Assembly (NCBI GenBank): GCA_016206285.1
Contig: JACQRW010000021.1
Span: 1-35,840 of the forward strand
From: Candidatus Sungiibacteriota bacterium
GTDB taxonomy: Bacteria > Patescibacteriota > Minisyncoccia > Sungbacterales > HO2-52-23
Direction of reading: 5' to 3'
Length of the DNA stretch: 35,840 nt
The notes below the pieces were generated by a model. That model was not told where the DNA came from and did no database searches. It worked only from the letters and a program-made list of their open reading frames with translations. The translations under genes and the position numbers were made by a program. The first letter of the stretch is position 1; each line of letters opens with the position of its first letter. Below are positions 1 through 35,840 of this stretch, in pieces.

Positions 1-99
1 ATATTCAGAATACACCGCCAGATGTCCTACTTTGAACCGAAGTGAAATAAGGGTTTTTGGAGTTTTCATAACTTCTTTAAATGCGGTAAAATCAATAAT

Positions 100-336
100 A
101 TGAACGAAACTAAACGTTATAAGTTTTTAGATATTTTCCAAGAGTCTCCGGATGGGTCACTTTCTCCTAAGGTTCAAATTGAGGTAAACGGCGTTTCATT
201 TGGCCCCGGTGTCGCTTTTCAGAAAGGTGTTGTTTTTGGTGGTGTAGATTTTTATTTATATAGATACCTAGATATCGCGGCAATTGAACAGGGAAACGGT
301 ATTCTAAAAATAGAGGGTTTTTATAAAGGAACATGA
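100..336 (+). CDS. hypothetical protein, 78 aa
   Basis: ORF track; stop overlaps the next ORF start (333); promoter-like TTTCAT-17-TAAAAT 7 nt before ATG. Confidence 0.6.
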   Translation: MNETKRYKFLDIFQESPDGSLSPKVQIEVNGVSFGPGVAFQKGVVFGGVDFYLYRYLDIAAIEQGNGILKIEGFYKGT

Positions 337-680
337 CAGACCGAATACCATCAAAAGCCGAAATTTTTAATGTTGTCGAAGCGCAATCTGAGACCCTTGA
401 TGAATTATCAAAGCGTTTAGTAAAAATAGAGCAACTATCAGATAAACAGGAGTCCAGAAACTTTAACATCATTATTGCCGTAATCATCGCGGCAGTTTTA
501 ATTGTGGTAACTGTTGCTGTGCAAGTTTTGCTATCAGATAAAAGCGATAGAGAGCGCAATGACAACTTACTGGAGCAGATTCACACAACAAAAGAGGAAC
601 AGTTAAAATTAGACATTAAACAATCCAATCTCAAGGATACCATGGATTCTCTTCGAACAAAGAATCCCTACCTTAAATAA
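333..680 (+). CDS. hypothetical protein with one TM segment (IIIAVIIAAVLIVVTVAVQVLL) and coiled-coil flanks
   Basis: ORF overlapping upstream stop (ATGA); hydrophobic segment in translation. Confidence 0.65.
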   Translation: MTDRIPSKAEIFNVVEAQSETLDELSKRLVKIEQLSDKQESRNFNIIIAVIIAAVLIVVTVAVQVLLSDKSDRERNDNLLEQIHTTKEEQLKLDIKQSNLKDTMDSLRTKNPYLK

Positions 681-716
681 AATTTGTATAAAAGAAATTA
701 AAGATTTTTTAGGATT

Positions 717-748
717 AAAAATCCGGTATCCCGAGGGGTGCCGGTTTT
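717..748 (+). terminator. Rho-independent terminator-like hairpin (ccggtatccc/gggtgccgg, then T-run)
   Basis: Inverted repeat followed by ttttt between 680 and 851. Confidence 0.5.
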
Positions 749-850
749 TCCTTATGATCCTTGACAGCAATACTTGATGCAGGCTACACTCTTTATACAG
801 GATTGCAGTATTTATAAGGGTATGCTATATATTACAAATAGGTAAATTTT

Positions 851-1084
851 ATGGAAAAAATAACTCCAACAAATGAACACCCGCGAGATCGTTTCAAGCG
901 ACTTGCCACCGCTCGGACAAATATAGTCCTAAAACGCCTAAAAGTTTTAGGGAATTGTTCTAATCGGAATATCTACGAATACGACGAGCAGGACATTGAT
1001 AAAGTTTTTTCCGAGATTGAGCGAAAAGTTAAAGAAACCAAAGCAAAATTTCACTTCCCCAAAAAGAGAGACTTCAAATTATGA
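851..1084 (+). CDS. small conserved-looking protein, 77 aa; first gene of ATPase operon
   Basis: ORF; 4-nt ATGA overlap with 1081 ORF. Confidence 0.7.
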   Translation: MEKITPTNEHPRDRFKRLATARTNIVLKRLKVLGNCSNRNIYEYDEQDIDKVFSEIERKVKETKAKFHFPKKRDFKL

Positions 1085-1734
1085 AATCAAACGAAATGAA
1101 TACCAAAAAAATACTGACTGGCCTCAAACAACTCCCAGCCGTCAACTACGATGGCTTTGATCTGGACCGCCTAGTGGTATACACACTCCTTATTCTTGAA
1201 GAAAACAAGGTCCCTCTTTATTTTGATTTTATTGCTGTAGGCCTGTTCCGATTGTTTCCACACAAATTTTCTATGGCAAATTTTCGACAGTATCCAGACA
1301 CCAACCGAATCAATAAAGCTCTCCGTCGTCTGACAGATCAAAAAAGAAAAAATTGGGCTACTGGTAATTTAGAAAATGGTTTTTACTTAACAGATTTGGG
1401 TCGGGAAATGGCAAAACAGGTTTCCAATTCATTAAAAAATCCCTTACCTAAAAAGGACCGGAAACCTATTGTCGTCAGTAAATCGAGAGGAAAATCTCCA
1501 AGTGATGATATTCAAGAAATAAGAGTTTCAGAGGCTTTCAAAAAGTGGTTTGCAAGCGAAGAAGTCAATAATCATGAATTCTTCGCCTTTTTGAAAGCTG
1601 CACCATACACGCCTAAACAACTTTTGATCGAGCATTTGAAACGACTTAAAGTATCAGCGACAACCGCAAAAGATAAAGAGGTGTTGGAGTTCTTGTCTTG
1701 GCTCGAAAAAAAATTTAGTAATCTACTTTCCTAA
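1081..1734 (+). CDS. hypothetical protein, 217 aa, probable winged-helix N-terminal part
   Basis: ORF; helix-rich pattern with 'INKALRRLTDQKRKNWATGNLENGFYLTDLGREMAKQV' resembling wHTH plus wing. Confidence 0.7.
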   Translation: MKSNEMNTKKILTGLKQLPAVNYDGFDLDRLVVYTLLILEENKVPLYFDFIAVGLFRLFPHKFSMANFRQYPDTNRINKALRRLTDQKRKNWATGNLENGFYLTDLGREMAKQVSNSLKNPLPKKDRKPIVVSKSRGKSPSDDIQEIRVSEAFKKWFASEEVNNHEFFAFLKAAPYTPKQLLIEHLKRLKVSATTAKDKEVLEFLSWLEKKFSNLLS

Positions 1735-1740
1735 ACTGAT

Positions 1741-4539
1741 ATGACTGAAATTGCAGTACAAATTGCTTCACGATTCATAAAACGGCAGTTTTCAGATGCC
1801 GTCGGTAAAAGTTTGCTCAAAACCCTGACCGAACCAATAACTAATTCTGACGATAGCTATAGAAAAGTAGTTGAATCTGGACAAAACGAGGGAAATGAGA
1901 TTTTTCCCATCACAATTTTCGTTGATAAAACAAAAAGGGTTGTTCGTATTACAGACCAAGCTCAAGGAATGACCTCTACTGAGTTAGAGGATAAGTTTAA
2001 GGAATACGGAGCGGCGAAAAGTGCTGCCTATGAAGGATATAGTTCGAGGGGAATCTTTGGCCAGGGTATTTCAGATGTTCTCTTTTATCACCACGAAGGA
2101 AAAATAAAGTCGGTTAAGGACGGCGAAGCATCAATTTGTAGTTTCTACGAAAAAAAGGGGAAGCATTTTATTAGCGTCGAAAAACAGAAAGGATCGGTAG
2201 AGAAACTAGCTAAGGAATGGGGCGTGAATAGCAACCACGGAACAGTCGTTGATTTTGTTCTCGATAGTACGACTATACATGATTATGACAATCTGATAAA
2301 AAAATTGGGTTCCTTTTATATGCTTCGCCTTATACATTCAAACGATAAGCGCGTGGTCCAACTAATATATAAGGATTCGAAGGGCACGAAAAAAAGTATT
2401 GTTAAATATCAATTCCCAAAAGGCGATTTGGTTGAGCACAAAGAGTTTACTTTGCAATTTGAGCAGTATGACCCTGTAAAAATTGATATTGAGCTATATA
2501 AATCATCAACACCGCTTCAAACTGTCGGAGACGAAAGAGAAAATGGCCTATTGGTTTACGACAACAAAGAAGCTGTGTATGCTCAAACATTTTTCGGTTG
2601 GGATAATTTACCTGGTGCAGACAAATTTTTCGGCTTCATGAAACTAACCGGAGCAAGGGAAATAATCCTTGATAAAATCAACGACCCAAAACATCCAGAG
2701 GCGATACTTTCAGACGCTCGGGACGGATTCAATACACAGCATGATTTTTATAAAAAACTTTCTCTAGAAGTAAAAGATTGGCTGTATCCCATTCTCAACG
2801 AAGAAAGGCGCAAGAGGACCAACGAGGGCGTTTCTGAATCAACAAAGGAAAATCACCGGCAAGCCCTTGAAGAACTTAACAAGTTGTACGCGCAACTTAC
2901 TGGAGAAGATACAAATGGCGTAATTCGTACAAAGAAAACGGCGCGCCCCGTAGGCGGTATTGAGTTTGCTAGGAGTAACATAGCAATCACCGCAGGGAAG
3001 CGGTATGGCCTACAACTTCTTATTGATACTCGACTTATCAAGCCCGGTTCTAAAATATCTCTTAAATCCTCAAAAGGTAAGATAGGTTTCTCGCCGACCA
3101 TAATTGAGGTTAGCGACACGCCGGAGAGTAGCGATGACATCCTAATTAAAACCATAGTTGTTACCGGCTCAAACGCAAGAACTGCTGATACACTAGAGGC
3201 AAGAAGTGGGGAGCGTAGCGCCTCAGTGGTGGTCTCCATTGTGTCCGAGGATGTAGTATATCCAGAAAATGGCATCGTTTTTAGTCCGGATTACATGAGA
3301 ACCACAGCGAGTCGAGAAAGTTCGTTAAATCTTTTTGTTGATTTGAATGTCATAAAAACCGGAAGCAAAATTTCGTTTTCGAGCTCCAATGATTCAATAA
3401 TATTGAAACACAAACGAATTGCAGTTCCGCGCCGAATGCATACTACGAGTCAAGTGGCAAAAATTGAAGTGCTTTTCGTGGGTGAGAAGAATAATGAATC
3501 CAGTATTGTTGAGGCAAATTTTGGGGACTATTCAGCGCAATGCAGAGTAGACATCAAGGACCGTATTAAACCACCACCAACAGGACCGACTGGTAAGTTT
3601 AAGGATTGGGATTTTGATGACGGCGTTCCAAAACAATTGCAAACAACTTATGATCCAATGCCAGGAAGTCCAACTCAAGGATTTATACTTATCAACTCCA
3701 AGCACCCGATCAATAAATACTACTTTGGGGATAATCCACAAAAGCGTGATGTAGAGAAATCTCGTGAGGCGCAATTATATCTGGCCGAGTTGATTTTAAG
3801 TGAATCATTGGGAGCCATGATTCAAGAAGCATATCAAAAAGGTGTTATTCCGCAGAATTACGGACCTGCTACTGATATTCCTGTCTACATTGCCCAAAAG
3901 AAATTTGAGGTTGGGCCAGGAATTTATGATCGTTTCGTGGAAGATCCGTCTGCGTGGGAAGCAAGACGAGAAAAACAACTTGAAAAAGCAAAACAAGGAC
4001 AAACTCTTGGCGATAAAGACCTTGTTGAGGGAATGGAGGATCGAGAAAAACAAATGGTTGAAATGCGATTCGGTCTCAACGATCAAAGACCGCACACTTT
4101 GGAAGAAATTGCGCAAAAATTTGAAATTACTCGGGAGCGCGTCCGCCAAATAGTTAACAGAGCACTTGCTAAAAAATATGGACATTATGCTTATTCCGAA
4201 GAGGAAGGCAGAGATTATATTACTGAACAAGAGAAAAAAATAGGTTCTACTGTTGAGAGAATTATCACTGTTGTGGCAAAATTCTATAATCTAAATATAG
4301 AGGAAATGAAAAGGCGGACGCGCAAAGCAGAAGTTGCCAAACCAAGGCAGATTGCCGCTTATTTGCTTCGCGATATGGTTAGGTTATCTTTTCCATCAAT
4401 CGGACGCATGTTTGACTTAGACCACGCAACCGTACTTTACGCTTTTGAAAAAATCAGTGATGGCGTTGCTAAAGACGAGGTGCTAAAAGAACAGATTGAT
4501 TCTATAAAAAAAGTACTTAGCGAGCAGCCAGCTACTTAA
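1741..4539 (+). CDS. GHKL (HSP90/MORC-like) ATPase with tandem Ig-like repeats, sigma-70 region 4-like HTH and DnaA domain IV-like C-terminus
   Basis: N-box EPITNSDD, G1 DQAQGM, G2 SRGIFGQG; RFGLNDQRPHTLEEIAQKFEITRERVRQI (sigma70 r4); RQIAAYLLRDMVRLSFPSIGRMFDLDHATVLYAFEKI (DnaA-IV). Confidence 0.85.
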   Translation: MTEIAVQIASRFIKRQFSDAVGKSLLKTLTEPITNSDDSYRKVVESGQNEGNEIFPITIFVDKTKRVVRITDQAQGMTSTELEDKFKEYGAAKSAAYEGYSSRGIFGQGISDVLFYHHEGKIKSVKDGEASICSFYEKKGKHFISVEKQKGSVEKLAKEWGVNSNHGTVVDFVLDSTTIHDYDNLIKKLGSFYMLRLIHSNDKRVVQLIYKDSKGTKKSIVKYQFPKGDLVEHKEFTLQFEQYDPVKIDIELYKSSTPLQTVGDERENGLLVYDNKEAVYAQTFFGWDNLPGADKFFGFMKLTGAREIILDKINDPKHPEAILSDARDGFNTQHDFYKKLSLEVKDWLYPILNEERRKRTNEGVSESTKENHRQALEELNKLYAQLTGEDTNGVIRTKKTARPVGGIEFARSNIAITAGKRYGLQLLIDTRLIKPGSKISLKSSKGKIGFSPTIIEVSDTPESSDDILIKTIVVTGSNARTADTLEARSGERSASVVVSIVSEDVVYPENGIVFSPDYMRTTASRESSLNLFVDLNVIKTGSKISFSSSNDSIILKHKRIAVPRRMHTTSQVAKIEVLFVGEKNNESSIVEANFGDYSAQCRVDIKDRIKPPPTGPTGKFKDWDFDDGVPKQLQTTYDPMPGSPTQGFILINSKHPINKYYFGDNPQKRDVEKSREAQLYLAELILSESLGAMIQEAYQKGVIPQNYGPATDIPVYIAQKKFEVGPGIYDRFVEDPSAWEARREKQLEKAKQGQTLGDKDLVEGMEDREKQMVEMRFGLNDQRPHTLEEIAQKFEITRERVRQIVNRALAKKYGHYAYSEEEGRDYITEQEKKIGSTVERIITVVAKFYNLNIEEMKRRTRKAEVAKPRQIAAYLLRDMVRLSFPSIGRMFDLDHATVLYAFEKISDGVAKDEVLKEQIDSIKKVLSEQPAT

Positions 4540-4647
4540 CCGGATAATCAACAATATTCTGTCCCTTATTCGACTTCGGCCTTGGCGTCTCAAACCATTC
4601 TGGATGAACTTTGTAGATAGCCCTTAATTTCTGTATACTTTTATCAA

Positions 4648-4790
4648 TCCGCCAGCTGGCGGACCAGAATTTGAGCCATTTTTTCCTTCGACCCAGCTCA
4701 GGACAAGTCGGTTCCAACTTCGGGACATCGGCTCCGCACTTCGGCAAGTTTACACTGAGTTTACCGAAATGCTCAGTGCAAGCCAAATTA
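4648..4790. repeat. composite palindromic repeat cluster (TCCGCCAGCTGGCGGA; CCTTCGAC..GCTCAGGACAAG; TTCGGCAAGTTTAC..GTTTACCGAA)
   Basis: Perfect 16-nt palindrome at 4648-4663; related CCTTCGAC..GCTCA element also at 12673. Confidence 0.6.
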
Positions 4791-4802
4791 CGGAATAACA
4801 AA

Positions 4803-4859
4803 ATGTGGCACGTATACATGCTGCTTTGCGATAAATATATATTGACAAACGATATATAG
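4803..4859 (+). pseudogene. possible remnant of a GIY-YIG endonuclease N-terminus (MWHVYMLLCDK-YILTNDI*)
   Basis: Resembles typical M-W-Y-V-Y-x-L-x-C ... TND-I start of GIY-YIG domains but truncated at once. Confidence 0.35.
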
Positions 4860-4870
4860 TAGATTACACT
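4842..4870 (+). promoter_or_regulatory. sigma70-type promoter TTGACA-17-TACACT, 6 nt before ATG 4877
   Basis: Consensus -35, 17-nt spacer, -10 read directly. Confidence 0.65.
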
Positions 4871-4876
4871 GGGGGT

Positions 4877-5386
4877 ATGAATAATGTAAAAGCACTATCT
4901 ATGAAGAAAAGCTCAACGGTATTTCTCCAGGCCGTAATCGTGCTTATCGGCATTGTGGCACTGGCCATTATGATCCGGTTTCCCTTGACTGAAGGGAGAG
5001 CTGCGAATTTAGATCTGTTTCGTATTTATGCCGACCCTTTTATAATCTATGGATATCTGGCATCTATCGCGTTTTTCGTTGCGCTGTATCAGGCGTTTAC
5101 GTTACTCGGATACATCAGGCAAAATAAAGTATTCTCGCTGGAATCCGTGAAGTCTTTACGGAATATAAAATATTGCGCAATCGTACTGAGTTGCTTGATT
5201 GCGGCAGCGGCACTATACATACGGGTATCTTTTAACGGCAACGCAGATGACGATCCGGCGGGTTTTATTGCCGTATCTATCGTGGCCACTTTTATTTCTA
5301 TCGTCATCGCCACTGCCGCGGCTGTGTTTGAAAGAACGCTGCATAGCGCCGTAGAGATGAAATCGGAAAATGACTTAACTGTTTAG
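4877..5386 (+). CDS. DUF2975-like membrane protein (4 TM)
   Basis: TM pattern and adjacency to a small XRE-type regulator, the common DUF2975 context. Confidence 0.7.
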   Translation: MNNVKALSMKKSSTVFLQAVIVLIGIVALAIMIRFPLTEGRAANLDLFRIYADPFIIYGYLASIAFFVALYQAFTLLGYIRQNKVFSLESVKSLRNIKYCAIVLSCLIAAAALYIRVSFNGNADDDPAGFIAVSIVATFISIVIATAAAVFERTLHSAVEMKSENDLTV

Positions 5387-5414
5387 TTCGGCTAGCTCAC
5401 TATACATAACGAAC

Positions 5415-5618
5415 ATGGCAATCATCATTCGCATTGACGTCATGCTGGCGAAAAGGAAAATGAGCGTTACCGACCTGGCCGAGAAAGTCGGCATCACCAT
5501 GGCCAACATTTCTGTCTTGAAAAACGGCAAGGCAAAAGCCGTTCGCCTGTCAACATTAGAAGCTATTTGCAGAGTATTGGAGTGCCAGCCCGGTGATATT
5601 TTGGAGTATAAAAAATAA
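5415..5618 (+). CDS. XRE/Cro-family HTH transcriptional regulator (YozG-like)
   Basis: MLAKRKMSVTDLAEKVGITMANISVLKNGKAKAVRLSTLEAICRVLECQPGDILEY. Confidence 0.9.
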   Translation: MAIIIRIDVMLAKRKMSVTDLAEKVGITMANISVLKNGKAKAVRLSTLEAICRVLECQPGDILEYKK

Positions 5619-5680
5619 GTGAAGGCGAAAAAATGGTTTAAAGATTGATAAAGTCCCTGCTTGGCAGGGACGTGAAGATA

Positions 5681-6127
5681 CTATGAATATTTCTCTACGC
5701 ACACCGGGATGTCAACGCATATGACGCACGAGGGATTAACCTTTATGCGGTGATTGCCGTCTGAATCTATGGTTATGCAATCAAACCATTTGCCTTGCGT
5801 GTCATGAAAACGCTCGTTTAGGCAGACATAAGGTACGGGATCGTCTTCTTCGCAATCAATCTGAATCGTGCGCACCGAGCGCTCATGCACCACCCCGAAC
5901 TCGCCGTTGATCATCACATCAGTGTACCCCTCGCCGGACTGCAACACCTCCACAGATACAACCGGTATACAATCTTTCTTTCCGCAGCACGGAAGCCCTT
6001 CTCTGTCTTTGCTTTGATCCACCCACCACGGCACCTGCCCGTGTTTTGCAGAGACCATATCGGAAAAAACATCAAGAAAGAACAAGAAAGAAATAATCGC
6101 TATTGCAGGATAGAGCAGTTTCTGCAC
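5681..6127 (-). CDS. secreted/anchored Cys-containing hypothetical protein, 148 aa
   Basis: N-terminal hydrophobic segment; GTG start with upstream GGGAGGA Shine-Dalgarno. Confidence 0.65.
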   Translation of the reverse strand: MQKLLYPAIAIISFLFFLDVFSDMVSAKHGQVPWWVDQSKDREGLPCCGKKDCIPVVSVEVLQSGEGYTDVMINGEFGVVHERSVRTIQIDCEEDDPVPYVCLNERFHDTQGKWFDCITIDSDGNHRIKVNPSCVICVDIPVCVEKYS

Positions 6128-6264
6128 GATGTATCCTCCCTGTGGTATGCAAGAAAATCAATAAGACCTTTATTTCTCCTATCACCGCACCGCGAAAAAT
6201 GCAAGAATGCCGGACTGATGCGGAACTTTGCTGATGGCGCGTAATTTCTGTTATACTATTATGT

Positions 6265-6951
6265 ATGTCTCATACGCAGATTTCTCTTCTATGGACACTG
6301 GTACGGATTGCGGCAATATGGATTGCTTCGGATGTCGGTTACTATATATTATTGCCCTTAACGGGACTTCATACGGATTATAACAACGAACCTCTTGGCA
6401 TTACGTTATATTACGCTTTTTGGGTAATAGTTTCCGTTCGTATATTTCGGCACATTTTTAAGAAGTGGAGACCGGTCGAAAACGTGCTGCACGCCTCTAT
6501 TTTTCTATGCATCTTTTTCGCAGGTTTGGTTTTATTTGCTTTTTTCGTCATGCCAAAACTGCCCTCGATCGTTTGGACCGAATCATGGAATCCTCCGGAA
6601 CTCATGGTAGCGAATTCGTGGTACTTTCTGCCGAAGTCCATTGAAATCCTTTTGCAACAGCTTCTTGTTGCGGCTTTGGTTCTTGCATTTTCAGCGCGGA
6701 ATTACAGCATCCGGGCCATATCTCTTTGGTGTATGCTTATATTCGGCGGGGCGCATCTTCTGCTTTCATTCGGAGAACTGCCTTTCGGCTATGTAGTCAG
6801 ATTTACCGCATCAGCGGTGCTGTTTGCGTCCGTTTTTCCGTGGCTCATACTGCGAGTACCGAACGGTTTTGCATATTCGTATATGCTTCATTGGTTTTAC
6901 TATGCGGTGACTGTCGTGATGGCCCATACCGTCTCTCCTTATGCCGTATAA
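6265..6951 (+). CDS. polytopic membrane protein, 228 aa
   Basis: ORF with multiple TM segments; TGtTATACT 7 nt before ATG. Confidence 0.7.
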   Translation: MSHTQISLLWTLVRIAAIWIASDVGYYILLPLTGLHTDYNNEPLGITLYYAFWVIVSVRIFRHIFKKWRPVENVLHASIFLCIFFAGLVLFAFFVMPKLPSIVWTESWNPPELMVANSWYFLPKSIEILLQQLLVAALVLAFSARNYSIRAISLWCMLIFGGAHLLLSFGELPFGYVVRFTASAVLFASVFPWLILRVPNGFAYSYMLHWFYYAVTVVMAHTVSPYAV

Positions 6952-6959
6952 AGCACAGC

Positions 6960-7535
6960 TTACGAAAGACCCAATTGCCAAGATTCTATTGCGGGAATCG
7001 GATATATAAGCTGAATGATGTTAAGGGTTAAATTATCGCGTATGGTGAGCGCCAGAAATATTTCAAGAAATATGAAGGCCGCGGCAAGCGCCCACTTGGG
7101 AAACTTGATTGATAAAAACGCTCCGAAAGCGGCAAACAGAATATCGCCTACTGAATTTAAAATGCTGTCTCCAAAATAACCTCTTGCAATCGCGATTGCG
7201 CGGTATCTCTCGATGATATATTCCGTGTTTTCAAGTATCTCCCAGCCGACCTCTAAAAGAACAGCGAGCAAAAGTATGGCTCCCGCAGGAAGACGCCTGA
7301 AGAAAAACAGGAGTATCAAATAAAGCCCGACACCATGGGCAATGTGCGTAAAAGAATATGGATCGGCAAAGCGTTGCGAGTTGTATTGGCTGTGTACGTC
7401 ACCGGTCCAAAATCCTATTTCTCCTGTCGGACCAAAGGGTGTCCGGCCCATCAAAAATAAAATTGCCGCAGCGATAATGATAATTGCTGCTAACATGAGC
7501 ATATACTTCCACAATGAGCGCTTCATACGTTTCAT
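6960..7535 (-). CDS. DUF2585/UPF0314 family membrane protein
   Basis: 'LLEVGWEILENTEYIIERYR...GYFGDSILNSVGDILFA...IRDNLTLNIIQLIYPIPAIESWQ' matches the family signature as recalled. Confidence 0.75.
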   Translation of the reverse strand: MKRMKRSLWKYMLMLAAIIIIAAAILFLMGRTPFGPTGEIGFWTGDVHSQYNSQRFADPYSFTHIAHGVGLYLILLFFFRRLPAGAILLLAVLLEVGWEILENTEYIIERYRAIAIARGYFGDSILNSVGDILFAAFGAFLSIKFPKWALAAAFIFLEIFLALTIRDNLTLNIIQLIYPIPAIESWQLGLS

Positions 7536-7625
7536 TGTATACTAAAACTCTTGACGAACCAACCCGGTCTGCCATAATGCAATTATGAGTCAAGTTGAAA
7601 ACATACTTACGACTTACGCGTTTGG

Positions 7626-7693
7626 TGTCATCCCCGACTCGATCGGGGATCCAGGATCCCTGAATCTGGATTCCCGCGTACGCGGGAATGACA
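7626..7693. repeat. composite palindromic repeat with terminal TGTCAT/ATGACA inverted repeats and internal ATTCCCGCGTACGCGGGAAT
   Basis: Perfect 20-nt palindrome 7670-7689; ATCCCCGA/TCGGGGAT arms 7630-7650. Confidence 0.85.
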
Positions 7694-7743
7694 GGAAGGA
7701 GTCAATCGCATAAGTTCTAATACTATAATTCTATAACTATCAT

Positions 7744-8595
7744 ATGATTAAATCATTCTTGACAAATAGGCTTAATCGCCGTTCTCTCATTGCAATTTTT
7801 GCCGCACTCGCGGTCATCGGATCAGGGACTGTTGTCTATGCAACACACTCGTGGGGATCCTACCACTGGGCGCAGACGAGCAACCCTTTCACCCTGAAAC
7901 TTGGAGATAATGTTTCAAGCATCTGGGACGGGTACCTGAGCGAGGCTTCATCTGACTGGAGCGTATCATCATCAACTCTGCTCGGCACGAGTATCGTTGC
8001 CGGAGGCACCAATAATACCAAAGGCAAACTTACACCCAAAAACTGCGTACCCACGAGCGGGCGCGTTGAAGTTTGCAACGCAAAATACGGCAGCACCGGC
8101 TGGCTCGGAGTCGCGCAAATCTGGGCGAACGGCAGCCATATCGTGCAGGGAACCGCCAAGATGAACGACACCTACTTCAACACCCAAAAGTACAACACTC
8201 CGGCGTGGCGCAGACTGGTCATGTGCCAGGAAGTCGCACACACGTTCGGTCTGAGCCATCAGGACGAGAACTTCTCCAACATAAACCTCGGCACCTGCAT
8301 GGATTATACGGATGATCCGGACGGCACCATCAAAGGGCAGCTGAGCAATGAGCACCCGAATATACACGACTTTGATCAGCTTGCGCTCATCTATGCGCAT
8401 CTTGATACTTCCGCCACCTTGGGTGCGGAAGCTCCGAGCGCCCAAGGCAAAAGCGGCCATGCGCCTGCAGATGTTTCGGAACCGGGCGAGTGGGGGCGAG
8501 TGTTGCGGCGAGACGGCAATGGCCGCCCATCGCACTACGAACGGGACCTCGGCAACGGACAAAAAGTCTTTACCTTCGTTTTTTGGGCGGACTAA
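7744..8595 (+). CDS. secreted matrixin-like metalloprotease homolog with QExxHxxGxxH motif
   Basis: N-terminal signal-like region; CQEVAHTFGLSHQDEN...TCMDYTDDPDG. Confidence 0.75.
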   Translation: MIKSFLTNRLNRRSLIAIFAALAVIGSGTVVYATHSWGSYHWAQTSNPFTLKLGDNVSSIWDGYLSEASSDWSVSSSTLLGTSIVAGGTNNTKGKLTPKNCVPTSGRVEVCNAKYGSTGWLGVAQIWANGSHIVQGTAKMNDTYFNTQKYNTPAWRRLVMCQEVAHTFGLSHQDENFSNINLGTCMDYTDDPDGTIKGQLSNEHPNIHDFDQLALIYAHLDTSATLGAEAPSAQGKSGHAPADVSEPGEWGRVLRRDGNGRPSHYERDLGNGQKVFTFVFWAD

Positions 8596-8631
8596 AGGTC
8601 GGGAGGTATTATTTGTCTAAAAAACAAAACT

Positions 8632-8799
8632 ATGAAATGTCCAAAATGTAACGGCGAAACCGATGGCTGGAAGTGCGCTATCTGCGGAACTGAAGCCGCC
8701 GAACACGATCCCAACCACAAGCATGAAGATTCTGACCGCTATTGCACCATGAAGTGCAAAGGATGCGGCCAGGCAGACGTGCATTGCGCCTGCTCATAA
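8632..8799 (+). CDS. small Cys/His-rich zinc-ribbon protein, 55 aa (below ORF-track cutoff)
   Basis: MKCPKCNGETDGWKCAICGTEAAEHDPNHKHEDSDRYCTMKCKGCGQADVHCACS*. Confidence 0.7.
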   Translation: MKCPKCNGETDGWKCAICGTEAAEHDPNHKHEDSDRYCTMKCKGCGQADVHCACS

Positions 8800-8826
8800 A
8801 TCTTTGCTGTGGCCAAAGCAAACAGA

Positions 8827-8859
8827 TTAAAAATATCCGCCTAAAGCGGATATTTTTAA
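8827..8859. terminator. bidirectional terminator, perfect 14-bp stem ttaaaaatatccgc/gcggatatttttaa
   Basis: Perfect inverted repeat, A/T tracts on both sides, between convergent genes. Confidence 0.85.
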
Positions 8860-8865
8860 TCTTCC

Positions 8866-9591
8866 CTATTCAACCGCATACGAAACCCGGACATTCGGGC
8901 CGTCTTGCTTGATTTTGCGGATGGTCATGGATTTGATTTCCGAGAGATTGGCTACATGCGTGCCGCCGCAAGGAATGCCAAAATCGCCGTACATGACCAC
9001 GCGCCCGGGCTTGTTATCGGGAATATGATCCGGCACAAACGCGCAAACCGATGCCATGTCTTCCCATTTCATAAAAAGCACTTTGGTGGGGATATGTTGT
9101 GCGATCACTTCGTTGCAGGCAGCTTCAAGATCGGCGCGCATTTTCGCAGTATCGGCTCCGTTCAGATTGCCGGCATATTCATCGTATGATCCGACCGGAA
9201 AATGGTACCCTTTGCCGGCTTTCCACTGAATACCGAGCTTTTTAAGGCCCATGTCAACCACATGCCCGGCAGAATGAAGCCGGGAGTGGAGCTGGCGGCG
9301 GTCAATATCCACAGCGCAGGTTACGGTATCTCCAACCGCGAAAGTTCCGCTTTGGAATTTTCCAATATGGCGGACTGCGCCATCAACGAACCGGACTTCC
9401 TCCACTAAAAATTTTGCGCCGTGCCCGCCGGTAATAACCCCAGTATCATACGGCTGGCCTCCGCCCTGCGGATAAAAAACCGTCTGATCCAAGATAATAA
9501 CCGTACGGCCGTCTTCCGAAAGCACATTTACCACTTTGGCGTCACAGGCGTATTGGTCCATATGTTCCAGATATATCAGTTTTGTTTCCAT
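8866..9591 (-). CDS. alanyl-tRNA editing protein AlaX-like (AlaRS editing domain)
   Basis: TVFYPQGGGQPYDTG; HSRLHSAGHVVD; CGGTHVANLSEI. Confidence 0.9.
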   Translation of the reverse strand: METKLIYLEHMDQYACDAKVVNVLSEDGRTVIILDQTVFYPQGGGQPYDTGVITGGHGAKFLVEEVRFVDGAVRHIGKFQSGTFAVGDTVTCAVDIDRRQLHSRLHSAGHVVDMGLKKLGIQWKAGKGYHFPVGSYDEYAGNLNGADTAKMRADLEAACNEVIAQHIPTKVLFMKWEDMASVCAFVPDHIPDNKPGRVVMYGDFGIPCGGTHVANLSEIKSMTIRKIKQDGPNVRVSYAVE

Positions 9592-9597
9592 TTGCTG

Positions 9598-9627
9598 AAT
9601 ATAGAGTATCTTGCTTCAACTATGCAA
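9598..9627 (-). promoter_or_regulatory. promoter TTGCAT-18-TATATT, 6 nt before ATG of AlaX
   Basis: Read on minus strand. Confidence 0.55.
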
Positions 9628-9685
9628 GTTTTATAACATATATATCATATTTGTATCTTTTTGTTATATATGATAGAATACTGCC

Positions 9686-10321
9686 ATGCTCAAGATCCAT
9701 GATGCGGTACGCGAAATCCTGTATGACGATGAAGAGGCGCTCTATGCCCTTTCGCACGGGTACATGAATTTGTCGGCATACGCCAAGCAGATTGAGAGAG
9801 CCGTGGAACAAAAAACAAAGAAACGCGTAGGAGCAGCGGGCATTGTGGTCGCTTTATCCAGAATCAAAAAAGACATAAAAAAATCAGACCCGCTTATTCA
9901 GGAGATAAGAATAAACAACATCACCACCAAATCCCCTCTTTCGGAGATCGTGTTTGAAAAAACTCCGCAGTTGCTTGCAAAACTTTCCGCGCTGTATGAA
10001 AAAGTGAAGACCGGACATGATGATTTTCTCGCGATGACCCTGAGCACCAGTGAGATCACCGTGATCTGCTCCGACCGGATAAAGGAGTCTATACTGAAAC
10101 ATTTTAAAGAAACTCCGCGTATGATTGAGTCGCGGCTTGCATCTATCGGCCTGTCGCTTGATCCGAAGTACTACCGCATGCCCAATATCACCTTCTCGCT
10201 CATCCGGCAGATCGCACGAAAACGGATTATCCTCGCGGAAACTATCACTACGTACACCGAGATCATCTTCGTTTTCCATGAAAAAAGTTTGCCGGAGATG
10301 ATCATGCTTTTCAGAGCGTAG
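9686..10321 (+). CDS. hypothetical protein, 211 aa
   Basis: ORF; TGaTAGAAT 6 nt before ATG. Confidence 0.7.
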   Translation: MLKIHDAVREILYDDEEALYALSHGYMNLSAYAKQIERAVEQKTKKRVGAAGIVVALSRIKKDIKKSDPLIQEIRINNITTKSPLSEIVFEKTPQLLAKLSALYEKVKTGHDDFLAMTLSTSEITVICSDRIKESILKHFKETPRMIESRLASIGLSLDPKYYRMPNITFSLIRQIARKRIILAETITTYTEIIFVFHEKSLPEMIMLFRA

Positions 10322-10360
10322 GGTTTATCATTGTATATAAATTCCTGTATACTTTTATCT

Positions 10361-10942
10361 ATGGATGCAAGAAGCGACAAACTGCGGGAAGGGCTTCCGG
10401 AGCATGCCCGGATGGTTTTTAAGGGCGTAATTTTTGAAGTATGGCAATGGGAGCAGGAGATGTTTGACGGAACCATGGAGATTTTCGAAAAGGCATGGCG
10501 GCCCGCTACGGTGGAGATTATTGCTACGGTTGGCGATAAAATACTCATGGAAGAGCAAGATCAGCCTAACCGTAAAAATAACATAAACACGCCAAGCGGA
10601 AGAATAGAGGAGGGCGAAGATGCGCTTGATGCGGCAAAACGGGAATTACTCGAAGAAACGGGGTATGCGTCAGATCAATGGAGCGTGCTCTTTAAGCACG
10701 GCCCAAGCGGGAAAGTGCTGCACGAAGTGCATTACTTTATCGCGCGAAACTGCAGGAAAGTACAGGAGCCGCATCTTGATGCCGGAGAAAAAATCGAGAC
10801 AAAACTTATCACATTTGATGATTTTATGCGGCTTACGGAAGAGCCGAGATTTTGGATGTCTCCCGAATTTATAACCTATCTGCTGCGCTTGCAGGCCGAT
10901 TCAGATAAGAAAGAGGAATTTCGAAAACTGCTGTTTCCCTGA
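10361..10942 (+). CDS. NUDIX hydrolase (ADP-ribose pyrophosphatase-like)
   Basis: Nudix box GRIEEGEDALDAAKRELLEETGY; ATG 10361 preferred over the TTG start in the track. Confidence 0.9.
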   Translation: MDARSDKLREGLPEHARMVFKGVIFEVWQWEQEMFDGTMEIFEKAWRPATVEIIATVGDKILMEEQDQPNRKNNINTPSGRIEEGEDALDAAKRELLEETGYASDQWSVLFKHGPSGKVLHEVHYFIARNCRKVQEPHLDAGEKIETKLITFDDFMRLTEEPRFWMSPEFITYLLRLQADSDKKEEFRKLLFP

Positions 10943-11011
10943 AAACGATCCTTCATGATATACTGGAGACTATATACGAATATATGTATTCATTCGGTTA
11001 AACAACATATT

Positions 11012-12166
11012 ATGTGTAAAAAAATATGGTTCGGGGTATTCGCAGGATTTACGCTGGTCATGCCGTTGGCGGTTTCGCATGCGGCGCAATATTTGCCCAG
11101 GGATAGGGCGAGCGGCGGAGCCGTAGTAGTTGGCGGCTCGCAGGAGTTTCGCAATTTGTATACCGGGGGCGGATCAGTGGTCGTCAGCAAACAGGTCCTC
11201 GGGGATTTGTTTGTCGCTGGCGGCAGTGTGACCGTTGTCGGGCCAGTGGAAAAAGACTTGGTTGCGCTCGGAGGCAATGTCGCAGTGGTCAACCCGGTAG
11301 GCGATGATGCACGTATTGCCGGAGGCAACGTGACAGTCAATGCGCCTGTTGCGGGCGATCTGCTCGCAGCAGGCGGAACCATTACTCTGACCGAAAATGC
11401 GCGCATCGGCGGCGACTGGTGGGCTGCGGGCGGCATAATCAATTTTAACGGCACGGTTGCGGGAGGCGCAAAAATAACCGGAGGCGATGTCTTTATCAAC
11501 GGCGTTATTATCGGACCGATAGAGGTGCACGCAAATAAAAAACTTACCTTTGGACCGCAAAGCAGGGTGAGCGGCTCCATCACCTACTCGGGCCCGGCCC
11601 CGGCAACAGTGCAAGACGGCGCACAAATAGGCAAGATCGAATTTACTCCCGTATACGCAGGCCGCACCGCAACCCGCTATGCACCGATAGCGCTGCTGGC
11701 AGGCTTTGGCGTATTTTTCTTTCTGAAACTTGCGGCACTCCTTGCCGCATCGCTTATCCTCCTGAAGCTGTTTCCACGCACGTCTCTTGAAATGGTCTCT
11801 TCAAACCGCAACCGGTTTTGGCAGAATCTCGGCATTGGCGTTGCAGGCATAATCGTGGTTCCCCTTGCGGCAATCCTGCTCATTGCCACGGTTATCGGAG
11901 CATATCTGGGCATTGCCCTGGGCATATGGTTTTGCTTTGCCCTGATTATGACCGGTATTGCAACAGTCATGCTTGCCGGCACAATCATGCAGCAATGGAT
12001 CCACAAAAAAGAAACCGCACTCTCATGGAAAACAGTACTTTGGGGCATCCTGATGTTCGCCATTCTTGGCCTGATTCCTTTTATCGGCTGGCTCGCCATT
12101 GCCATACTCTATCTCACTGCATTTGGCACGCTGCTCCGCATCGCCGCGCAACGCATAGAGAGATAA
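11012..12166 (+). CDS. polymer-forming (bactofilin-like beta-repeat) protein with signal peptide and C-terminal TM domain
   Basis: Repeats GGSVTV...GGNVAV...GGNVTV...GGTITL...GGIINF; hydrophobic C-terminal half. Confidence 0.8.
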   Translation: MCKKIWFGVFAGFTLVMPLAVSHAAQYLPRDRASGGAVVVGGSQEFRNLYTGGGSVVVSKQVLGDLFVAGGSVTVVGPVEKDLVALGGNVAVVNPVGDDARIAGGNVTVNAPVAGDLLAAGGTITLTENARIGGDWWAAGGIINFNGTVAGGAKITGGDVFINGVIIGPIEVHANKKLTFGPQSRVSGSITYSGPAPATVQDGAQIGKIEFTPVYAGRTATRYAPIALLAGFGVFFFLKLAALLAASLILLKLFPRTSLEMVSSNRNRFWQNLGIGVAGIIVVPLAAILLIATVIGAYLGIALGIWFCFALIMTGIATVMLAGTIMQQWIHKKETALSWKTVLWGILMFAILGLIPFIGWLAIAILYLTAFGTLLRIAAQRIER

Positions 12167-12218
12167 GCGTGCATGATAAAGGACGACCGTAAGATGAATC
12201 AAAAAAACAGGACCAACT

Positions 12219-12347
12219 ATGATCAAAAAAGTGCGCGAAGGTTATCGCGTGGTTTCTAAAAAAGGGCGGAATCTCGGCACCTACCGTACCAAGGAAGAGG
12301 CGGCAAAGCGTCTCCGGCAGGTCGAGTATTTCAAACACAGGAAATAA
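12219..12347 (+). CDS. small basic protein, 42 aa
   Basis: MIKKVREGYRVVSKKGRNLGTYRTKEEAAKRLRQVEYFKHRK*; stop adjacent to next ATG. Confidence 0.7.
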   Translation: MIKKVREGYRVVSKKGRNLGTYRTKEEAAKRLRQVEYFKHRK

Positions 12348-13382
12348 ATGATTCAAAAGACAGTCAAAACCATTCTTTTGGCGGGAATCGCCGGAGCGCT
12401 ATTTTTTGCGTATCAGGACAAAGTTTGGAATTTTTTCGGCAACTTTGAACGCGAACGCATTTTTTTGTCCCCGGGAGTAGAAAATCTGATTGGAAAGTTC
12501 CAACGCGCGCCTCTTCCGTGCGAACAGCCTATTACATACGCCATTGATGCGTTTGACAGCCGATTTGGAATCTCGAAGAGCGATTTTCTCCGCGCAATAC
12601 AGGCAGCCGAGCAAATCTGGGAAAAACCGATTGGCCGGGATTTGTTTGCACATGCCTCAAGCACGTCAACATCCTTCGACTCCGCTCAAGATAAATTGCC
12701 CAGAGCGGGCAATTTAAAAATAAACTTGATCTACGATGCCCGGCAGCAGGCAACCGAAACGCTGCGAGCATACGGCATTACCATACGCGACAGCAAAGAA
12801 TCATACGCTGCGCTCAAAACAAGTTATGAAGCGCTCTTGGCGGAACACAGCCGCGACAAAGCGATTTTTGACGCAGAGATCACGGCACTCAATCAGCGTG
12901 AAGACAAATACAATGAGGAGGTGGCCATGTGGAACAGCCGCGGCGGAGCCCCAAAAGAGGAGTACGACCGTCTCAACGCCGAAAAGGCGGAAATAAACGC
13001 GCTCATTGCAAAAGCGGATATGATGCGAGGCGAGCTGAACGCGAAAGTAGACCGGATCAATGCCATGGTGCTGGTGCTCAATCGCCTTGCCGCAACGCTC
13101 AATCTCCAAGTGGCACAATATAATGAAATCGGAAGCGCCGGGGGCACAGAGTTTGAAGAGGGCGTATATCGCAGCGGCCCGGACGGCCAAAAGATAGACA
13201 TTTACCAGTTCGACGACCGTGCAAAATTGGTACGAGTGCTTGCCCATGAGCTTGGCCACGCTCTTGGCATTGACCATCTTGCCGACCCGAAGGCGATCAT
13301 GTACCGGCTCAACCAGGGCACCAACGAAAAATTAACTCCGGACGACCTTGCGGCGTTGAAAAAACGCTGCGGGATCCAATAA
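12348..13382 (+). CDS. matrixin-type zinc metalloprotease with coiled-coil region
   Basis: HELGHALGIDHLADPKAIMY (HExxHxxGxxH + Met-turn). Confidence 0.85.
   Translation: MIQKTVKTILLAGIAGALFFAYQDKVWNFFGNFERERIFLSPGVENLIGKFQRAPLPCEQPITYAIDAFDSRFGISKSDFLRAIQAAEQIWEKPIGRDLFAHASSTSTSFDSAQDKLPRAGNLKINLIYDARQQATETLRAYGITIRDSKESYAALKTSYEALLAEHSRDKAIFDAEITALNQREDKYNEEVAMWNSRGGAPKEEYDRLNAEKAEINALIAKADMMRGELNAKVDRINAMVLVLNRLAATLNLQVAQYNEIGSAGGTEFEEGVYRSGPDGQKIDIYQFDDRAKLVRVLAHELGHALGIDHLADPKAIMYRLNQGTNEKLTPDDLAALKKRCGIQ
12673..12715. repeat. in-frame repeat insertion: CCTTCGACTCCGCTCAAGATAA plus palindrome AAATTGCCC-AGAGC-GGGCAATTT
   Basis: Encodes SFDSAQDKLPRAGN inside the protease; related element at 4685. 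Confidence 0.7.
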
Positions 13383-13384
13383 TC

Positions 13385-13834
13385 ATGATTTCAAAAATAG
13401 ATTTTTATATTATCTCCCTGCTGCGCGCATGCAGTATTCCGCTGGCGCGGATTTCTCTTTTTGTCGTTTTCTTCTGGTTTGGCGCCCTGAAGCTTGTGCA
13501 CACCAGCCCGGCAAATCCGCTGGTGGAAGCGCTGCTTTCCCGTACGCTCCCCTTTCTCACATTTGAGCAGTTCATCTTCTGGTTCGGCGTGTACGAAATG
13601 ACCATCGGCATCGCGTTCCTCGTACCCAAACTCGAGCGCATTGCCATCGTACTGCTTATCCCGCACATGATCACCACTGCGCTCCCGCTCGTACTGCTCC
13701 CGCAAATCACCTGGCAGAGCTTTCTCACTCCCACGCTCGAAGGCCAGTACATCATCAAAAACTGCGTCATCGTAGCGCTGGCGTTCAGTATTGCCGCGCG
13801 TTTGCAACCAATAAAAACAACCCCTCATCATTGA
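13385..13834 (+). CDS. DoxX-like membrane protein
   Basis: ARISLFVVFFWFGALKL...; four TM pattern. Confidence 0.6.
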   Translation: MISKIDFYIISLLRACSIPLARISLFVVFFWFGALKLVHTSPANPLVEALLSRTLPFLTFEQFIFWFGVYEMTIGIAFLVPKLERIAIVLLIPHMITTALPLVLLPQITWQSFLTPTLEGQYIIKNCVIVALAFSIAARLQPIKTTPHH

Positions 13835-13853
13835 CAAGGGGTCGGTCGCTTTG

Positions 13854-14978
13854 CTATATCATTTGGCGTTCGCGCAAAAACTCTTCAAACACGGCAAGCG
13901 CCTCGGGAAAATTTATTCTGCCAAGGCCGATTCTGAAACGATTGCCGCCCCAATGAAATTTTGATGCGGGAACCAGGAGAGCATTTTTGGTCCGGTGCAA
14001 ATCCGCGCACAACTCATCAATCGAAATATCAGAATTGAGTCTGGGAAATATAACGGTCCCGGCTGCGGGATTTTCCTCGGAAAATAATCCGGGGCGTATA
14101 CGGCAAAATTCATGCCACCGGTTAAGATTTTTTTCGATAATCTCAAGATTGTGTCTCACAATAAGATCTCTTTTTCTGAGCCCCATAAGAGCCAGAATCT
14201 CGCTTGGAGCGCTGCTGCAAATTGTCGTATAATCTTTGAATCTGACAAGCCTCTGGAAAACCACTTTATCTTGCGCGGTGAGCCACCCGATCCGAAGACC
14301 CGGGAATCCGAAAATTTTCGACATGCCGCAAAGCGAGATGCCTTTTTCATACACTTCACTCACAGACGGAAGCCGTTTGGACGGATCATATTCCAGAAAA
14401 CGATACATCTCATCCGAAAAAATATAGGCATCATTCTTGCGGGCAAACATGATTATTTCGTCAAATTCCCTCCTCGACGGCAGCGCGCCGGTTGGATTGT
14501 GCGGAAAGTTAAAAACAAGCAGTTTGAGGGTTCCCTGCTTCAGAAGCGGGAGCTCGCCCGGATTAAAGCGCCAGGTAACCGGATTTGGTACCCACCAGCC
14601 GATAGTACAACCCATATATCGGGCAATCTCATATAACGACTGGTAACAGGGAGATGCTACGATCATATCGTCTCCGGGATTCAGCAACGCGTGCATCGCG
14701 ATAAAAATGCCTTCTTCCGGAGTGCAGACCAGAACTTTTTCGGGCGTGATCGCATCATTATAGAGATTGCTCACTTCTTTCCGAAGCAACAAATGTCCCT
14801 GCGACTCGGTATAGCCCAGACTAAGATTCCGCCATAACCGGAAAGATTCTTCATCGGCCAACGCAAGCAATGCATCCATTCTCAATGTTTCCGGGTCGGA
14901 TGCGGAAAGCAAATATTGAGCGCTCAATTCTTCTTGTTCGTCAAAGTAGCGTTCAAGTGCAAATGGCCTGATATTCAT
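13854..14978 (-). CDS. PLP-dependent aminotransferase class I/II
   Basis: NFPHNPTGALPSRREFDEI, SDEMYRFLE, SKIFGFPGLRIGWL; AGGAGA SD before ATG. Confidence 0.95.
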   Translation of the reverse strand: MNIRPFALERYFDEQEELSAQYLLSASDPETLRMDALLALADEESFRLWRNLSLGYTESQGHLLLRKEVSNLYNDAITPEKVLVCTPEEGIFIAMHALLNPGDDMIVASPCYQSLYEIARYMGCTIGWWVPNPVTWRFNPGELPLLKQGTLKLLVFNFPHNPTGALPSRREFDEIIMFARKNDAYIFSDEMYRFLEYDPSKRLPSVSEVYEKGISLCGMSKIFGFPGLRIGWLTAQDKVVFQRLVRFKDYTTICSSAPSEILALMGLRKRDLIVRHNLEIIEKNLNRWHEFCRIRPGLFSEENPAAGTVIFPRLNSDISIDELCADLHRTKNALLVPASKFHWGGNRFRIGLGRINFPEALAVFEEFLRERQMI

Positions 14979-15085
14979 GATATCTCTCCTTTTTTATCAA
15001 TGAGCTTGAATAAACCTTCTCTACCAGATTGCATAGCAGAAGTCAATTTCCCAAAGGTTGCAAAAAACGCTATACTAAAGCCAAG

Positions 15086-15817
15086 ATGCACCACCCGACC
15101 AAGCGAAAACAGTTAGTCATTTACCAGAAGCGGCGGCACATGGTCGCAACGCTGGTCGTGCTTGTGGCGCCGTTTCTTTTTCTGCTCGTTTTTTCCCGAC
15201 TCGGGCATATTGCCACCGGTACGCTCTTTTTTGACGTGTTTGTATCGTGCGTGCGGCTTTTGATTGCCTATGTCATCGCTGCGGTGCTGGCGTGGATTTG
15301 CGCCGCGGCATTCTATCGCGGCAAACGCAGCGTTGTCGCACTGCCCGTTTTTGACGTGCTGCAAAGCTTCCCCACGTTTGCAGCACTTCCGGTGGCAACC
15401 CTGCTCTGGGGAGTATCCGAAGCCACGGTAATAGCGCTCCTGATTTTTACCGTCATCTGGCCGATTTTCTTCTCGATTTTGAGCTCGCTCAAGCTCATGA
15501 AACGCGACTGGGAAGAGGCGGTTGAAATTGCAGGGTGGCGCGGAACAGAATACCTCAAACGCTTTTTGTGGCCGGTAAGCGCGCCCGGATTGGTAACCGG
15601 ATCAATCATCGGACTTGGCGAAGGATGGGAGGCGCTCGTGGCTACGGAAATCATCGTACATACGCCTTCCGGCTTGGGAAGTTTCTTTCAGACATTTTCA
15701 AACAACGCCACCATAACGTCCTTTGGCATTCTCGGATTGCTTATCCTTATATTCAGCGCCAATAAACTGATCTGGCTGCCGCTGCTTGCGTGGAGCCATG
15801 AGCTGACCGAAGAATAA
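15086..15817 (+). CDS. ABC transporter permease, NitT/TauT (SsuC) type
   Basis: Permease EAA-like region EEAVEIAGWRGTEYLKRFLWPVSAPGLVTG. Confidence 0.85.
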   Translation: MHHPTKRKQLVIYQKRRHMVATLVVLVAPFLFLLVFSRLGHIATGTLFFDVFVSCVRLLIAYVIAAVLAWICAAAFYRGKRSVVALPVFDVLQSFPTFAALPVATLLWGVSEATVIALLIFTVIWPIFFSILSSLKLMKRDWEEAVEIAGWRGTEYLKRFLWPVSAPGLVTGSIIGLGEGWEALVATEIIVHTPSGLGSFFQTFSNNATITSFGILGLLILIFSANKLIWLPLLAWSHELTEE

Positions 15818-15822
15818 TCCAT

Positions 15823-16566
15823 ATGGACTCCATCCTCTCTCTTCAAAACATCTCCAAGACATTTTCGGAAAAACCCGGAGAAGATTTGCATGTGCTCGAA
15901 CATATCAATCTTGAGATCGGGCATGGAGAGTTCTTTGTGCTGCTTGGACCGTCCGGATCGGGCAAATCAACAATCCTGCGCATCATGAGCGGACTTGAAA
16001 AGTCATACTCTGGCACGATGCAATGGGAAAATGGCATCACGCAGACAGACATGAGTTTTGTATTCCAGCAATTCGCGCTCTTGCCATGGCTGACCGTATA
16101 TGAAAACGCGGAAATGGGCTTGATCATGCGAAAGGACCTGACCGCGGATATGCGGCGCGTTATCGTCATGAAAGAATTGCGCGAACTTGGCCTTGAGCGG
16201 TTTGCACACGCGCACCCCCATGAACTTTCCGGCGGCATGCGCCAGCGCACAGGCATTGCACGCGCCATCGCGACAAACCCCAAGATCATTTTCCTTGATG
16301 AGCCGTTTTCAGAAGTGGATTCTTTTACCGCACGGGAACTGCGCAAAGACCTGCTCGCGATCTGGGAGCGCCGAAAAATGACTATTGTGATGGTTACGCA
16401 CCTGATCGAGGAGGCAATAGAACTTGCAGACCGCATCGCGATCCTGACGCCCCGCCCGGGAAAGATCGAAAAGACCATCACCAATCCCCTGCCGCGTCCG
16501 CGCAACATCCGCTCCCCGGAATCATATAAGCTGGAGGATGAAATGTATGCTATTATAGAGCCATAA
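15823..16566 (+). CDS. ABC transporter ATP-binding protein, NitT/TauT (SsuB) type
   Basis: Walker A GPSGSGKST; signature LSGGMRQR; Walker B IIFLDEPF. Confidence 0.95.
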   Translation: MDSILSLQNISKTFSEKPGEDLHVLEHINLEIGHGEFFVLLGPSGSGKSTILRIMSGLEKSYSGTMQWENGITQTDMSFVFQQFALLPWLTVYENAEMGLIMRKDLTADMRRVIVMKELRELGLERFAHAHPHELSGGMRQRTGIARAIATNPKIIFLDEPFSEVDSFTARELRKDLLAIWERRKMTIVMVTHLIEEAIELADRIAILTPRPGKIEKTITNPLPRPRNIRSPESYKLEDEMYAIIEP

Positions 16567-16577
16567 AATAAACTCAT

Positions 16578-16650
16578 GTCTCAAAAATCTGGATGAAAAA
16601 ACGAACGTTGAGGAACGAAACCGTGAGGCTTTTTCAGACAGATTTGAGAC
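16578..16650. repeat. long imperfect hairpin GTCTCAAAAATCTGGATGAAAAA ... TTTTTCAGACAGATTTGAGAC
   Basis: Arms of 23/21 nt in intergenic space. Confidence 0.65.
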
Positions 16651-16740
16651 TACTCCCGTAAGTAAACCGAGAAAAAATACGAATGTTTCGAGCGCGAAAC
16701 CATGAATATTTTGAGCCGAATCGGTCAACATCCAACAAAA

Positions 16741-17309
16741 TGCACCATACCCTCCTCTATTATCTCACCATCTGGAAGCCGCTCGGATACGGCATTGTGT
16801 TTTTGGGCATGATCTTTGAGGGAGATGCTATTTTATTCGGGGCTGTATTTCTGGCCAGAGAAGGTTTTTTCAATTTGCAGACGGTTCTTGCAGTTGTTCT
16901 GGGCGGAGTGCTTATCGGCGATCTCCTGTGGTATCACCTTGGCATACTTGCAAACCGCTCGCACCCCCGGATCAAAGAATGGATCACCCGCATGGCTGCT
17001 CCGCTTGACAGCCAGCTTGCCGACCGGCCGTTTCACTGCTTTCTGCTTTCCAAATTTATCTTTATCGGCCATGGCGTGATCGCCAGAGCCGGCATGGTAC
17101 GCATGCCCATGCGAAAATTTATGTCATCCGACATTCCGGCAACTTTGGTTTGGATAATCGCAGTGGGTTCGCTCGGTTACTTCTCCAGCATTTCGCTCGC
17201 CCTGCTGCGCCGCTACCTCCGATTTGCCGAATTGGGCCTGTTATTCAGTTTGGTCCTCTTTCTGCTGGTCTTGAGCATTGCAAAACAATACTCCCGCAAG
17301 GTGCTGTAA
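16741..17309 (+). CDS. DedA family membrane protein
   Basis: EGDAILFGAVFLAREGFFNLQTVLAVVLGGVLIGDLLWYHLG; SKFIFIGHGVIARAGMVRMPMRKF. Confidence 0.8.
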
Positions 17310-17412
17310 ATTTATTTGCAACAAAATACAGATGCTCTATAATGAAGTGAGCGAACGAACGCAGATATAATATAGAGAAAAAGATGGCAGGCAGATTCTT
17401 AATTCGGCTCTT

Positions 17413-18327
17413 ATGCGGCAAAATCAGAATCAAAAGGTTATTGTCTTGATTGAAGATGAAAAAATCATCGCGCAATTGCTCGTGAAAAAGCTTGAAGCAT
17501 CCGGATATATTGTCAAAACAGCTGACGACGGACAAAAAGGCATCGCATTGGTCAAGGAAACCAACCCGGATATGATCCTTTTGGACATGATGCTGCCAAA
17601 AGTAGACGGTTTTGGCGTGCTGGAAGCGCTGCGAAATGAGCATATCATCCCTAAAATTCCTTTGATCATTATTTCCAATTCCGGACAACAGATCGAGGTT
17701 GGCCGCGCACTGAAGCTTGGCGCCCGCGACTATCTGATTAAAGTGAACTTCGACCCGCAGGATGTTGCTGTGAAAGTAAACGAGATTTTTTCCTCATCCG
17801 ATGAACCTATGGAGGACAAGAAACCGCATGTTCAGACATCGCGCGAGATGAATTCTGCTTCAATCTCTTCAACAAACACGGCAAAACAGAATGACCCGGG
17901 AATGCCTACCCCCGGACAGGTTCCGTCTGTCCCATACGCACCAAAACCAAAAGGCAGTCCCCGCGTGCTCCTGATTGAAGACGATGTTATGCTGGTACAG
18001 CTGCTTGAGCGGAAACTGCTCCAGCAGAATAAGTATGATGTGCATAAGGCATCTGACATACCGCAAGCGCGAATCACACTCGCCCAATACGGCGCAGATA
18101 TCATTCTGCTCGATATTGTGCTCCCGGGAACCGATGGATTTACTTTTTTAAGCGAACTGAAGACAAACCCGGACTGGAAAGATATCCCCGTTATTATTAC
18201 GTCCAATCTTGGACAACAAGAGGAAATACAACGCGGTATGGACAATGGCGCAGTTGATTATGTTGTCAAAGCGCATACCAACCCCCAGGAAATCATTGAA
18301 AAAATAGACAAGATACTTATTAAATAA
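17413..18327 (+). CDS. response regulator with two REC domains, no output domain
   Basis: VIVLIEDEK...LLDMMLPKVDGFG and VLLIEDDVM...LLDIVLPGTDGFT with a Pro/Ser/Thr linker. Confidence 0.9.
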   Translation: MRQNQNQKVIVLIEDEKIIAQLLVKKLEASGYIVKTADDGQKGIALVKETNPDMILLDMMLPKVDGFGVLEALRNEHIIPKIPLIIISNSGQQIEVGRALKLGARDYLIKVNFDPQDVAVKVNEIFSSSDEPMEDKKPHVQTSREMNSASISSTNTAKQNDPGMPTPGQVPSVPYAPKPKGSPRVLLIEDDVMLVQLLERKLLQQNKYDVHKASDIPQARITLAQYGADIILLDIVLPGTDGFTFLSELKTNPDWKDIPVIITSNLGQQEEIQRGMDNGAVDYVVKAHTNPQEIIEKIDKILIK

Positions 18328-18340
18328 TAATACAAAAAAT

Positions 18341-19540
18341 ATGGCAATACGCGCAGGGGTCGGATTAAGCACTCTTCGGGACTCGTATCGCGCCGGATAC
18401 GAGGCATATAATCTTGCAATGCAGCGCATGGGAAGCGACAAAGCTGATTTTCTTTTTGTGTTTTCATCGGTCGCGTTTGACCAGCAGGAAGTCATCCGGG
18501 CAGTCCGTGAAGCAAGCAACAACACCCCACTCACCGGCTGTACGGATGCTGGCGGTATAACCGCCGAGGGTCCAAATCAAAAATCCGTTGCGGTTATGGC
18601 AATACAGTCGGACACTATTGCATTTACCAACGGCATCGGCGGAGACATTAAAACAAACGCCCGGCTCGCGGGACAGGCTTTTGCCAAAGACATCGTATCG
18701 CGTTCGCAGAGTCCGTTACATACGCTTATCATGCTGCCGGACGTATTGACAGGTAACGGCGCGGATATCGTGCGAGGAGCCATTGACGCGCTCGGACCTC
18801 ATTTTCCGCTCGTCGGAGGCGCTGCAGGCGATGATTTTCTTTTTGAAAAAACATACCAATACTGCAATGACCAAGTTTTGAGCGGCACAGTTGCCGGCGT
18901 AGGGCTTTCCGGATCATTTACGTTCGGCATCGGCGTACGGCACGGCTGGCTTCCCATCGGCATTCCCATGAAAGTCACCAAATCGCACGGCGCCGTGGTG
19001 GAAGAACTCGACAACAGACCGGCCATCTCCATTTACCAGGATTACTTCGGAGAAAAAGCCGAGGATCTGAAAAAAGAGCCTCTTGCACGCATGGCAATTA
19101 CCTATCCGCTCGGCATTAAAGCTCCGGAACTCGATGAATACCTTATCCGGGATCCGATTACGGTAGATGACAAAGGCGCCATTACATGCGCGGCGGAAAT
19201 ACCCGAGGGCTCTGAAATACGGCTCATGATCGGCAGTAAAGAACACGCCATCGAGGCAGCACAGGAAGCAGCCCGAAAACTCATGAGAGACTTTGAAGCC
19301 GCGGGGTCAAAGCCGAAGCTTTTGCTCATGTTCAACTGCATCGCCCGCGAAAAACTTTTTGCGCAGAAAGCAAAAGATGAGATCGAGGCCGTTATGGAGA
19401 TCATCGGCAGAGATGTGCCTTTGTTGGGATTTTATACCTACGGCGAAGTGGCGCCCATTGCCGGAGAATCCCGCGACGCTGCAAAAATCAACACGCGGTT
19501 TTATAACGAAACAATCGTCATGTGCGCGATCGGCGAGTAA
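18341..19540 (+). CDS. FIST N/C domain sensory protein
   Basis: FVFSSVAFDQQEV...TPLTGCTDAGGI...GGAAGDDF...PLLGFYTYGEVAPI. Confidence 0.85.
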   Translation: MAIRAGVGLSTLRDSYRAGYEAYNLAMQRMGSDKADFLFVFSSVAFDQQEVIRAVREASNNTPLTGCTDAGGITAEGPNQKSVAVMAIQSDTIAFTNGIGGDIKTNARLAGQAFAKDIVSRSQSPLHTLIMLPDVLTGNGADIVRGAIDALGPHFPLVGGAAGDDFLFEKTYQYCNDQVLSGTVAGVGLSGSFTFGIGVRHGWLPIGIPMKVTKSHGAVVEELDNRPAISIYQDYFGEKAEDLKKEPLARMAITYPLGIKAPELDEYLIRDPITVDDKGAITCAAEIPEGSEIRLMIGSKEHAIEAAQEAARKLMRDFEAAGSKPKLLLMFNCIAREKLFAQKAKDEIEAVMEIIGRDVPLLGFYTYGEVAPIAGESRDAAKINTRFYNETIVMCAIGE

Positions 19541-19541
19541 T

Positions 19542-20567
19542 ATGAAAAAAAATATCGCTATTTTTACGGCGCTCCTTCTCATAACCATCGGTACGGCATG
19601 GTGGATGCGGTATCGGACGGCACCGGCGTCAGCGCCAAAAATATATCGGATTGGTATTTTATCCCGCGGCAAAGGCTCATATGAAGTTGCTGTAAAAGGA
19701 TTTCAGGAGCGGTTGCGTGAATTCGGCTATGTGGAAGGACAAAATGTGGCATATGATATCCGATATGTTTCCACTCCTGAAGAATTGGATAAAGCCGCGA
19801 ATGATTTTGCCGCCGCAGGAGTTGACCTGATCAATACCTATTCAACCCCCGCAACCCAGGCGGCATTCAAAGCAACGCAACAGATACAAAACCCGATCCC
19901 GGTTGTTTTTGCTTCCATTGCCGATCCCATTGCCGCAGGAGTGGTCAACGGCATACAAGAATCGGGAACCAATGCAACCGGGGTCATTAGTCTTTCCACG
20001 GAACTGACTGCAAAACGCATTGAATTCCTGGCCAGGATAGTGCCGGGAATTAAAAGAATCGCCATGCCCCGGACTGCGGAAGAATTGAATGACGTTGCGG
20101 CAAATAAATCAGCGGCAATAGGCGTGCAAGCGGCCAAAGATGCGGGAATAGAGCTTACGCTCTTTCCGGTGCATACCAAAGAAGAAAATGCCTCGACATC
20201 ACCCAAAATAACCGGACGGAAGGTGCAGGGTATGATCGTGGGCGGCGATTCATTGATCTGGAGCAGTCTTGACCTGTATATCAAACAAGCCATAAAAGAA
20301 AAAATCCCGTTTAGCGCTTTCGATACCGACCAGGTCAAACGCGGCGCTTTGATCGGGTTCGGACCCGATTATGCGGTCATGGGACAGCAAGCCGCCACCA
20401 TTTCGCACCAGATATTGCAAGGAAAAAAGCCCGGAGAAATTCCGATCGAGACACCGCGCAAACTGTTGTTGTCCGTCAATCTTGATACAGCCCGGGCTAT
20501 TGGCATTACCCTTGATCCGCAGCTGATCAAGGAAGCTGATGTGGTCATCGGCAAACAGGAAGAATAA
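19542..20567 (+). CDS. ABC_sub_bind-family substrate-binding protein (TrpX-like)
   Basis: IGILSRGKGSYEVAVKGFQERLREFGYVEGQNVAYDIRY...IPVVFASIADPIAAGVV. Confidence 0.85.
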   Translation: MKKNIAIFTALLLITIGTAWWMRYRTAPASAPKIYRIGILSRGKGSYEVAVKGFQERLREFGYVEGQNVAYDIRYVSTPEELDKAANDFAAAGVDLINTYSTPATQAAFKATQQIQNPIPVVFASIADPIAAGVVNGIQESGTNATGVISLSTELTAKRIEFLARIVPGIKRIAMPRTAEELNDVAANKSAAIGVQAAKDAGIELTLFPVHTKEENASTSPKITGRKVQGMIVGGDSLIWSSLDLYIKQAIKEKIPFSAFDTDQVKRGALIGFGPDYAVMGQQAATISHQILQGKKPGEIPIETPRKLLLSVNLDTARAIGITLDPQLIKEADVVIGKQEE

Positions 20568-20582
20568 CAAAAGTAGGACTCT

Positions 20583-22310
20583 ATGCCGCAATTTTGGACA
20601 ATGCTGACCCGACAAGGGATATTTTTCGTACTGACCGTGTTCGGACTTATCGCGATCAACGCGGCATGGCTGATCCCCACACTGCGCAACACGCGCACCG
20701 CGGCATCAGTATTCAGTCTCACGGTTGCAGAACGCATCCAATCGGAAATCAACGGTTCGCTCGAAAATGCGCTCACCGACGCGCAAGAGGCGGCACAGGA
20801 AGTTGCCGACGAGCGGAATGCCGGCACTTCGTTTCGCAATCTCTTGCGGCACCATGCCATCTTTACCAGCGTGGCGCTTGTCACCAGAAGCGGCAAAGAA
20901 TTGATCCGTATTGACCGGTCGGGCAAGGTTATAACCGATCAGTATATTGACCAGTCCCGCAATGCGTCTCTCTATCTTGCCCTGCAAGGCACACCGGCAT
21001 TTTCTCTCCCGTTTCTCTCCCCCGAAGGCGAACCGCATATAACTCTGACTATCCCGATACCTGCCGCGGAGGCCTTATTCAACGAAGTACTCATTGCCGA
21101 GTTGAACGTGCAAAATCTGCTCTCCATTATCCGCTCGCCGAACATCGGACAAGGACATGTATATGTGCTTGACCGCGAAGGAACCGAAATCCTGCAGCCG
21201 GACCTGAACAAAATTTTGCAGCATCGAAACTTCAGCAGCCGTCCGATCGTAACCAAAGTTCTCGTTGATGCGGCAATTGCCGACGGACTTGCTCCGGATG
21301 ACAGATATATCAATGAATACGGCGAGGATACCTTTACCGTAGGCATGCCGATTCCGGTCGTAAAGTGGGGAGTTTTCGTGGAACAGCCGCGCAGTCAGGC
21401 GCTGGCAAGCGAGCGGCAAACAATTGCGCTTGCAATCGGCACGTCCCTGCTCGCCATTATTATTTTCCTTGTCATTGCCCGAAGCACCATCAAGCTGCAG
21501 CAGCTCACCGAAGCGCAGACGCGGCTGCTGCTTGAAAATGACCAGAGCGCAAAAATGCTGGTACGGCGCGATATGGAGCTTACCGGAGCCAACGCCCGTC
21601 TGCTTGAGCTTGACAAGACAAAATCAGAATTTGTCTCCGTTGCGGCGCACCAGCTGCGCACGCCGCTTACCGCCCTTCGCTGGTCATATCAGGCCATGCT
21701 TGATGGCGACATGGGCGAGACAAATGAAGAACAGAAAAAAATACTACGGGACGGATTGCAGGCGACCCTGCAGATGATCACGCTGATCAACGATCTCCTC
21801 AATGTCGCGCGCATCGAAGAAGGACGCTTCGGATTCGAGTTTATCATGCAACCGCTTGAGCCTATACTTGCAGCCCTGCTTCCCCGCTTTGAGAAAATAG
21901 CCCGTGAAAAATCAGTAACTATAATTTTTCAACCCGCTCCGACAGCGCTCCCGCCGCTTTTTCTTGACGCGGAAAAGATAGCTATCGTAATAGACAATCT
22001 CCTCGATAATGCCCTCAAATATACGGCCCCCGGCGGATCCGTCACATTACGCGTGATCAACGGCAAAACAAACATCAGAATCGAGGTTGAAGACACCGGA
22101 ATCGGCATTCCCCACGACCAGATTCACCGCATATTCAACAAATTTTTCCGCACTACCAATGCCATGCTTTTTCAGACATCGGGCAACGGCCTTGGACTTT
22201 ATCTTGCCAAAAATATCGTGGAAACGCACGGCGGAGACATGTTTGTCGAAAGTACCGAAGGAAAAGGGAGCGTATTCTCTTTTACACTGCCGGTCGGAAA
22301 GGCCTCGTAA
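20583..22310 (+). CDS. membrane sensor histidine kinase (extracytoplasmic sensor, HisKA, HATPase_c)
   Basis: EFVSVAAHQLRTPLTALRWSYQ; DNLLDNALKYT; DTGIGIP; GNGLGLYLAKNIV. Confidence 0.95.
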   Translation: MPQFWTMLTRQGIFFVLTVFGLIAINAAWLIPTLRNTRTAASVFSLTVAERIQSEINGSLENALTDAQEAAQEVADERNAGTSFRNLLRHHAIFTSVALVTRSGKELIRIDRSGKVITDQYIDQSRNASLYLALQGTPAFSLPFLSPEGEPHITLTIPIPAAEALFNEVLIAELNVQNLLSIIRSPNIGQGHVYVLDREGTEILQPDLNKILQHRNFSSRPIVTKVLVDAAIADGLAPDDRYINEYGEDTFTVGMPIPVVKWGVFVEQPRSQALASERQTIALAIGTSLLAIIIFLVIARSTIKLQQLTEAQTRLLLENDQSAKMLVRRDMELTGANARLLELDKTKSEFVSVAAHQLRTPLTALRWSYQAMLDGDMGETNEEQKKILRDGLQATLQMITLINDLLNVARIEEGRFGFEFIMQPLEPILAALLPRFEKIAREKSVTIIFQPAPTALPPLFLDAEKIAIVIDNLLDNALKYTAPGGSVTLRVINGKTNIRIEVEDTGIGIPHDQIHRIFNKFFRTTNAMLFQTSGNGLGLYLAKNIVETHGGDMFVESTEGKGSVFSFTLPVGKAS

Positions 22311-22340
22311 TTTCAGTTGTTTCGTGATATACTCTTTCAC

Positions 22341-22604
22341 ATGAAAACAATCACCTTACATCCGTCCCGGATCGGCTGCCCATCCATACCCGGCACCATG
22401 AAAGGCATGATGCTTTCCATACCGGGTGTCGAGAATGTTATCGTACGCTACGAGGATCGCTCCCTCGACGTGACATTCGATGAGACAAAAATATCGCCGG
22501 AAGAGATCATCAAAAAAATAGGCCAGGAAACCGGCCTTGCCCTTGAAGTCGGCGAACCCGGCGGTTCAAAACCGGGCGGAGCCGCAGAAACCTGCCCGAT
22601 GTAA
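22341..22604 (+). CDS. heavy-metal-associated (HMA) fold protein with a degenerate metal motif
   Basis: MMLSIPGVENVIVRYEDRSLDVTFDETKISPEEIIKKI; TGaTATACT 7 nt before ATG. Confidence 0.65.
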   Translation: MKTITLHPSRIGCPSIPGTMKGMMLSIPGVENVIVRYEDRSLDVTFDETKISPEEIIKKIGQETGLALEVGEPGGSKPGGAAETCPM

Positions 22605-22609
22605 TTTTT

Positions 22610-22696
22610 GGAGGAGTGGCTGAGCGGCTGAAGGCGACGGTCTTGAAAACCGTTATACGGGAAACCGTATCGTGAGTTCGAATCTCACCTCCTCCG
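22610..22696 (+). tRNA. tRNA-Ser (TGA)
   Basis: Acceptor GGAGGAG/CTCCTCC; anticodon arm ACGGT-CTTGAAA-ACCGT; long variable arm; T-loop TTCGAAT. Confidence 0.95.
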
Positions 22697-22701
22697 CCTT
22701 C

Positions 22702-22718
22702 GTCCGCCCGAGGCGGAC
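22702..22718. repeat. short palindrome GTCCGCC-CGA-GGCGGAC
   Basis: Perfect inverted repeat after tRNA-Ser; similar to the one at 4648. Confidence 0.7.
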
Positions 22719-22786
22719 TATGGCGGATAGAATCCGCTATCATAGTTTGATTTTCCTATCGTTCCTTTTTCTGCTATGATCTGTAT

Positions 22787-23440
22787 ATGAATAAAAGAAG
22801 AGGGACTATTGATTTGCGCAATAGTCGCAGTAAAATTTCCGAAACACACGCTCCGGCACAAACTACGGCTCAAAAGCGACCCCCGACATTGGCCCATGCG
22901 ATATTGGCACCTGCCACGTTTTCGCTGCCTGAAGAGCGCGACCGGCACCCGAAAGAAGCGGCACAACCCGACATGCCCCCGCTGCCCCAATCTCTTGAGT
23001 GGACCGCATTCGAGCACGAACAAGTTGATTTCGGACATGCGTGGTATGCAGTACCCGGAGGCATCATGGCTATTCTTTTCGCGTTGGCGCTCTGGGTGCA
23101 GAATTATTTCTTTGCCCTGTTTGTTATAATCGCATTCGCAACATTCATGCTCTTCCGCAACCAGCCGCCGAGAAAAATCGCGTTTTCCATCAGCCATGAC
23201 GGCATCCGCGCAGGCAAGACGCTCTACCAGATTTCCCGCATCAAATCATTCTGGATATTCAACCGGCCCGAGCACCCGGAACTCTCGCTCGAAACCTCGC
23301 AGACGTTCTCTCCGTATGTCCGCCTCCCGCTCGGCACTACAGACCAGCAACACGTGCGCGAACTCCTGCTCACTCTGCTCCCGGAAGAGCAGCACCAGCA
23401 GTTTCTCATGGACGAGATCATGCGCATCATCGGGTTTTAA
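22787..23440 (+). CDS. hypothetical membrane protein, 217 aa
   Basis: ORF with two adjacent TM segments; TGcTATGAT 6 nt before ATG. Confidence 0.75.
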   Translation: MNKRRGTIDLRNSRSKISETHAPAQTTAQKRPPTLAHAILAPATFSLPEERDRHPKEAAQPDMPPLPQSLEWTAFEHEQVDFGHAWYAVPGGIMAILFALALWVQNYFFALFVIIAFATFMLFRNQPPRKIAFSISHDGIRAGKTLYQISRIKSFWIFNRPEHPELSLETSQTFSPYVRLPLGTTDQQHVRELLLTLLPEEQHQQFLMDEIMRIIGF

Positions 23441-23573
23441 AGCACCTCGCTTCAGAATCCGATCAAAATCCTATTTACTCCCATTCTGTTACGATCGTAT
23501 GAGAATGAGAGTAAACACGCCTGCTGCATGGGTTGCGTTATTCGTTAAAAACAGGTATGGTGTGTCGTGTTAA

Positions 23574-23645
23574 GCCCTCGTCGTTCAACGGATAGGACAT
23601 AAGATTGCGGATCTTAAAATAGAGGTTCGATTCCTCTCGAGGGCA
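23574..23645 (+). tRNA. tRNA-Arg (GCG)
   Basis: Acceptor GCCCTCG/CGAGGGC; D arm GTTC/GGAC; anticodon arm TAAGA-TTGCGGA-TCTTA; T arm AGAGG-TTCGATT-CCTCT. Confidence 0.9.
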
Positions 23646-23662
23646 TTCGTAGGTTTAACGCT

Positions 23663-24013
23663 ATGAATATCAAAATAGTCGAGAACACAATCTCTCTCCA
23701 AGAACTTCGGGAAGTTGCCAAAGAGTTTTATGGGACGATGGTGAAGGGCGTGGTAGATATTGAAAAAGAAATTGCCGCGTTCGGCGGAGAGTACCATGCC
23801 GATGCCAATCAAATAATCAGAGCGCGCGGGTCAAACCAAAGCGACGTGTGGGGATTTAATGTCTATTTTGACAGGCCGCGGGATTCATGGATTGAATATA
23901 TTTCCCTCATCAATATCAGGCCGCAGGCCGGCAATATGGGGATGGAAATACAAGATCAGGATATCAGAGACAAAATAAAGGCGATCATAAACTCAAAAAT
24001 AGAAGCAGCATGA
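23663..24013 (+). CDS. DUF5674 family protein
   Basis: LREVAKEFYGTMVKGVVDIEKEIAAFGGEYHADAN...WIEYISLINIRP. Confidence 0.75.
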   Translation: MNIKIVENTISLQELREVAKEFYGTMVKGVVDIEKEIAAFGGEYHADANQIIRARGSNQSDVWGFNVYFDRPRDSWIEYISLINIRPQAGNMGMEIQDQDIRDKIKAIINSKIEAA

Positions 24014-24306
24014 ATACTGAAAGAACGCCTCTTTTTTTAATGGCCAATTTGGGCGCTGAAGTATCCAGAATACTTTCTTTCAAGGAGCGGCATGAGGATG
24101 TCCTTGCGCAAGAAGCCTTGGCACGGGCGCAGAAGATACTCACGGAAATAAAGGCATTGCCTGATATGAAAACACGCCTTCAAGAAATAAATGTGCTGGC
24201 CAAAGTTATTGAGAGTATCATGGAGCCCAAACCGGCTTTATCAATTTCTCCGGAACACATTAAGTCTTACTTCATACCTTTCTCGTTACGCCTCATGGCT
24301 GATTAA
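24010..24306 (+). CDS. hypothetical protein, 98 aa
   Basis: ORF with ATGA overlap to upstream gene. Confidence 0.65.
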   Translation: MNTERTPLFLMANLGAEVSRILSFKERHEDVLAQEALARAQKILTEIKALPDMKTRLQEINVLAKVIESIMEPKPALSISPEHIKSYFIPFSLRLMAD

Positions 24307-24348
24307 AGCCAAAATACAATTCCTCTCAAGAGCGATAAAAACTTTTTG

Positions 24349-24882
24349 ATGAGCCAGAAATATAAACACAATACGAACAACTATGCCTTCATAGACAGTC
24401 AAAACCTTAATCTTGCCATTCGCGACCTTGGCTGGCGGCTTGATTTTGCTCGTTTCCGCGTATACCTTGCCGAGAATTACGGAATCGCAAAAGCGTTTTT
24501 ATTTATTGGATACATTGAGGGAAATAATGATCTGTATAAATCTCTACAGGAAGCCGGCTTTATTTGCATATTCAAACCAACACTTAAATATCAGGATGGA
24601 ACAACAAAAGGCAATTGCGATGCGGAACTAGTTTTGCAGGCGATGATTGAATTTCCAAATTATAAAAAAGCAGTAATTGTCACTGGAGACGGTGATTTTC
24701 ATTGTCTGGTAAAATATCTTATAGAGCAAAGTAAGCTCAAAGCCATTCTCATCCCAAATAGGGACAAATTTTCCGCCTTATTGAAATTTAAAATGTTTCG
24801 CCCATTCCTGCGTTTTATGAATGATTTGGAGAAATTATTGGCCTATAAAAAGAAAAGGCCCCATGGGGACAGGACCTCATAG
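24349..24882 (+). CDS. NYN domain (LabA/DUF88-like) putative ribonuclease
   Basis: AFIDSQNLNLAIRDLGW; KGNCDAELVLQAM; AVIVTGDGDFHCLVKYL. Confidence 0.9.
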   Translation: MSQKYKHNTNNYAFIDSQNLNLAIRDLGWRLDFARFRVYLAENYGIAKAFLFIGYIEGNNDLYKSLQEAGFICIFKPTLKYQDGTTKGNCDAELVLQAMIEFPNYKKAVIVTGDGDFHCLVKYLIEQSKLKAILIPNRDKFSALLKFKMFRPFLRFMNDLEKLLAYKKKRPHGDRTS

Positions 24883-24935
24883 GGTGATCTTTTCCGTTGG
24901 TGATAAGCCTATAGTAACAAATCTATAGAGGATGT

Positions 24936-24966
24936 CAAGGCACCCCACACGGGGCTTTTCTTTTTG
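24936..24966 (+). terminator. Rho-independent terminator CCCC-acac-GGGG then cttttcttttt
   Basis: Short GC stem plus T-rich tail. Confidence 0.5.
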
Positions 24967-24990
24967 TCCTGCTCCGCATAGAGTAAGAGT

Positions 24991-27135
24991 ATGGTCACCC
25001 TGGAAACCCCAATTGAAGACGTGCCAAAGATCAGCAAACGGATCGTGCCTGCGCTCAAGCGGCTGGGGATCCGCACAATCCGCGATCTGCTGTTTCATTT
25101 TCCGGCTCGGTACGATGATTTCTCAAACGTAAAATCCATCGACGATGTGGTTGCGGGAGAGACCGTGACCATAGAAGGAATACTGAAAAGAATCTCAACC
25201 GGACGCACCGCACACAAGCGCATGGCGCTCACTGAGGCCGTAATCGAAGACGAGACCGGACGCATCAAGGCGCTTTGGTTTAACCAGCCGTTTCTGGAGC
25301 GCAATCTTAAATCCGGCATGGCAGTGCGGCTTTCCGGCAAAGTCAGCCTTGGCAAATCAGGCCCGTTTCTCTCAAGCCCGGTACATGAGAAAATACGAGA
25401 CACGACACACGTAACACGTAGCACAAGTGATCAGGAACAAGGGATCCATACGGGCGGGCTGGTGCCGGTGTATCCTGAAACCGCAGGCATATCATCGCGA
25501 TGGCTGCGATTTTTAATTTCTTCATTTCTGCCTTTGGCAGCAAAACTTTCCGACCCCCTGCCGGTCAAGATGCGCGAAAACCATACCCTGCCGGAACTGC
25601 GCAAAGCATTGCACGATATTCATTTTCCCGACACGCTCGATGCCGCGGCATCGGCGCAACGAAGATTTACTTTTGAAGAACTGCTGCTTATACAGCTCCA
25701 CGCGCTCAAAGAACGGTCAAAACTCAAACAGCATACAGCTCCGCACATTTTCAACGATATTGCGGCCATGAAACAATTTGTCGCCTCGCTCCCCTTTGCG
25801 CTTACCGACAGCCAGCGCAAAGCGATCTGGGAAATTTTAACCGACATCGCAAAACCAATACCCATGAACCGACTGCTTGAAGGAGATGTCGGATCAGGCA
25901 AGACGATTGTGTCCGCAGCCGCAGCATACATGGCGTGCCAAGCCGGATATCAAACCGCAGTCATGGCGCCGACTGAAATACTCGCGCGCCAGCACTTTGC
26001 CACATTTCAAAAAATATTGGCGCCATTTGATATTTCCGTGGGACTGCTTACTGGCTCGGAAAAACTTACATCCGGCAATGCCTTTAACATCGTGATCGGC
26101 ACGCATGCGCTTATCCAGAAAACCGTCTTGTTCAAGAAACTCGGGCTTATCATTATAGACGAGCAGCACCGCTTCGGAGTTGAACAGCGTGCGGCGCTCA
26201 TCACAAAACACGAAACTCATAGTAAAGAACGCGATGGAAGCGAAAAAAAAGTGATTCCGCATTTCTTGAGCATGACCGCGACTCCGATCCCGCGCACATT
26301 GGCGCTTACAATTTATGGCGATCTCGATCTCTCGCTGCTTGATGAATCACCGAAATCCAGAAAAAAGATTATCACACAAATCGTGAAACCGGGTGAGCGG
26401 GAAAAAGCATATGCATTTATACAAAAAGAGATCGCCGCAGGAGGCCAGGCATTTGTGGTCTGCCCGCAGATAGAGATTAGAGATAAGAGAATAGAGAATA
26501 GAGGGAATCTGTTTGATCTTCCAATCTCTAATCTCCAATCTCTATCCTCTGACGTAAAGGCCGTCAAGCAGGAATATGAAAAACTATCCAAAGAAATTTT
26601 TCCGAATCTCCGCATTGCCATGCTGCATGGAAAGATGAAACCCAAAGAAAAAAAAGAAATTATGGAGCACTTCAAAGATCACAAACTCGATATACTTGTC
26701 TCGACTTCGGTGATCGAAGTGGGCGTGGATGTGCCAAATGCGAATATCATGGTGATCGAAGGCGCGGAAAGATTCGGCCTGGCCCAGCTGCACCAATTTC
26801 GCGGGCGCGTAGGCAGAGGAGAGCAGCAGTCATACTGTATATTGTTTCCCACTGAAGACGGCGCAGTCACGCGGCGGCTGCAGGCAATCGTGGATGCAAA
26901 AAACGGATTCGAACTTGCAGAATATGATCTGAAAATCCGCGGCCCGGGCAGCATGTTTGGCACCGAACAGTGGGGAATCTCCGAAATCGCCAAGCAAGCA
27001 TTGGCCGACGTGAAACTTATCCAGACTGTGCGCAACGAAGCCATTGCCCTTGCCAAACAGGACCCGACGCTCGCCAATCACCCGATCCTTCACGCCCGCC
27101 TCGCCGAGCTCGAATCCGCCGCGCATTTGGAATAA
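24991..27135 (+). CDS. recG: ATP-dependent DNA helicase RecG
   Basis: LEGDVGSGKTIVSAAAAYMA, IIDEQHRFGVEQR, SMTATPIPRTLALTIYGDLD, QFRGRVGRGEQQSYCIL. Confidence 0.97.
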   Translation: MVTLETPIEDVPKISKRIVPALKRLGIRTIRDLLFHFPARYDDFSNVKSIDDVVAGETVTIEGILKRISTGRTAHKRMALTEAVIEDETGRIKALWFNQPFLERNLKSGMAVRLSGKVSLGKSGPFLSSPVHEKIRDTTHVTRSTSDQEQGIHTGGLVPVYPETAGISSRWLRFLISSFLPLAAKLSDPLPVKMRENHTLPELRKALHDIHFPDTLDAAASAQRRFTFEELLLIQLHALKERSKLKQHTAPHIFNDIAAMKQFVASLPFALTDSQRKAIWEILTDIAKPIPMNRLLEGDVGSGKTIVSAAAAYMACQAGYQTAVMAPTEILARQHFATFQKILAPFDISVGLLTGSEKLTSGNAFNIVIGTHALIQKTVLFKKLGLIIIDEQHRFGVEQRAALITKHETHSKERDGSEKKVIPHFLSMTATPIPRTLALTIYGDLDLSLLDESPKSRKKIITQIVKPGEREKAYAFIQKEIAAGGQAFVVCPQIEIRDKRIENRGNLFDLPISNLQSLSSDVKAVKQEYEKLSKEIFPNLRIAMLHGKMKPKEKKEIMEHFKDHKLDILVSTSVIEVGVDVPNANIMVIEGAERFGLAQLHQFRGRVGRGEQQSYCILFPTEDGAVTRRLQAIVDAKNGFELAEYDLKIRGPGSMFGTEQWGISEIAKQALADVKLIQTVRNEAIALAKQDPTLANHPILHARLAELESAAHLE
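26469..26546. repeat. imperfect inverted repeat inserted in recG (GATAGAGATTAGAGATAAGAGAAT ... AATCTCTAATCTCCAATCTCTATC)
   Basis: 24-nt arms with three mismatches; encodes low-complexity EIRDKRIENRGNLFDLPISNLQSLSS. Confidence 0.8.
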
Positions 27136-27137
27136 AA

Positions 27138-27164
27138 AATCACGACCCGCAAGGTATCGTGATT
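27138..27164. terminator. hairpin AATCACGA...TCGTGATT between convergent genes
   Basis: Perfect 8-bp arms downstream of recG. Confidence 0.6.
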
Positions 27165-27504
27165 AACTGGAAAGATCATCTGGAGAATTTAATAATGGCA
27201 GCGCATCGCACAAGCCTACAAAGGCAGTCAGACCATGAGTTTTGCACGCATCAAGAATAGTATTGGCAACCGGATTTTCCGGCTCTATCACAACAACCTT
27301 GATTTCTTCCAGACGAGCGACATAAATCAATTTATCAATATCTTGCGCATCAGCATAATCGGCATAAATATAGAAACCAAGTTCACGGACACTTTCATCC
27401 TGCCCTGCAATATACAGCCTCCTTACGCATGGCAATTGCTTCATTTTTGTCGCTAATTCATGCCCGCCTCTATCGTTTGGCTTCTCCACCAGCAATACTA
27501 TCAT
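27163..27504 (-). CDS. stand-alone PurD (GARS) N-terminal/preATP-grasp-like Rossmann domain protein
   Basis: LYIAGQDES...IYADYADAQDIDKLIYVARLEEIKVVVIEPENPVANTILDACKTHGLTAFVG; AGGAGG SD before ATG 27504. Confidence 0.5.
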   Translation of the reverse strand: MIVLLVEKPNDRGGHELATKMKQLPCVRRLYIAGQDESVRELGFYIYADYADAQDIDKLIYVARLEEIKVVVIEPENPVANTILDACKTHGLTAFVGLCDALPLLNSPDDLSS

Positions 27505-27604
27505 ACCGGCCGCCTCCTCTTTTTTCAAAGTACCAAGCTCTCTTTTTCTTGTAACACAGCGGGCTCAAAAAAGGAAACGCGGTGCTTTTCACGCGTCGCA
27601 TTTT

Positions 27605-27844
27605 TTAATTCAGACAATCGGAAAATATGACGTGGATACGCCTGCCGCAGTTGTCTTTATACACGCCAGTAGAAATAAAACGACAGTTGAATCTCGGATC
27701 CAGCACGCGACCCGTACGAAAACAATTCCGGCACGGATATTCGATGTGCTCCTCCAAAAAAATCAAACCCTCTCTGGGAACAGAGCAAAGCGGAATTGAT
27801 TGCTTTTTTTCGCATACGGCACAGCGGCACTCAAGACAAGCCAT
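27605..27844 (-). CDS. Cys-rich putative zinc-binding protein, 79 aa
   Basis: MACLECRCAVCEKKQSIPLC...YPCRNCFRTGRVLDPRFNC; AAGGAG SD before ATG. Confidence 0.65.
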   Translation of the reverse strand: MACLECRCAVCEKKQSIPLCSVPREGLIFLEEHIEYPCRNCFRTGRVLDPRFNCRFISTGVYKDNCGRRIHVIFSDCLN

Positions 27845-27915
27845 CCTTTTTCTCCTTATCTGTAAAAGAACACGATATGATTTATCTTGTAACACAATCC
27901 ACAACAAAAAGAAAA

Positions 27916-27937
27916 CAGTCCCGATACATCGGGACTG
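27916..27937 (-). terminator. terminator CAGTCCCGA-TACA-TCGGGACTG followed by T-rich tract on minus strand
   Basis: Perfect 9-bp stem just downstream of the PafA-like ORF. Confidence 0.85.
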
Positions 27938-27945
27938 GTCAGGAT

Positions 27946-29451
27946 TTAAGTTTCATCAGACCAAAATTTAAAATACGACATCAATGAAGCAAATTCGGCA
28001 TTGTCGGACTGCAGCGGATCAAACATGTTGCAGCGGTACCCGCGATACCAAATATTCGACCAGTCAATAGTCACCGTATCCTTTTTGTCGGCACGCATCA
28101 TTGCCTCCACAAACTTGCCCCGCATGCGCGCGCGCGTGGTTTGCGGCGGATTATACTGGGCATATGCGATCTCCGCATCGGTAAACAGCCGCGATGCGGG
28201 ATAGCGTTCATGCAGAATCCGGCTCATGGTTTTTTGGCTGCTTCCCGAAACGGGCAATTCGTGGTATTTCAACTCCAAATGCCTTTGTCTGAGGATCCAT
28301 TGGGGACTGTGCACTATGTGTTTTCCAACCCGATATTCTTCCATAAAACGCCACTTCATCATATAGTCCAGCCGCTCACCCAGCCATACCGTATCATTGG
28401 CATAAATCGCGTTCAGCGCATGAGTCCACTCATGCAGCACTTGCCATGCCTCGGCCTCGCTTTGTTCCGATGCAAAATTTGTTTTTTTAAGATACCATTC
28501 GGCTTCTTCAAGATACCATGTTTGCAGCGTGTACGCGCTCACCCTTCCTCCGCCTTTCAACGTAATCAGCCTGGTTTGTCCGCGATCCGCAAAATCATAG
28601 CTTACGCTGCGCATTTGTCTGGCAATCAACGTATGATCGGACAACATGGGCCTTGCATACTCCCATTTGAAACGGACTCCATCCTGAATCATAGAGATCA
28701 CCAGAGCAGTTATGCCAAGCGACAGCCATATCTGATATTCGGACATATTGGCATCTCCGCAAATAATATGCAATCGCCTGATCTTATCTTTCAAAACGCC
28801 CGTATGCGGTTCATCGCGAGTGCTCAATATCGAACGGCCAGAGGTGGTCGTACTGCCTACATCGGTGCTCATACAAAGCGCGCGCTGCGAATAGCACCAC
28901 CTTCCTTGTTCATCCACCCAGCCATTGCCGGTTATAATCTGTCTGCTTGCCAAAAACGGAATGAGAAAAGAAATAAACGCCGGGCTGTCGGGACGGAATT
29001 TCGTCTGATAATTTTCATGCATGCCGACTGTTGTGGATTGAAGGCCATTTTGATCAAGACCAAGATTATGCTTAAAAAGGACAACGCGCGATCCGTCAGG
29101 ACGGGGGTCGCCATACAATCCGGTAATGAGCAGCTGGCCCGCAATATTGTACAGCGCCGCCTCGCGCGGTCCCCGGCATTCGGGTCCGGCATGTTCAGGC
29201 GTGCTACCGGTATCAAGATACATGCATCCGCCGTTTGGCATATACAGCCTCCGGTCTGAAAAGATGCCGGGCAGATCGCATCGCGGATTCGGCAAGGTCG
29301 GCACTGAATCGGGACGCAATATGATATTTGCAGAAATAGGCATAAAAAAGCCTGATTCCAAATCGCGTTTTGTTGCGGGTCTTACACTCCCATCAGGATA
29401 TTGAACAAGCACATGAAATTCATTTTCAACGGCCATGACGCCATCATCCAT
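27946..29451 (-). CDS. PafA/Dop family protein (Pup ligase / deamidase fold)
   Basis: MAVENEFHVL; MPNGGCMYLDTGSTPEHAGPECRGPREAALYNIAGQ; STRDEPHTG; LHIICGDANMSEYQIWLSLGITALVISMI; GGAGG SD. Confidence 0.85.
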   Translation of the reverse strand: MDDGVMAVENEFHVLVQYPDGSVRPATKRDLESGFFMPISANIILRPDSVPTLPNPRCDLPGIFSDRRLYMPNGGCMYLDTGSTPEHAGPECRGPREAALYNIAGQLLITGLYGDPRPDGSRVVLFKHNLGLDQNGLQSTTVGMHENYQTKFRPDSPAFISFLIPFLASRQIITGNGWVDEQGRWCYSQRALCMSTDVGSTTTSGRSILSTRDEPHTGVLKDKIRRLHIICGDANMSEYQIWLSLGITALVISMIQDGVRFKWEYARPMLSDHTLIARQMRSVSYDFADRGQTRLITLKGGGRVSAYTLQTWYLEEAEWYLKKTNFASEQSEAEAWQVLHEWTHALNAIYANDTVWLGERLDYMMKWRFMEEYRVGKHIVHSPQWILRQRHLELKYHELPVSGSSQKTMSRILHERYPASRLFTDAEIAYAQYNPPQTTRARMRGKFVEAMMRADKKDTVTIDWSNIWYRGYRCNMFDPLQSDNAEFASLMSYFKFWSDET

Positions 29452-29538
29452 ATCTGCCTCCTTTAGGTTTTATTGTATTGTCAAAATGCAAGATTACCTG
29501 TCTTTGTAGCACAGATAAAAGAAAAAAGAAATAAAAAA

Positions 29539-29610
29539 TCGGCCCGGTAGGATTCGAACCTACAACCACCCGTGTATAAGACGGGAGCTCTGCCGTTGAG
29601 CTACAGGCCG
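29539..29610 (-). tRNA. tRNA-Ile (TAT)
   Basis: Acceptor CGGCCTG/CGGGCCG; anticodon arm CCCGT-CTTATAC-ACGGG; T arm GTAGG-TTCGAAT-CCTAC. Confidence 0.9.
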
Positions 29611-29622
29611 GGAAGAGGCGGA

Positions 29623-31527
29623 TTACGCCTCTTTTTCTTTCACGAGCGCTTCAAAATCGTGACGCTCGATGGTTTCGTGCTCAATCAGGTAGTCCGCGAT
29701 GGCGTCAAGTTTTTTGCGCTTGCTGGTGATCACTTCGCGGGCGCGGGAGTAGGCGTTGTCAATCAGATGCTTTACCTCCTCGTCAATGACGCGCGCGGTT
29801 TCTTCCGAATAGTTGCGCTCGGTCGTGAGCTCGCGGCCAAGGAATATCATCTCCTCGCGCTCGCCAAGCACTGAAGGGCCGATTTTGTCCGACATGCCGA
29901 ACCGCATCACCATATTCCGCGCAAGCGCTGCCGCTTTTTGCAGATCATCCGAAGGCCCGGTGGTCAGCTCGCCAAACACCAATTTCTCCGCAGCATACCC
30001 GCCAAGCGCCGATGCCATTTCATCGAGAAAATGTGAGCGCGTATACATGTGCCTGTCTTCGCTCGGCAGTTTGAGCGTATACCCGGCGGCGCGCCCGCGC
30101 GATACAATGGACACCTTGTGCACCGGGTCCGCGTGAGTCAGCGAGGTCGCTACCAGCGCATGCCCGGCTTCGTGGTACGCGGCCACTTTTTTCTCCTCGA
30201 TGCTCAAAATATGGCTTTTGCGCTCGGGACCCAGCATGACTTTTTCAATCGAATTAATCAGATCCATCTGACCCACTTTCTTGCGGTCTTCGCGCGCCGC
30301 GGAAATCGCGGCCTCGTTCATAAGGTTTGCCAGATCAGCTCCGGAAAACCCGGGCGTGCGCTCCGCAATCACGCGCAGCTTTACATCTTCCTCCACCGGC
30401 TTATTGCGTGCATGGATTTCCAAAATCGCCACACGGTCGTTGATATCAGGCAAGTCAAGCACCACGCGCCGGTCAAATCTGCCGGGGCGCAAGAGTGCGG
30501 GGTCAAGCACGTCAGGCCGGTTGGTGGCAGCCAAAATAATAATGCGGTCGTTGGTCTCCATGCCGTCCATCTCCACCAAAATCTGGTTCAGAGTCTGCTC
30601 GCGCTCGTCGTGTCCCCCGCCAATGCCAGCGCCGCGAATGCGGCCGATGGCATCAAGCTCATCCACAAAAATAATGGACGGCGCGGATTTTTTGGCAAGC
30701 TTAAACAGATCCCGCACGCGAGACGCGCCCACGCCCACGAACATTTCGATAAACTCCGATGCCGACATGTAGAAAAACGGCACGCCCGCCTCCCCTGCCA
30801 CGGCGCGCGCAAGCATGGTTTTGCCGACACCCGGCGGCCCCATCAGCAGCACGCCCTTGGGGATCTTTGCGCCGATATCCAAAAACTTTTTCGGGTTTTT
30901 CAGAAAATCCACCACCTCTTTCAATTCCTCCTTGGCCTCTTTCACGCCCGCAACATCTTTGAACGTCACTTTTTCTTTGCCGTCATCCGGGCTGATCAGC
31001 CGGGCGCGCGACTGGCCGAATGTAAGCGCCTGCATGGAGCCGCGCTGCACTTGCCGCGCCATAAACCAGATGAAAAACCCGATCAGCACAACCGGGCCAA
31101 GTACCGGGATCACAATGCCGAGCATGGTGTTCAAAACCCCGCGCGTCTCGATCTGCACCTTTACATCTTTGAGCTTGCCGGAATCAACATTGTAATTTTT
31201 GAGTGTTTCAGTCAAACCCGCCTCTTGCTCCTTTTGCGCCTGGTAGACTTCGCTGTTTTTCAGCTTGATCGTCAGATCAGAATCCAACACCGAAATCTCC
31301 GTTACCTCGCCCGCGTTGATTTTTGATACTACTTCCGAGAGCGAAAGCGTTTTCTTATTTTCCAGCGACCCGGCGATTGTGGAATACAACGCAGCCAAGG
31401 CCATCAAAATCAACAGCGCCATCAAAAACTGCCGCGGAAAATTCCGCATCTGGTCGTCCTTGTTTTTTCCCCCATTGCCTGCTCCCCGGTCCGCATTTTC
31501 ATTGTTCGAGTTCTTTTTCATGAACAT
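29623..31527 (-). CDS. ftsH: ATP-dependent zinc metalloprotease FtsH
   Basis: [67 protein letters not shown]. Confidence 0.98.
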
Positions 31528-31615
31528 AATGGTAGCGCATTTTGAGCCAAAGGGCAAGCTGCGCAGCTATGATAAAGCTTCCAACATATGCGGTTGCTCA
31601 TTGCCAAACAAGAGT

Positions 31616-31644
31616 TTGACTTTTTGCTTGTTTTGGTGTATAAT
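31616..31644 (+). promoter_or_regulatory. sigma70-type promoter TTGACT-17-TATAAT
   Basis: Near-consensus boxes upstream of an SD-led gene at 31690. Confidence 0.8.
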
Positions 31645-31689
31645 ATATGTATGTTTCCTTGACAGAATAATAAAAGAGGGAGTGCCAAA

Positions 31690-32100
31690 ATGGCAGAGCA
31701 AACAGGAAGACAGCAACAGCGAAGACAGTTTGACCCCCTGAGTGTCACGCCTTTTCGAGAGGCAGGACGCTATCGTTTTTTAGTCGTGATCTACGATCGC
31801 GACAGAAAACGGGTGGCGGGAGAGACGGTCACACTTGCCGCAGCTGGCAGGCCTGATGTCCACGCCGTCACAGACCCGAACGGCGAGGCAAATCTATATG
31901 TCTCTTTTTTGTCCACCACCACGGTGGTGATTTCGGCAGTTGGGGAAACAAAAACATTCCCCGATCTTGCGGGTTTTGCGAGCGCATCAACGAACTTTCG
32001 CAAACCTGCCAAGAGCGACACCAAGGGTTTGATTTTTTCTGGACTGGTGCGGGTTTTTAAAAAAGCTCGCGCACAACGAAAAATAGACACAGGAAGGTGA
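31690..32100 (+). CDS. hypothetical protein with Ig-like/carboxypeptidase-regulatory-like segment
   Basis: ORF with GAGGG SD; VVIYDRDRKRVAGETVTLAAAGRPDVHAVTDPNGEANLYVS. Confidence 0.65.
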   Translation: MAEQTGRQQQRRQFDPLSVTPFREAGRYRFLVVIYDRDRKRVAGETVTLAAAGRPDVHAVTDPNGEANLYVSFLSTTTVVISAVGETKTFPDLAGFASASTNFRKPAKSDTKGLIFSGLVRVFKKARAQRKIDTGR

Positions 32101-32110
32101 GGAGAGAAAT

Positions 32111-32734
32111 ATGGCAACATTGATTTTTATTGGAATCGTGTTTGGTATCCTGTTGATCGGCCAGTTTTCGTGGATCGGATGGGCTGTTGGTCTGGTCGGT
32201 CTTTTGTTGTTTGTTCACATCCCACCCATTAAGACAAATTTTCTCTGGTGGTGGGGACGGTTTTGGACAGACAATAACACCCGCTTGCGGACGTGGTGGA
32301 TGATCAATATTCTGTTGTTTGCCGCGCTACTTGCCTGCACCGGTCAGGCACTGGGACAAATTGACAACCGATGCGTCCCAGGGAAAAACTTTGCCACCGC
32401 AGAGGGACGGAACAATTTTATCTCCAGAGGCGGCATACTGTGCGAGGCACGAGTTTCGCGCGCATGGTTCTCCCCAAAAACACTTGGTATGTGGTGGGGA
32501 ATTTTTGGACTGTCCGTGGTCGGCGGTATTGGCTATGTGCCGATTGCGCTGTCCGATGAGCTGGCACGTGCCAAGGAACGACGTAGGACACGTGTGGCAA
32601 CCCAACAAGGGCAGCCTACAGCACCGGTTGCTACTACAAACGGCCGGTCGCGGGGAAGATTTTTAGAAGGTCTTGCCGCGGCTGGGATTATGGACGTAAT
32701 TGTTGGTGCAATTATTCACGATGGAAGGGAGTAG
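32111..32734 (+). CDS. hypothetical multi-TM membrane protein, 207 aa
   Basis: ORF with GAGGAGAG SD. Confidence 0.7.
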   Translation: MATLIFIGIVFGILLIGQFSWIGWAVGLVGLLLFVHIPPIKTNFLWWWGRFWTDNNTRLRTWWMINILLFAALLACTGQALGQIDNRCVPGKNFATAEGRNNFISRGGILCEARVSRAWFSPKTLGMWWGIFGLSVVGGIGYVPIALSDELARAKERRRTRVATQQGQPTAPVATTNGRSRGRFLEGLAAAGIMDVIVGAIIHDGRE

Positions 32735-32737
32735 ACC

Positions 32738-33547
32738 ATGAATAGGGAAAATCCGAATGTGTACCTTGGGGGCGGAGTTCTCCTTACTGTTGTAGCCCTG
32801 CTGGCGTGGTGGGGCGGATATATTACCAATGGCTATACAGTCATTGGTATGGCGATCGCGGCAACGCTTGGTTTGTTTTTTTTCGCCATCAACACCAGTG
32901 GTAATAAATGGCTGTGGGGAGTGGTGGTGGTCATGTTTGCGTTTTACCTCGCACCATTTCCATATTATTTTTTCACCACCCAGTTTCCTGATTTACTTGG
33001 AGAAACTGGCGCAGTTACGGACTTAAAGAAACAGACGGAGCTGTTTCTTGCCGAGACGCTGCGTGGGGAAAAAATCGTTGCGCAGGAGCTCATGCGGTGC
33101 AACACTATCATGATCGCCGACCAGAAGCCATTTATAGAAGGACCAACCGGGCTTGAAGAGGTTGCCCGATATAAAGCTACTGGCCGCTGGTCGCAGAGCC
33201 TCTATGAGCAGTGGCATGCTCATAACATCGCCGGAATTCGCCAGGTGCATGAGCAGCGCAGGCAGTGCGGAGAGCGTGCGGCGCTGCTCTCTCCAAGCGC
33301 AAAGAGCGCGGCGAGCACTAAAGGGAGCGCCAGTTCGGGTTTTCTGATGCCAAACCATGGAATTGTTCACGCCATTCTCTACGAGTGGCATTGGGCGATT
33401 ACTTTTTTGTTAGTTCCTTTTATTTTTGGTTTCGGGAGCCGGATAGTGCTCGGCCCCGAGTTCATCAAGTCAAACCGGGCCAAGGCTGTGGGCGGGGTGC
33501 TCGCAGTAACTTGGTTCGTAGTAGTCATGTGCCTGCGGGCACCATAA
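32738..33547 (+). CDS. hypothetical multi-TM membrane protein, 269 aa
   Basis: ORF with GGGAG SD; TM segments. Confidence 0.7.
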   Translation: MNRENPNVYLGGGVLLTVVALLAWWGGYITNGYTVIGMAIAATLGLFFFAINTSGNKWLWGVVVVMFAFYLAPFPYYFFTTQFPDLLGETGAVTDLKKQTELFLAETLRGEKIVAQELMRCNTIMIADQKPFIEGPTGLEEVARYKATGRWSQSLYEQWHAHNIAGIRQVHEQRRQCGERAALLSPSAKSAASTKGSASSGFLMPNHGIVHAILYEWHWAITFLLVPFIFGFGSRIVLGPEFIKSNRAKAVGGVLAVTWFVVVMCLRAP

Positions 33548-33553
33548 CCAGAG

Positions 33554-33579
33554 GAGGTCAGCATTCGTGTTGACCTCCT
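33554..33579 (+). terminator. hairpin GGAGGTCA...TGACCTCC
   Basis: 8-bp perfect stem after 33547. Confidence 0.65.
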
Positions 33580-33598
33580 TCGCATTTTACGGTATAAT
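33570..33598 (+). promoter_or_regulatory. promoter TTGACC-17-TATAAT, 6 nt before ATG 33605
   Basis: Near-consensus boxes and spacing. Confidence 0.8.
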
Positions 33599-33604
33599 AT
33601 ACAT

Positions 33605-34045
33605 ATGGTAAGAGAAAATAGAGCACAACCAATTACGCCACAAAATAATATGGAAACAGAACAGACAAACGAGTGGAAACTTACGCGAGCAGTACGGAAG
33701 TTTAATAAGATCAACCCTGTTTCCCACGCAGGCGCTCTCGGGGCAAAGACTGCTGACATTTTTATTGAAAGCGCAAAAAAAGACTTGCATGAGCTTGCCC
33801 ATCCTGAAATCGGCGGCATGGAGATGCTGCTTGGAGCTTTGCTTATCGGCGTTCCGGTAGGCGCGGCATACAGCATAGTCAAGATGCCGGAGTGGATTCA
33901 TGCAGGGGTGGAGAAACTCAAGAAAATGGGAATTAAAATCACCGATGAGGTGGAAGATATTTTATTTCTCAAGACATTTGAAGGGTACGCCAACGGGGCG
34001 CAATGGGCGCGGAAATTTATGGGTGCGGAAAAAGCAAAAAGATAG
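33605..34045 (+). CDS. hypothetical protein, 146 aa
   Basis: ORF with strong leaderless-type promoter. Confidence 0.7.
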   Translation: MVRENRAQPITPQNNMETEQTNEWKLTRAVRKFNKINPVSHAGALGAKTADIFIESAKKDLHELAHPEIGGMEMLLGALLIGVPVGAAYSIVKMPEWIHAGVEKLKKMGIKITDEVEDILFLKTFEGYANGAQWARKFMGAEKAKR

Positions 34046-34048
34046 CAT

Positions 34049-34429
34049 ATGGATGATGATCTGAAAAAAATTCTTGAAACGGATATGTTGAAGACAGCAG
34101 GTCTGGAACACGCCGCTCCTGAAATAAGAGAGCGGGCGCTTGCGGATGCAAAGAATGAAATTTTGGGAGCGGTTGTCCGGCAAATCCGTACACGGCTCTC
34201 TCCGGAACTCCGGGAGAAGTTTGAACACCTCTTTGGGACCGAAAACGTCGAGATTACCGAAGAAGATATGGCTTTCCTCAAAGAACACGCGCCTGATCTT
34301 GATGCGCTTATTCTCGCAGAAACGCTTGCGTTTAAAAAAGGCGTGATGGACACAATAGAGGAGACCGAGAAAAAATCTGCGGACAAGTCTCAAAAAATAA
34401 ACGGGATTCTCAACGGACTCAAAGATTGA
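34049..34429 (+). CDS. hypothetical helical protein, 126 aa
   Basis: ORF 3 nt after preceding gene. Confidence 0.65.
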   Translation: MDDDLKKILETDMLKTAGLEHAAPEIRERALADAKNEILGAVVRQIRTRLSPELREKFEHLFGTENVEITEEDMAFLKEHAPDLDALILAETLAFKKGVMDTIEETEKKSADKSQKINGILNGLKD

Positions 34430-34636
34430 AATAATCACCGATACGGAGCTGGAGACAGCATAAAAAGCACTAGACCTACTGATCAAAGATTTTCGTCACG
34501 AAATTTCAGAATTTAGAGACAAAATCGTTGAACAAATTTTGCGGCCTATCTGGAAGATAAGCCAAGAAATTTTGAGACGATTTTGGCCTTAATTATGAGA
34601 TTGCAGTAGAATTATCTTTGATCAATAGATCTACTA

Positions 34637-34661
34637 TAAAAAGAGCTATTACGCTCTTTTT
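34637..34661 (+). terminator. hairpin AAAAAGAGC-tattac-GCTCTTTTTT
   Basis: Perfect 9-bp stem plus T-run. Confidence 0.75.
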
Positions 34662-34693
34662 TGATTAAGGAAGGAGTGTCAGTAAAAAGTGAG

Positions 34694-34720
34694 ACCCCGA
34701 TCGCGCAGATGCGACCGGGG
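34694..34720 (-). terminator. hairpin CCCCGATCGC...GCGACCGGGG serving the minus-strand gene
   Basis: Stem with one mismatch, T-run on minus strand. Confidence 0.65.
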
Positions 34721-34741
34721 CAAAAAATAAAGACGCGCGGA

Positions 34742-35083
34742 CTAGGTGGCTTGGAACCGGGTTCTGATCAGAACTCCGGTGGAATCCCGAATCCACAAAG
34801 TGGTTTCGGGACGAGCATCAACCCGCTGCAGGGAGGGAACGGCTTCGACAGCCATCACCTCCTCCAACGGGATGAAGCTCGAGCGACACTCTTTACAATC
34901 ATCGTCACACGAAGATGTAGGCATGACCTCGAGAACGAGGCGCACCCTGACATTTCCCTGTGACTGCGTGATTGCCTTCAGGTCGCTCCCTTCCTTGCGG
35001 AAGATAGTGACCCTACGCGAAGAATGAAGATCCCACTGAAGTCCTTCCAGATCCACCGGTCCCTCGTCACAAAATTCACACAT
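34742..35083 (-). CDS. Cys-containing hypothetical protein, 113 aa
   Basis: MCEFCDEGPVDLEGLQW...SSCDDDCKECRSSF; AAGGAG SD 6 nt before ATG 35083; downstream terminator. Confidence 0.55.
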   Translation of the reverse strand: MCEFCDEGPVDLEGLQWDLHSSRRVTIFRKEGSDLKAITQSQGNVRVRLVLEVMPTSSCDDDCKECRSSFIPLEEVMAVEAVPSLQRVDARPETTLWIRDSTGVLIRTRFQAT

Positions 35084-35436
35084 GATACGCTCCTTTCCGC
35101 CAAGGCGGAGAAGGTAGTGGTCATCTCCAGCGGAATTGCTGAAGATAGGATGGAGCACATCCTCTGCGTGCTCAATCTTTCCTCATTTGGCGTATCATAA
35201 AAGTGACAATACGAAATTATTATAGAGGCAACAAAATAAAAAGAACAAAAAATCAATGTAAAGATTGATAGTAGGATACTACCATAAGCCGATTAAAAAG
35301 TCAAATTTAAAACCGGTAGCAGACGCACATCGTCCACTACCGGCCACTAGGTTCATAAAGATCTCCTTAATATTCGTAGCGCCTGAAAAAGCGCGCTACC
35401 AGTTTGAGTCCCGACCAAGCGGGTCGTGCCGATGCC

Positions 35437-35840
35437 CTAAGGCAGGGCAACAACCCGTTGCCGAAGCGCCTCCAACGCGGGCAGCGTTTTCGCGGAAAAC
35501 ATCTCCGCGTAAAACTGCTGCCTTTGCTCGGGCACCCGAAAGTTTTTGGCGGTGATGAGCGCGTCCACCTCCGCACGTTTTGTGGCGAGTGCGGCCGCGT
35601 CACTGGCGATGGGGCCGTTGACCACGGGTTGGGGGGCAGTGATGGGAGGTGTGACAGTGGAGGTGGTGGCGGGTTTGCCGCCCTGCAGTTGGTCAATCTG
35701 CTGGCCGATTTCCGCCGCCCGCGCGTAGTTCTTTGCGGCAACGGCTTCCTGCTGTTCGCGCTCGAGGCCAGCCACTTGGTCGGCAACGCTTGGCCCCTGC
35801 TGCGCTTTCAGCTGCTCGAGTTGCATTTCGATTTCCGCCG
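35437..35840 (-). CDS. partial CDS running off the right edge; coiled-coil/UVR-like helical protein
   Basis: Frame open to window end: ...AEIEMQLEQLKAQQGPSVADQVAGLEREQQEAVAAKNYARAAEIGQQIDQL... Confidence 0.6.
   Translation of the reverse strand, partial: AEIEMQLEQLKAQQGPSVADQVAGLEREQQEAVAAKNYARAAEIGQQIDQLQGGKPATTSTVTPPITAPQPVVNGPIASDAAALATKRAEVDALITAKNFRVPEQRQQFYAEMFSAKTLPALEALRQRVVALP

What the first reader, a model, noticed from the sequence alone, without database searches (positions are those of the whole stretch)
1741..4539. GHKL ATPase fused to sigma-70 region 4 HTH and DnaA domain IV-like HTH
Seen directly: an N-terminal GHKL triad (EPITNSDD; DQAQGM; SRGIFGQG), then near the C-terminus RFGLNDQRPHTLEEIAQKFEITRERVRQI (diagnostic of sigma-70 region 4) and RQIAAYLLRDMVRLSFPSIGRMFDLDHATVLYAFEKI (diagnostic of the DnaA domain IV DnaA-box binding HTH). 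A MORC/HSP90-like ATP clamp with two sequence-specific DNA-binding modules borrowed from transcription and replication initiation is an architecture I do not recognise. It could be an origin/promoter-recognising DNA clamp, a regulator, or an anti-phage effector.
Basis: partly seen in the sequence, partly recalled or inferred. Interest (0 to 1): 0.92.

Follow-up and report, generated by a model that had tools for sequence, protein, structure and literature searches.

The report
ATPase clamp with two borrowed DNA-binders
A tiny-genome bacterium encodes an Hsp90/MutL-like ATPase fused to a promoter-reading and an origin-reading DNA-binding domain, inside a conserved three-gene cassette whose relatives sit beside restriction-modification genes, so it is probably an unusual genome-defence machine aimed at the DNA sites where transcription or replication starts.

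Summary
Observation confirmed. ORF 1741-4539 encodes one 932-aa protein: GHKL ATPase (motifs intact), two Ig-like repeats, sigma-70 region 4 (aa 764-811, 7e-13) and DnaA domain IV (aa 838-905, 1.3e-22). It is not an assembly fusion: three other assemblies carry the same order, and the tail is under purifying selection. A 77-aa gene (851-1084) and a 217-aa gene (1081-1734) lie tightly packed upstream, and the small-217-GHKL trio recurs in all seven related patescibacterial loci whose 5' side is available. In two of these the tail is a separate third gene (DnaA-IV plus sigma r4, or alpha-CTD plus sigma r4) next to a C5-methyltransferase and Vsr. So the window protein is a fused version of an ATPase plus DNA-binding subunit from restriction-modification-type cassettes; this genome has no C5-methyltransferase or Vsr. 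The small protein also precedes several unrelated GHKL-like families and is far better conserved than its partners. Most likely an ATP-driven DNA clamp steered to promoter- or origin-like sites for defence; the mechanism is inferred. Novelty: new variant of a known kind (R-M-linked GHKL/paraMORC, MZA).

The parts
723..744 (+). terminator-like hairpin with T-run that may insulate the cassette from the upstream gene
   Evidence: 1 found, 0.2 expected
761..790 (+). sigma-70-type promoter-like site TTGACA-18-TACACT upstream of the small gene; similar sites upstream of the small gene in other loci
   Evidence: pattern match; 0.9 expected by chance in the region, so suggestive only
851..1084 (+). 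small conserved protein, 77 aa, first gene of the operon; family without Pfam or NCBIfam model
   Evidence: present 5' of the 217-aa gene in all seven related patescibacterial loci where the 5' side is available
1081..1734 (+). 217-aa partner protein, possibly winged-helix-like (not confirmed); overlaps the small gene by 4 bp
   Evidence: no Pfam/PADLOC/NCBIfam match; tree congruent with the GHKL tree
1741..4539 (+). 932-aa fusion protein: GHKL ATPase, Ig-like repeats, helical segment, sigma r4, DnaA domain IV
1741..2925 (+). GHKL ATP-binding domain and following transducer-like (S5-type) region, aa 1-395; E31, N35, D72, G76, G107, G109 and R327 invariant in 9 family members
2938..3249 (+). 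first Ig-like/beta repeat, aa 400-503
   Evidence: hhalign of repeat 1 against repeat 2: 96%, E 1.6e-9
3250..3564 (+). second Ig-like/beta repeat, aa 504-608
4030..4173 (+). sigma-70 region 4 HTH, aa 764-811, with the TRERVRQI recognition helix intact
   Evidence: dN/dS 0.03 against L014
4252..4455 (+). DnaA domain IV, aa 838-905, with the PRQ and DHxT DnaA-box contact positions kept (DHAT here, DHTT in the relatives)
   Evidence: dN/dS 0.16 against L014

Best explanation
The three genes 851-4539 form one accessory genome-conflict cassette. The large protein is an ATP-dependent GHKL dimer/clamp whose DNA-targeting subunit, a separate gene in Dcm/Vsr-linked relatives, is fused to its C-terminus. 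Sigma r4 (-35 element and/or RNA polymerase beta-flap) and DnaA-IV (DnaA-box-like sites) bring the ATPase to places where transcription or replication of incoming DNA starts; ATP binding closes the clamp there and blocks initiation or recruits an unlinked effector. The 217-aa protein and the small protein are dedicated partners (regulation, loading or sensing). Shown: architecture, cassette, intact ATPase and DNA-contact residues, purifying selection, co-inheritance, link of relatives to R-M genes. Inferred: DNA targeting, clamp closure, defence function, roles of the two small partners.
For: Domains. Same architecture in four assemblies. Operon small-217-GHKL (4-bp overlap, then 6-nt gap); same trio in L013, L024, L015, L025, L026, L027, L034. 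GHKL and 217-aa trees agree on the main groups. Split form: G434/L027 has GHKL followed by a 382-aa DnaA-IV + sigma r4 + Zn-ribbon-like protein, then C5-MTase and Vsr; G157/L034 has GHKL followed by a 495-aa alpha-CTD + sigma r4 + HARE-HTH-like protein, with C5-MTase and Vsr. Relatives in defence/mobile surroundings: BsaWI-type REase and LexA-methylase fusion in L015, PDC-S11 nuclease and serine recombinase in L024. Accessory: absent from 12 other members of the window's family searched. The companion small gene precedes GHKL-like genes in R-M clusters on plasmids of several phyla.
Against: No nuclease, methyltransferase or other obvious effector in the window cassette, and no C5-MTase or Vsr in the 91%-complete genome. 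No DnaA-box excess in the window and none upstream of the operon. No experiment on any member. The AF2 model is poor, so the clamp geometry is not modelled. PADLOC recognises only the sigma r4 part, as MzaA.
Confidence: 0.45

Rival explanations
1. It is chiefly an ATP-switched transcription regulator: sigma r4 binds -35 elements or the RNA polymerase beta-flap, DnaA-IV binds DnaA boxes, and the ATPase gates binding so as to control host or neighbouring genes, its own operon included.
For: Intact DNA-contact residues; TTGACA promoter-like sites upstream of the cassette in several loci; significant inverted repeats upstream of three of eight cassettes.
Against: Operator-like repeats are not significant in the window; promoter-like sites are near chance; relatives lack the tail but keep the cassette (L015, L025), so the tail is not the core activity; R-M and defence surroundings of relatives.
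Confidence: 0.2
2. It is a solitary module of a restriction system that works with an unlinked nuclease or methyltransferase elsewhere in the genome, as Iyer et al. suggested for solo paraMORC3.
For: Relatives sit with C5-MTase/Vsr or with nucleases; weak HNH-like gene near L014.
Against: No C5-MTase or Vsr anywhere in the genome; neighbours differ between all fused members, so no single effector is retained.
Confidence: 0.17
3. It acts in DNA repair or replication control (a MutL-like clamp that marks origins or stalled forks) rather than defence.
For: GHKL fold shared with MutL; Vsr association of relatives; DnaA-IV domain.
Against: Sporadic accessory distribution (ATPase profile in 5 of 387 genomes of the class; 217-aa profile in 5 of 384 of the phylum; absent from 12 family members); defence-island neighbours of relatives.
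Confidence: 0.1
4. It belongs to a mobile element and biases that element's own replication or transcription.
For: Serine recombinases near L024 and L034; relatives on plasmids.
Against: The L013 and L014 copies lie among chromosomal housekeeping genes with no element genes adjacent, and none was seen next to the window copy.
Confidence: 0.08

Closest known systems
paraMORC/MORC GHKL ATPases of restriction-modification systems (Iyer, Abhiman & Aravind 2008, PMC2292703)
   Same: N-terminal GHKL plus following S5-type region, own C-terminal extension, gene neighbourhoods with C5-methyltransferase and Vsr (in the relatives), sporadic distribution
   Different: Described extensions are nucleases, TIR or unknown; the text has no sigma or DnaA domain; window genome lacks C5-MTase and Vsr; no family profile was on hand to test membership in paraMORC1-5
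MZA anti-phage system (MzaA sigma-factor-like; PADLOC PDLC02203, NCBIfam NF041931)
   Same: A sigma r4 protein paired with a MutL/GHKL-type ATPase in a defence operon, the same pairing as in the split loci G434 and G157
   Different: Only the r4 segment matches MzaA; DnaA-IV, the 217-aa and the 77-aa genes are, to my knowledge, not part of MZA
VcSduA (Shedu type with GHKL N-terminus, V. cholerae, PMC12137116)
   Same: GHKL ATPase proposed as a clamp that controls a C-terminal module in a defence protein
   Different: C-terminal module is a nuclease there, two DNA-binding domains here
HEF_HK / Response_reg_2 pairs linked to type II R-M (PMC8011034)
   Same: HATPase_c_3-type ATPase with a conserved partner gene next to C5-MTase and Vsr
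   Different: Neither PF19191 nor PF19192 matches here; no sigma or DnaA domain in that text
DnaA and sigma-70 factors
   Same: Domain IV and region 4 with contact residues kept
   Different: No AAA+ domain, no sigma regions 2-3; not members

Membership tests
GHKL ATPase superfamily | Bergerat ATP-binding motifs (ExxxN, DxxxG, GxxGxG) | tested here: met
   E31, N35, D72, G76, G107, G109 invariant in 9 relatives; Hsp90 N-domain hits
MORC/paraMORC (R-M GHKL) | S5-type domain after GHKL with a basic catalytic residue | tested here: inconclusive
   R327 invariant in 9 relatives but the AF2 model is poor
MORC/paraMORC (R-M GHKL) | Gene linked to DNA methyltransferase/endonuclease | tested here: not met
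   None seen next to the genes in the window or L013; no C5-MTase/Vsr in the genome; met in relatives G434 and G157
MZA system | MzaA sigma-like protein, full-length match | tested here: not met
   Only 53 of 683 profile positions match; NCBIfam score 51.9 against cut-off 800
MZA system | Z1, DUF and AIPR genes in the operon | not tested
   Not specifically searched; the nearest flanking genes that were scanned show no such domain
DnaA initiator | AAA+ ATPase domain next to domain IV | tested here: not met
   No AAA+ match; own DnaA is a separate gene on contig C9
Sigma-70 factor | Regions 2 and 3 for core binding and -10 recognition | tested here: not met
   Only region 4 matched
Shedu / VcSduA | C-terminal DUF4263 nuclease | tested here: not met
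   No such match

The most novel reading that the evidence does not exclude
A class of conflict system in which a GHKL clamp is steered to the starting points of transcription and replication by borrowed initiator domains, and in which a hyper-conserved ~75-aa protein is a general companion of many unrelated GHKL ATPases, possibly docking them onto a conserved host component such as RNA polymerase or the replication initiator.
Probability: 0.3. Interest if true: 0.88.

Novelty: new variant of a known kind. Interest (0 to 1): 0.74.

Why it matters
If true, bacteria defend themselves by guarding initiation sites: the recognition modules that sigma factors and DnaA use to find promoters and origins would be re-used to catch foreign DNA as it starts to be read or copied. 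It would link MORC-type ATPases, which silence DNA in eukaryotes, to a prokaryotic site-directed step, and it makes the long-open role of GHKL ATPases in restriction systems testable, because here the targeting part is in the same chain. The small companion protein gives a genome-mining handle for many unannotated GHKL systems.

Tried and rejected
Assembly fusion or frameshift: rejected, same order in four assemblies and low dN/dS. Chance HTH look-alikes: rejected by E-values and PDB matches. Phage or plasmid origin of the fused form: no match in phages, plasmids or viral contigs with the ATPase part. DnaA-box cluster near the gene: none above chance. Palindromic operator at the window cassette: not significant, though significant at L013, L025 and L034. 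Conserved RNA element instead of the small protein: Rfam finds only tRNAs and four-fold sites of the small gene are saturated. AF2 models of the fusion and of the 217-aa protein were too weak to use (pLDDT 37 and 53), so no fold search was run. Hits G141, G055, G274 and G182 were only weak matches; G141 and G055, which I read, are histidine kinases. A PDB profile search with nine GHKL-like proteins that follow the small gene found nothing, so their GHKL nature rests on motifs.

Full report
Observation. The window is contig C16 of a 754-kb, 91%-complete patescibacterial genome. The frame 1741-4539 translates to 932 aa. Pfam gives Bac_DnaA_C at aa 838-905 (1.3e-22) and Sigma70_r4 at 764-811 (7e-13), both above the curated cut-off, and HATPase_c_3 at 29-136 (4e-4, below it). 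A profile of seven family members hits Hsp90 N-domains in the PDB at 4.8e-5, and the ATP-binding residues E31, N35, D72, G76, G107 and G109 are invariant in nine relatives. The tail alone matches DnaA and sigma-A/RpoD region 4 structures. Between the parts lie two Ig-like repeats, aa 400-503 and 504-608, similar to each other (hhalign 96%), and a helical stretch.

Not an artefact. The same order GHKL, sigma r4, DnaA-IV occurs in L013 (60% identity, 939 aa), L014 (Ca. Nealsonbacteria, 82%, 5' end missing) and G601/L024 (963 aa, about 38% over the ATPase part). Against L014, synonymous sites are near saturation while dN is 0.05 in sigma r4 (dN/dS 0.03) and 0.2 in DnaA-IV (0.16). The sigma recognition helix RERxRQI and the DnaA positions PR(Q/H) and DHxT are kept in all four tails. 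That these positions contact the -35 element and the DnaA box is established knowledge from E. coli sigma-70 and DnaA, not tested here. The architecture is rare: the tail profile run on 384 genomes of the phylum listed otherwise ordinary DnaA-type matches, and 12 other genomes of the window's family, one of the same genus, lack the ATPase gene.

The cassette. Upstream, 851-1084 encodes 77 aa and overlaps by 4 bp a 217-aa gene (1081-1734), which ends 6 nt before the fusion gene. The 217-aa protein has no database match; I suspect a winged helix but could not confirm it (AF2 pLDDT 53). The same trio occurs in L013, L024, L015, L025, L026, L027 and L034. GHKL and 217-aa trees give the same main groups. 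A terminator-like hairpin and a TTGACA-type site precede the window cassette; the promoter match alone is near chance.

Split relatives. In G434 the GHKL gene is followed by a separate 382-aa protein with DnaA-IV (5e-22) and sigma r4 (4e-5), then a C5-methyltransferase and a Vsr endonuclease. In G157 the third protein has RNA polymerase alpha-CTD, sigma r4 and a weak HARE-HTH, and C5-methyltransferase and Vsr are again adjacent. In L015 and L025 the GHKL protein has no tail; L015 lies beside a LexA-methylase fusion and a BsaWI-type nuclease. An Ensifer plasmid has small gene, GHKL and 217-type gene. So the tail behaves like a DNA-binding subunit that may be separate, fused or absent, and the fused group is one clade of the GHKL tree (100/100). 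Whether fusion followed the split state or the domains were recruited twice cannot be decided.

The small protein. In the phylum draw 11 genomes have it. Ten of the eleven loci place it directly before a GHKL-type gene, or before the 217-aa gene and then the GHKL gene; G229 is the exception. Several of these ATPases belong to other GHKL-like families; Pfam supports this for L094 and, on plasmids, L073 and L078; for the rest only the N1, N2 and G-box motifs do. On plasmids of Actinomycetota, Bacillota, Alphaproteobacteria and Deinococcota it precedes similar genes (in Deinococcus the next gene did not show the motifs), often with dcm, Vsr or type II endonucleases. It is far better conserved than its neighbours: window against G434 74%, while the 217-aa protein is 27% and the GHKL part 22%; window against G225 79% although the ATPase there is of another family; four-fold sites are saturated. 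A conserved host target is my inference.

Mechanism. Shown: architecture, intact motifs, selection, co-inheritance, R-M context of relatives. Inferred: sigma r4 and DnaA-IV bring a GHKL clamp to initiation sites (or to RNA polymerase through the beta-flap), and ATP-driven closure blocks initiation or calls an effector. The absence of C5-methyltransferase and Vsr from this genome argues that the fused form no longer depends on that R-M pair, or uses another partner.

Known relatives. Iyer et al. 2008 describe GHKL paraMORCs in R-M operons with Dcm and Vsr but no sigma or DnaA domain in the text. MZA pairs a sigma-like MzaA with a MutL-like ATPase (and general knowledge), the closest functional precedent; only 53 residues match MzaA here. 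VcSduA shows a GHKL domain in a defence effector. The full-text library holds open papers only, so an unseen description is possible. Membership in paraMORC1-5 could not be tested.

Verdict. Real, rare and conserved architecture; a new variant of R-M-linked GHKL systems; function likely in genome conflict, mechanism open.

Noticed in passing
window 851-1084; L092 4649-4879; L095 2587-2814; L075 7001-7234: A ~75-aa protein family (RFKRLAxxRTNxVL...LGNxSNR) precedes GHKL-like ATPases of several unrelated families and is much more conserved than its neighbours; no Pfam or NCBIfam model.
   Followed up: partly
L079 3992-4243; L080 3989-4309: Synechococcus phages carry distant homologues of the small companion protein without a GHKL gene annotated next to it; possibly a phage-encoded mimic or decoy.
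   Followed up: no
L034 6109-7596: Protein joining RNA polymerase alpha-CTD, sigma region 4 and a weak HARE-HTH, encoded after a GHKL gene with C5-MTase and Vsr nearby.
   Followed up: partly
L004 (G000 contig C19, near 28860-29003): Own genome encodes another protein with a sigma-r4 segment whose C-terminal region resembles the HARE-HTH part of the G157 protein.
   Followed up: no
L005 (G000 contig C17): The sigma-like protein there has a diverged region 4 recognition helix (CSGETARKVEE) whereas the fusion protein keeps the canonical TRERVRQI.
   Followed up: no
L015 10363-11775: LexA-type repressor (HTH plus S24 peptidase) fused to an N6/N4 DNA methylase, beside a BsaWI-type restriction enzyme.
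   Followed up: no
L035 6038-6376; L036 7660-7965: Short orphan proteins (100-112 aa) similar to the N-terminal half of the 217-aa partner, without a GHKL gene seen next to them.
   Followed up: no
window 7744-8595: Secreted metalloprotease-like protein with an HTFGLSHQ-type zinc-binding motif (read by eye).
   Followed up: no
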